From positions 1,798,001 to 1,862,000 of the forward strand of contig MCGE01000008.1 in the NCBI GenBank assembly GCA_002105175.1: a stretch of DNA of 64,000 bases, written 5' to 3'. Source of the DNA: Absidia repens (lineage: Eukaryota > Mucoromycota > Mucoromycetes > Mucorales > Cunninghamellaceae). Position numbers and translations under genes: made by a program. Numbering within the stretch: position 1 is the stretch's first letter; each line of letters starts with the position of its first letter. The notes beneath the pieces are model-generated. The model saw only the letters and a program-made list of their open reading frames with translations, made no database searches and had not been told where the DNA came from. Positions 1 to 64,000 of the stretch are shown here, piece by piece.

Positions 1-529
1 GATGCAATTCATAAATAAAAATGAGTCTATCCTCTCCTTTTTTTTTTGATTTGTTTGTTTCATTTCATTTTATCTTACCAACGCCAACTGATATCAAAGA
101 CAGACTTGTTCGAAGCCAAGCTAGATAAGTTCTTTCATTTGCTAATAAGGTTGGAATGACGATATGGATTTCAAAAAAAAAAAAAGAAAAAAAAAGGTCA
201 GCTGATAATCAGCGTATTTTGTCAAATCTGAATATATTTTCACTACACCTACCTAAATGATCACGAGCCACGCTGCCTTTGTTTTCAAGATAAACTGATA
301 ATGATGCCCGTTCAATCAAACTAGTCAGGGAGAAGGTATATATTGGGGAGTTTGGTTCCTGCTTTTGTGCAGGCACTTCGTCGCAAGTACTGGAAGACGA
401 ATGAGTAGATCGTTGCCGTAAAAGTGGTGTATGTTCATCGTGGTCATCATGGCAGGATAAGGAATGACAGTCGTTGGAGCAAGATGAAGATTGAGGAATA
501 GCGTTGTATGACTTTGAGGTTTGATTCAT
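1..529 (-). CDS. DUF202 (YidH-type) small membrane protein, 5' part only
   Basis: Two exons are visible: 253-529 and 79-141; the next donor is at 78-77 and the gene continues past the left edge. The spliced protein begins with about 70 polar Ser/Asp/His-rich residues that include a TPLLRQR stretch. It then enters the DUF202 signature: ENKGSVARDHLANERT, with NERTYLAWLRTSLSLIS running across the splice. In this family that Arg/Glu-rich stretch sits just before the first of usually three membrane helices, and fungal members are small membrane proteins of poorly known function. The ATG at 529 is the only in-frame Met before the domain. The start lies about 490 bp from the divergent editing-protein gene. 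The C-terminal helices are outside the window. Confidence 0.85.
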
Positions 530-1022
530 AGTTCATGCAATCCTTTAAGAGTAAAAATAAAGTATTTTCTCTTTAAAAATAATAAGAAAAAGAAAGGATA
601 ATGAGAATGAATTAAAAAAAGAACAAGAAGAAAAGGAGTTCAGCATATATCAAATCTTTATAAATTTGATTTAGAGTTATAAATTGTTAAAACTTTATTT
701 TATTGGCCGCCAGTCCCTCTACTTGGATTTTTCAGGGAAATATGATCCAAGCCTCTTCTTGGTGCTATCATAAAAAAAAAGCAGTATAAATTTTACTGAA
801 CTCCCACTATTATCTTACTTGTAATATACAAATGAATATGAACCAAATAATCAGCTCAATAGTCTATTGTTATTGATGGTTTATCTTGTGGGAGTATTAC
901 TGCTGCTCACCAATGGTAACTGCAACCGCCACTGTCGGGAGTTCAAAACAATTTTTATTTTTACCAGTCATTTCCTATTTCTCCTTCTTTATCTCTTTTT
1001 TTTTTTTTGCTCCCCTTAAAAT
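530..1022. promoter_or_regulatory. Intergenic region between divergent DUF202 and AARSD1-like genes
   Basis: About 490 bp separate the two divergent starts and must hold both promoters. It is AT-rich, with a pyrimidine tract at about 979-1015 directly upstream of the editing-protein ATG. I see no further coding sequence: the reading frame opening at 886 has no ATG and no splice support. Confidence 0.4.
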
Positions 1023-2414
1023 ATGCCGTCCACTCATACACAAGTACCTGTTGGTGACCTTCATTGCCAGCATGACACTTATTGCAAAGAATACTCAACA
1101 CAGTGTATCTCCTGCTCTGAAAAGCCCGATAAAAAAGGTTTTTATCAAGTGAAGCTCATCGATACAAGTAAGCTTTATTTTTTTTTTCTACAAAAAAATG
1201 GTTATATCAAATATGACTCACCTTATTTTATATATATATAAATATATCCTATTGTTGTAGTTCTTTTCCCGGAAGGTGGCGGTCAACCAGCTGACACTGG
1301 CTACATCAACGATACCATTAAGGTGTACAATGTGCAACGACAAAAGCTCGAACATATCCATTACACGAAAGAGCCTGTGGACGTAGGTCAAGTCAAACTG
1401 ACGCTGGACTGGGATCGCCGTTTTGATCATGTACAACAACATAGTGGCCAACATCTTCTCAGTGCAATTTTGGAACAAGCCCCGTATTTCCTGGAAACCG
1501 TTGGATGGAGCATGAAGGAAAAAACAAGCTATGTCGAACTAGGTACCATCAACAAGGCACCTCCCACACAAGCACAACTGGATGAAGTTGAACAAAAAAT
1601 CAATGACGCGATTCTCAAGGCGGTGCCTGTGATTTGCCATACAACATCCATGAACAACAACAACAACAACAACAACATCACTGATGATCAAGATGATTCT
1701 GCGTCTCGTCCTGATTCCTTGCCTGCTGATTATGTTGGTGCTGAAGGCGTGATCCGGACGATTGAAATTGAGGGGTTGGACAAGAACCCTTGCTGCGGCA
1801 CTCACATCTCACATCTTGGCCATTTGCAGTCGGTCAAGCTTCTTCATACCGAAACCATCCGTGGTGGGAACACGCGACTGTATTTTGTGTTTGGACAACG
1901 TGTGCTAACGAACCTTGGTGAACTGTATGATCTGAGCCGCCAACTGACCAAATCCTTGTCGGTGGCTCCCCACGACTTTATCGATAGCGTGCAACGACTC
2001 CAGCTGCAACTGCGAACGCAAACGAAGATGGTGAAAAAATGGCAAACGCAAATGGCGGCATATGCGGTCAAGGATCTCCAAGCACAACTCGCTCACAATG
2101 CATTTTTGGCGCTTGTCTATGATGAAGAAGGGGAAGGTGGCATGGCGTATTTGAATCTCTTGTGTGGGTTGATCAAGGAAAAGGACCTACTGGCCAATGA
2201 TGTCAATAAGGCGATTATACTGGCTTCTGGCGATCGACAACAGGGTGGTGTGATGATGGTCTTAGCTGCAGACGATGCGTATTTGAAAAAGGTAGTTGCC
2301 AAGGTCACTTCTACCTTGGAAGGTGCTAAGGGAGGTGGCGCTCGTGGTCGTTGGTCTGGAAAATCTCCTTCTTTTGTGGGTATTGAAAAATTGACGACTA
2401 TGACTATAGAATAG
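1023..2414 (+). CDS. AARSD1: Alanyl-tRNA editing protein (AARSD1/AlaX-L type)
   Basis: Stand-alone trans-editing hydrolase expected to remove Ser (and Gly) from mischarged tRNA-Ala in the cytosol. Exons 1023-1167 and 1261-2414 give 432 aa, close to the usual size of about 410. The phase-1 intron restores the LFPEGGGQPAD motif exactly at the join. The zinc site is intact: HSGQH (His109, His113) and CCGTH (Cys226, His230). The C-terminal third is the long helical segment and final domain of the AlaX-L type. There is no aminoacylation domain, so this is the free editing protein, not AlaRS. An eight-Asn run (about 1650-1680) lies in a loop before the second zinc motif and is a lineage-specific insertion. 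AATAAA signals lie at 2468 and 2484. Confidence 0.93.
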
Positions 2415-3179
2415 AATTATTAGCAAATAGTATATGAACTCAACGGACACAACTGTCCGATCTTTAGAATAAAATATCTTTACAATAAAACATCATCCAT
2501 TTACGAAATTTTATGAATCAATGGTTTTACTTTAGTATATTATGCGGAATTAATTTCAGGACTTGTTGATCCTTCTATTAAAGAGAGAGGGGCTAAAAGC
2601 TTATCAAAAAACTTGATCTAACATAAAGATCTATGACTTTGAAATATTCTTCCATTCCTCCATTCACATCACCGTATCAATGTCACCGCTACTTTTTTTC
2701 CCCTTTTCTGTCACCAGAGCCAACACTTTTTAGACAAACTGTAATTGGCATATACTATCCCCACCATTGCCACTCTATATAATGTGAAATGCAGAGGAAA
2801 AGTACGGTGCAATGGCATTTTTTTTTTTACAGACAAAAAGCAATATCTGTCTACTGACATTTCTAGATCAATATCGCCGCAATTTTCAATTCCTATTGAG
2901 TTACCAGTATTCAACCCCGACCCAGAATACTTTGCATTAATACTACCACTACCGTTGGTACCCTATATAATCCACTTGGTGCGAAATATAGAGGAGACAG
3001 ACAACAAAATATTCTGTAGGGGTCCTTTTTTACACAAGTGCATGCCTTTCTTCCTATACATAGATACACACACAGAGACACGCATACAGAAAGAGATTTT
3101 ATGCTGGTCGTCGGTCATTGAACGAGACAATAAAAGACATGAAAGAGATTTAATGGTACAAAGACAAGTCATGTTTAAT

Positions 3180-3400
3180 TCAGATATGTATACAGTGTAA
3201 ACTATGGCAACTAACACTAGCCTCAGTAATGGCACTACTCTAAGATGACAACTAATCTAACAGAGGTTGGAAATCACGGCCCCAAATTGAAAGGGTTTCC
3301 CCATGATGTTTGTTTTGCATTTTTGAAAATGCCTCTAATTCAAGTTCAAACACTAATACTAGATCACCAGTATCCCAATGAGCCTTGCCATCATATCATT
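3180..3400 (-). repeat. Dispersed repeat copy R6 (degraded, minus)
   Basis: The reverse complement matches the core of the repeat family listed here: 3281-3305 corresponds to GGAAACCCTTTCAATTTGGG. The flanking block about 50-90 nt further, with CTAATTCAAGTTCAAACACT on the plus strand, matches CTAAACTAGTCCTGACACT in copy R5. The head and the tandem tail are not recognisable. Confidence 0.5.
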
Positions 3401-3539
3401 CAGACTTTCATGAGGGAAAAAAAAAGAGGAAAGAAAGGAAAAAAGAGGGAAAAATTGGCCCCCCCAAAAAAATAGAAATCTTGTGTGCGGAGCCGGAAAA
3501 ACACACCTAAACACCATCCTATGTTTCTTTTTCAACACG

Positions 3540-3718
3540 CACAAAAAAATTGTAAATAGCGAGCATTGAGCACGACCAAGGGGGTTACCCACCTTAGTGC
3601 GACTTGGCGGAGGCTTTAGTCCGATCCCATCAAACCACACTTCAATAAAAAGCTCTGACACCCAATAAACCGACAGATTTCTAATAGCTCCAGCGGAGTG
3701 CCTGAGCGTTTATATTAG

Positions 3719-3773
<55 letters not shown>

Positions 3774-3950
3774 ATTAAATACGTCGCCAGCAAGATCATC
3801 CAGAATGACGTCAAGTACAACATTCCGCTCATCGTTAGTTGACTGAGCAACAGTACGGCCCGTGAAGGTTAGGCGCGGAGCGTTGAAGGCATATAAACCT
3901 GTAAACCGTTCAGGGGGCGCCAGTATTTCGCAAATAACGTGCGGCAACAC
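3540..3950 (-). pseudogene. Coding-like relic split by a poly(A/T) tract
   Basis: On the minus strand 3950-3770 reads about 60 codons without a stop, including APPERFTGLYAFNAPRLTF and DVILDDLAGDVFNIL. A second open stretch, 3661-3540, reads IEVWFDGIGLKPPPSRTK. Neither has an ATG start, they are separated by a 49-nt T run, and base composition is more GC-rich than the flanks. I recognise no family. They could be parts of a dead transposon or gene, or chance. Confidence 0.25.
3721..3769 (+). repeat. 49-nt poly(A) tract
   Basis: An uninterrupted run of 49 A on the plus strand, the longest homopolymer in the window. It could be a retroposition tail or a slipped homopolymer. No clear target-site duplication is visible around it. 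Confidence 0.8.
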
Positions 3951-4274
3951 TCACTTTACTATGGGAGTTTAGGAACCGGCTGATTCTGGGCAATTTTTTT
4001 TTTTTTTTTTTGAAAACTAGATCTAATTTATTGATATACAGATCGGTCGGTAAACAGGGACAAAAAGGTACTATTATACGTGTTTCAGACTTTGTCACAC
4101 AGGAGCGTCGCCATAAAAAACACATTTGATAATAAGGTTGAAAATATCATTTTTATTAGCCATCCCAAACGGACAGAAATGTTCCGTCCGATTCACATAC
4201 TGCTAGTTATTTAAACACTTCGAATTCCAAAAATTTTCTATCTTTTTCTTCATATTTTTTATTAAAACAATAAC

Positions 4275-4814
4275 ATGGGTTACGAAGGTAGATACCCTGA
4301 AGACGGTGAAAAAATTAAATACGGCGATTTTGTTCGATTATATCACGAATTCTCTGGAAGATTTATCTCTACTGATGGTTCAACGTATGAAGGTGGTAGT
4401 GGACAAAGAAGAGTTTTCAGCTCTGATAAAGACACTGACTGGATATTAACTCCTGTATCTGGATCAAGTGAAGAAGAAGGCAATGAAGTAGCATATGATG
4501 ATCAAGTCACTTTCGTAAACAAACACACTGGTGAAAATTTACATTCTAGTCCTGGTGTTGAAAGTCCTATTACTTCTAAGCAAGAAGTTTCTGCTTTCAG
4601 TGGTGATGACGACAATGATAAATGGGTTGTTATACAAGCTGATGATGATATTCAAGATGGGTTTTGGCGTGTTGGTGAAAATATCTACCTTGTCCATGCT
4701 GCTTCTGACACTTATTTACAGTCTCACGATGCTGAATTTGATGACGGTAGTTATGAAGTGTTCACTAGTGATGAGCATGATACCAATAGTATTTGGTCTG
4801 TTCCAAGTAATTAA
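4275..4814 (+). CDS. Small MIR-domain (beta-trefoil) protein
   Basis: An intronless 179-aa protein with no signal peptide or membrane segment. Three internal repeats of the MIR fold are visible: GDFVRLYHEFSGRFISTDG (about residues 18-36), VTFVNKHTGENLHSS (about 78-92), and YLVHAASDTYLQSHDAEF (about 138-155). Each is followed by the typical run ending in an aromatic or IW/KW strand (DTDWIL, DKWVVI, NSIWSV). MIR domains occur in protein O-mannosyltransferases, SDF2 and inositol-trisphosphate receptors. This one is a free-standing, acidic and probably cytosolic module; ligand and role are unknown. Third codon positions are markedly A/T-rich compared with the neighbours, which may reflect high expression or a different history. 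Confidence 0.75.
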   Translation: MGYEGRYPEDGEKIKYGDFVRLYHEFSGRFISTDGSTYEGGSGQRRVFSSDKDTDWILTPVSGSSEEEGNEVAYDDQVTFVNKHTGENLHSSPGVESPITSKQEVSAFSGDDDNDKWVVIQADDDIQDGFWRVGENIYLVHAASDTYLQSHDAEFDDGSYEVFTSDEHDTNSIWSVPSN

Positions 4815-5560
4815 TATAAATAATAAAAATAAATATGAACAAAAATTAAAAACATTATTAGAGGATAAATGAAATAGTAGTTGAGATTTATTTGAATTAT
4901 TTAAAGATTAAAAGTATTTTTAAAGAATAAAAAAAGGTGAAGGATAATGATATCTTTCTAATAAGTTTATATTATATTATGTATTTTATTGTAATAATCT
5001 TTTCTTCCATTATTTTATGTTTTTGAATATAGCAATCCTAGTTGTGAGTCCGTGTATATCATATCGTTGTAGGATTAGTTGTATTTATTAGATCATCTTT
5101 TCAATTTATAATAAACAAAAATATATCTATCTTGAAACAAATATACATTCTTTTGCCGTGTGGTGTGTGATGAGTATGAAGAATTCATGAAAAGAAAAGG
5201 ATATGTGCGAGTCTGTCAAAGAAGATCGACTGTAATTGTATGTCTTTATTGGTGAAAAAAAAAAAAAAAAAGCGAAGGATGATTTCAGGGATATGGATGG
5301 ATAGGACATGATATGCCGCTTGCCTTCAAATAATTCTACAATAGGAATCCACAATAATGATATCAACGGGAAAAGGAAATCGCACGGTTATTGTGTGTGA
5401 AATCGATCTATTGATGTGTGTAGCCATGATATACATGGTAATACAACGCCCTCCTGGGTTCATCCTTTTTTTTTTTTTTTTTATTGAAATGAAAAAGGCT
5501 ACTGAAAAAAAAAAATCAAGGATAATATTTCAGAACTGTGGTTCAACAAGACGCTGCGAA

Positions 5561-6125
5561 AATATTTCAATTCCCGCCCACGTGAATATTTATTTACTCC
5601 CAATTTTTTTTTCCGTCTCTCCCTTTCCATTTTTTTTTTTTTTTTTCACCATTCAACTTTTTTGAGGTCATGGTGATCGTAGATTAGCGTCAAGTCTAAT
5701 TTAGAAGGGATTTCAGCTCAGGGATTACAAGATGCATGGGGAAACCCTTTCATTTTGGATCTAGGATTTAGGACCACCATTAGGTTTTTGAAGACCCCAT
5801 TAGCTTAGTTTAGGATTAGTTTGTTCATAGATTGTACCTACAACTGAATAAAATATGCCTCTTTTACATGCTTCAATGAAAAATAATCTGCTAGTTATTC
5901 TCATGTCTTGTGCAATAGTTCCCATTTTACCATTGCCCATTTAGATTAGCGCTGACAGCGGCCATGCTTCAATAAAAGAGGTTTATCCATTTAAAGTCTT
6001 CTCATGCGCTGTGCAATACAATAGATTAGATCCCTTTTTACAATCGTCCACTCACATTAATGTTGACCATTTTTCACAATCCCCCAACTGTCTCCTTTAT
6101 GCTACCTCCAATAGATCACTTGTAG
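5561..6125 (+). repeat. Dispersed repeat copy R1
   Basis: Head: AATATTTCAATTCCCGCCCA then CGTG (E-box-like CACGTG) at 5561-5584. A T-rich block and TTCACCATTCAACTTTTTTG follow. The core at 5738-5760 is GGGGAAACCCTTTCATTTTG. The tail at about 5840-6125 has imperfect tandem subunits, each with an AATAAAA- or AATGAAA-type motif, a TCATG..TTGTGCAATAG box and TTAGATTAGCGCTGAC. No coding potential. It is closely matched by R3, R4 and R5, and more loosely by R2. Confidence 0.8.
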
Positions 6126-6344
6126 TGCGTTTTTGATGTGCGTTGCTAACGTGGATTACGCCTGAGGGTATTTAGTTAGTCGATTGTGTTACTTATTTGT
6201 GTTTTGCCAGTATTTAGGCATCCCAAATGGTGGTGTAACAAATCATGGGAATTGTTAGTCTGTATTTTTATATTTTTGATGTTGATATGACTTCTGGTTT
6301 TACTCTATCTTGTATCCTATTAAACTCAAAAAGTGATACAGCAT

Positions 6345-6425
6345 CTCACACCTATATAAAAGAGATTTCGCCCAAATTTTCATCCAACCTCACACACTTC
6401 CCTTCCCGTACTTAAAATGGATGAT
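6345..6425 (+). promoter_or_regulatory. Orphan TATA-box promoter-like element
   Basis: TATATAAAAG at about 6353-6362 is followed after about 30 nt by a CT-rich leader (CCAACCTCACACACTTCCCT) and AAAATGG at about 6415, the usual arrangement of a fungal core promoter. The ATG opens only a five-codon frame. It could drive a non-coding RNA, be a retroelement LTR promoter, or be chance. Confidence 0.3.
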
Positions 6426-6858
6426 ACCTAGAGGATCCAGTATAAATATTTATATATCTTTAGTTAAATTACGATGTTTCACAGTCAACAATCAATATAT
6501 TCAGGAAAAGCGTAGCCATTTCCGAGGTTTATCATTATTCCGAGTATCATTAATATGGGTTCCTACTGTATTGCTGGGTCACAAAGATGAAAAAAAAAGG
6601 AGACAAAAATAATAGGATACAGACGCATGGGCTAAGTAAGATCAAGTGCATAGATGTAGTTTTATTGATGAATTCAAAATATAAGATAATGGGACAATGA
6701 AGACTGTATAAGATCATTTGAAATTTTATTGATGGATCAACAAGGTAAAAAAACAAGAAAGATAATGATAAAAGTAAAATAAAAAAAAATACAAATACGC
6801 TACAGTAAATCAAATCTATCCTATATATCTACTCTAAATGACTACGGCTAAGAGTAAT

Positions 6859-8406
6859 CTATTCATTGCCGGAACCATTCTTGTTGCTTTTCTTAAAGGT
6901 TTTCCGGCGAGTGTTTGATTGCATCCAAGCATAAGCATCATAAGCGCGAGCGTCGGGCTCCAACTGAGGGAATTTTCGCAACGCCAGGTCAAAGTAAGCT
7001 TCACCCAGTTCAAATTCTCGAAAAGCACCACAGTAACGGACAATGGCATCCAACACTTTGACACCAGGAGCCAATCCAAAACATTTGAATTCATCGGACT
7101 TGTCGGTGTCTGGTAAAGGCATCTTGGGTGTAGAGGGTCGAATGCCATACAGTTGATCCATCATGTCCATCGTCATCTTCAAATGATCATCAATGTCCAG
7201 CTTACCATCACCACCCGATTTTTTCATATTGGATCTTCCTATGGCTCGTATCAAGGCAACTACAAGAGTATCATCGACTTCGAGAGGTTCGCGACTGTAT
7301 TTTGCTGCATCCAACGATTTTTTCTGCTCCTTGATAAGTAATTGGTCATGACGGAAGGTGGAATCGGATGATTGTAGTGCATTGACTTTGGCTTGTAGTG
7401 ATGACACCTGGGGTGAATGAGACGCTCGTTGTTGATATGATCGGTTTTCTTTGTATCCATAATCGTCCTTTAAGCAATCGCTGATGTACTTCCAGATTCG
7501 TTTGATTTCTTTGTTGGGGTTATTGACCAGCAGCGGGGCGGTTTGTAAAGCAATGGAGAGAGTGACATGATCGGGGTAAGGCAACAATCCATCATCGCGC
7601 ATCATTTGTCGCACCTTGGCCACCACATGGTTGTATTGTTCTGCCTTTCCATAGACATTCAGTAACGTATTGTAGTGAAAAGCTGTTGGTTGGATGGCGT
7701 ATGTGTCCATTTTTTCGACCCATGATTCTGCGCGTTCGACGGCCTTTGGTGAGTTGCTGTTGACAAATGCTGTAAGAATGTGTGCAAACGTCCTTTCACT
7801 TGGTTCAATCCCACGTTTCCGCATCTACGCCATGTACCCCCATAAAAAAAAAGGTGAGGTGAGTGAGTGTATTCTAGCATATCTCCCTGCTGCCCTTTTC
7901 TACCCATGCTTCTTTACCTGCACAAAGATGGACTCGGCAAGAGAAGCCCTTCCTTCAGTACCACATTGATTCAAAAGTTGATTCCAGGTCACAGTTGATT
8001 GCAAATCCAAAGGAACATTTGTCAAAAATTCGTACGCTGTATCGACGCCCTCAAACTTCAGTAATTGAGTCACCCGATCAGAAGTTCCAAAGGTGTTTTT
8101 CGGTAATGTATACAAATGTCGATTGCGTCGTTCTTCAGCACCTTCTAAGTTTACATAGAGACGCTTTTTATACGTAAACTTTTTTTTCTTTTGAGATATA
8201 TCGTCGTCAGTGTCCTTTCTTCGGCTTCGCTCGTACTGTAAACATTGAGTGCCACTAAGTGATCGTAGCTGCTGTTGCTGCTGTTGTTGTTGTTGTCGCG
8301 GAATCGCCCATAATGGTCGCTGTGTTATTGATTTGTGTTTCGCTGACTGTTGGAAGTATAAAGTGAATGGCTTTTGGGATGTGTGTCCCAGAACTGACCG
8401 AAGCAT
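6859..8406 (-). CDS. Mitochondrial PPR-type protein
   Basis: Exons 7918-8406 and 6859-7824 (phase 0) give 484 aa. The N-terminus (MLRSVLGHTSQKPFTLYF, rich in Arg/Lys/Ser with no early acidic residues) looks like a mitochondrial presequence. Pentatricopeptide-type helical pairs are visible: TWNQLLNQCGTEGRASLAES IFVQ (about 143-163), then MRKRGIEPSERTFAHIL, AFHYNTLLNVYGKAEQYNHV and VKVLDAIVRYCGAFREFE. Fungal proteins of this kind act on mitochondrial RNA or the mitoribosome. A nine-Gln run (CAG/CAA repeat, about 8268-8295) follows the presequence. The intron 7825-7917 splits a repeat exactly between helices. The ortholog is not resolved; this is a family-level call. Confidence 0.75.
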
Positions 8407-9012
8407 ATTAATAGAAAGAAAGAAAGAAAAAATCAGGCTCTGGACTGTGTTTAAGATGGATTACAATTTTTTTTCAGTCAGCTAATTGAAATGCCGCCCA
8501 CGCTCAATCCCAAGGGGTTGCCTGCCCATTGATCATCAATCATTTTTAAAATTGGGCTAAGATGACTATTGTAATATTATATAATAATAATGGCACACAC
8601 CAATAATAAGTGAATTAATGGATTCTGTTTCTGAGAGGCATACTACCAGAGAATTCATTCTTTTCCCCTTTTTCTTTGGCAACTCGCCGTCAAGCTCGCC
8701 CGAGAAAACTGGTTGTACACCGCCACCTTGAACATACATACCAGCTTTTCGCCGGACTTCCGTTAAAAAAAAATTGAGGCATGAAAACAATTAAGATCTT
8801 CATCCCCCCCACCGCCAAAACGATTCATCTTCACACTTTCACCTCTATGCCTAACGCCAATTTATATATATATATATATCCGAAAAGCAATAATTGTCGT
8901 ATATCCGATAACGCTGACAATAAAAAAAAAGTCAATTTATTTGAAATCATATACATAAAAAAAAGGAGGGGAGGCATAATATACCACTGTCCCACTCATC
9001 AAACTAATCTAA
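8407..9012. other. Intergenic, nothing recognised
   Basis: About 600 bp between two minus-strand genes: the PPR promoter and the 3' flank of the RGS gene. The open frame at 8781-9035 is A/T-rich with no conserved content. A CCGCCCACG string at 8492 loosely resembles the head of the repeat family, but nothing else follows. Confidence 0.4.
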
Positions 9013-9347
9013 CTAAAGCCTGTTTCCTGGAATAGCACAAAACATTATAACAAGAAGAAGAGTCACTGCAGCCATTATACAGAGCAGAACTATTGATCGT
9101 CGTCGTAAAATCCTACGTACTTTCATTTGCTTGATCACATTAAATTTGAAAGTTGTTGTTTCACTATCAAAAAAGGAGGGAGATATATATCACTTTAGTA
9201 TTGCAAATATTTTACACTTTATATCTATATATATATTGATTTACCTTATATCAAAACATAATACCCATATTGGGTCCAAACCAGATATACTAGAGCAGAG
9301 ACAATATACTCCAAAAGTGATAGGTAAGATTCCCTATATGAGACGCA

Positions 9348-9387
<40 letters not shown>

Positions 9388-10458
9388 AAATCAAATTTAT
9401 ATCAGTTTTATGATCATCTTTTCTATACAAAAGATTTCCATCATATTCTTTTGACTTACCCATAAACGTACTGACCATGGCGTGATATTCAAAAAGATTA
9501 ATGAGAGTTCCAGGGAGAAGCCAACCAGGAGAGAAAACAGACCAGCTGCCAATCGAAGGATTTGTTGCGGTAACGTCAGGTTCATAAACACCTTGTAGCG
9601 AATAAATAATGTAAATGAGGACTGCAACAGAATATGGACATACCGTTTTGCGTTTTGAAACACCTTGGGATCTTCCAGTCCCATAGCTGTTGGAGGAAAT
9701 GGAGATGGAGATGATGATGGTGACGATGATAAGCCTGGGGACTGATTATTGAATGTTTTGATGATTCGATCACGCAAAGTGGCAGGCAGTTGGATCAGTT
9801 CCTTTTCGGCGTGAGGGACTATATACCGGTAATAGATGCGTTCGTTTGTATCGATCAGTTCCGATTGTGTGGGACGATGCTGTGGTGATAGGGTGGATGA
9901 TGATGAACCAGTCGTGGTATTAATGGATGTTGCTGACTGATGTTTGCCTGTGTCGGTGGCGGTGGTTGTGTTGGTGTGTGCTGTGATGGACGTCGCCATG
10001 GTGGATCGTTTTGTGGTCGGTGAGGTGGGACTTGCTCGTGATTGCATGAGAAGCATGTGCGTCAGCAGCTCTGGCTGACTGGTAATACTGTTGGCAGAGA
10101 TACTTTCTATGGGGGTAGGTATTCGATGGTAGCTACTGTTGCTGGTCATCATCGATGACTTTTTGTTATTGGAAGTTGTGTTGTTTTTGTTGTGTTTTTT
10201 CGCTTGCTGTTTCGTGTACCGGCGATATAATACTTCTGCTTGCTGAACGTCTAGCCAAAAATCTAAAAGAGTTTCCATCTGTAATCGGTCACGTAGCACA
10301 ATGTAGTAATTATAAAGACAAACAGGAGGTCGACTTTGTCGTTGAAGGACCTCATCGAGGGATGGTAATTGATCAAGAAGATGACTGATATGCTGTCTTG
10401 TAGGTGTTGTTAATAAAAACGGATGTGGATCTGTATGATAATGATCGATTTTTTCCAT
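9013..10458 (-). CDS. RAX1: Rax1-like RGS-domain membrane protein
   Basis: Exons 9460-10458, 9245-9333 and 9013-9163 give 412 aa from the ATG at 10458. An RGS-like domain starts at PSLDEVLQRQSRPPVCLYNY and LLDFWLDVQQAEVLYRRY, is split by a Ser/Thr-rich insertion of about 110 residues, and resumes with the RIYYRYIVPHAEKELIQLPA half. Hydrophobic segments follow: the end of exon 1 (AGLFSLLVGFSLELSLIF), exon 2 (ILPITFGVYCLCSSISGLDP) and exon 3 (IVLLCIMAAVTLLLVIMFC). RGS plus C-terminal helices is the architecture of yeast Rax1, which acts in bud-site or polarity choice. An ATG at 10518 would add a hydrophobic N-terminal segment; I prefer the internal Met. A 36-nt A tract (9349-9384) lies in the first intron. 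Confidence 0.72.
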
Positions 10459-10984
10459 GTTGTTTAACGTGTGTAAAATTAATAATATTAAAGTAAGAAA
10501 GAAGAGAAAGAGAAACAATTAAAAAAAAAGAATTTGACTCCTTTTTGAAAAAAAAGTAGGGGGAAATAAAAAAGGGGCAGATCATTACAATTTTTGCATC
10601 TCCGATTTTTTTTTTCGAATTGGTTACATTATCGCTTGGTATAATCTTGCTACCTTTTCATGTTACTACTATTAATATTGGTAAGTAAAATAACACGCGT
10701 CATAGTATACTGTCGGGAAATAAAAATACCTGGCTTTCCTTTGTTTTTTCCTAGTGAAGAACGAGCTTTGCAATGCGGGACTACTGCTATTTTAAACCGA
10801 GGAGTAACAGGTTTTTGTATACTCTTTAGTGTGGGTTCAAGTTTAAAAAAAAGCTACATAGTGAGCAGGTAAAACCATATGTGCGAAACAAAAAAAAAAA
10901 AAACACTCAAGTAGAATGATATGTACTTTATTCTAATCGATCACGCTTTTTCCCTTTCTCCGAGCATGCTTTTAGGGACACCCA

Positions 10985-11290
10985 CAGTATACATTCATCA
11001 GGCACCAAAAAAGTCATCACATCGCATTATTAGGCTTATTGAGTTGCAGGATTTTTTGGATCACGGAATTATGATGCTGGTATTCATTCGATATCAATGA
11101 TCCGAAATGTTTGGAGCTTGGATAGGCCTAATATTATGGACGACATTTTGGAACGTATTATAATTCCAATCGATGTGGCTGCAATTTTACGCGACGTGCT
11201 GAATACATGATCTTTGCGAATCATTTTGACAATTTGGACTATCCCCGATAATGCTTACCATGATTTGTACCGGGAATTGCACCAATTTCT
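10985..11290 (+). pseudogene. Decayed coding-like sequence
   Basis: One plus-strand frame reads about 100 codons with only a few stops, including SISMIRNVWSLDRPNIMDD and LERIIIPIDVAAILRDVLN. The amino-acid pattern (amphipathic, balanced charges) looks protein-like, unlike the surrounding A/T-rich noise. No start codon and no family recognised. It could be a dead transposon ORF. Confidence 0.3.
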
Positions 11291-11714
11291 CTTTCTATTT
11301 ATATTTAGATCCTGTATACACCCCTCTTCTAATTAAACATGGACGTAATTCCCCTATTTACCAACAACTCCCCCTCTTCTATCATAATTAGTTAAACACA
11401 GATCACACATATCTATCATAAGACAATAAAAATCACATATGAATAAAATATTGATATATGGATCAAGTCTTTTTTATTACAATGACTGATGATACTGTAG
11501 GTAGGCTCTTTTACGATGAGTATTTATACTATTCTACAGTGACGGGCTACATTAAACTAGGCCGACTTGCTCCATCTTGACTGCGAAGAGCCACAGAAGA
11601 AGCCTGCCAATTTTACGACAAGGGTTGGTGGCGATTGCTCTCATGGAAAATCAATACAATGTTGATCATGTTGCAAGATGTTGATATTATAAAAACGAAA
11701 ATACACACACACAA

Positions 11715-12480
11715 AAAAAATCACATGTGCGGGATTTGAAATAACCTCAGTACGGTCTTGCCTTTCCTTGGTTTAATTTTTTTCCCTCTCTTTTCACTTT
11801 CTTTTTTTCTTTCATAACTGTGGATCCTATAAGGTTATGATGGACTTAGATTGGTGTCAGGACTAGTTTAGAAAGGTTTTCAGCTCAGGGATTACACATG
11901 CATGGAGAGACCCTTTCATTTTGGATTCAGGATTTGGGACCACCATTAGTCGGCTTTTTGGAATCGCTATAGTTTAGTTTAGTGTTAGTTAATACATAGT
12001 TTCAATCAATACTTGAATAAAATATACCTCTTTTTACAGAATTCATTTCTCTCTTGCCTTATACTGTACAGTACAGTACAGTAGATCATTTTTTTATGAT
12101 AGCGTCTTTAAATTAGCGTTTACTTGTGTTAGACATCAATAAAAGATACCCCTTTAGTCTCTCGTACCTTGAACTTCACAGTATATTTGTCCTTTTCTAG
12201 AGTTGGGCCTTAGATTAATATTATCCAGTCTTCAAATACCTCTCATGCCTCCACCAATAGATCCTTTATTACAATAAATCCTCCCACCCCGCCTTTAGTT
12301 AGTGTATACCAATATACTTCAAAAAATATCTCCTTTATGAACCATCCTCTGACCAATAGTATAGCGAGCAAAGTAGCCATTGTATCTATTTTTTGCATAC
12401 CTATCAAGCACCTGCGTTCTAGCCCCCCCCCACCATGGCTACTTTTCCCATGTACCCAGAGCCACAACGAATGAATGGCA
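11715..12480 (+). repeat. Dispersed repeat copy R2 (with inverted head)
   Basis: The body is plus-oriented: TGTCAGGACTAGTTTAG at about 11859, core at 11903-11925 (CCCTTTCATTTTGGATTCAG), TTGAATAAAATATACCTC at about 12013, then tail subunits with CATCAATAAAAGAT and AATAGATCC boxes. The head motif at 11721-11750 (ACATGTGCGGGATTTGAAAT) is the reverse complement of the head of R1/R3, so head and body face opposite ways here. Confidence 0.7.
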
Positions 12481-12639
12481 TTTCAAGGTCTCTTACATGA
12501 AACGAGCTCTACTCCTGCTCTGTGCCACCATAGCTCCCTTATAATATTCATCACTGTGACATTTTTACACTACTCTCTTTGGGATTTCAAAATCAACCGA
12601 CTTTTTTTTTTTTTGCACATATGACTTTCGTGACGCGAC

Positions 12640-13560
12640 TGTTTCATGTCTATAAAAATCTTTTTTTTTTTTATTAACGCTTCTCTTTTCCCTTCTTCAC
12701 ACGAAATCGGTGCGTATTGTATTCATCGGGCCTTTGCTTCTTTGTTCTGGTAAGCTTAGGAATTGGCATCCTGAAGCACTGGTGGATGGAGTTCCCTCGA
12801 TGTTGCGTTCAAACCGGAGGGTTTATAGCAATTCATGTCCCTTACTCCTGCTAATGGGGGTTAAAACTATAGTAACCGGATGTTTAGGGTAAAGTCAACT
12901 AACGTATATTCTTTGTCCCTTTGCCTACTAAACTTGTATTTTATTTTTATTTGTATGAATATAGGTAGTCCCCATTGAGTCCCAGTCGTGACGAGCTGAC
13001 CAAAATAGTAAGCCAGAACAATCCTTTTATTCGGGTGTGGGGGGTCATTCCTTGTCTCTCTCTCCCTTAGTTTTGGGATTAAGTCAACTCAAAATCAAGG
13101 GTGTTCTATGTCTTTGAAAAGGTAAATGTATTCAAAATGTGACAAGAACTGCAAAGATAGGACGGTAATTCCCTTTTGTTCTTTATTATTTTAGGTGACT
13201 TTACACATAGGATGTGTAAAGTCAAGTCCAAAAGAAAAAAAACTATCAACCGTCAAGCTCCCTATGGTATCAAGAAAACCTCTGTATACTGCAATTGGTG
13301 TTATGATCAATCCCTGGTGTGTCCCTTTTGAATCCTAATATTGGTGTTATCAGAGCCATTGAAACAATCACGAAGCAATCAAGAGGCAGCAAGAACAAGC
13401 AAGAACAAGCAAGAACAAGCAACGCCGTATCCTTCTGGTGTCTTCTATGTCACTACCTTTAGCTATCTCATGCTTGTATATTACAATTAGATTTACAATA
13501 GTTTTATTCTTTGAATCTTATCACAATCAATAAAAAACTTGTCATTTGCTACACCTTCAT
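12640..13560 (+). mobile_element. Possible LTR-retroelement remnant
   Basis: A TATA-like TCTATAAAAATC at about 12649 precedes transcribed-looking sequence. At about 13345 there is TTGGTGTTATCAGAGCCATT, resembling the primer-binding site used by copia-type elements (family form TGGTATCAGAGC) with an extra two bases. Three direct copies of AAGAACAAGC follow at about 13390-13420, and an AATAAAA at about 13530. No gag or pol reading frame survives and terminal repeats were not found by eye, so this is a tentative call. Confidence 0.3.
13196..13224. repeat. Perfect 13-bp inverted repeat (hairpin)
   Basis: TGACTTTACACAT, a 3-nt loop AGG, then the exact reverse complement. It lies in the retroelement-like remnant. 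Related strings (AAAGTCAACT, TTAAGTCAACTC) occur at about 12892 and 13080, so this could be a worn terminal-repeat end or a hairpin in a transcript. Confidence 0.7.
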
Positions 13561-14879
13561 CCTCCATTCTTTTTTTTTTTTTTTTTTTTTTTTTTGAACT
13601 GTCATCTTGAAGATAACGATTTGTTTTGTAGGACTGTTGGGGCCCACGGCAAAGTTTCCATGGCAGTACAGTAGAGTAATAATAGTATATCTTTAGAATT
13701 GCATATTATCATTATCCAATAAAGATTTTTGCAAAATATGTATGTCTAAGAGTTATCTTTGGTTTCTTAAATGGGATACTGGAAGCGGGTACTACAGACT
13801 AAGTACAACTTGTAATTTGGTGATGAAGATCACGATGTCGGAAAGCGGGGAATTAGGCATAAACGGAGTCTGTGCGGTCAAAGCGTGCGGTCAAAGCGAG
13901 CGGCATTATGCTTCTCCTCTGTAAATAATGTGCAAACTATAGTGATCGTTATATGAATATGCTGGAACAAATTTGGATATTAACGAACCTTGACTAATGC
14001 ATGCTTCATTAGAGGGACAATTCCAAAAAAAAAAAAAAAAAAAAAAAAGCACCCAACGCAATCAGGCTGTAGTATATATTGACGTAATCAGATTTTGGCC
14101 ATTCAATCGACGTGGCGTGGTTTATATATGTGTGATAGGGAAAACAAAGAGAAAATTATAACTAATACTTTGTGAAACGAAGGAAGCATTATGATTAATA
14201 TTAAATGTCTTGAAATCGGACCGCTGAACCAGTTGTTTACAACATGATGGGGGTTTTTTTTTTGAGTCGTAGTTACAGTAGGTAGAGTATGAGTGTTGAA
14301 TAGGAAAAAACATAATAAAATGGGGTTGTATCATTGTGGAATAAACATGACTAAAGGTAAACCAGTTAAAATAAAGAGATTAAGCCATTCTGATTCGAGT
14401 GACATACTATTCTAGATTCAGGTACCATCATGCCGTCGATCTTGGACGGTATTCATTGCTTTAAAAGGAAACGGAGTTCACAATACAGCCGTTATTTGAA
14501 GAAGGAGGGGCGCTGTAAAGGGAAGAGTGCAATGGTTGCTCTAAAAAAGAAGAGAGAAAACTACAATGCCACCGGAACTGAACGGCGATGGGTGCTGTAA
14601 AAAGGAATAAAGTGTCGATCCCATCTTAAATGGTGGGGGTTTCCTGTCTTGAGAAGAAGTTGCAACCAATGATGAATGGTGACTTGCTATGATATAAAAA
14701 GAAGAGCTAGCCATCACGTCATCACCGCTGAATGGTGGAGGTTTTCCTTCATTAGAATATAACTACCATGTAGATTATGTTGCATGGTATATAGCTCATT
14801 CTAAAAAAAAAAAGAGAACATTCCGTTTTTGTAACCATCAAAAAAATACCAATCCATTCTCATGAGAGAACCAGGATTT

Positions 14880-15590
14880 TTCTAATCCCGCCCACGTGAA
14901 ACATATATTTTTCTCTCTCCCGCCTTTTTTAATTTCCATTTTTTTCTCACCATTCAACTTTTATGGGGTTATGTTGGATTTAGAATAGTGTCAGGACTAG
15001 TTTAGAAGCGTTTTCAGATCAGGGATTACAAGATGCATGGGAAAACCCTTTCATTTTGGATTCAGGATTCAGAATCACCATTAGCTAGCTTTTTGGAGTC
15101 TTCATTAGCTTAGTTAGTGCTAGGTTGTCCATAGTTTGTGTCTATACCTGAATAAAATATGTCTCTTTTTACTTGTTTCACTCAAATATATCTCATTAGT
15201 CAGTCTCATGTTTTGCACAGTAGATCCTTTTTTTTTTTTTCCTTCATCAATCCCCGTTTGGTTAGTGTTGACCTTTGTTGTGCCTCGATAAAAGATAATA
15301 TTTTCAGCCTCTCTCATGTGTTGTACATTATGTTCCTTTTTAGAATTGTCCTTTTTACATTAGACTTGAGACCATGCCTATACTTGATCAAAAGATCCCT
15401 CAGTCGTCTCCCTCATGTTTTCGCTGTTAAATCCCTTATGACAATGAACACTCCCTTCTCTTTAGTTTTAGTCTCAATCAATATGATTCAAATAAAATTA
15501 TACCTTGTTCTGAACCATTCCATACGACCCCTTTGACTAATGAGCAACATCGTTATTGTAGCTATTTCTTATGAACAAATGTCTGCTTTT
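14880..15590 (+). repeat. Dispersed repeat copy R3
   Basis: Head CCCGCCCACGTGAAACATAT at about 14886; CTCACCATTCAACTTTTATG at about 14946; core at 15038-15061. Four tail subunits follow at about 15150, 15285, 15385 and 15485, each opening with an AATAAAA- or ATAAAAG-like motif and followed by TCTCATGTTTTGCACAGTAG-type boxes. This is the clearest example of the roughly 105-bp tail period. No open reading frame in it carries conserved content. Confidence 0.8.
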
Positions 15591-16836
15591 AAGGGTACCT
15601 ACAGCTACAGCTACTCTCTTCCTCCACACCTACAACAGTAGTCGCTTCAGTGACTGATTGTCAGTTCTAGGTTTACTTTGATTTACAAAGGTGGCCCGTT
15701 GGCCTATATTATATTAGCAACCCGCCCCGCGGCCTGCGAGCACTCTGTCATAATAAATGATTTTATATTGTTTTGTCAATATCTACTCCGCCATATTTGA
15801 AAAGATTCTTATTTTGATCTGCATTGAAGTCAGAGCACCTACATTGAATCTTCCATTACGGAACGACACTTGACTCACTCGGGAGGATGATTTTGTGTAC
15901 CATGTTCAGCGGTTTCAAGCCTTAACTGAAAATAGGTAATTTGCTTTGGGTTGTTAGCTTTGGACAGTGGGGACGTCGAATCTCAGATCAGGGGGTATTC
16001 GGCAAATTTGTAAAAGAAACATTGTATCCGTCTAGCTTTGAAGAGAGCTATGGCTCAATATCCTATTTCTGATCCATATCTGATCCATAACAAAACAAGT
16101 ATGAAACTCTTTACACACCGCTTTACAGCTTTATTTTTTTGTAACACATGATCGAGCTCAGCAAACATATCTTTGAAGGCTCGCGCTGCAAACCATTGGT
16201 CATGTTTTGGAGATCATGCTGTTTGGAGTCAAACATAATGAAAAAAAAGGAGGCCTTTGGGACATGATATTGATTTGGGGGGCATGGATTGGACGTAGTA
16301 GTTTTTATTTTCTTTAGCATTAGCATCGCTTTTTGTTTAATAATTATAATAATAGTAATAATAAATAATAATAATGAACTGAAAACCTACTTGGTAATAA
16401 ATGATATTTATGTCATAGTGAAAGAGGAAGAGGAGGCAAAGCAATGTGGCTGCGATGATATTAAAAGGTGGGGAGTTACGGAAATGAGGCCGAAAATTTC
16501 AAAAAGCTTTTTCTGATATGCAGATCTCCGATATGGTGCGACCACAAGGAATTCGGGTAAATTATATGCGAAGAGGTGAAATAAGTTCTAATCTGATCTG
16601 AATGATAATGTGTATTTAATTAAAGGATCCGTTAGAGTATCGTGACCTGGGGCAGCAACCCTTCCGATTGAGTTTTGAGTCATCTTAAGGGTGCCGAATA
16701 CTGAAAAAGCAGAGACCTTCAGAATCACGGAGTTTAAATCAGATTCAGTTTTTGATATATAAAAAAATCTTATTAGCCCAGTTCTGTCAATTTTTTTTTC
16801 TTTTCCCTTATCAATTTTTTTTTTATAATTCACAAA

Positions 16837-18878
16837 ATGAAATCAACTTGGTTTCTTTTATTCTGTACTCTTTATGCCATACTATTAGGTGTAGCTGGCA
16901 AAGCTAAAAACATTCAACTGCAACCTACTTACACAACTCCCAAGAATATAGCTTTTGGTGCTTTTGTTCCTGGATCCTCTCATGTCACTTGGGTTTTACG
17001 ATTCCTTGATGAATTAGCCTCGCGTGGCCACAATGTTACTTTTATCACAGTTGTAAGAACCCATTTTTGTTTGAAATATACTATATAGAAGACGGGAAAC
17101 TGAATTATAGGCTGATTCTTTTGATAGGATGAAAATATCAAATATGCAAAGGCCTATCCTCGTTTAAAAACTATGAATACTGGTCCTGCAAAATTCAATA
17201 GCAATGAGGTTATGACGGAAATGGGTGCCCATCCTAAAATTTTGGATTTACTTCCTGCCTTCTTCAAGCTCATGGTACCTACTTGGGATCAAAGTAAGTG
17301 AATTAAACGGAAAAAAGTTGAAAGTACTGCAGTATGTTGGGGTTGTAGTTTGCGTTATCATACGTATTTTTTTAATTGGTCTGACTCCTTTAATTCTGAT
17401 AAAATAGGCTACCAAGCTGTGATTAATACGGTTGATATGACTGGCGTGGATCTTCTCATTTGTGATCATTTCTCTGATGGGTGTATGGATGCCTCCTTTA
17501 CCAAAGAGCTACCTTTGATTGTTACTTCCACCATGGCTATGTATCCTGGTAAGATCCCTTTCTTAGAGCGAAATAGAACAATCACTCATTGTACAATTTT
17601 CTTACAGATGCTGGCGCTGCGTATATCAACAATAACATGGCGACGATGACTGAATTGACAACGGTGAAGCAGTCCATTTACACAAGATTTTATAACAAAT
17701 TCATACTTCCTCTTACTGTGTTCCCAACGATCAAGCCCCATTTGGATACCCTTGCTCAAATCAAACGAGACAATGGATTAGTGGACTCCTTTTACCATAC
17801 CAGCCCCGATGAGAAAAGTAAACATGCCTTGAAGATTGTCAGCACCACCTTTGGATTGGAAGTGCCTCGTGCTGTGGGACCCTTAGTTGAATTGGTGGGT
17901 CCTGTATTGTCAGCTGATTATAGTCCTCTGGACGCGTCCTTTGATGCGTATCTATCCACCCGCCATCGTGTTGTTTATGTGGCTTTCGGACAACATGCCA
18001 AACCTGATATGAATGACGTAAAACGTGTATTGACTTCTTTGATCCAACAACGAGAAAAGGGGCACATTGATGGTATTATCTGGTCTAGTCGTAGTGCGTC
18101 TCCCGCCACTTTCCCTCGCAGCATCACGTCCTCTTTGTCTGGCAAATCTTACGATATTGCTTCTTTGTTCGACACTAACGGCAACAACAAGAAGGGTGAT
18201 CTCACGGATGATATCTATATTTCAAAATGGTCCCCTCAGATGGCTTTACTTCTACATCCTTCCGTCACTGTGTTTGTGTCTCATGGCGGTGCCAACTCTG
18301 TTGTGGAATCTCTTTACTCCGGAACACGGGTCATCTTTTATCCCTTCTTTGGCGATCAACCAGGTAACCGTCGATCTGTTTTTTTTTTTATTTTCGATTT
18401 GGGGGATCCATTTTTTTTTACAACTCAGACTCACACCTTCCTCTTTTTTTTTTTATTTTGGAATATAGGAAATGCAAAGCAATATTCTAGCATTGGATTA
18501 TCTGAATATTTCGACTACCAAACGGACGAAGTAGAAATTGATCGACGAGTAGAAAAGGTGATTTTGGATAAGGAAGGATCGTATCAACAAACTGTTAAAA
18601 GATATCAAGCGTTGGTGCAAATTCATAGCAAGGCGTCCCCTTCGCGTGCTGCTGATTTGGTGGAAGAAGCCGCATTTTCCAGTGAAGGTCGATTTTTACC
18701 TCAACGTGAAGATGTTGGCCAGTCTCTCTCTTTCTTGAAGCGACACAATTTGGATATCTACGGTATTGTACTGTTAGTGGTTGGAATCACGTTGACTCTC
18801 CTCTCCAAGGGTGTCTTGAAGTTGGCGAGATTCTGTTATAAAGGATATCGTGTACAGCAAAAAACAAAAACATTGTAG
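16837..18878 (+). CDS. UDP-glycosyltransferase (GT1), ER-type with C-terminal anchor
   Basis: Exons 16837-17052, 17128-17293, 17408-17548, 17608-18363 and 18469-18878 give 562 aa. The N-terminus is a signal peptide (STWFLLFCTLYAILLGVAG). The sugar-donor signature is present: WSPQMALLLHPSVTVFVSHG, GANSVVESLYSGTRVIFYP, and FGDQPGNAKQ restored across the last intron. It keeps the WxPQ, HxGxxS..E and DQxxN residues that bind the UDP-sugar. The C-terminal hydrophobic segment (YGIVLLVVGITLTLLSKGVL) with a basic tail fits a type-I membrane enzyme facing the ER lumen, as in animal UGTs. Acceptor unknown (sterol, lipid or xenobiotic). AATAAA lies at 18985. Confidence 0.9.
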
Positions 18879-19507
18879 TGGTTAGCATTCTCCCTCACAC
18901 ACATACACACACTCTCTCTTTCTAATTTTTAGTTTAGATTTATATATAAATATATTCCCCCACTCTTTTTTTTTTTTACAATGAAATAAAGACAAACTAC
19001 TATTTATTATTTTTTTGAAAAGAAAGCACTCATATTATATATTGTTATTTTGTGTATTCTAATTAGTAAAAATCGCGGATCATAGGCTATATCATTGTCA
19101 TTTTATTAATATAGAAGACAAGTTTTCACTCTATAAAATACAATCAAGGAAATATGTCTTGAATTATCCATGATAACCTTGAATCACTTGACATCCCACT
19201 AACGTCTCAACCTGAACACACACGCCTTCTTTTCCCCCTAAAAATCGGATCCTATTTCGCAGCACTGTAAAATCAATTGAGGCTATTGGCGTAAAGTTTG
19301 TATGTAAAAAAAAAAGTGGTCATTGTTTATTAAAAGAAAAGAAAAATGTATAATACGGCTGCAGCCCAAAAAAAAAACAAAGATGATGATGGTGGGTCAT
19401 CGTTGCAGTATAGAGAATAAGATACTAAAATAAAAAGATATGTACTGTATGAATGTATAAAGAAAAAAAGAGAAGCGAAAGAGGGAAATGGGTGGGTGTG
19501 AAAGTGA
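18879..19507. other. Convergent intergenic region, nothing recognised
   Basis: The 3' flanks of the glycosyltransferase (+) and GSK3 (-) genes. It is AT-rich with polyadenylation-like AATAAA on the plus strand at 18985. No further gene seen. Confidence 0.4.
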
Positions 19508-21155
19508 CTATATATAGGATGGTGGTATCTTGAGTTGTTCGGTAGGAATAGGATCAAAATGGTGAATGTCAATATTGCGAGACAACAGTTCTTGTTCACA
19601 ATGTGCAGGGACCAATCGACGAATCAGATCAGGTCGAATGGATAATTCTAAAAGGAGAAAATGAGTCAGCTCGACACTCTAAAATCGTCCATTGGCTCCA
19701 AAAAAAAAAAAATAAAGAAAGAAAGAAAGACCCACTTACCATGTCTGGAGAAGTTCACTACAGGTGGCAAAGGCTGATCGTTGGGAAGACGAGTGTTGGG
19801 ATCACGGATTTCATCAAAAAAGGGGTGACATAACGCTTCGATGGCAGTGATTCGTTTCCTAGGATCATACAATAACATTCGAGACAAAAGATCGACCGCT
19901 TCTTCACACGCACCGACAAAAATCTTAAAAAAAAAAAGAGGAAGTTGGTCAGTCTATCAGGTATATATGCTAAATATAACTATATACTACCTTTTGCAAT
20001 GGGTGTGGTTTGATTTGAGGGAATTTGTGTTCGACATAACTTGCATTCATCGCAGCAATTTCTTGTTTCGACGGGGTACCGAGAATTTTGATGATTTCCA
20101 CCAATTGATCAATCCCACTATCACCGGGAAAGAAGGGTTGACCCAAGATAAGTTCCGCCATAACACAGCCTGTCGACCATACATCAATATTGAGTGTATA
20201 ATTTGTAGCGCCAAAAATCAATTCGGGAGCACGATAATACCGAGAGCAAATGTATGAAACATTAGGTTCACCAGGTATCAATACTTTGGCACTAAAGAAA
20301 GAAACAATGATTAAGTAACATAACTCATCTATCCCTATACCTTGGCCTTGACTTTTGTTTTTTTTTACCTGCCAAAATCACACATTTTGCAAATAGAAGT
20401 GCTTGGATCCAATAAAATGTTTTGAGGTTTGATATCACGATGACAAATTCCCAGTGAATGGATGTAGGCGAGTGACCTAATGACTTGGTACATGTATACT
20501 TTGACGAGAATCATGGGCATCGATTGTTTGGATTTGTTGTAAAGACGCGTAGCTCGGTATAATGTGTCAGGTATGTACTCCATCACCAAATTCAAGTATA
20601 CTTCGTCTTCCTATACACATACATAGAATGGGAGGACAAATATGTAAGCACCATATAGAAGCGCTCCGGTATACCGTATTCCCTATTTTTTTTTCTTTTT
20701 TACTTTCTTGTCCACTTGTGTATAGAAGTATGACTTGAGCCGGCATACATTAGGATGATCTACCAATCGCATGATTTGCAATTCACGGTTCTATAAAACA
20801 ACAATGTATACTAACCGTTAACTAAAATACTCTATCCGCCATTCACTCTATAATTTTACCTTGAACCTTCTATCCTGGAGTACTTTCTTTATAGCAGCAT
20901 CTTCATCAGTATTGACCAGACGTGTAAAATACACAACACCGAAAGACCCATTTCCTGTTATCTTCTTGTTGATGTAGCTGATTTCTATTTGTTTTCCAGT
21001 GGTGGCATCTTTTGCTAGCACTTTGCTTATTTTTGTGTGATCACTGTTGACTAGGTGATTCATCCAAAAGAAGAAACAGTGTTGTATTTAGTACCCATTG
21101 CTTCAAAAAACCATGCCTTTTTTGTCACCTTCTCCCCAAAAGCCTTACCTGACAT
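19508..21155 (-). CDS. GSK3: Glycogen synthase kinase 3 (Shaggy/Rim11/Skp1 type)
   Basis: Coding exons: 20860-21050 (or from an ATG at 21063), 20704-20790, 20369-20610, 19991-20291, 19740-19923 and 19508-19647. The preferred start is a 7-nt exon, 21149-21155 (ATGTCAG), spliced to 21050, giving [11 protein letters not shown]; a TACTAAAT branch site lies before the acceptor. The alternative ATG at 21063 is in frame and gives 385 aa. From the 21063 numbering: glycine loop GNGSFGVV (37-44), Lys59, HRDIKPQN (Asp156), CDFGS (Asp175). The activating Tyr191 lies in [16 protein letters not shown], a GSK3 hallmark; the kinase phosphorylates primed substrates in growth, stress and developmental signalling. 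The C-terminal [14 protein letters not shown] tail matches fungal GSK3. Confidence 0.95.
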
Positions 21156-21900
21156 GTATAGTAAATGAGACAAAACAAAAAAAAACAAAAAAAAAAAAGC
21201 CAAAAAAAATCAAAATTGAGTTGTTGTATATAATATAGTAGAAAAAAAGAAAGAGAGAGAAAGAAGAGAAAGAAGACAAGGAAAAAATTAAAAGAAAAAA
21301 AAGGAGTCGCAAACACACCAATGAGAGGTCTGCTGTCCAAAATGTGCGGCGATTTAAATCCACTGCAGCAATAACAATGAATCACACAGAACACGACATG
21401 AAGTCCCTCAAGTGAAAGACATACTTTAGAGGCAATTGACATCGTTGGCTATTTTTTCATTTCTTGTTTATCGATCGCCATCGTTTGTGACATTGCTTTT
21501 CCTATACATGGACATGAGGAAAGGATCCCCCATGCATAGATATAAAAAAAATATTCAAGTTCCCGAGGAAGAAAAGGTTTCTTAATTAAAATACCGTCTC
21601 CCCGCACATACACCAAAAAGGACGCGGGTGTGTGGAGAATATCATGCCCCCCATTCCATCACTACAACGACGACGGCCCTGCTGTATACAGTCCTTGTAC
21701 TACCATCCCCCCCAAAAAAACACAGACACCCATTATGACATAATATACCATAAAAGAAAAATAATCAAAAAGACAAGATAAAGACAAAGACAAAACAAAA
21801 CAAAAAAAAAAAACCAGTTTTATTAAAATGTAATTCAAGTATAAAAGCGAGTAATAAATAATATACACAAGACAAAATGCCTAAAACCTAAAGGGAATAA
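21156..21900. other. Intergenic between two minus-strand genes
   Basis: Holds the GSK3 promoter or 5' UTR and the 3' flank of the coiled-coil gene. It has long purine-rich stretches (about 21175-21300). The open frames here are products of T-rich minus strand (Phe/Ser/Leu runs) and are not supported. Confidence 0.4.
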
Positions 21901-23270
21901 TTATTGTAAAATGTCCTCCAAAATCAACCGTCTTCGTTCATTGTTCCATTGGTCCACCTTTTCACCCAAAGCAATGAATTGTTTCGATTCGTCTTCCATC
22001 AGCTCCAACACCTTATTATCACACCATTCCAAAAGACTTGTCAGACGTTTTCGTACATCCCAGAGGTAACGTTGCATAGGAGAATAATAAGCACCTGTAT
22101 CATCGGCTTCATTTTTGTAACTATTAGGCACAAATAAAACCTAAAGTATTAGTCACCTTTTTTTCTCGCTTGTACAAGTATAGATATATATACTTACTCT
22201 TGAGGGGCTTGAATAGCAGGTAGTTCAGGATAGAGTTCACGAGCTTCTTTGAGAGAATTGAAGGCGACTTCAGGGAAATACACTTGACCAGAGCCCACCG
22301 AGCTTTCTTTGTTTGTTTGTCGTAAATCGATAATGGCTTCCAATATGGCCATGTCGCTGATTTTGATCAACTCGCGTACCTTTTTCACCTTTTGATCATC
22401 TTCTACAACCTACAGAAAGCAGCAAGCGTTAAAAAGTGAGTTCATCTCTCTCTGTGGCCTTTACATATATGTTTACTGTACCTTTTCTAATGCTTGTTCA
22501 ATATCGACGACCTGTGTTTGAATTTCCTTTTCCGACTGGTAATGTTCACTTTGTAAGACCTAACTCGTCATAAAAAAAAAAAACGTGTGAGTATGTATGT
22601 GTGTGTGTGTATAAGATATATGCTTCTCACACTTATCGCTGTCCACCAAAACTTACATTATCCAATAATCTAGTAAGATCTTCACGATACTTTTCCAAAG
22701 ATCGATAATCCAATTGATTCTTTTCGTTTGGTTCCTCCAATTCCCGTAACTTGGCTTCCATGACGTCAAGGTTTTCTCTTGTTTCCTTAACCAGATCCGA
22801 TGCCTTTTCAATACCCTTCACTGTACGTTTCTTTTCAGATTCCAATCCACACTAATAAAATGAAAATCAAAGGAATCAATCGGCATTGTACAGCAGCATA
22901 AAAAGTGGCATCTATATAAATAGATGTGTGTATAACAGAGTAGCATCTACAAAAACTTACCGTCAGTGTCATCACAAGCCATTGCCAGGACCAAGATTCA
23001 AGACTTTTTGCTTCTGCATTCCATACACCTCTATAAATAACAAGATGTGAGTAAATGAGGAAGAGGGACTTGATAAATATTATATTCTTACAGTTTTGTT
23101 TCGGCTTCGTGGAAAGCAGCATCAGAAGGTTCCTTTTCAATCTTCATCTTTTGGATAGCGAGGCGGTTCACAAAGTAAGGTTGTTCCACATGAGCAATAC
23201 CAGCAACAGCATGAGTCAGATCATTGATAGCATCAATAGATTGTTGAGCACGTTCTTTGGTGTCAGCCAT
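21901..23270 (-). CDS. Coiled-coil protein of unknown function
   Basis: Exons 23092-23270, 22961-23030, 22657-22851, 22482-22559, 22198-22409 and 21901-22120 give 317 aa; all phases agree. It is almost entirely helical and charged, e.g. EKASDLVKETRENLDVMEAK, EHYQSEKEIQTQVVDIEQAL and NNERRRLILEDILQ at the C-terminus. A Trp-rich patch, SLESWSWQWLVMTLT (about residues 70-84), and two conserved-looking blocks (PQRYLWDVRKR-like, LLEWCDNKV) break the coil. No signal peptide or membrane helix. I do not recognise the family; the regular exon pattern and clean phases argue it is a real gene. It lies in the run of minus-strand genes after GSK3, with no functional hint from context. Confidence 0.75.
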
Positions 23271-23484
23271 TTTCGATAATAAATAAATAAAGGAAGAAAT
23301 GAAAGAAGGGTTACAAAAAAAAAGAGAGAGAGAGAGAAAGAAATATAATGGAAAAGTGAGGGAGGGCCAATCACAGCGCACGGGAGTTTTTTTTGCTTTC
23401 TATGGAACCCAAAAAACCTTAACTAGAAAAAAAAAATGCGGGACAGCGGTGATTCAAGCAAATGGTAATGGTGGGGAAAAAAGT

Positions 23485-25082
23485 TTATTTTGTAACAGAG
23501 GGAGGAGGAGATGTGTAGCTAATAAGAGCACTGGACGGTATAATCCCATCAGGATTCAGGTACCCAAAGTCCGAATCGATTAGGTAATGGTCATCAAATG
23601 ATTGAAGAAAATCATCAAATCTGGCACAAAAAAAAAAAAAAAGGAGAGATTAGTTTTCTTGGGCTAAATCAATAGTAGCGTAAAATTTTAACTCACATCC
23701 TTTGTTCTGATTCAGCGTCAAATATAGCATTATCAATATAGCATTTCTTGAATTGATCCATAGCAGTCTATGATACATTATTATTATAAACGATTTAAAT
23801 CAACTGTATGATAATGATTACTTTTTTCTTACCTTGTATTTGTCAAAATCAATCACCTGTCGTCGTTGTAAATCAATCTTGCCATTGTAATGATCATAGA
23901 CCGGCCGATCCAGTAGTAGTCCCAATGATGGCGCCTTCGGAATATTGATTTTTCCCTGTTCAAATGTACGATCAATAATAGATAATGGTGTGTCAGTTCG
24001 TACAGTCAAAAGAGCCATTGCTGGGAAGAAAACAAAAAAGGCAAGTGAAATGAGTATACTGTCTGTTATATATATATATATTTGGTACAACCATCAGCGT
24101 CATCCGTCCACCTACCTATCATTTTCCGAATTTGATGTAACATAAAAGATTGACCATGTAGATGTATGCGAATCCATTCCATTCCACCGTATTCATTCAC
24201 CACTAAAGGATCATCCACCTTGATTGATTTGATATGTCGTCTTGCATACATTTCGCTAGCATGTCTTCCAATCGTATAGTTATGGAAACGGTGCGTGCCC
24301 GTAAATTTGTCCATCGCCATTGAAAATTGATCCAATTTGGTTTTCGAGATTCTGAATTGTTGCTTGATGTTCCATGATGCATCATCGTCAAGGATTGCCG
24401 ATGATGGTGATGGCGGTGGCATTAATGTATAGGTTGGTAACAGGTATTCATATTTCCTCGAGTCGCACTGATTTTTGGCATGGAATGAATTTTGTGTTTC
24501 GACATAGCCTAAAAAAAAAAAAGAAAGACTGTTGAGTTTCTCATTTTTTGATCAATCACCCAGTGATACTTGTACAGCTATCCATACATACCCCATACGC
24601 AAATTTGATCAGGTAAAAAGTGGTTGATTTTGTCGACAATATCAGGATCCTCCACAATCATTTTCAAAGACACCACATTCCCCACGGCGTGTACCCCTTT
24701 ATCTGTCCTTGCCGCCCTGAGCCATTGTACCTTTTTTGGATCCACAGCGTTCGATTTGGATATAGCGCCAGCTTTGCATAACGAGTCAAACAAGTCTCTT
24801 TCAATAGACCGTATACCCGGATTCCTATGTAACGAAAAGGATAGCAGTTAAGTTAAAGTTTTTTTTTTGATAGATCTAGTTCCTGACTTACAGTTGCATT
24901 CCTTGGTAGTTAGATCCGTTGAAACCAATGAGCAGCGCCACTTTTTTCTTTGGTCGTCTTTGTTCCTTGATTGGTTGCGTTGAGTAATACAAGGTAGTAT
25001 TATTTGGTGTGAATACATGTTTACGATGAGGGAGTGGTATATGCCGAAAAAGAAGAGAGCAGGAGGAAGAAAATATTGACAT
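23485..25082 (-). CDS. PUS1: tRNA pseudouridine synthase (Pus1/TruA family)
   Basis: Exons 24892-25082, 24592-24824, 24116-24508, 23833-24020, 23697-23767 and 23485-23620 give 403 aa. KKVALLIGFNGSNYQGMQL is the conserved opening strand of the family. The catalytic motif LRAARTDKGVHAVGN carries the aspartate at about residue 105. HNYTIGR, MYARRHIKS and FMLHQIRKMIAMALL are the other family blocks, the last restored across intron 3. The enzyme isomerises uridines in tRNA and possibly other RNAs. The N-terminus (SSSCSLLFRHIPLPHRKHVF) is basic and Ser-rich, suggesting a mitochondrial isoform or dual targeting. The start is 183 bp from the divergent HOM3 start. Confidence 0.93.
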
Positions 25083-25265
25083 GTTCTAGGTGTAAACAAT
25101 AAGAGAGCTTAAATATTTTGCAAACAGTCGAAAAAAAAAAATAGAAAAATTCCATTAGAGCGGCGATACAAAAATCGCAAAGATCATCTTGAAATAATTC
25201 TGACTCTGCGCTTTTTTTTCTCTTTTTTCTCTTTTTCTCGCTTTTCCTTCTATTCAATCCTTCTT
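25083..25265. promoter_or_regulatory. Shared divergent promoter, PUS1 / HOM3
   Basis: Only 183 bp separate the two ATGs. The HOM3 side carries a long pyrimidine stretch (about 25210-25255); the PUS1 side is A/T-rich. I see no clear TATA box on either side. Confidence 0.5.
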
Positions 25266-27370
25266 ATGCACACGTCTTCCTCTCCATCTCACAACCAGCC
25301 AAATCTACCCTGGGTTGTACAGAAATATGGTGGCACTAGTGTCGGCAAGTTCCTGAACGAAATTGCCACAACCATTGTACCGTACGTCTTTCCAACCAAT
25401 AAAAGGTGACTCATTGTCTGTCAAACTGACCCCTTCTTTTTTTTCTTTCTCAATATAGGTCATATCTTCAAAAGAATAGACTTGTTCTTGTATGTTCAGC
25501 AAGAAGTGGGGACACAAAACAAGCAGGTACAACAAATAGGTAAGCAATCCACCCATTCAACAATTACCCTTTTATTGAACCCTTTTTTTTTTAATTTCAT
25601 GCCTTTAGATTGCTGACCGCTGCCGAAGAGGCAATCAAGGAAGGCTCCACCTTACATTTGGATATTATACGAGACTTGACTTTGGACCATATGGAAGCCG
25701 CCAAACAACATATCCAAAACCAAGATATCAAGAACCAATTACTTGCCCAACTGGAACAGGATTGCCGTCGGCTTCGATCCTTCTTACAAGCAGCTGAAGT
25801 AAGTTTTCTAGCCAGTCAGTAGCAAATCATTCAAACTCCTCTTCCATTACACCCATCAACCAATCATTTTGAGTTTTCCTTTTTTTACTCATCCAATAAG
25901 CTCCTTTTTTTATTAGATCATAGAAGAAATATCACCAAGATCTAAAGATGTCATTGTGGGTATGGGCGAAATGCTTTCTTGTCAAATCGTAGCGGCTGTA
26001 CTCAAAGACAAGGTAAAATAAAGCGATACGAGAAGAGATTATGCATAGATACTGAATTATATCTTTCTTATTGTGATTATAGGGTATTGATAGCCAGTTT
26101 GTATCTTTGAACAATCTCATCGACCAGGAGTTCACCACTTTGGATCAAGATTTTTACGATTACCTGGCAAAACGGTTGGCAACAGTCGTGGAAGAGTGTG
26201 GTGACAAAGTACCTGTGTTGACTGGTAAGTAAAGAAAAAAAAAGGTAGCCATCAATGGATATACAAAGAAAAAGCTAAACCCTCCCTCCCTTGTTTTTTT
26301 TTTGTTGAACTCTAGGCTTTTTTGGAAATGTTCCTGGAAGTTTACTATCTAGCATTGGTCGTGGCTATACTGATTTATGCGCATCATTGACAGCCGTTGG
26401 ACTTGGGGCCGAGGAACTACAAATCTGGAAAGAAGTGGATGGGATCTTTACCGCCGACCCACGCAAGGTACGCAATGCACGACTTTTACCGATCATCACA
26501 CCTGAAGAAGCTGCCGAACTCACCTACTATGGCTCCGAAGTCATCCATCCTTTTACCATGGAACAAGTCATCCGTGCCACTATTCCCATTCGCATAAAAA
26601 ATGTAGAAAACCCTGCTGGCTCAGGTACGGTGATTTTTCCTGATAGTAGTAATAATACCCCTCAACAATTTCAACAACAAAATGGCCACGCCAAGAACAA
26701 CTACAATGGAACAGCAACACCTCCCATCTCTGTCTTGGCTCAAAATGGATATCACTCAGATTTATCAAGAAAATCACCCACCGCCGTCACCATCAAGGAT
26801 CAGATCTGTGTCATCAATGTCCACTCCAATAGAAAAAATGTCAGTCATGGGTTTCTGGCCAAAATATTCACGACGTTGGACAATCATGGTATCGTGGTGG
26901 ATTTGATCTCCACATCCGAAGTGCATGTGTCGATGGCGCTCAATGCAGAGATGGTGGCTTCAAGTTTGGATACAGCGGTCAATGAACTGGGGAAACTTGG
27001 ATCAGTAAGTTAAGCATTGTGCGACTGGGGCGTTGGGTTGGGATGCATGATATTGACTCCCTTTCCTGCTTTTTTTTTTTTTTTTTTTTTTTTTGTTATA
27101 AACAAATAGGTAGATGTGATGCATAATATGGCTATTTTGTCTTTGGTTGGTAGACAAATGAAAAGTATGGTGGGGATTGCCGGTGACCTGTTTACAACCT
27201 TGGCCAAAGCAAATATCAGTATTGAAATCATTACCCAAGGTGCGTCTGAAATCAATATCTCATGTGTGATCAATGGCGACAATGCAACGGATGCCCTGAA
27301 TGTGGTTCATGATCAATTGTTGGATATTGATCCTAGTTTAGAAAATCATCTTCCTCCTACCACTCAATAA
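25266..27370 (+). CDS. HOM3: Aspartate kinase (aspartokinase)
   Basis: First step of threonine, methionine and isoleucine synthesis: phosphorylation of L-aspartate. Exons 25266-25381, 25459-25539, 25609-25798, 25917-26012, 26083-26224, 26316-27004 and 27110-27370 give 524 aa. Motifs: VVQKYGGTSVGKF at the N-terminus; VLVCSARSGDTKQAGTTN across intron 2; GFFGNVPGSLLSSIGRGYTD; LQIWKEVDGIFTADPRKV; PEEAAELTYYGSEVIHPF. Two C-terminal ACT domains follow (VINVHSNRKNVSHGFLAKIF and ILSLVGRQMKSMVGIAGDLF), the usual site of threonine feedback. A Gln/Asn-rich linker of about 50 residues separates the kinase and ACT parts. Divergent from PUS1. AATAAA lies at 27443. Confidence 0.96.
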
Positions 27371-27790
27371 ACACAGTGCTATTTTTTTTTTGTTATATTT
27401 TGTCACTTATCAAATCGTAGTATCAGGTGTGCTATACTTTTTAATAAATATCATCATCCTAAAAAATTATTTAGTTTTTGTTTTTTGTTTTTTTGACTTG
27501 TGACTCTGATGGGATGGGCATTTGCGAGAAGTAGGTCTAGAGGAGAGGGGGTGAATATGGTTTACGTGAAAGGAGTGGGTAATTGTGCTACTACATACAT
27601 ATATCTTCGCGGATGAACAATCTTGCTGGAGATCTCTCTCGAATCACGGGGAAACAAAATTTTTAATTCTGGGTTTTAAATGTTGTGTGGTGGTTGGTTT
27701 AAAATATTATATAAAAACTAAAAGAATTCCCCACCCACTCTCTCCCTCTTTGTCTTTTTTCCTTTCTTCTATATATCCAATTCTATCGTC
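27371..27790. other. Intergenic, promoter of the 66-aa gene
   Basis: The HOM3 3' flank and a TATATAAAAA-like string at about 27708 with a CT-rich leader before the ATG at 27791. No other gene seen. Confidence 0.4.
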
Positions 27791-28073
27791 ATGTTCCAAC
27801 GTATTGTCAACTTTTGGGTTCAAACTTTTGTCACAGAACGCCTTTTAGCCAGTCCCTTATTCCACCGTATGGCTGCCAAGACCCACCACCATGTCTCCTC
27901 TCTGACTGAAAAAGGTATATTTTAAAAAAACACACATATAAAATTTTCCATAACAAAGGACTAAACAGCAACTTTATTTCTTTTTTCAATCAATAGGATC
28001 CAAGCATGCTAATGAATTTTCAAAAGCATTCAAGGAAAATTTGGAAAAGGAAGCTAGAAACCAACGCAAGTAA
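27791..28073 (+). CDS. Small conserved fungal protein, probably mitochondrial
   Basis: Exons 27791-27914 and 27997-28073 give a 66-aa protein. The start MFQRIVNFWVQTFVTERLLA is amphipathic and basic, followed by FHRMAAKTHHHVSSLTEKG and a highly charged helix ending in EARNQRK. The sequence resembles short fungal proteins of unknown role that begin with a mitochondrial-type presequence; I recall the pattern but not a name. It has a good promoter, a canonical intron with phase agreement and a long 3' UTR. Too short for most gene-finding thresholds. A function should not be assumed. Confidence 0.65.
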
Positions 28074-28463
28074 ATCTAGATCAAGATTAAAACTACCTTA
28101 CACCGATCACTTCCCTCCCACCTTCTTACATCATACTTAGTTTATCCCCCCCCCTTGTATCATTTATTGTAAACCCTGGTCATGGTATATCAACCGTTGC
28201 CTACCAACCACCAACTTATTCATGAATCCCTTTTCCTTCCTCTCTTAGATATATACATAGTTTCAACCTTCCACCCTTCTCCTTTTAGTTTGAATTTATT
28301 TATTTTTTTACCCCCAAAATATATATTTTTTATTCATACATCAAATAAAAAACAAATCAACAATTCTAATAAAACTATTCTGACTATTATTACTGCTGCT
28401 GCTACTACTACTACTACTACATAACTATATACAATGCTAAAATGATGAAGCTGACCTAGACTA
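28074..28463. other. Convergent intergenic region
   Basis: The 3' flanks of the 66-aa gene (+) and the Bsd2-like gene (-). It contains a CTG/CTA triplet run (about 28395-28420). Nothing else recognised. Confidence 0.4.
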
Positions 28464-29744
28464 TCACACCGTTTGATCGATGACTGCTGATGGATCGGTA
28501 GCAATGATTTTTTCCATGTGTTTTGCCTTTAGATAATCAGCAACGGAGCGGACAATGATAAACCAGCCAAGGATCATCAAAAAATAGGCAACGAAATCAG
28601 TGTTCAAATGTTGTTGATTGTCATCATCGGCATCACCGTCGTCGTCCATATCATCTTGATCCAAAGAATTCAATGATCCATCTATAATATAATTACCGCG
28701 ACCACCACCCGGAAAAAAAGAAACAGAGAAGAAGGGAGGGGAGAAAGAGAGAGAGAGAGAGATTGTATAAGTCGGCTAATAATGTATAGTGATAGTGATG
28801 TTATTGATGATCGATTCCACTTACGACTTCGAATATACAACCCGAATTGAATAACGGAGATACCGAGACCAGCACGTGCTCCATTTTTGCCAGCATGAGA
28901 AGTATGAAGGAGGTAAGTAAGTAAAAACCCAACAAATTGGAAGGTGGCAGATACTATAGAACGCATCAAGAGAATATAAATATATATACAAAAAAGATGA
29001 ATTCCTAATTCACCCTCGCACTCGCTCCCCTCCCCCTGCCTCCGAAAAAAACGAACAAGAAAGGATCATACTATACCTAGAAGATTCCAGAAGAACACAA
29101 AGAGTGATCCCACTGGCATGCCTTCCACAAGGATCATTTCACCCATGCCAGACGGTGCAATCACCGTTGTCTGCCAATAAGGAGGAGTCGCATCCAAAGC
29201 AGCGTCATTGTAGCTCTATATATATATATATGCATTTTATAAAAGAAAACGCTGTCAACAAGTCGTGATCTATTTTGCTTCACTATTCAACCATGAAACT
29301 TACAGGAGGTGTTTCGTCCTTCTTATCTTTGTCTGATTCGGGCTTGGCGGACATGTTGGCAAACACACCATCGTTGGTGGTGGAAACGGAGCGTTGACGA
29401 TTGCTAGATGAGACACCCGTGTTTGTTGTTATTGTTGTTGTTGAGGAGGAGGAGGAGGAAGACGATGACGATGACGTACCGGGAGGTAGTAGTTGATGTG
29501 TTTCTTCAGCGGCATTTTCTTCTTCTTCGTCGTCGTCGTCGTGCAACGATTCATCAAATGCGGCTTCCAAGTCGTTTTGATAACTCGGTGGTAAAGACGA
29601 GGGAGTGGGTGTTCGACTATGTTGGGTATCTTCTATGGCAGACAACTAAATTCGGGAATAATAGGTTCAAGTTGGTATTGGAATATATACATATATATAT
29701 ATTATATATGTGTGCGTGTGTATTACCTGCTGATATTTTGTCAT
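28464..29744 (-). CDS. Bsd2/Ndfip-like membrane adaptor for a NEDD4-type ubiquitin ligase
   Basis: Exons 29727-29744 (18 nt, MTKYQQ), 29304-29645, 29077-29215, 28825-28953 and 28464-28681 give 281 aa. The N-terminal cytosolic part has a PPSY motif (PY type, binds WW domains of Rsp5/NEDD4), an acidic run and a Ser run. The DUF2370/Bsd2 core follows: GMGEMILVEGMPVGSLFVFF WNLLVS, then FQFVGFLLTYLLHTSHAGKN and GLGISVIQFGLYI, and a third helix, FVAYFLMILGWFIIVRSVAD. In yeast, Bsd2 recruits Rsp5 to sort metal transporters and misfolded membrane proteins to the vacuole; I infer a similar sorting job. The first coding exon has no ATG within the long frame, so the 18-nt exon is needed to start. Confidence 0.85.
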
Positions 29745-30156
29745 TGTTCAAAAAAAAAAGGGAAAAAGGGAAAGAGGAGACAAAAAAAAAAAAAAAAAAA
29801 AAGAGTAAGAAATTGAATGGATGCTGGGATTTAAAACTTTGACGACCCAATTTGGGAAGCGTAAATTGTGCTCATTTTCTCAAAGTGGGGTGTGTCATAT
29901 AGACTTTCTCCTATTTCCATCACTACTACTATTACTATTACTACCGTCACCCACTCCCTTAAATCATAATTATAACAGGAATGGAAAATCTTGACGAATT
30001 AAAAATAAATACACCTATTTTGCCTTATATTATTTTATTCAACTCTGCCCTCCCCCTTTGTTTTGTGTAATCATCGGCATCTGAATCCTATTCATGCTTC
30101 ATGGAAAAAAGTGGTTGCCCCCTTTCAAATAATAATAATAATAGTTGTTTATTGAC
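29745..30156. other. Intergenic, nothing recognised
   Basis: Promoter of the Bsd2-like gene plus the 3' flank of the small secreted-protein gene. T-rich and A-rich tracts only. Confidence 0.4.
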
Positions 30157-30585
30157 TTAACAATCATCAGTTTCTTCGCTATCAGTTAAGCAAATTCTAT
30201 AGATCTTGGGATCCTTAAAGTCGTAGGAGCCGAAAATTTTGCCATCATCAGGTTTGCAGTGAGACATGATGGCCTCGATGCCCTGTCGTAAGTGTGCATG
30301 TGTCGTTGTCTTTTGTTTATCAGATGAAGGTCGAGTGACAGCGGCTGCGGTTCCGTACTTGACAATGAAAAAGCCATCATTTACCTTCACCGTAGCATCC
30401 TTGCTAAGAACGTTCTTGAGGAGATATTCTGCGTCTTTCACCACAGTAGTAGACATGCTGGTGCAATCAATGCCCAATTCTTTGTTGGCTTCCTCGAGAG
30501 CTTTGTCTTCGGGTGTATCATCACAGAAACAGTATAACGAAAACCAACATAGGACAAGATATAAAGTAAAAAGCGATTTCAACAT
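30157..30585 (-). CDS. Small secreted cysteine-containing protein
   Basis: Intronless, 142 aa from the ATG at 30585. Clear signal peptide (MLKSLFTLYLVLCWFSLYCF, cleavage likely near CFCDD). The mature part of about 119 residues has Cys in IDCTS, SHCKP, YRICLT and the terminal DDC, enough for two disulfides. It includes a helix-rich middle (KALEEANKELG, AEYLLKNVL) and a DGKIFGSYDFKDPKIYRICL strand pattern. No family recognised. The frame stays open 30 codons upstream, but those residues are hydrophobic noise and I choose the Met that starts the signal peptide. Size, secretion and cysteines fit an extracellular or host-interaction protein, but nothing here proves it. Confidence 0.7.
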   Translation of the reverse strand: MLKSLFTLYLVLCWFSLYCFCDDTPEDKALEEANKELGIDCTSMSTTVVKDAEYLLKNVLSKDATVKVNDGFFIVKYGTAAAVTRPSSDKQKTTTHAHLRQGIEAIMSHCKPDDGKIFGSYDFKDPKIYRICLTDSEETDDC

Positions 30586-31112
30586 GATTATGACCGAAAA
30601 AGAAACAAAAACAAATAACAAGATGTAAAAATGAGAAGAAAGAAGAAGCAAAATGGAGGAGTATAGAAAAACCAAATCAATGGTACATTTATATATATAT
30701 ATATATACTTTTATTTATTATTCAATAGTAAATCATAATGAATTATAGGAGACACATACAAGGAGGTTCATTAACCCATGATATTTGTCTAGTGCGTGGT
30801 TCATTCTGTTTGCGCCTCCCTCAAAACCTTGACGTATATTTTGTCCAATATACCTTCTCCCCCCCCTCCCCCCCTATCAAGACATCCTCCTTCTCCCGTC
30901 ACCATCACCATCAAAAATAAAACGGGACTAAAGTTGAAGACATATAAAAAAAGTTTATTGAATGAATGAAGTTGAAAGAGTTGTAAAAAGAATGCAAAAC
31001 TGTAGTAATATATATATAAATAAAAAGGGAGGTGGAAGAAAAAAGTAAATGATGGGAGTGTCTATAGCTAAAATGTTTTTTTTAATATAATCTAATATAA
31101 AAGGGAGACCGC
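30586..31112. other. Intergenic, nothing recognised
   Basis: Promoter of the secreted protein and the 3' flank of REI1. Contains a C-rich run at about 30858-30873 and TA repeats. No gene seen; the plus frame at 30738 lacks conserved content. Confidence 0.4.
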
Positions 31113-32666
31113 CTATTCTCTGATTTGTTCCCGGAAGTACTTTTGTAACTTGTTGGCTTGCATGCCCACCCGAGTTCTGTATTCTTGATGTACCCGTTTT
31201 TCCTTGAATGCTTCTGTTGCCTTTGTGGTGCCACGTTTTCCATCAGTGATCATTCTTCGTTGATAACCTTGACCAAATGAGCGTAATGATTCATAAACAT
31301 GAGAATCAGAGTATTGTCCAATGAGTTTGTTGATCAAGATAGAGTCACGAGTCTACGTCAAAAAAAAAGAGAAGGTGTGAGGAGGAAAGGTCTCGTTTAT
31401 CACTGTTAAAAAAAAAAACACACTTACTTCTTCAGGTTTCAATCGTTGGTCGTAATAACGTTTCATATGACGATGTCCCACCACTGCACCAGAAGGTAAT
31501 ACTAATGACATTTCATCATCATCCAATTGCAATTGATTTGTCAGTTCCGTCAATTCTTCATCAATGTCCACTTCTTCTCCATCTTCGCCTTGAGGATAAG
31601 AGGTGGAAAAGTCGTAAAAATCGACCAGATCCACAGCATCATTTTCATCTTCATAAGCCAATTTACAATGTCCCTTGTCAGTCTATTTATATATAAAAAA
31701 AAGTTGATCACAAAATGTTAGATTTTCACAATCACACATGCACCCTGTTTTCATATATCTATCGATGATGATAACTTACCATGTGTTTACGAACAGCATC
31801 CATCGACAAGAATCCTTTGCCCTTGCCGTTACAGAACAAACAGACGTTCCCCACACTGATCTTTTCACCGAGGTAGCGGATCATACCCTGCAAATCCACA
31901 AGGTATTCAATATCGGGTATAAAGAAGCTGTGAATCTTTGTCATGTGTGTCATGTTGTCTTCAAGAGTATCCGATTGGTGGTGACAAAACAAACAATCCG
32001 CTTCAGTGAGTCTAGGTGCAGCCTTGATTTTGGCATCAATCTTGGACATGATTTCTTCTTCGGTCGTTTCCTCCGTAAATGTCATATCCAATGGCTGTTG
32101 CGGCTGTTGTTGGGTTTGAGTGACCGATGTTTCTGCCACTGGTGCTTCTTGTTCTTCTTCTTTCTTGATGACAGTCTTTTTGGGTCGAGGCACATACTTT
32201 GCTTGGTTTTCCTTGTGTTTCTTAGACTGGACATGGTTGTTGTATTGATTTTCCGTTCCAAAAGATTTTCTAGTTCAAGTAAATAAAAGTAGAGTGAATA
32301 AACAATGGTGGATACTTTTCTGTGGCATGGGCCAGCGGTTTTCCATACCTGCAGGGTTCACAGTAACCTTTGAAAACAGCGGTATCTGCTAGTTTTTGAG
32401 TTTCTGTCCTTTGAGCTAATACAAATACATTAAATAAAGTAAATGTTAGTTATAGCCCCATTTTCTGGTTACGAGTTTTTCTTACCTTGATCCTTCTGTT
32501 GGAACTGATCGAGAGGAATGGGGGGCAGATCAGCAACCTTTCTCTTGAGATTGTAACGATGCCAATCGGATCTGTAATGGAGTCGTTGGGCTTCGGCTGT
32601 CTGGAAGGCAACCTTACAAGAGATACAGGTGAATATACTTGTGGCGGTTTCAGCGATTTCAGACAT
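31113..32666 (-). CDS. REI1: 60S ribosome-biogenesis zinc-finger protein Rei1/Reh1 (ZNF622)
   Basis: A cytosolic factor that helps release Arx1/Alb1 from pre-60S subunits and probes the exit tunnel. Exons 32486-32666, 32349-32415, 31780-32269, 31428-31682 and 31113-31352 give 410 aa. C2H2 fingers: FTCISCKVAFQTAEAQRLHY RSDWHRYNLKRKVADLPP (the family's signature start), GYCEPCRKSFGTENQYNNHV, DCLFCHHQSDTLEDNMTHMT KIH, and NVCLFCNGKGKGFLSMDAVR KHM. The C-terminus contains LVLPSGAVVGHRHMKRYYDQ and the terminal QANKLQKYFREQIRE typical of Rei1, which inserts in the tunnel. The start is 209 bp from the divergent NCE101-like gene. Confidence 0.95.
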
Positions 32667-32875
32667 GGGGCAAATGTTACTGAATGACAGCGAAAATAAA
32701 AGAGTGAAGCTAAAGAAAAAAAAAAAAAAAAAAAAAAGGAAAAAAAAGTCAAGCCCGCAAAAAAAATCAAAAACCGTCACCCGCTCACTCGTTTCTGCCT
32801 CGACAAAAAATAGCGGGGTTGTGTTTTCGCTTACCCATTTTTTTTTTCCCTCACCACCTTTATTTTTCTTTTGTA
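32667..32875. promoter_or_regulatory. Shared divergent promoter, REI1 / NCE101
   Basis: 209 bp between the two ATGs. It contains a 22-nt A run on the plus strand (about 32715-32737) facing REI1 and a T-rich run facing NCE101. Confidence 0.5.
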
Positions 32876-33194
32876 ATGGCATCAGTACAACCTATGAAAT
32901 ATCAATACCTTATTTCAAGGTAAGCTTTATATAAAACACGTACTGCGAAGGAAAAGGATGCTGACGACTTTTTTTTTCTTTTTTTGTTATCATAAAAAAA
33001 TTAGAACGGGTGATATTGTGTTTTCTTTGGCTGTAGGGACAATGGCTTACTTTGTCAACGAACGGGACAATCCAAAAGCACAGAATGGAAAAAGTCTGAT
33101 GGAATTGATGAACAGAAAGCGCCAACGTACGATTGACCTTCGAGAACAACGCAGACTTGAAAGACAATCTGCTGCCAACCAAGACCAAGAATAG
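32876..33194 (+). CDS. NCE101: NCE101-type non-classical export protein
   Basis: Exons 32876-32919 and 33005-33194 give 77 aa. The opening MKYQYLISRTGDIVFSLAVG resembles the family start YQYLLSR..DP.FA...G, and the single membrane segment (IVFSLAVGTMAYFV) is followed by a long Arg/Glu-rich tail. The splice joins ISR exactly as in the family. In yeast, Nce101 was linked to leaderless secretion; its real role is unclear. The C-terminal tail is about 20 residues longer than in yeast. AATAAA lies at 33291. Confidence 0.75.
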
Positions 33195-34256
33195 CGGTGC
33201 TTAAAATGCGTTGTCAGAGCTCCCCTACAACCCCCCCCCTTTCCCCTTCCCTTTCTCTTTTACACCTGCATATTCACTCATTACTTATCAAATAAAGAAT
33301 TTACATATTTTACAAACGCACAACATTGTATTTACGACTTGCTACTTTTATCATGTATTATTATTATTATTATTATGATTATTATTATTATTCGCCTTCC
33401 TGTTAAATAGGTGGGCCCTCTTCTTCAAGTCTCCCTCGTCCCTCCTGGTGAACCTTTTGACAGTGATTAGTGGGGTGAGGCGTATGATTTTTGATCCCGC
33501 CCTGGCCTAGCTCAATGTAAGGATACCTGTTGCGGATCTCAAGGAGAAATTCATACGAATCAACAGAAACAGCTACTGACAACAAAACTTCGTTTTTTTC
33601 AGTTCTAGAAGCGTCCTGTTTTATGCTCGGTGGCCTTATTGTCTCTGATGAATATGAGTTCTGACTGGTTTACCATCAAGAAGAACGGTACTATATCTAT
33701 ACTAGGTTCCTATTTTCACTCACTCCGTATGTGCACTGTATGCCCTGTATGACGAAATTACAAAACATCTTCCCTGGCTCTTATGCTATGTGCAGTGATA
33801 TACTACTTCTCCGCTACCAAAATGGTGCACAGGTACTTGATGTCGACAAATAAATAATGTACCATATATTGACTGCTTCCTTCTTTACATGCGTAGGGGA
33901 ACTTTTTTTTTTTGAAATATGGTCGTTGACAGCCCGGAACACGATGGCGCCAAGATATTCAAAAACCGGTGCTATCGCCTTGGATGAAACACATTGATAT
34001 TTTTTAACTAGTGGATTTGAAAAACGGGATACTTAATTATAGCGTTTAGCTTAATAACTGTGTGTGCGTGTAGTTTAACTTTTTCCATGTTATTATTTAG
34101 TTGTTATTTGAAAAAAATCAATAAAATTTATGCTGGGATGATCAACTGTCTTTTTTTTATTTTTTCAACCTCCGTCAAGCGTCCAAAAACGTTTATGGGG
34201 TGGGGGCTCAGGGTCAATCCAACTTTTTTTTTCGTTTTTCTTTTCTGGATACATCC
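33195..34256. other. Intergenic about 1.1 kb
   Basis: Contains an ATT/TTA triplet run (33357-33392) and a minus-strand coding-like patch (about 33400-33585, e.g. SYEFLLEIRNRYPYIELGQG) without ATG or family match. The rest is AT-rich promoter sequence for the Rictor gene. Confidence 0.35.
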
Positions 34257-37200
34257 ATGTCTTGTACGCCGCCATCTACATCTCCAACTATACCCCTTCC
34301 TCAGAAGCAGATGTAAATTTACCCTCTAATGATTCATCACTATCTCCTCCATCAATTCCACCGCCTCCTCCTCCTCCCCCTCCTCCCCCACCACCATTAC
34401 CATCAAAAGTATCCGCAGACGACTTAAACAAGGTAAGCGAAACTAAGTAACTCACGATGATTGTATTCAGTCTGGCTCACTCACTCTTCCTTTCTTGTTT
34501 TTTTGGATAGTTGGAAGAATGGCTTATACAATTAGATCGGGAAAAGAAAATGAAACTGGGTGTAGAAAACATGCTGGAAGCTTATTTACACGACAAGAAA
34601 CGCACCAAAGATTTAGAACGACAACTTGAAAATTATAATACAACCATTGATACTCTAGTCAAACGCATAGACCACATTCGCATGTTGGCTGGTAAGAATA
34701 CATACAGATTATATAATAGCTGGTATACCATAGCGTTTATTTGCATTTAATCATTAACATATCTCTCTTTCTATTTCGCTTTTGCGTAGGCAAGCACTCT
34801 CCAGAAGTGGCGATGAAATTGAAACAATACAAATACACGGTCAACACGGCTTTTCCAGCATCCATTACTGCCACTTTGACAAACAAACAGCAACGAGGGA
34901 AATCAAGATCAACGAATCTACCAAAAGGAAAACAACATAGAGCACAAGAAAACACTTCGTTTCCTGACCATGGTAAGGATAAAGACCCTAGGCCATCACG
35001 AGGGAAGTGTATACATAGACTGACTCGTTCTTCTCTTCTTAGATACATGGCCTTTAGGCAAGCGGCTACATCATATTATGGAACAACTTGGTATGGATGA
35101 ATGGAAGGCACTTAGCAAACCCACAGGACCTGGAGCCTCAGAAACAATGACTAATATCAAGGAATCAAAGATGGAAAAACTGGACACTCTTGTACGAATA
35201 CTCAAAAATACCGCTGATGTTGACATGTATTATCCAAAGAAGAAATTGATTGCTTGGTAATGACAGTAACAGCAAGTGGGGTTTGACAGATGGTGTTGCT
35301 ACAAAACAAAACAAAAAAAAACTGACAAACTCTTTTTATGATTATAGTTTACGGCAATGTATTGCAAGTCCTAATAGAGAAATCCGTGTGCTTGGTCTGC
35401 GTGCCCTTCGACATTTGGTGAACGATCAAACGGATGTGGAACTTATGATGCAAATGCAATTGGATATATTTATAGTCAGGTAAAAAAAATAAAAAATAAA
35501 GAACATGGTGCTACATAGGGATGGATGGTATTTCGTTGACGAATTGGAAGGAGAACTAAAGTAACATTTCCCTCTCATCTATTATTATCTAGAGCCATGG
35601 CAAGGGACTCGGATACCTTTGAACCTGAACGCGAACAAACATTGAAATTGGTGCGGACATTCCTGCAATACAATGGGGTCATCTACATATCTCAAAACGT
35701 TGTACGTGCAGTGGTGGCAATTGCAGAACAAACGGATTGTCGATTACGAAATATATGCTTAGAAACCATTGCTGAATTAGGTAAAATAGCAGCTGCAGCA
35801 GAAGGGGGGGAAAGTATTTTGATATTCACCAAAACTTTCTCTTTCTCTATTACTAGCTATTCTTGACACTGGGTTGACGGTTCGCTCGGGTGGATTACGG
35901 GTGATTATGCAAGCGTTATTGGATGGCCAACTCAACATGACTGAAGTACTCTCGTATGCTCTATTGTATATATTGGATAGCCCTGATAGAAGAACTTACT
36001 TGCGACCGGGAATGGAACTGGAAACAATCATCGCTCCCTTTACAGAATCAAGCAAAGGTGCCAATTATGAAGAACGACTGAAAAATAGCGCCAAGGTGGT
36101 TACCCTCTTACTGAAAAGCTGGTCCGGTGTCCTTTACATGTGTGCAAATAATATGCGGGCGGCAAGATCGGTTGTTCAGGCTCTACGAACTCCTGTTACA
36201 GAAACCAAGGTAATACAAAATAAAAGGGTGGATAGTGAGAGGCAAGTGGGGGAAAGTATTTTGTTTCTAACCTTCGATCATTATTTATGTAGAAAATGGT
36301 TCTGGATATGTTTTTTGATATATTCAATGTGCAACTTCCAAAAGATCACAACAACTTTTTGGCTGGCCGACAACATACAGTGACAATGAGCGTACCGGAC
36401 ACCATAGCAACAAAAGGTCATCTACGAACTGGATCATCATCATCGTTCGGTGTAGGCAGGGGTATGATTGGCGACATGACAGCAGCAGTGACAAAACCTT
36501 TACCAGGAACATCATCATCATCATCCACCACAACGACAGCAGCAGCGGCAGCGGCAGCAGCAGCAACATCGGCGGCAAATAATCGTTCGTTGAACAGCGG
36601 TAGGACAACAGCTAGCAACTCGGAACGACTCAACATGATGGACCAGCACCTCAGTATCATTCTGATCATTTTTATTGAATCGGATATCCTTATGGCGCTC
36701 ATTGACATGGTAAAAAGCGATGATGTGTATATCTCTCGAAAGGCGACCCTGTTGATTGGTGAAATATTGCAGCTTTCCACTCGACTTCTTCCGATTTTAA
36801 TGGCTATCCAAGTGCAGTCACTCCCAAAACTGTTTGCGTTGGCTTCCAACTTTGACGACGAACTCGTACGACACAATGCGACAGCGGCGTTGGCACACAT
36901 CGATCGATTGACACGGGTCCGAGCTCGTTATGCGACTTCTTCGTCGACAGGGATTCGGAATGGCGACTGTGGATCCAGAATGGTTGTGGGTGGTGATGGA
37001 CGGACCACGGCATCTTCAACAACAACAGCGCGTGACATGGTGGAAAGTGGTCCTATTCTGATGTCAGCTACAACAACAACGACGACGACAACGACGCAAG
37101 AAAGAGTGCACGAGGTCAAGCGCAAGATGGGGTATGCTATCGATGATCCTCACTTTCGACAACTGTTACTGGATTCGCAGGTGCTCAATACCAAGGATTA

Positions 37201-39504
37201 TACAAAGTGGAGCTGGGATACCATTGTGGAGCTGCTGCAAGGACCGTTACTGAATCCAAAGCGATTGGACGAGGCTATGCGTGGCAAGAAATTCATCAAG
37301 CGACTCTTGGCGTTTTACCGACCGTTCAAGCATCAATTTTCTGATATCAACTGCACCAAGGCGAATGTGGTCCGGTATGTGAAGACGGGGTGTATCTTAC
37401 TCTCTACGTTACTCAGTCACGTCGATGGTGTCCGGTATCTAGAAGAAAACAAGCTACTGAATCAATTGGCCGAGGCATTGGACGAACTGGATCCACTCAA
37501 GAACCGGGATGGTAGTGCGGAACTGGCCGAGCCTATCTTCTCCAAGGAAAGGATGACGCATACCCTCAGTGGTGGGTACTTTACATTGATGGGGATCTTG
37601 ACCAAGCACAAGGATGGCGTGCGGATCATGGAAAAATTCAAACTCTTCAGCTCGTTTTATCAACTCTCTGAACTTCGGAACCGGGACGATCTCAAGGTGG
37701 CGCTGATCACGAACATGGACTATACATTGGATGGCCATGCAAGGGTGCTCCTGTCGAAAATCATGACCTCCGGGTACAACCCCATCCGCCTCTTTGCCAC
37801 ACAACACCTGGGAAGCATCATGCGTATGGCCGACGAAAGTGCATCGAACGACTGGATCATCCGTTTATTGGTGACACAACTTTATGATACACATTTGGAA
37901 GTTTCACAGATGGCCGTCAATTTATTGGATGAAGCCTGCGAAAATCAAGCTAATCTTGAATTACTTGTCAAATGCCGTCCTAGTCTGGGGCACTTGGGAG
38001 AAGTGGGTAACCCGCTTTTATTAAGGTAAGAAGACAATGGATAGGTCAAGATAAAACATATCATTTGTATACTCACTTTTTTTTTCTGGAAAAAAAAAAT
38101 TGGATTGACGAAATAGGTTTTTATCGACATCTACTGGTTTCTGCTATCTTAGTGATCTGGACTACGTACAAAAGGAAATGGACGACTGGTTTGAGGTAAA
38201 AACAAAAGGAGGAATGGGAACATATGCATTTGAGATCTTACTTGTATGTCTTCTTAGTATCGTAATCATCAATATGTGATGCAATTGGAACTCTCGCTGG
38301 CGAGAGCATTGGTCAATACTCCCAAGAAAAAAGTCAACCCTTTTGAGGAACGTGTGGATAGTGAAATAGACTTTGAATCACTGTAAGTTATGGAGTTGTA
38401 TGTACAAAGAGTCTGGTATAGAACTAACCCCCTCTCTATTATTATTGTTTGAAGGCAAGCTGGCGATGGACTATCCCCTCCTCATTTCTATGGCGAATTG
38501 ACAAAAACTAAAGAAGGATGCACTTTACTACGGGATAAAGGACACTTCCAGCTATTTACAGATTATATTAGGGAGTATTCATTGGAACCACAGGACTCGG
38601 AAACCATGCAACACCTCAAATCGGTTTTATGGGCTGTTGGGAATATTGGATCTACTCGGAATGGTTTGCCGTTTTTGGAGGAAGAAGATATTGTCAAGGA
38701 TATTGTTTACCTGGCAGAAAATAGTGAAGTTCTGTCACTCAAAGGGTAAGTCACTGGAAAAAAAAAGCCCGATATGAAGAATCATGAAACTCAATTTTTA
38801 TATATCTATATTTCTAGCACTTGCTTTTATGTATTGGGACTTATTGCAAAAACTCAACAAGGTGTAGAGATTTTGGGTGAACATGGATGGGAATGTGTCG
38901 TTGGACCAAATGATAACCCTGAAGGACTTTGTGTACCATTGAATTTACAAGGCTTTTTGACTGTAAGTATGCAAAAAGGAAAAAGGAAAGGTGGTTCTGC
39001 GAACAACTAAATTCGTTTTATGGATTTTGGTGATAGATTCGAAACTGGAATTACACTCCAACCTTGTCAGACCCTCCTCAACTACCGGATTCCATTATTG
39101 ATGATACCATTTGCTCAGATATTCTACGAAATATTGGGGATATGAGCAACCATATATTGGCGAATGAAGCTTCCAAAAACTTGGCCAAGTAAGTCGTCTC
39201 ACCCAACAATCACATACACACACATAACGGATGTGTTATCTCATTGATTTACTCTTCTTCAAAACAAAACCAAAAATAACATAGATTACGACAACGGCAT
39301 AACGATTATTTCAAGGATGTAAGGCTTTATTACTCTGTTTGTCAATTGCTTGGTAGCTATCACTTCCGATCGCCAGTACGCAAATACATCTTGGAGGCCT
39401 TCGACATGCAATTTACAACCGAATTATTAGATGAACTGGACACATTGGCTACCAAAATGGACGAACAAAAACGACAGGAGAAATCAAGTACAACCGTGCC
39501 CTAG
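34257..39504 (+). CDS. AVO3: Rictor/Avo3/Ste16, TORC2 scaffold subunit
   Basis: Fifteen coding exons, all phases consistent: 34257-34263, 34311-34432, 34511-34691, 34790-34972, 35043-35256, 35348-35479, 35593-35780, 35857-36209, 36293-38025, 38117-38195, 38258-38382, 38455-38745, 38818-38962, 39037-39188 and 39285-39504; 1374 aa. After a 7-nt first exon (ATGTCTT, 47-nt intron) comes a poly-Pro stretch. Next is an HR1-like coiled coil (LEEWLIQLDREKKMKLGVEN, KDLERQLENYNTTIDTL), then the helical Pianissimo/Rictor repeats (NREIRVLGLRALRHLVND, RSGGLRVIMQALLDGQLNMT). Domain V ends the core: HLKSVLWAVGNIGSTRNGLP and TCFYVLGLIAKTQQGVEILG. The N-terminal HR1 repeat is known in fungal homologues. TORC2 controls AGC kinases, actin and membrane stress. 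Ser/Ala- and Thr-rich inserts (about 36440-36620, 37000-37100) interrupt the large exon. AATAAA lies at 39561. Confidence 0.92.
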
Positions 39505-41897
39505 TTAGTTAGATTTTATTCCATGGATTAGATACGTGTCATTTTAGTGTAGTATATTGAAATAAAGTTTTACAAGCGTTTTTTTTTTTATATATTCTCT
39601 GTCTCATATTTGTTTTATTTTTCATATTTATACATAAAGCGCGGGTCAAATTTTTATATTCAACTGTATATCGCAAAAAACAAAAACAAAACTTGGTCTA
39701 CTAGGTGTCATAGTGAAGGGAAGGGGGTGGGGACGGAGATTGTTGAAAAGTGTGGTTTTTTATGAAATTGGACAAACCATCTGCCATTTTAGCACCTTAG
39801 TATATGGTCCCTTGGAGCTCAACTGGATTTGGTTTTGGCTTTTTATAATTATTATTATTATTATTATATCACATGCAAAATAAAAATAAAATAAAAAAAC
39901 AACAAGCTGGATATACACAGTATGGTTAGGGTAGTGGGATGTTACGCTGACGATACGGTCCATGTTGATTGATATGAATGATAGAGTGGGAAATATGGCC
40001 ACGATTGTTTCATATTCAGTGAATTGGAAACTGTCTGCCACTCACCAAGTCTCTAGGGAAAGCAGGGAGAAGGGTGATCTGGTACTTACACTCACAAAAA
40101 AATTACAATAGCGATATTGTTTATTAAGCAGTAATTCAGAGGAAGATGAATAAAAAAAAACACATATTTTATTGAAACATACTGGTTGATACTAAAACTA
40201 AAGACAAGAGGGATGGAGATGGGATTCACGGTAACAAAGGACGGGATGGAAGGGATCTAATGGTGGAAGCGTGAGGGAGACTAACGTGAGATTCAAAAAA
40301 AAAAAAAAAAAAAAAAAAAATGCCCAGCTCTAATCTAAAGGACAGTTGCAAAGTGGGAGTTATGTACTGTACATGGGATGAGAATAACTAAAAGGATTTC
40401 TCCTAATGAAGCACAACGGTCAACATTGATCAACAGACGATAGTGGTAGTAAAAGACATATACATATATATATGCACAACACATGAAGAAAACTAATGGA
40501 GAAACATTTCATTGAACAAGTAAAAAGACATATTTTATTCAGACATATTTACAAATTATGGACAAACTGATACTAAACTAAATTAATGGAGGCTCTAAAA
40601 AGTCAGCTAATGGTGACTTCAGATCCTGGATCCAAAATGAAAGGGTTTCCCCATGCATCTTGTTGTCCCTGAGCCGAAACACCTTCTAAACTAGTCCTGA
40701 CACTAATCTAAGATCATTATGCCCACAAAGATGTCGAAAGGTGAAGAAGAAAAAAGAAAAGAAAAAAAGGAACGAAAAGAAAAGAAATAAAAATTGGGAG
40801 TAAATTTATATTGCACGTGGGCGGGATTTGAAATGGGTTGATTTTTTTTCTAGGATGAAGTCATAAAAGGAAAACCACACTCTCTTTGACAACAATCATC
40901 ATCAATACATGCAGCATGGTTATTCTTTTTTCTTGATGCCTTTATTGACAATATGCAGCAATCCGGTTCAGTTTAATTAACTCCTTTATTGTACAGTATA
41001 TAGAATAGCTTGTCACTCACTGTATGATAGGATTGCTTATCTTCTTTCTTTAGGCTCTGCCTTATTTAATGTTGTTTTTATTTTGCAACAAGAGATTTAC
41101 ACACATGTACATTTACATACTAAAAGTCTAACGTTTTGATAGGTGTCATGGTATCACCATTGGTCTCACAGTTTAATTTAAAATCATAGTTTGTATACTA
41201 TTCAAATTTGAATAAAATATGTCTTGTCAGATGGGTATATACATAGTATTATACGTACTGTGCATGTGCATGTTGAAAAAAAAAGGTTGATGTATGTGTG
41301 CAAAAAATAAGGACGCATAAAAAAGTAAGTAGTGAGTGCAGTGCATCTGAAGATATTGAGTTTATCCGCATATATATATTATATATTCGACAAACGTCAT
41401 GGTGTCGCAATATCTCGACTTTTCAACCAAATCCAGCCAATTTCAAAAATCCATGGCAACGCCTTTGTAATCCTCACTAACCACGTAACTTTGTTCTTTT
41501 CCTGTTATACCATCATATTACGTGGTTTAAAGTAGAAATATCATGTGGCATTTTCAGTCAGGCCTATTTTTTTCTTTTCTTTTTTAGCGTTCTTGCTGAG
41601 CACTGCACTATAATACTTCCAAATGCCATCCTATTCTCCAATTCTCTTACTCAAGCCAATATATATCCCACCCATCGCATCGCACATCAAATTTTAATCA
41701 GCATCCCCCTCCCATTTCAATACGATAACATTTCAGGAACATGGATATTAAATATAAAACTTTCCAAAAACGGAATAATTTATTGATATATATAGATATA
41801 TAGAAAAAGGTGGAATACTAACATAAAACAGCAGGAATAACATAAAAGAATCAAAAAATATATACAAAACTAACTAGAGGAGGTAAAATAAATCAAA
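39505..41897. other. 2.4-kb gene-free stretch with repeat copy R5
   Basis: No supported gene. It holds repeat copy R5 (minus), a short plus-strand fragment resembling the repeat body at about 41150-41230 (GTTTGTATACTATTC then TTTGAATAAAATATGTC), a 24-nt A run at about 40297 and an ATT triplet run at about 39847. The 3' flank of the oxidase gene is at the end. Confidence 0.5.
40505..40860 (-). repeat. Dispersed repeat copy R5 (minus)
   Basis: The reverse complement gives, in order, the head TTTCAAATCCCGCCCACGTG (about 40815-40840), ATTTACTCCCAATTTT as in R1, the TGTCAGGACTAGTTTAGAAG block, the core (40630-40653, the complement of CCAAAATGAAAGGGTTTCCC), and the ATAAAATATGTC motif at about 40530. 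Head-to-core spacing (about 160 nt) equals that of R1. The tandem tail appears truncated. Confidence 0.8.
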
Positions 41898-43355
41898 CTA
41901 AAGACGGGAGAGTAGTTCAGATACAGCCTGTGAATCCTTCTTCAAATTTGCAAAGGCGTCGTTGACCAAAGTGACAGCACGCTTTGAAGATCCCCAACTT
42001 GACTGATAACCATCATGGCCATAGTTGTGTGTCACTGCCAATTTACGTCCCGAAGGCGTCACTACATAATAACAAACAAAAGAGAAAGAGAGAGAGAATC
42101 AACAAACAGCAATAAGTAATGGTTGAACTTTCTTTTTATCGGTCTTACCAATAAGTTGATTTTCAATCCGGGGGCCATGTTGTCGGATGGATTTTGTCAC
42201 TGGTTCTTGATCCATGGTAATGTCCAAAGCATTGATCCCTTTCCCCCACGTCAGTTCAGGGCAATATTCTGAGATCCGGTTTAAAACATTCCTTGCGGTG
42301 GTATGACTACCAGTCGTTCCAACATCACCACCACCTGTTGTATGTTGCCTTGATCCAAACACAATGGTCCCATCCATCCGCGGATAGAGGTACAAATCTT
42401 CATCCTTGGTGTTCACACTGACTGATTTCCGTACTTGACTAGCATTGTTGATGATCCATTGCTGTTGCTGCACTTTTTGTTCTGTGGGATTCCTGGCAGT
42501 GGTTGAAGAACAACCGAGCGCTAAATTGTCTGTACAGTTGACAAGGATATTGACATGGTCTTGTGCCGTCATTGCATCTGATAACTTGCTCATGGTGGTT
42601 TTTCTTTGTCTGCCCCCCATAGCCAGAAATTGTGTTTGGAGCCAATGAATGTACCGTTTCGAGTTGATCAGCACTACGGAATTTTTTTTTAAAAAAAAAG
42701 TAATATTAGATGCAAACATTTCATTATTGTGAGTTACGTGTTTCTACTGCCTTTACCTGTTGTATAATGATAGCCGAGCTTTGTATTCTTTGGTAGTTCT
42801 TGTTTTTGGATAACTTCAAACTAAAAAAAAGAAAAAAGAACGAAACAATGGAGTAAGAATGACGCTGCTAACCAACCAACCTAGTCAATTAAATCACTAC
42901 TTACCCCAGGGACAATATGTTTCCACCAAGGATTGGACTGATCTTCTGTAGGTTCTTGATAGTATTTAAAGCTGCTGCCAATCATAATACCGGATTCATA
43001 TGCCTTGGACTTGGCCAACTTCCAGAACATTTTGAAGGAAGAGATGTCGTATTCTACAGTATGATAAAGTCCTGTGGTTGAGCATTTTCTTCCCTCATGC
43101 GTCTTGTTATATAGCACAACCTCAAAAATCCTAAAATTTACCTTGTAAGCTAGCATCTGACATGGAAGCTAAAGTTTGCCATTGAGAGGTAGTATCGTCT
43201 GGATGGTTTGCTGTGGACGAGTAGTCAGGGTCACCAGGGAATCGAGTTGCCATGAGTGTCACTTTGTAACCTTGAAGTAAGAGCAGGATGGCTGTTGTAT
43301 AGCCATACGCATTAGCGCCAGCAACGTAAACTCTTGGTAAAGACGATGTGAACAT
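41898..43355 (-). CDS. D-amino-acid oxidase-like FAD oxidoreductase, divergent
   Basis: Exons 43142-43355, 42905-43071, 42757-42820, 42149-42673 and 41898-42061 give 377 aa. The fold order of D-amino-acid/D-aspartate oxidases is visible: N-terminal Rossmann RVYVAGANAYGYTTAILLLL QGYKVTLMA, KYYQEP near the Trp-rich WWKHIVPG, DLYLYPRMDGTIVFGSRQ (family YIIPR..G), QHGPRIE, and THNYGHDGYQSSWGSSKRAV near the C-terminus. It ends in SRL, a peroxisomal PTS1 variant, as expected for this family. Odd: the usual GxGxxG is GANAYG and the SPWAGAxW segment is NHPDDTTSQW, so FAD or substrate binding may be altered. An in-frame ATG at 43457 would put extra residues before the Rossmann strand; I reject it. Confidence 0.8.
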
Positions 43356-44868
43356 GATATATAAAAATAGTAAAGAATGTAAGTAGTGGGAAAAAACAGG
43401 GAAGAAGACGAAAGAGTCCCTGGAGGCGATTTTTTTTATGCTCCTTACGATTTTCATTTTTAATCACCGCATTTTCTTGATTTTCCCACCACTACTGAAA
43501 AAAAAACGACATGATTAATTATTTAAATATAAACAAAACCTCCCCCCCCTACCACCACAACGTCATATTTTATGATATGATGTTGACACCTTTTTCATTC
43601 AACGGGTGATTTATCGATGTTCTCACGATATTCGTACACACTTGGCATTGCCTTGTTCCCATCACATATTTACCCTTACCCACCCACCAAAAAAAAAAAA
43701 GGCGGGGTAATCTCTGACCAATCATAACCTTTTTTATCATCAATCCATCAATGGTTGGTATCTTTGGGATGATGCTTATCATTAGCGATTGAAATGATAA
43801 AAGAAGGTTTCACCCAGTGAAAGGGAGAGGTTTTTTTTTGGTGTGGTTGTTTAAGATTTTTTTATCCGCAAATAGACTCATTGTATTACATCTACTCTTT
43901 TGTTATCCGTGAACCTACGATGTATAACTCCTTACCCCAGTCATACCACAAACACATCAACTACCGTTCCCGGTTTTATCTTTCCACAAGTAAGAGGCAA
44001 TCGGTTTTTGAATATTCTGTATCGCAGTAATGCAGGTTTTTCTGTTTTATCGATCACATAATGTTGTATGCAGTGCTGAGTTATCGTTTCTTGCTCGGCC
44101 AAAGATCCTATTCCTCGGTCATATCTCCCTCCCCCCCTTTTTTTTTAAAAAAAAAAGAAAAAGCCAATATGTTTCTATATTATATTACTTACTATCTTTT
44201 TGCCATGATTATACACTGATGTACTCACCAAATAGATGTTTTGTATATTACATTAATAAATCAATTTTGTTAGAGGCGCAACTGACATGATGTATCGCCC
44301 ATAAACGATCAAAAAGAAGTAAAGCATTACTGTTAGCTAAGATATGAATAACTAACATGTGAGCGATAAAAAATAGCAAGAAAAAAGAAAAAAAATATAT
44401 ATTTTGATGTTCATTCAGAAGGAAGGCAGTAGTTTTTGCAACAGCGCAATTAAGCTTCAGACATATGGTTTATCCATAAAATTTCATCAGCATGAACTGT
44501 CTCCAAGTGTTGAACCGCGGCCAAATATTGTCGGGTTTCGCACTCGAAGAATTTGTTACACAAAATGTAGCACTCGGCGACGAAAAAAAAGTACATTATA
44601 AACCCAGTGCAAATTTTTTTTCGCCCAAACACTTGATTTTCTGTAAAACCAACTAGAGAATATAATGCAGCAAGTCGTTTTATTTTGTTGACTTCGCAAT
44701 TGAAAAGTAAAAAGCTACCAGGAAAAAGTCGATTTGAGGGTAAAAAATCAGAGATCTACAGAAGCTCGTCTATGCGGTGTTTTAAAAAAAGGGCCCAAAA
44801 AGCTTACCTGAGCGTTTTTTATTTTCCCTCTTTTTCTTTTGTCTTCATTACTCAAACACACTTATATC
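43356..44868. other. 1.5-kb intergenic region
   Basis: Promoters of the divergent oxidase and LIM genes. A minus-strand 48-aa frame with a zinc-finger-like pattern lies at 44450-44596. Otherwise AT-rich with C- and A-runs; nothing else recognised. Confidence 0.4.
44450..44596 (-). pseudogene. Isolated C2H2-like zinc-finger fragment
   Basis: An ATG at 44596 opens 48 codons reading AECYILCNKFFECETRQYLA then AVQHLETVHADEI: Cys-x3-Cys, a spacer, then His-x4-His, the layout of a C2H2 finger, with CNKFF typical of such fingers. A TTTTACAG acceptor-like site lies just upstream, so this could be the last exon of a lost gene or a transposon relic (DNA-binding finger). Base composition is more GC-rich than the flanks. 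Confidence 0.3.
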
Positions 44869-46313
44869 ATGCCTCCAAGATTCGGTGGAGCTCCAAGTTG
44901 CGTGCGATGCCAAAAAGGTAATATATTTTAATACACGTTTTATTTTTCAAGACACTAACCATTGCTTTTTCTTGTTTCTTTGTAGCGGTGTATATGGCTG
45001 AACAGGTAATGTCGTATTCATTTTCGCTTTTAATCTTTTTTGATACTCATTTTTAATATCACAACTTAGGTTATTGGTCCTAGCGGCGCCTATCACAAAG
45101 TTTGTCTCACATGCAAGGTAGTATATCAATTGAAAACATACATATATATGTAATATACACTTTTCGTTGAAACGTTTTTTTCTTCTCCATCTTGGCAAAC
45201 CTTAGGAATGCAACAAACGGTTGGATTCGACCACTTTGACTGAACGTGAAGGAGAGGTACTATCAACTAATGGACGTATGTGCGACCACGGATACTAATA
45301 TGTTTTTACCTTTATAGGCGTATTGTAAAGTCTGCCATAGCAGAAAATGGGGAATCAAAGGTTATGGATTTGGTAAGTAAAGGAGGGGGAGAAATAGACA
45401 GGACGGAAAATGTACTGCTTGCTATACGTATCTAACCCGTTTATTTATTTTATAGCTGGTGGAGCATCCTTTCTTTCTACTGAAGACAAGATGCCAAAGG
45501 ACATATTGGAAAGCCAGCAGCAGCAGGAATTGTCTTCACCACCCTCCACTCCTCCAAGGATGGCCCTCAACAACAACACCGCCCCTACTTTGCCAACACG
45601 ACCCACTGCCTCAGAAATACAACAGACACCTTCTTCCAGCATCAACAACAACGTGAACGACGATGTACCTTCGCCGTCTTTTTGGTCGAATAGAAGTGTC
45701 CCATCAGTATCATCGACAGCATCCGCTCCAGCACCAGCACCAGCACCAGTACCAGTACCAGCGAGGACAAACGTGAACGATCAACCACAGGTACAGCAAC
45801 CTTCCTTACCACCTCGTCCTTCAGCAGCAGCAGCAGCACCGGCAGCAGCACCAGCACCAGTGAACAACTTCACAGGTCCAAAATCATCCTATTTAACTTA
45901 CCAAACCGGCTATGTACCCAAAAAACTCAACTTTGGTATTCAAAACGATGTTTGTACTAAATGTGGCAAGGCAGTCTATGCTGCTGAATTGGTAAGAAAT
46001 TCTACAATAGATGGGGAAAGGGGGGGATCATTTCTTTACTGATATTTATTATTTGTAGGCTTTAGGTGCAGGCAACAAGTATCACAAATTATGTCTTAAA
46101 TGCTGTCAATGTGGGAAATTATTAAGCTCAACAAATATGCAAGATCGTGATCGTGACCTTTATTGTCGAGGATGTTATTCGAAGTCATTTGGACCAAAGG
46201 TAAGAGAAGAGAAGGGTCAGGGAGGGGGTATATTATATAGGTTACTTATAAGATTTTTATCATAGGGTTACGGCTATGGAAATCTACTGACACCTGAAGG
46301 CGCAACTAGATAA
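44869..46313 (+). CDS. Two-LIM-domain protein (CRP-like)
   Basis: Eight exons (44869-44917, 44986-45005, 45070-45117, 45206-45256, 45318-45372, 45456-45991, 46059-46199, 46266-46313) give 315 aa. LIM1: CVRCQKAVYMAEQVIGPSGA, YHKVCLTCKECNKRLDSTTL, EGEAYCKVCHSRKWGIKGYG. The middle is a Pro/Ala/Ser-rich linker of about 150 residues with an Ala-Pro repeat (about 45730-45770). LIM2: CTKCGKAVYAAELALGAGNK, YHKLCLKCCQCGKLLSSTNM, RDLYCRGCYSKSFGPKGYGY. All eight zinc ligands are present in each domain. The GxKGYGxG after each LIM is the mark of cysteine-rich (CRP) proteins, which bind actin filaments or act as adaptors. The first LIM is cut into five small exons; the second into three. AATAAA lies at 46375. 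Confidence 0.92.
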
Positions 46314-46636
46314 TGGATTTGATTTAGTTATTATAGTTTTATATTTTTTTCTTTCTTGTATATGAATAAATTTTTGTATGTATTAGAAATAAAGAATATA
46401 TATATATATTATCACAATTTATCGGTTTTTTATTATAGGGGAGGGGGGGACGGAAATGAAGATTGCCATTTTGAGATGGACATTCAAATTTTTTTTTTTC
46501 TTTCTTGACTACTTTTTCTTAAAAATTCTTTTTTTTTTTTTCCTTTGTCTCTCTTTTTTTTTTTTTATCTACTCCCCGAAAAATTTATTCCTTTACTCCA
46601 TCTATTATTTTACCTCTGATATTATTTGATCTCACC
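46314..46636. promoter_or_regulatory. Intergenic / promoter of the C2H2 gene
   Basis: The 3' flank of the LIM gene, then three T-rich runs (46490-46566) upstream of the ATG at 46637. No gene seen. Confidence 0.35.
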
Positions 46637-48472
46637 ATGTCGACTACTATGAAGAGCCCATCTACTCTTCCTGCTACAATATCACCTCTGCAACAACAAC
46701 AAGAAGAAGAACAACTTCGAAAAGAACACTGGCGTGGTGATTTGCCTCCTCCACCAAGCAATCTCACGTTTTGTCCACCGAATCAAGAAAGATACCCAAA
46801 CTCTTTGAATATCATTAACCGACATGGGAATCTTCTTTCTCTTATTGACGCGGTCTACCCTCCAACTATTTGTCAAATTTGTGATACCGAGCTGGCCTCT
46901 CCTGCTGAAACTGACCAACACTACCAAGCAAAGCATTCCCAGCAATCATTCCAATACAGCAACAAGAAATTCAAACCAAAGCAACGTTACCTTTGTTTGT
47001 CTCCTCACTGTGATCAAACCTTCCGGTCTCGTGGTCTCTTGCGCCTTCATATATCTACTTGTCATCTTGTGGATAACGAACAGGTACCAAAGACCGATCC
47101 TTTATATATGCTGTATGCGCCACCATCTCTTGTCGTTTCCTCGTCTTCTGATCTTCTCGGCAACTCAAATGTCAGCAATGGCGCTGGTGGTTCCCTCATG
47201 ATGATGCCTCAAAAACGCAAATATGAACGAAAACAGAAAACATGGAATCCTGTTGGCAAGTCTTCGTTACCTGGTCAAACAAACTTTACTCTAGCAGGTT
47301 CAGATATGAACATGGAACAACAGCCGCAACCAAAGCGTAGAGGACGCCCACCAAAAATCAAATCTGTCATGCCTCTTAGCAATATGATCAACAAAAACAA
47401 CACCACTCCCGTCATCAATAACAACAACAACAACAACAACGACAACACCTCCCCCATCAACAGCAATACCAACGGCAAGAAAAAGAGCAGCAGCAATGAC
47501 GATGTTATTGACCTCAATGGCAGCAACACCAACAACACCATCCCCATCAACGAACATGCCAGCAAATTTATTCGCCCTTCACCATCGATGATTACTTTCT
47601 CGTCATGCAGCCCTGGAAAGAAAAAGGAACCCAACAAGATCCAAGATCCTCTTGCAATGTCGTTGATGTCCAAATTTTCTGCAACGCCAAAGCCTGAACC
47701 AAAACCTCAATCACACTCTCAATCAAAGGCATTTCGAAAAGTTCAGCAAGACGCCCCTCAACGTGCCATCACCAACAACACCACTTCAATTCCCTCTTCT
47801 TCCTTCTCAACAACAACAACACCCACTGCAAGATCCAAAAATATTAGTCGATCTAATCTCTCTCAAACCTCCCAACGACTCTTAGCTGAAAGATACAACC
47901 CATTGGAATGCCCTGCATGTCAAATGACCTTCCAACGAAAAAAGAATGTGGCAAGACATCTCGCAACAGAACACGCTGGTGAAGAATGCTTTCAATGTAT
48001 CTACTCTGATTGCTACCATCCGAAACGGTTTTCTACAAGGGAAGGGTTGGTATATCATGTCCTACATTCACACGATACAAATGGTGCCGGCGGCTTCAAA
48101 ACCAACAAGATAACCAATGGTGGCGGTGGCAGTACTGAGGCGGGTAGCGATACAAGTGCAAGTGAACTGGCGATGATGGATAGCTCGGATACAGCTTCGA
48201 TGGATGACGATCACTACGACACAGTATTAGTACAACCAGGGAAGACGCAGGGTGATGATGATGATAATGATGATGGACATGACAATGATGATGATAGCAG
48301 CAACAGCAACTATAAACGGACCAGGAAAAATACCATGGAGAAGAAGGACCAACTACCAACACCAACCATTTTGACGACAAAAACAACAACAACAACAACA
48401 TCAAGGAAAACCAATGGAGTAACACCACATACGGCTACACCTTCTCAACGCGGACGCAAGAAACGATCCTAA
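46637..48472 (+). CDS. C2H2 zinc-finger protein with AT-hook (putative transcription factor)
   Basis: Single exon, 611 aa. Four finger-like units: CQICDTELASPAETDQHYQA KH, CLSPHCDQTFRSRGLLRLHI STCH, CPACQMTFQRKKNVARHLAT EH, and CFQCIYSDCYHPKRFSTREG with H..H. They sit in an N-terminal pair (about residues 80-140) and a C-terminal pair (about 425-480). An AT-hook core, PKRRGRPPKIK, lies between at about residue 235. The linkers are Asn-, Ser- and Thr-rich, and the C-terminal tail is acidic (DDDDNDDGHDNDDD) and ends in RGRKKRS, a possible nuclear signal. This fits a nuclear DNA-binding regulator; targets unknown. AATAAA lies at 48566. Confidence 0.85.
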   Translation: MSTTMKSPSTLPATISPLQQQQEEEQLRKEHWRGDLPPPPSNLTFCPPNQERYPNSLNIINRHGNLLSLIDAVYPPTICQICDTELASPAETDQHYQAKHSQQSFQYSNKKFKPKQRYLCLSPHCDQTFRSRGLLRLHISTCHLVDNEQVPKTDPLYMLYAPPSLVVSSSSDLLGNSNVSNGAGGSLMMMPQKRKYERKQKTWNPVGKSSLPGQTNFTLAGSDMNMEQQPQPKRRGRPPKIKSVMPLSNMINKNNTTPVINNNNNNNNDNTSPINSNTNGKKKSSSNDDVIDLNGSNTNNTIPINEHASKFIRPSPSMITFSSCSPGKKKEPNKIQDPLAMSLMSKFSATPKPEPKPQSHSQSKAFRKVQQDAPQRAITNNTTSIPSSSFSTTTTPTARSKNISRSNLSQTSQRLLAERYNPLECPACQMTFQRKKNVARHLATEHAGEECFQCIYSDCYHPKRFSTREGLVYHVLHSHDTNGAGGFKTNKITNGGGGSTEAGSDTSASELAMMDSSDTASMDDDHYDTVLVQPGKTQGDDDDNDDGHDNDDDSSNSNYKRTRKNTMEKKDQLPTPTILTTKTTTTTTSRKTNGVTPHTATPSQRGRKKRS

Positions 48473-50200
48473 TGCTGGCTTTATAGATTAGATTAGATTT
48501 TTTTTTATAGTTTTATAGTTATATATCTTTACCTTGCTTGTATTATATCACATTTTCTTTTTTTAAATAAAAAGCTCAATGAATATATATTTATATATTT
48601 ATATATGTATCTCATGTTGTCATTTTGATTCCTTATTGATGATTTCCCCTATATGATATATATATATATGGTGTGTGTGTGTGTTGATGATTTATCAATG
48701 GCATGAATTGTGTTGCAGTTTTTTGTACAACTATTCAGTGCTGGTGTGTAAAGATGGCACTTTTAATAATCTCATGACTCTTTTTTTTTTTTGCTGTCGA
48801 TCCTCCTTGTAGATTATCATGCCTCTTCCTATCCTATCCTTATCTATAGACTTTGTTTTTATTGCAATACCAAAATTAATAAATGAATCAAACGTTTAGT
48901 CAATCCTCGAAGACATCTTAGTAAATAATAGCAAAGGCAGATCAAATTCGCAAGGCGGGAAATGGCACGGCCTATACTTGTCACCGAATGGGCCCGAACT
49001 GTGGTCTGTGATTTCACTACTATGGGTAAAAAAGATACCTCTGAGGCGGAGTTGGGCTTTTTTTTATTTGGAAATTTCAGGGCTGGTTGTAATTGTATTT
49101 GTCATGAAATAAATAAATAAATAACAAAATTACAATGCTCCCACCATACCGAAACCATTTGACTTTTCACTATACATAGATATTTACTCCATTGCCTTCC
49201 GGAGGATTTTAGACACTTTCGGCAAACCACCTTGGAAACAAAACGCCTTTTCCGAGAAACTCGGCGTAGTACAAATCTTGGATTTCCAAAATGCTCTCGC
49301 GGAGCATCAGAGTGAATATTTTTGATTACGTTTAAATTATACAGCTCGTATATATTTCCACATAGAAACAACAATGGAAATAATCCATGGATTGTAAAGA
49401 AAACGACAATACCATAATCAAATTGAACTTCGTTTTCGCCCTGAAAAAGTGCGCTGACCAGAGTAAAACTAATCCGTGGCGGAGGGAGTGGGAGGGGAGG
49501 CAAATAGACATATATAAATGTCTTAGTATTTGAATGATTGCCAAGTGGGATTATATATTGATTGCTACTGCTTTCAAAGTGCCTTGGCAGCCCATCGAAC
49601 CAGAAGAAAAAAAAAAAAGGATCGGCGGGGATCAAAAATACTCTTTTTTTGGTAATAGGAACATGTCAAAAAGAATCTGGGAAGCGGATCGGATGCCTTT
49701 GGTTGGTAGTGGTTCTTTTTTCGTTGGCATCAGCCATTATACAAGTTACGTATATATATATATATGTGTGTGTGTGTATACCATATGAGTGTGATTGTCT
49801 CATGTCAGTATCATGGTCTATCTTTTGTACGTTTTAAAGCATAGTAACAAATCTGTGTAGACCCTTTTTATTGTACTCACTTATGATGCATCAAATTCAG
49901 GATTACTATATGGTTAATACACTGTTGAAGAATGAATGGACTTTGTTTACCTTTATTGAGGAAAATATTAATTTGGGAAGAAAAATATCATTTCTGTCAA
50001 ATTAAGACATGTGAGCGTGGAATTACACGTGGCTGACGATTTACTTGCGCCCAGTTCGGATTTGAAAATGAATTTTTTTTTAACACTTTCTTTCCCTCTT
50101 TTCTTCTTCTTCTTCGTTTTTACCGCCATCACTTCGCCTTTTATCCTCCTTATCCCTTATTTCCCTTTTCACCCTTCTTCTTCTTACCAAACCCAAACTC
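48473..50200. other. 1.7-kb intergenic region
   Basis: No supported gene. A minus-strand frame at 49102-49635 is long for this composition, with a basic patch near RKRRFVSKVVCRKCLK, but it has no ATG and no recognised motif. TA/TG microsatellites lie at about 48657-48683 and 49748-49780. CT-rich promoter sequence precedes 50201. Confidence 0.4.
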
Positions 50201-51652
50201 ATGGACCATGAATGCAATACAACAAAAGGATCGCTTCATGAAGAGAAACCTACATTGCGTCGTTGGTCCAATTGTTTCGGGCTTGTCAATAGATTTAGGC
50301 GTTTGAAGAACAGGTTTTCTTTGGCACAACCAAATACTGACTACGCTCAACAAAATAGCACTCGAAGTCATGGTAAAGTTTCTATTTTTTTTTATCGCCA
50401 TGATACTAATAGGTTCTTGTTTTCTTTAGTATATCCTCAGCATCAATTCCAGCGCCACCATTCAGCGACCACTATTGCCACTGACAGTCCATATATATCC
50501 AGCAACGAAACTATCGAGCACGATAATAGATCACCAACGACTGCCTACCACTTATCACTGTCAAACACCCCAACCTCCTCGCTTTCACCACCTCCTCGTC
50601 ATAGTCATCACCATTTCGGAAGGGCGGATTATGCTTTACATGATGTATCTGGATATTGTCAACGTGAATGCCAACCCTTAAACACTTCCACCTGTCACCG
50701 AGCACAAAAAATGACTTTGCGACTATCTTTGGATACAGAATCATATGATCAACAACAGTACAGCAATAGCAACAGCAACAATAGTGTGACAGATAGTTGT
50801 GTAGATGTGGCATCAATGACGGATTCCTTACGTATTTACCATGGCGCTGACTTGGGATCGACCTTACATGCTGAATCAAACTCAAGTACGATATCAAATT
50901 ATAGCTCGCTGGTAACTGACGCTCGCCCCGCTCCTCCTTGTCGTAGTGGTACATTGGGCCAGTATAAAACAATCAAGGATGAAACGTCTTTGCCACCTCC
51001 ATTACCATCCGCATCAACATCATCAACATCGTCATCCTCCAATCTCACGTCGATCGATATACCTTTGAAAGAACGCCGTCGACGACGAAGCCCATTGATG
51101 TTTGCCGATAACGACAAACTCACTCTACCAATACCTCGCAATGATATCATCAATATCCAATACAGCAACAATAGCAGTATGAACAGTAAACAAACGACTG
51201 GACTGGGCCCATCATCAGCGACTGCGGCAGGCAGTGTGGTACGTGCTTTGACACCTAACAGCGACGATTACAACGCCATACTGAAATCACGCGAAAAGGC
51301 CATGCAACAATTGGAAGGGATTCAGAAAGCCACCGGAAAAGTGGTCAGTATGGCTCGTATTGCACCAACACGATTATTGGACGAACAATTGAAGACTGAT
51401 GACAACGATACTTCCGCCCTTGTTCTTCAACAACAACAACAACAACAACAACGCACTGTCACGCCTACTATTACTCCTACCGGACCGTTATTGACATCAA
51501 CAACCACCGACTCCTCAAACAATGATAAAACTGTTGTGATTCCCGCTTTTTTACCCACCCCCTCCTCTTTCCCCCCTCCGCAACATCATCACCCTTCCCC
51601 ATCGGTTTACTTACCCTCCACTCCCAATTCCATGAATTCTTCTTATTTGTAG
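50201..51652 (+). CDS. Ser/Gln-rich protein of unknown function
   Basis: Exons 50201-50372 and 50430-51652 give 464 aa. The intron 50373-50429 is 57 nt (divisible by three) with a GATACTAATAG branch site and no in-frame stop, so retention would simply insert 19 residues. The protein is low-complexity: Ser/Thr/Pro tracts, a nine-Gln run (about 51430), and a basic patch KERRRRRSPLMF. One stretch looks ordered, DDYNAILKSREKAMQQLEGI then QKATGKVVSMARIAPTRLLD (about residues 345-385). No signal peptide or membrane segment. I recognise no family. It could be a phospho-regulated signalling or nuclear protein, but nothing decides. Confidence 0.7.
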   Translation: MDHECNTTKGSLHEEKPTLRRWSNCFGLVNRFRRLKNRFSLAQPNTDYAQQNSTRSHGKVSIFFYRHDTNRFLFSLVYPQHQFQRHHSATTIATDSPYISSNETIEHDNRSPTTAYHLSLSNTPTSSLSPPPRHSHHHFGRADYALHDVSGYCQRECQPLNTSTCHRAQKMTLRLSLDTESYDQQQYSNSNSNNSVTDSCVDVASMTDSLRIYHGADLGSTLHAESNSSTISNYSSLVTDARPAPPCRSGTLGQYKTIKDETSLPPPLPSASTSSTSSSSNLTSIDIPLKERRRRRSPLMFADNDKLTLPIPRNDIINIQYSNNSSMNSKQTTGLGPSSATAAGSVVRALTPNSDDYNAILKSREKAMQQLEGIQKATGKVVSMARIAPTRLLDEQLKTDDNDTSALVLQQQQQQQQRTVTPTITPTGPLLTSTTTDSSNNDKTVVIPAFLPTPSSFPPPQHHHPSPSVYLPSTPNSMNSSYL

Positions 51653-51996
51653 TTTCTTTTATACTGTGATCCCATCTTTCTCCCTTCATTGCTTTTTTTT
51701 TTTTTCTTTCTCTCTTTCTTTCCTTCATTTTGAATACATTTAAAATACAAATCACTGGCTGATTTATATTTTCATTTCTTTTACCAATAAAAAATCACTC
51801 CACCTTCCTCCGCCCAAATCACTCCATTGTCTCTCTTACCAAAAAGAAGTATGTTGCCGGAGTTGTAATCCAGCCAATCAATTGACTTTGTGGACTTTTT
51901 GTTTATAATGAAGTTTTTTCCCTGCCTCTCATTCACTCTCTCTCTTTTTCACTCTTACCCTTTTTTTTTTTAGTATATATCTATCTTCCCCCCAAC
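51653..51996. promoter_or_regulatory. Intergenic / SUMO promoter
   Basis: Between the Ser-rich gene and SUMO. T-rich tracts (51691-51722 and 51955-51970) and a TATATAT string just before the SUMO leader. No gene. Confidence 0.35.
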
Positions 51997-52487
51997 ATGA
52001 GTGACGTGCCTGAAAAAGTAGAAAAGAAGGAAGGCATCGCCTCCACGGAACATATCAATCTTAAAGTTGTAGGCAACGTAAGTTTTTACTTAAACACGGA
52101 TTTATTACCTGTGCATGGTACATGTACATAAATATGTATATATCTCATTCTTTTTTTTTTTCTTTTTTCTTTTAATAGGACAACAATGAAGTCTTCTTCA
52201 AGATTAAACGTACTACGCCTCTTCGCAAATTGATGGATGCTTACTGTGAACGTCAAGGCAAGAATCCTGGATCAGTGCGCTTTTTATATGATGGCAACCG
52301 CTTATTACCAACAAATACACCTGACGAAGTAAGTACTCACTGATCCTTATCATATATATATTGTACAAATACATTGCGTAGACTAAATATATAATTTTTT
52401 TTCTCTCTCTCTCGCTCTTTTTTTTAGTTGGAGATGGAAGATGGGGATAGCATTGACGTGATGGTGGAACAAATTGGTGGCTATTAG
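51997..52487 (+). CDS. SMT3: SUMO (ubiquitin-like modifier Smt3)
   Basis: Exons 51997-52077, 52179-52328 and 52428-52487 give 96 aa. HINLKVVGNDNNEVFFKIKR TTPLRKLMDAYCERQGKNP is the SUMO beta-grasp. SVRFLYDGNRLLPTNTPDEL, MEDGDSIDVMVEQIGGY gives the double glycine (94-95) used in conjugation, followed by a single Tyr that a SUMO protease must remove. The acidic, Lys-rich N-terminus (EKVEKKEG) may carry chain-forming lysines. SUMO modifies mostly nuclear proteins. AATAAA lies at 52661. Confidence 0.97.
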
Positions 52488-52915
52488 TGGCGAAAATATA
52501 TTACCTTTTAGTATATAGTGGATTTCACCTTTCCCTCTCACTCTCTCTTCGTTTTCTTTATCGCCAACTAGCTTATGTCTTCTTCCTCTCTCTCTCTCCC
52601 TCTCTCTTCTTTTTGCTTTTTTTCTTCTTCTTTTTTTTTTTTTTACTAAATCATTTTTACAATAAAAAAAAAAAAAAAACTCTGCATATCATACCTGTCT
52701 TTTGATCATGGTGAAGGTGGGTGTGGATGGGTTGGCGACTGGATAAAATAAGTTGATGTAATGCGTATCAATCACTATTGGGTGAGGGGTGGGGGTTGTC
52801 GGTCCGAATTTTATTATATTAGAGTTTTAGTGGCGGGCGATACACGTCTTTTGATTTTTCTATTTTTTCTTTATTTTTTATTTTTTTACGCTTCCTTTCA
52901 GTTTCAGAAACCAAC
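52488..52915. other. Intergenic, nothing recognised
   Basis: The SUMO 3' UTR, with CT runs and a 17-nt A run at about 52663, and the promoter of the Nudix gene. No further gene. Confidence 0.35.
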
Positions 52916-53865
52916 ATGCTACCTATCGAATCCAAAAAGCCTCTTACTTTGGTGTTCGCACTTGATCAAAAGAACAAAAAGGTAAAAAACTGATATCAAA
53001 GTCTTTTGGAGTTGGCGTCCAAGTGAAATGCGGGGCAACTCAATTTTTTTTTCTTCTTGATCTCTTTTTGCGGATAGATTCTACTTGGGATGAAAAAGCG
53101 TGGCTTTGGCATGAACAAGTTCAACGGTACAACCAACATTTGTGATATTCTTCAATACTGACACTCATGAACGCGTATTTTTCTTCTTCTTATTATTATT
53201 ATGACATATATATCTATAGGCTTTGGAGGCAAATTGGAACCAGGGGAAACGGTTTTACAAGCTGCACATCGTGAATTGACAGTATGCCATTTTCTTTTCT
53301 TTTTTCAAATCGCGACATGGGCCACTCACTTATTTTACTGTGTTCACCTTTTAGGAAGAAGCAATGATTGAAGCTCAAGATATGGATAAGATAGGCATCA
53401 ATTTCTTTACCTTTGAAGATGATCCTGTGGGTCTTGAAGTTCATGTTTACCTGGTCACAAAATTCAATGGGACTCCTACAGAGTAAGTAATATACTTTGT
53501 AGCTTTTTATTTTTTATTTTTTATCAAGAGATCGTATGTTCTTGGTTTTTGATGTGATCGTATCATTGTATAGAACTGAAGAAATGCGCCCTGAATGGTT
53601 TGATTACAACAACATCCCTTTTGAACAAATGTGGACAGATGATGCCCAATGGCTTCCTTATGCTCTTGATGAAAAACATTTTGTAGGTGAATTCCATTTT
53701 GCAAAGGTAAGCAGCAAAGCACCTAATGATAACGATGGATGATGTTGTACCACGCTGACTCTATATTATTTTTATTATTAGGATCAAAAAACGATATTGG
53801 CTCAAAAACTTGATATTGTGTCAAGCGCTCCTGTAGAATTTGATCTTAATCAACGCACTTTGTAG
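52916..53865 (+). CDS. Nudix hydrolase, MTH1/NUDT1-like
   Basis: Exons 52916-52981, 53078-53126, 53220-53281, 53355-53482, 53574-53706 and 53782-53865 give 173 aa. KKRGFGMNKFNGFGGKLEPG ETVLQAAHRELTEEAM is the Nudix box of MTH1-type enzymes, which hydrolyse oxidised purine nucleotides (8-oxo-dGTP, 2-OH-dATP) to keep them out of DNA and RNA. RPEWFDYNNIPFEQMWTDD and WLPYALDEKHFVGEFHF match the MTH1 substrate pocket (the WxxxxxIPxxxMWxDD segment). The catalytic GxxxxxE and RELxEE residues are present, but the glycine that normally follows EE-x is Met here. Six small exons split the box twice. It could be another Nudix subtype, but the MTH1 pocket residues argue for this call. Confidence 0.88.
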
Positions 53866-54243
53866 AATTAAAAAAATATATTCCTTTTTACCTTATACAG
53901 CCTTTTGATCGAATGGTATGGAATGTGTGCGTTTATGTGTGGTTTTTTTTGGGGAGAGGGTGGGGCTATTGTTAGTGTCGTTAGTACTAGTAGAGTTGTG
54001 GCAGGATTGGGTGGAATTTTTTATACCATATGTTTTTGACTCGAGCGGATTTAAAACGCCGCAGTTTGCTTTTTTATTACTTTTTATTTTTTTTCCTTTT
54101 TTCCTTTTTTTCTCATTTACACAGTTTGTGTTTGTCCATGATCCACTTCATTTGATATATATGCACATTACATAGTCACCAGACACATCTCTTTTTATTT
54201 GCATGATCCATAGACAATCACTGGTTGATTTACACTTCACACA
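53866..54243. other. Intergenic, promoter of SSK1
   Basis: The 3' flank of the Nudix gene and the upstream region of the Ssk1 homologue. T-rich (about 54065-54113). No gene seen; the frame at 53918 is noise. Confidence 0.35.
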
Positions 54244-57200
54244 ATGTCTGACTCCTCGCACACAATTCACCGTGATGATGCCCTACTATATACACCAAGA
54301 TCTTCTCTTGATCAGTCACGAAGTCGCTCCTCATCCTTATACTCTACAACTACCACTGCGAAAACAAACATAGAAACTTTGCAATCAACCACCGCTTTCG
54401 ACCTATCCGGTATCAATCTCGACGACCCTATTACTCCACTGGTCTTGGCATTGTCCTTTTCCCATTCGGAGACCAACAAGCACTTGTCAAGGGAACGACA
54501 CTTTTTGATGATACTGGCCTGTTGTCTTTGTTGCTGTGTTTGTGTCCATGTGTCTTGGCTGGTGTTGGCTTTTACTTGGTTGATCATGATGGTGACTTCT
54601 GTCTTCTTCCTATCGGTGGACCGGGCGCGTCTTTTTTGTCAAATTGGTCAATGCGGTGTGATCCTATCGTCTGCTATTCTTGTGCTTTATACCTATTTCC
54701 CGGCATCGACATTCGAACTGCCTTCCTTATTGAACAACATAGCCACTGGCGTTGCAAGCTTGTGGTCAAAGCAATGGCTCGCTTCGGTTATTACTGGTGA
54801 TGATCATGGGTTTACTGCTGCTGCTGCTGCTGCTTCTGGTGTTAGTGGTACAAAGGACCCTACTTGGTCATGGTTTCATGGGGTCGTATGGATGGGCTGT
54901 ATGGGATTGTTTCACGTGGTCCAACGCTTGTGTGACATTCAAGATGATGAAAAGCAGGTGGCCGAACAACAACAATGCGAAGCGCAACGTCAAGTCGACC
55001 AGTATTTGGAGGAGGTGGCTGGTATTCGTGAACGCTTTGTCGACACTCTCGCCCGCGAAATTCAAGAAGCGACAATGATGGTCATGTCAACTTTGGAACA
55101 ATTCTCACCTATCACCATTCTCAATAATACACATGAACTGCTTAGTCCTTGCAGTATGCCTATTCCTATCACGAACATCTCAGCTATTCATACAACAATC
55201 AATGAAATCGGTCATATTGGCTCTCACCTTCATTTGGTATCAAAACTATTGCGGCGGGAACATGCTTGTGTCAGCTCGATGTGCCGTGATTTCGATATTG
55301 GGGAAATGATTCAAACTGTCGGCGATGCTCTGGCTGCTATTGCTTCGAAAATTGGCGTTTCAGTTATTCTTTACCATATGGACAATGGACTCCACTGTAT
55401 CAATGTATTGGGTGATGAGGATGCAATCAAACATGGTATCATTTGCGTAAGTATCTTTACTATCATTGCTCAGTTCATCAAATACTCATACTAATACCCG
55501 TTTATCATTTTTAGCTTTTACGGAATATCATGGAGGGTTGTACGCCTGGCGCATGCATTGAAGTTGGATTGAATGCGGAGTCACATGGATCGGATAGAGT
55601 ACAAATTACCTTCGACATCACTCAGACAAGATCTCATGCTATTCCTCATGGTGTACCAAATACGGAATTATCACTCTCTGTTTATACAACTGAACTGATA
55701 AGATACTCTGGCGGAATATTATCAGTGGATAAGATCAATGAAACAAGCACTCGCTATTTGGTTCTTTACGACTTGCAATCTGGATCCGACAATGTACGAC
55801 GCCGACTTATCATGGAACGCTCCATTCATGATCTTCGAAATAATATCCAATATGCTAGCGAACCAACATTGATGGAACTGATCGAATTTGTTGGAAAACT
55901 CAAAGGGATGCGGATGATTCTTTATGCTGCCGAAAAAAGTGTCTTTGCCAAACATTTGACAAGTTGCCTGGCGAGTTGGAATGTCGACATCAGTCATATG
56001 CCCACCAATGCTGCTGCCTCTATCAATACACCAACTTCCTTCTTCAATTTGTCTATGAATAGCCCTATGGTACTTGGAAATGCTTCATCTCCGGCATCCA
56101 ACTCGTCTTCGGTTATGTCTGGATCCACCCCAACTACACATAAAGCACCAACACCAGTCACTGAAGAAGATCATATTCATTCTATCCCGCCAGCATTTTT
56201 GTTGATTGACGATGATATACCTACTTTGGAACGCCAATTACAAGATTTTAAAAACCAACAGCTGCAACAACAACAACAACAGCAACAGCAACAGCAACAA
56301 CAATTCACCCCGACTACGCCTTCTTATTTTGCACCAATGTTATCTGCGCAACAAGAGCCGACTAGCAAACGTCACCGTCGTCAACAACAACAAAAAACCA
56401 TTGCTATTATCTACTTCTCATATCTGAAAGATTACCGAAAAGTACGTGAAGTGATTTTACAAAACTCTTCAACAAGTGTCTACCCACCAAGTGTCTTCAT
56501 TGTCCCAAAACCTTCAGGTCCTCGACGTTTTTTGACCGCTCTCCATTCTGCTTGGCTGGATGCTATTGTGGATCCTCAGTTTGCTCCTATGGCTACGTCT
56601 CCTTCAAATCACCCTACTCGAATGTCAACACCGACCGGTATTTATCCACCAACGACGCCGAATGCAGACATCAAACGTGTCTCACCAGCACCACGATCAG
56701 ACGAAGGGAATTATTTTGCTCCTCGGCATTCTTCTAATAGTGTCAGTAGTACTGGCAGTGGCGGCGGTGGCACCAGTGGAAGCGGCGCAAAATCAAATCA
56801 ATCTCCTTCGTCAGTTGGTAGTCGATCACCCTCCTCCCACCGACGATTAAGGTCTCATTCAAACGCATCTCCTAACAACAACAACAACAGGCGCATGGTT
56901 GATTTGTCCTTCTCGACGACTGAATCGGATCGCCCTACACTTGGTACTACTCCAGCAGACTCTGTGGGCAATGATATATTAGAATCTCAAGATGCTAGTG
57001 CCCTTCGGATTTCCGTCACACCTTCCCTCTCAGCAAACAATAGTTCCAATACGACCCCACAACAGCAACATCAACAATCTCTGGCAGATCAATCACTACT
57101 GAATAACGACATTGACTCAAATAAGGCACCAACCTTATTATCTGAACCACCTATTGGAACAACACCCGATGATGCGCAACAATCACAGCAATCTCTGCAG

Positions 57201-58433
57201 GAAAATCAAGAAAAGAATAGCGGCGTTTCTTCTCCACCTTTACCGATGGCCGGTCCATCAACGATAGAAACGCCTTCTTCTTCCATGGTTACACCTGACC
57301 CTGCATTGACGGCTGCAACACCTACGACAACTTCAACACCAGCAGCAGAGGCAGCAACACCCCCACCACCGAAACGCAATTTGAAATTCAAAATCAGCAA
57401 CCGAAAGAAGAAAGACAAGAAACATTCTTCGTGGTGGAGTCCTCCTATTAAAGTACTTATTGTGGAAGGTAAGACAGAAGAAGAAGAAGAAGAAGAAAAA
57501 AAAAGGGGGGGAAGGGGGAGGGAAGAGTAATATATATCTGACTTGAAAACTTTATACCTAGACAACATGATTAATCAAGCTATCTTATCCACCTGGATGA
57601 AAAAACATGATATCAAATTTGAAGTCTCAAGTGATGGGAAACAAGCTCTTGAAAAATGGAAAAAAGGTGGTTTCCATCTTATTTTGGTAATGATAGTAGA
57701 AAAGAAAAAAGGGAAGAATTAGTTTCTGATTTTTGTTTTTGCTTGAATATAACTAGATGGATATTCAATTGCCAGTGATGAGTGGTATTGATGCTACCAA
57801 GATGATCCGTGCCATTGAAAAAGAAGAAAACATTGGTGTCCTTCCTAGCAAGTGGGATGAATCGGAGCGTGGGGAGGAACACAGCAATGACACAGTACTA
57901 CAAACATCTCCATCGTCGTCATCGTTATTGTCATCATCGACACTAGAGGAAAAATCAAGCTCGGCAACATCGTCATCATCATCATCACAACGAACACCAA
58001 GTAAAGCGTCGTCCACAGCAACCATGACATCCACAACATTCCAGTCCCCGGTGATCATTGTCGCATTGACCGCATCATCCCACGAATCGGACAGACAAGC
58101 GGCCTTGGCAGCTGGATGCAACGACTTTTTAACCAAGCCAGTCAGTTTGGAATGGCTGGAAAAGAAAATCATGGAATGGGGTTGTATGCAAGCTCTCATT
58201 GATGTAGAAGGATGGCGACAATGGAAACGTTCGACCACGACAAGTACGCTCACAACAACTGCGTCTTTGGCGGCCAACAATAATAGTACGATGATGACAA
58301 ACCCATCCTCGTCATTGGACAAGACACTGGCGCTTTTGAAATCATCTCGGAAAGGAGGATCCTCAGCATTAGCAACAGCATCACCGAAACAAAAACGACT
58401 CGTTAACAAACCATCATTATCAGCACCATCGAC

Positions 58434-58466
<33 letters not shown>

Positions 58467-58608
58467 GTCACCGCTACCACCTTCAGAACAGGATCCTTTG
58501 CCCAATGATAACAAACCCCAGGGCATTCTTTTACAAGGCTCTTCGACTTTGTTTAGCAAGCGAACAACGGCGAAATCAAGAATGGCATCAAGGGAATCGA
58601 CGTCATAA
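54244..58608 (+). CDS. SSK1: Ssk1/Mcs4-type response regulator with membrane segments
   Basis: Exons 54244-55446, 55515-57468, 57562-57686 and 57757-58608 give 1377 aa. The C-terminal receiver is split by three introns but intact: VLIVEDN, DIQLPVMSGIDATK with phospho-acceptor Asp1096, IIVALTASS, and FLTKPVS. The following WLEKKIMEWGCMQALIDVEG WRQW is diagnostic of Ssk1, the regulator that activates the HOG/stress MAPK cascade. A Ser-rich loop of about 80 residues sits before VIIVALTASS; the family has a shorter one. The N-terminus has hydrophobic segments (FLMILACCLCCCVCVHVSWL, LVLAFTWLIMMVTSVFF, GVILSSAILVLYTYF). Between lies an H-box-like THELLSP and an ATPase-like LLRNIMEGCTPGACIEVG region without the usual catalytic residues. 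Gln/Ser-rich linkers fill 56250-57400. AATAAA lies at 58798. Confidence 0.9.
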
Positions 58609-59114
58609 GGTCTTGTCTTGATCTACTTTATCATGGTCTGTCTGATCGATTCTTCATGCCTTAGCTTAATTACCCTCTTTCCTCTACCACATATTGTATA
58701 GTTTTATTTGTTTATTTCATTCGCTTTTAGTTTTATCTTCCTCTCTCTATTCATTCCCATTCCCCTCTTCTTCTTTTTTTTTTTCTTTTTTTGGTCAAAT
58801 AAAAATAAAATAAAAAAATTACGTTTTAGTGAAACACATTTTTATGCATAGGATAACTGACACAAGTGATGCCGTGATGGGGTTCGTGTGTGTGTTTGGA
58901 AAAGGGCAACAAACGGGTTCTTATATAAATTGACACTTGGCACCATCGGATGGGTGGATTGGAAAAGGTAGGATGGTATTAGTGCCACCGCAGGGATAAA
59001 AAAAAAAAAAAAAAAAAAAAAAAAGGTCGTCTTGGATATTTGAAGTTGGTCCGTTTTGGCTGAAGGGTCAAACGCAAGTTTTTCTTACACAGCGCGTGCA
59101 CAGAGAAAAATAGT

Positions 59115-59860
59115 TTAAATATCCGCCCACATGAATATTTATTTCTTTTTTTTTTTTTTTTTTTTTTTTCTCACTCTCTTTTTATTTCTTCATTTTTTTT
59201 CTTCGCTATTCAACTTTTTTGAGGCTCTATGATCTTAGAATAGTGTCAGGATTAGTTTAGAAGGGGATTCAGCTCAGGAATGACAACCTGTATGGGGAAC
59301 CCTTTCATTTTGGATTTAGGATTTTGGAAGCACCATCAGTTGGCTTTTTGAAGCCTCCATTAGCTTAGTTTAGTGCTAGTTTGTCCGTAGTTTGTGTCTA
59401 TATCTGAATAAACGATGTCTATTTTTACATCCTTCAATGAAATACGTCCCACTAGTCTCTATCCTGCTTCGCACAACAGATTCCTTTTTTATTTTTTCTT
59501 AATACCATCAATCCCGTCTGATTAGTGTTAGCCATGTTGTGTTTTCAATAAAAAGATTCACTATAACCTTTTTTCATTCCATCCACAGTATGTAAACTCC
59601 CGTTTTTACAATCTCCCCTTTAGATTAGTGTTGACCATTCCTTAAATCTCGCATTAGTCTCCCTCATACTTCTTCCATTAGATCTTTCCCTGTACAAAGA
59701 AACCCCTTTTCGTCTTTCGTTTTAGTATCTACCAATATGCTTCAATAAAATATGCTCTTTTTTTTATTTTTTATTCGTCATCTTCGTACTCTATTCATTA
59801 TATAGTAAACAAGGTTGTTATTGTAGCTGTTTTGTAAATGGCCAATCAAACGCTTGTTCT
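59115..59860 (+). repeat. Dispersed repeat copy R4
   Basis: Head TTAAATATCCGCCCACATGA at about 59115-59134 (E-box changed to CACATG), GCTATTCAACTTTTTTGAGG at about 59205, TGTCAGGATTAGTTTAGAAG at about 59243, core at 59293-59315, CTGAATAAACGATGTC at about 59403. Tail subunits open at about 59435, 59545, 59640 and 59741, the last being CTTCAATAAAATATGC. It ends near TTATTGTAGCTGTTTTGTAA, as R3 does (TTATTGTAGCTATTTCTTAT). Confidence 0.8.
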
Positions 59861-60171
59861 CTAATTTATCCACCACTATGATTACTTCCCTCTCCATCCC
59901 CCTCCCCCTAAAGACCCAAGGACTGACGATCGATCTTAGATTGATTATTATCAAAGACACCCATATTTCCGCTTGACCGATTTTATAAAGTGAATATAGG
60001 TTGTGCTATGAGTGTATCCGCCACGATAGAGCATTTTGCATTATCCCAAATCTTATCTGTGACTAGTGCGTCATTTCCCTCTCACCCCCACCTTGTGTCC
60101 GTGCGACTTGTTACATAATGCTTTTTCATAAATGATTATAGCATATTCTCATTCTATGAATTCGATTACAT

Positions 60172-60207
<36 letters not shown>

Positions 60208-60425
60208 TCACCTCATTCGTCTTCTATCATTTTACCATCACACAATACACGTATTCAAATCAAAAGTCAATCATTCGTTTTACTGCATATAATAACAAAT
60301 CCATCATATTGTCAAAACAAACAAAGTGGTAAAATTTTTATTATAAAAATAATGAGATGTTGAACTAGATTAAAGGTAGAATGTGTATTAAAAATGAGAG
60401 ATGATGGGGAAGGGAGCAGGAGGGG

Positions 60426-60452
60426 AATAATAATAATAATAATAATAATAAT
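60426..60452. repeat. (TAA)n microsatellite
   Basis: Nine uninterrupted TAA units in the 3' flank of the PPZ gene. Confidence 0.85.
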
Positions 60453-60527
60453 ATAAACTAAGTCGAATACTAATAATAATAAAAATCAAATAAATAACAC
60501 TATCACTGATTCTGGGAGGTGCGACGT

Positions 60528-61460
60528 TCATTGCGATGGTGTTTCTGCCATGGACGGACTATCGATAAAAATAAAAATAAAAGTCGAGTGTAAGTTGCCT
60601 AAGAGAGATTATCATGATCATGACGATGATTTTCTTTCTTACTTCGATCCATTATTCACCATTGCCACAGGATGAGCTTCCTTTGGAGCACTCATGGACC
60701 CTAACTTTGTTGCCGGTGGAGGGTGATCTGTCGGCGTCAATAGTTCAAAGCTACAGAGCAATTCCTCGTTGACGGTCATGATCGAGGCGAAATTGTCGAA
60801 TTCACCACAATAGTTTGGTGCAGAGAAAACGGTCACCAGCGTGCGTTCATTGAAGAATTCATAGCCATCCTCGACTACCATATGAGCACGGCACACCAAA
60901 TCCAGATCATGTTTGGCCAAAAATTCGTTCACAATCTTCTTGCCAAAACAGTAAGACACACCTCGTTCATTGTCTTCCCATTCAATCGCAGTATCTGATG
61001 GGTCGGACCATAACAAATCGTTCAGCGTTCCATATTCCGGAACATCAGTGGGCCGCATGATGCCACGAATGTCCTCCATTGAATCGAGTGAAGGGCTACA
61101 TAGATATACATTCAAAAAAGAGAAAGCGATGAATAAAAATGATCGGACAGTTTCAAAAATAGCAGTTATGGTGTGTTTACCTTAAACCACCGTGAACACA
61201 AAATATCTTGCTTGCTACCAATGCTGCTATTGGCAATGTGTTGAAAACATCCACAAATGTTTTCCATATCTTCACATTTGTTCGTCGTTTGCATTCATCG
61301 TAAAAGCCGTATACTATAGGAAATAAGAAAGGTCTCAGTTTGACCCATTCTCCAATGTGAAATGTATTTCAATTTGTTGTCTTACCTCGAGTGACAGATC
61401 CTATTAAATAAAAATCCAAAAAAAAAAGAATGAATATCATATTCACGATCAACACACACA

Positions 61461-61505
<45 letters not shown>

Positions 61506-62620
61506 ATATATATATATACCATCACGTCAATATAGTTTTCCACTTACCGCTTTCATGATTACCCCGAAGTAAAAAGAATGTTTCCGGAAATTTGATCTTG
61601 TAACAGAAGAGTAAGAGGATAGATTCCAGGCTTTGTTTGCCGCGATCCACATAGTCACCCAGGAACAAATAGTTTGCATCAGGTGGAAACCCGCCCTAAA
61701 ATGTAAGATATCTAAGTATAAATAAAGCAATCATGGCGTTTTTTTTTTCTTTGTTGTTGTTGGTCCCTAGTGTATCCGATAAAAAAAAAAAGGTCTTTAC
61801 CATTTCGAATAAACGAATCAGATCATGATATTGACCATGAATATCACCCAAGATTTTCACAGGCGGATTCAATTCCAGTAAGCTCTATATAGTATAATAA
61901 AATGAGTCAAGCAAATTCCGTCCGGTCCGTCCCCTCCCTCTCCCCCCCCCCAAACCCTTCATACCTTACACTCTCCCCTCTCTTCTCCCCCCAAAAAAAA
62001 CCTCCCTAATTCTTTTCGTTGTGACACATAGATCATCCTTAGTTTGTTTTTTTTTGGAGACTTACGGGTTGGCTGAGGAAGATTTCTTGAACAGCACGAC
62101 AAATAGCAACAATTTCAGAGTTCTTGAAACAAATGGATTTGTGTATTTTGGAGCTTCTGCCCACTTCCAATAACCGGTCGATACATTCATCAATATCCAA
62201 GTTCCGTCCTACGGATCGCATGGAGGTGGCCGTGAGTTGATTCTGTGAGGTGAACGTGAGCTGATTTGAATCGTCCAAAGATGGTTGTTGAGGCCACATA
62301 TCACCACTATCACGCTTTGTTTTTGTTGATGTTGCTGAAGCTGCTGCTGTTGCTGTAGAAGGTGTGGGTGGCGATTGACTAGCCGCAGAATCTTTATTAT
62401 TAGGGAATGCTTGTTGTGCAGACGGTATTTGGTGAGGGCTGTTGTTGCTATCGTCGTTTCTGGTATTGCTTTTCCCGTTGAGTGACATTCGCTGAATACT
62501 CGAGTTCACCAATATAGAGTTCATGGACGTTGCTGTGGTATTAGAGTAATCATTGTCATTGGTGTCTGTCCTGATTACGCTTGGCCTATCTTTTCTTTTT
62601 TTCGATGATGTGTTGCCCAT
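60528..62620 (-). CDS. PPZ1: PP1-like Ser/Thr phosphatase, PPZ type (N-myristoylated)
   Basis: Exons 62066-62620, 61801-61884, 61548-61695, 61386-61400, 61181-61313, 60643-61095 and a short last exon 60528-60558 give 472 aa. The N-terminus [10 protein letters not shown] is a myristoylation site with a basic patch, followed by about 140 Ser/Thr/Asn-rich residues: the PPZ layout. The catalytic core is intact: [10 protein letters not shown] (Asp199, His201), [62 protein letters not shown] phosphatases restrain potassium uptake and affect salt tolerance and cell integrity. A 15-nt microexon (61386-61400) encodes most of GSVTR. The last exon is the least certain: another frame there reads [20 protein letters not shown] repeat (61452-61503) lies in the third intron. 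Confidence 0.92.
61452..61503. repeat. (CA)n microsatellite
   Basis: About 52 nt of CA units with one TA interruption, followed by (TA)n to about 61517, inside the PPZ intron next to the 15-nt microexon. Confidence 0.9.
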
Positions 62621-63125
62621 TGAGTTTCAAAGTGAGTGTTTGTATGGAGATATATGTGCAATGAGTCAAATATTTTCTCCTCTATATATCTAATTTTTTG
62701 GTTTTTTTAAAAAAAAAGGTATGGAGAGAAAGAAAAAGTATGAGAAAAAAAGAGCGACTTTATAAATTTTTCATTCCCGTCAAAAAAAAAAGTATAGTGT
62801 CTCATCACGTGTGTAGTGCGAGTGGTAAACCAGCAACAAGTAAAGCATGTTTAAATCATGTGCACTACATCAACTGGCATTATCAAACGCGGATTGAGAG
62901 TGATTTTATTGTAGCTTCTAGATTATTCAAAATTTGTGTATACCAGCAGTTTTATACCATCAGCATGAATGAGAAAGTATATATTAAACATTGAAATCAC
63001 GCTGCCCGAACTGATTTCAAATTCCCTTAAAAACGCCATCGCCTTATATCAACTTCTGACCAAAGCTCTGACGGATGATCAGTAGTTGATATATTTTCAG
63101 CACTATAAACTACAAGCTTTTTTTA

Positions 63126-63161
<36 letters not shown>

Positions 63162-63522
63162 GTTTTGAATCAGATGCTCCTTATAGATGATACTATAGTA
63201 CACGCATGGTCTCATATTGTTTGGAAGCTTCTTCCTTACTTCCAATATAATGCTATATCATTTTTTTCAATGATATCATACACGTAGCCATAACACACAC
63301 TCACTCACACGCACGCAGAAAAAAAAGAATGACAAAAGCACATCATAGAGGTAGATAGTATGATATACAATGCACTATACGTACCCAAAAAGGTAACAAC
63401 CGTTGTTCACTTGTCAACCAGCATCAACACGTAATTTACTTTTATTGATATAACATATACGTTTATATATTTATTGCTACAGCTAAGACTAGTAAATATA
63501 CGATCGGGAGATAATATAAACA
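62621..63522. other. 0.9-kb intergenic region with 33-nt T tract
   Basis: The PPZ promoter (T/A-rich near 62690-62720) and the 3' flank of the right-edge gene. A 33-nt T run lies at about 63128-63160. No gene seen. Confidence 0.4.
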
Positions 63523-64000
63523 CTAAACAAATCGCACCAAGTCCAATTCTTTTCGTAGTTGCACATTTTCCATCCGTAAGGCGCTATTTTCATTTCCTAT
63601 CCGACAAAGTTGTTTTTCAAGTGACTCCTATTGATATGCAAAACAAAACAAAAAAAGTGTTAGTAAATGCAAATGCATAACATTCCAGTGGTCATGGTTT
63701 AAACTTACAATCATTGATGTCATGTCATCTTCATTTGCGGATGAGGAATATAAGTGTTTTTGCTGATGAGATCGCCTATTTCATAAATATAAAAGGGGTA
63801 GGAATTAACATTTGCTTATTTCTTTTTATCACTCACTGCTCCCTCATTCTGATTTACTGTGATTGCATTGTTCCAAAGATGTCTTCGATAAGGTGCCTTT
63901 GTGCATCGTTATTTCGTATCAACTCTTTAAGATGAGACTGCAAGAGTGCTGTTGCGGCGGATGATGTTGTAGATTTGGATGCAGTGGCCGTGGCAGTCGC
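63523..64000 (-). CDS. 3' end of a Ser/Ala-rich protein with C-terminal coiled coil
   Basis: Three exons are visible: 63858 to beyond 64000, 63709-63775 and 63523-63627 (stop at 63523-63525); phases agree. The readable C-terminus is Ala/Thr/Ser-rich, then ALLQSHLKELIRNNDAQRHL IEDIFG, a polar stretch with SANEDDMTSM, and a final ESLEKQLCRIGNENSALRME NVQLRKELDLV. The last part has heptads of Leu/Ile with Asn at a core position, like a leucine zipper or short parallel coiled coil, and closes the protein. No basic region is seen before it in this window, so a bZIP factor is possible but not shown. The 5' part lies outside the window. Confidence 0.7.

Follow-up and report, generated by a model that had tools for sequence, protein, structure and literature searches.

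The question raised by this locus is what kind of DNA recurs in it. The window (the whole 64-kb stretch of DNA that was analysed) carries six copies of a repeat, R1 to R6, which the sequence-only reading had described as a single family of fixed layout, either a transposon or a family of non-coding RNA genes. We compared the copies with each other and searched the genome (47.4 Mb, 79 contigs) for their relatives.

Copies in the window and in the genome

Self-BLAST of the window joined ten of the ten possible pairs among R1–R5, with 70–82% identity and a best E of 8e-78. These five copies belong to one family, F1. R6, which had been taken for a degraded sixth member, was missing from these pairs and belongs to a sister family, F2. 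The six-copy family therefore held for R1–R5 only. The copies and their modules are as follows.

5509..6123, +: R1, an F1 copy (profile hit over the same interval, E 4.9e-179; module hits)
5564-5595, 5714-5760 and 5795-5865, +: R1 head, core (position read from the sequence) and AATAAA end module
5735..5758, +: the 24-nt motif CATGGGGAAACCCTTTCATTTTGG, common to F1 and F2, as it stands in R1
11500..12540, +: R2, an F1 copy with a left arm at 11500-11812 (profile hit 11770-12520, +; module hits)
11742-11715 (on -), 11826-11949 and 11969-12035: R2 inverted head, core block and end module
14683..15796, +: R3, an F1 copy with a partial left arm (from 14683) and a tandem-unit tail (profile hit 14799-15717, +; module hits)
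14884-14911, 14952-15084 and 15100-15171, +: R3 head, core block and end module
59099..60161, +: R4, an F1 copy with a tandem-unit tail (profile hit over the same interval, E 1.3e-226; module hits)
59114-59144, 59208-59339 and 59354-59427, +: R4 head, core block and end module
39622..41310, -: R5, the fullest F1 copy in the window (profile hit 40881-39622, -; module hits)
41310-40850: R5 left arm, including an inverted end module at 41185-41224 on + (weak hit, E 0.014)
40834-40812, 40738-40607 and 40592-40523, -: R5 head, core block and end module, followed by the tail
39730-39883: R5 inverted T module
3134..3660, -: R6, an F2 copy, whose nearest genomic relative is 91% identical (weak profile hit 3467-3134, -)
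3660-3528, 3381-3259 and 3229-3167, -: R6 T module, core block (hairpin and core) and end module

The window also encodes a RICTOR-like protein and contains two long homopolymer runs (49 A at 3721-3769 and 29 T at 60176-60204). Among named proteins, the one nearest to this RICTOR-like protein is from Phycomyces blakesleeanus (74% over 81% of the query), with an unnamed protein closer still at 81%; the host would accordingly be a fungus of the Mucorales or near them.

When R1 and R4 were used as whole-genome queries, 3,415 and 3,076 first-look candidates were obtained, respectively, and all of the 40 candidates scored for each query were matches (query included). The 38-nt core GATTACAAGATGCATGGGGAAACCCTTTCATTTTGGAT was found at 2,615 genome places with at most 3 mismatches (1,295 + 1,320), and the same 38-mer read backwards as a control was found at none. 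The head 22-mer occurred at 1,630 places with at most 2 mismatches (control, 0), and the profile of F1, to which F2 copies respond as well, hit four of five arbitrary 10-kb pieces (L061–L065). These results showed that the repeat is real and far beyond chance, and that the family extends from the copies first noticed to thousands in the genome.

A Poisson mismatch model gave an estimate of about 3,000 copies from the core and the end-module 38-mers alike. When the end-module counts (44 places with one mismatch and 6 with none) were used in a different way, 6,100 copies resulted, so the copy number is certain only within a factor of about 2. The number of exact core matches used in the fit, 407–438, was extrapolated from at least 100 places and is rough. 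About 115 F1 and 14 F2 sequences were used in total. The exact core was found at 0 and 0 places in two contig sets of viral, bacterial and archaeal origin, which are silent on its spread among fungi. Among titles and the opening parts of abstracts, no description of the family was found, and four substrings of the core were absent from the full texts searched.

The F2 set consisted of R6, L064b and 12 fetched sequences. With R6 as query, relatives at 81–91% identity were found among the best 40 of 776 first-look candidates, which were scored. In the 14 F2 sequences the hairpin GCATTTT-AAAATGC precedes CAAACATCATGGGGAAACCCTTTCATTTTGG, and a few changes occur among them. Its six-pair stem was paired in 84 of 84 cells, including one compensated A-T to G-C change in one copy. 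The majority sequences of F1 and F2 are identical over 26 consecutive nucleotides of the core and partly alike in the end module, whereas the stretch 5' of the core differs. The shared 24-mer was found at 4,118 genome places with at most 2 mismatches (backwards control, 0). Judged by these sequences, the superfamily holds at least two families, F1 and F2. The T module stands at the left end of R6 and L064b, the two F2 copies with enough flank. In L064b, T modules flank the copy on both sides as direct repeats (153 bp, 69% identity; L064 8297-8460 and 9194-9329), which is a possible terminal direct repeat.

Anatomy and age of the units

The F1 unit is modular and about 1–1.7 kb long, which is longer than had been claimed. 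It begins with the head TTTCAAATCCCGCCCACGTGAATATTTATTT, of the GC-box/E-box type, which is followed by a pyrimidine tract, TTCACCATTCAAC, a block with GTCAGGACTAGTTTAGAAGGG and then the core. On the 3' side of the core, the stretch from CATTAGCTTAG to GAATAAAATATGTC forms the end module with its AATAAA, and about 100-bp tandem units follow, several of which contain GCTTCAATAAAA. The gene-like anatomy (E-box, pyrimidine tract and AATAAA) was kept across 59 aligned copies. The reported head-to-core spacing was also confirmed, with about 145–170 nt by eye from CACGTG to the core in R1, R3, R4 and R5.

The extent of the unit was read from colinear similarity among 59 oriented loci. From -150 to -100, the position of the head, the number of similar ordered pairs rose from 135 to 2,277 of 3,422, and at least 3,400 pairs were similar across the core block. 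The conserved left edge is TTTCAAATCCCGCCC. To the right the fall was gradual (2,099 pairs at +400, 984 at +500 and 160 at +650 from the block start), and similarity faded about 1.1 kb from the block start when read by eye. The outer ends of the copies are AT-rich and fuzzy.

In some F1 copies a left arm of about 600 bp is present, and its outer part carries the end module in inverted form (alignment score 106, against a mean of 42 and a maximum of 62 in 200 shuffles). Such inverted end modules, 200–600 bp left of the core block, were found in a minority of copies (13 hits over 59 loci). The two arms were also compared outside the end module, and homology was rejected there, as the score of 37.0 was not above the shuffles (mean 36.2). 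Because the head of R2 is inverted relative to its core and the end modules of left arms are inverted as well, F1 modules can turn round. The order of modules is broadly kept in F1, but the layout is not wholly fixed as had been thought. In the left arm of R3 (window 14400-14800), several diverged GGTGG..GGTTT.C repeats are seemingly present by eye. Another locus, L020 (C6:2336-3092, near a contig start), is an F1 copy with a partial second copy directly after it.

As the sequence-only reading stated, no conserved ORF was found: invariance is much the same at the three codon positions of the core, and a TAG is present in about half of the 59 copies. A small peptide in the core, MHGETLSFWI..., was rejected on the same grounds, with equal conservation of codon positions and stops in many copies. 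A candidate F1 stem, GGG.TTTC / GAAACCC, received no covariation support, with 132 of 891 cells broken and 6 double changes. RNAalifold with default settings gave a six-pair structure of -0.8 kcal/mol for 59 sequences (shuffled columns -0.08, sd 0.22). The reverse strand gave -2.6, and RIBOSUM scoring gave -38.9, a figure without shuffled control.

Measured outside the core, R1, R2, R3, R4 and R5 are 17.8, 26.3, 17.2, 18.3 and 24.1% away from their closest sampled relatives, respectively, and the median nearest-neighbour divergence of 113 aligned copies is 17.4%. With relatives at such distances, the family is old. The best whole-genome matches of R1, R4 and parts of R5 (with core) and R3 (without core), with 40 candidates scored each, were of a similar order, and identity above 80% was reached over short stretches only. 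Among the copies scored, recent ones were absent except the pair L005/L024 (C3:666887-669387). These two F1 copies, separated by about 1.5 kb with their heads facing each other, are 2.2% diverged outside the core and represent a recent local inverted duplication. One copy, L058, acts as a hub, being the nearest neighbour of 9 of the 15 closest-listed copies at 8.4–13.2%. Linked diagnostic sites (29/30; 36/39/41/42; 155/180/184/218) show that real subfamilies exist, as in a mobile element. Core positions 29/30 of F1 read CT or TC in 92 of the 112 copies bearing letters there, with CC or TT rare, perhaps reflecting two old subfamilies split at neighbouring bases.

Slow divergence of the core and its explanation

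Divergence in the core is about 2–3 times lower than in most of the sequence around it, and this is also true of copies picked without the core. In 31 copies picked by tail similarity only, the core (-18..+28) was 93.1% identical to the majority, versus 82.8% both at -95..-40 and at +29..+75. The stretch -40..-20 was also slow (91.5%), and the head reached 85.8%. In 20 copies picked by the end module, the core was 93.7% identical, versus 77.0% (-95..-40) and 83.3% (+29..+75). The contrast between core and flank is seen whichever base is the consensus one. The core is not alone in being slow, since the AATAAA stretch changes no faster. Over 113 copies, the core/flank divergence ratio was 0.51 for nearest neighbours and 0.41 for all pairs. 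The 14 F2 sequences repeat the pattern (core 4.3%, next 60 nt 11.0%). Genome-wide, a 38-mer of the end module, about 100 nt from the core, was found at 405 places with at most 3 mismatches, versus 2,615 for the core; Poisson fits correspond roughly to 6.3 and 2.0 mismatches per 38 nt, respectively.

Change along the branches was counted by parsimony on a tree built from the flanks. The terminal-branch core/flank ratio was 0.47 (95%, 0.37–0.59). This tree is weak: when the tips were shuffled, the core counts hardly changed and the terminal flank counts went up by about 1/5 to 1/4. Seven of the 47 core sites had 0–1 changes in 111 copies. Low-frequency variants per site amounted to 2.17 copies in the core and 1.81–2.77 elsewhere. 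Such equal density is expected without present selection, although flank saturation weakens the test. Common minor alleles numbered 0.17 per site in the core and 0.39–0.71 in other regions, except for 0.19 at -40..-19. L046, which is the same place as L005, was left out of all counts. L001 and L031 (the places of R1 and R4) were left out of the divergence, variant-density, tree, stem and invariant-site counts; L024 was also left out of all of these except divergence, and R2 also of the tree and invariant-site counts.

The explanation that we tentatively place first, at somewhat below an even chance, is an old dispersed non-coding superfamily of probably mobile origin, built like a Pol II gene, in which the core is still constrained copy by copy. 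The GC-box/E-box head would be a putative promoter; a putative transcript of about 300 nt may have its start marked by the pyrimidine tract and TTCACCATTCAAC and its end by AATAAA. The core, in F2 with the hairpin in front, would bind a putative partner, either as RNA or as a DNA site, and the host might retain constrained copies for a task of its own, for example to mark or silence the 3' ends of genes. Also quite plausible, to a lesser degree, is a purely selfish non-autonomous element that is nearly extinct and needed its core for transcription or mobilisation while active. Copies would then decay neutrally after insertion, so that core divergence would mainly be time since insertion and the extra divergence of the flanks would be older subfamily diversity. 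The linked subfamily sites, the hub L058 with its relatives at 8.4–13.2%, the equal density of low-frequency variants and the rarity of common minor alleles in the core all speak for such an element. However, R1–R5 are without close siblings (nearest 17–26% away), the terminal-branch ratio still stands at 0.47, if on a weak tree, and the seven nearly unchanged sites are hard to square with about 5% neutral decay. It is very improbable that gene conversion keeps the core alike without selection, the core being merely the longest near-identical stretch. Thousands of near-identical short tracts are at hand for conversion, and the pair L005/L024 is a recent local inverted one, but near-invariant sites directly adjoin the two-state sites 29/30, and F1 and F2 retain the same core despite differing surroundings.

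The repeat could also be a known class seen in part, namely a MITE, a solo LTR/TRIM or a tRNA-derived SINE, to which its high copy number, short length and lack of a conserved ORF would be suited. We regard this as improbable. Long terminal inverted repeats were apparent only with minus-strand loci left un-reoriented and were gone once the loci were oriented, and a scan of 60 loci for the head (at most 3 mismatches) found none or one per locus. The T module at the right end of F1 gave 22 hits, 20 of them inverted, and 0 left of the core in 59 loci. A T-run with GCACA, tried as a terminal direct repeat, was present at the left end in 1 of 59 loci and was rejected. As to a solo LTR or TRIM, the conserved left edge is unlike an LTR start, the right edge is indistinct, and L064b of F2 has its possible terminal direct repeat. 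A SINE with a Pol III head derived from tRNA, 5S or 7SL is opposed by the absence of tRNA (ARAGORN) and of Rfam families at gathering in the window; two Rfam hits in R5, with E 2.2 and 4.1, fell far short of gathering. The broad choice offered by the sequence-only reading, a transposon or a non-coding RNA family, still fits, and the classes it named (TRIM, solo LTR, SINE-like) were unsupported as tested. The choice between a mobile element and a non-coding RNA gene family is hard to decide.

In the genome, at least 150 RVT_1 matches were observed (150 scored of 213 candidates; on C10, C17, C23, C45 and others). Many lie in open frames of more than 800 and up to 1,689 codons, and several have identical scores; the loci are possibly young, intact retroelements. 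Because there are so many reverse-transcriptase matches in long open frames, a retrotransposition machinery may exist.

Genomic setting and relation to known systems

To survey the orientation of neighbouring reading frames, the longest frame free of stops over at least 100 codons was taken on either side of 59 loci, among them R1 and R4. This frame pointed towards the element in 32 of 42 cases on the left (two-sided p 0.0009) and 29 of 36 on the right (two-sided p 0.0003). In the 29 loci framed on both flanks, 16 pairs were convergent, 13 tandem and 0 divergent (p 0.0002 against an assumed share of one quarter). Single frames may be wrong, and at R4 an antisense frame was picked. Against the trend, a 6-kb gap that separates diverging RGS and glycosyltransferase genes holds both R2 and R3; an intervening gene is possible there. 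For an ordinary mobile element, the trend would be explicable by selection against insertion near promoters. A bolder reading, which we consider rather doubtful, is that several thousand copies are individually functional. Each would be a Pol II-type unit, mostly at gene 3' ends, with a core of 26–47 nt, common to the two diverged families, under copy-by-copy purifying selection, for example in an RNA or DNA-protein system that marks or insulates converging genes.

If the core is selected in each copy, the family would form an exceptionally large collection of functional non-coding loci born by dispersal, and a natural test of mobile DNA turning into a regulatory or RNA system. If it is not selected, the repeat is still very abundant, since F1 is estimated at 3,000 copies or more, each of about 1 kb, which together make up several percent of the genome, and it matches no standard class among those tested.

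Non-autonomous transposable elements (MITE, SINE, TRIM) are high-copy, dispersed and non-coding, with linked subfamily sites, and the present repeat is alike in all of these features. Unlike them, it showed no terminal inverted repeats, Pol III-type head or clear LTR edges, and its old copies have a core about 2–3 times less diverged than most surroundings. With multicopy non-coding RNA gene families it shares the promoter-like head, the start-like motif, the AATAAA end and the conserved internal core, and in F2 the hairpin; it differs from them in having no Rfam match and thousands of diverged copies. It can also be likened to DINE-1/INE-1, the non-autonomous Helentrons of Drosophila (PMC4067079), which are likewise a very abundant dispersed non-coding repeat.
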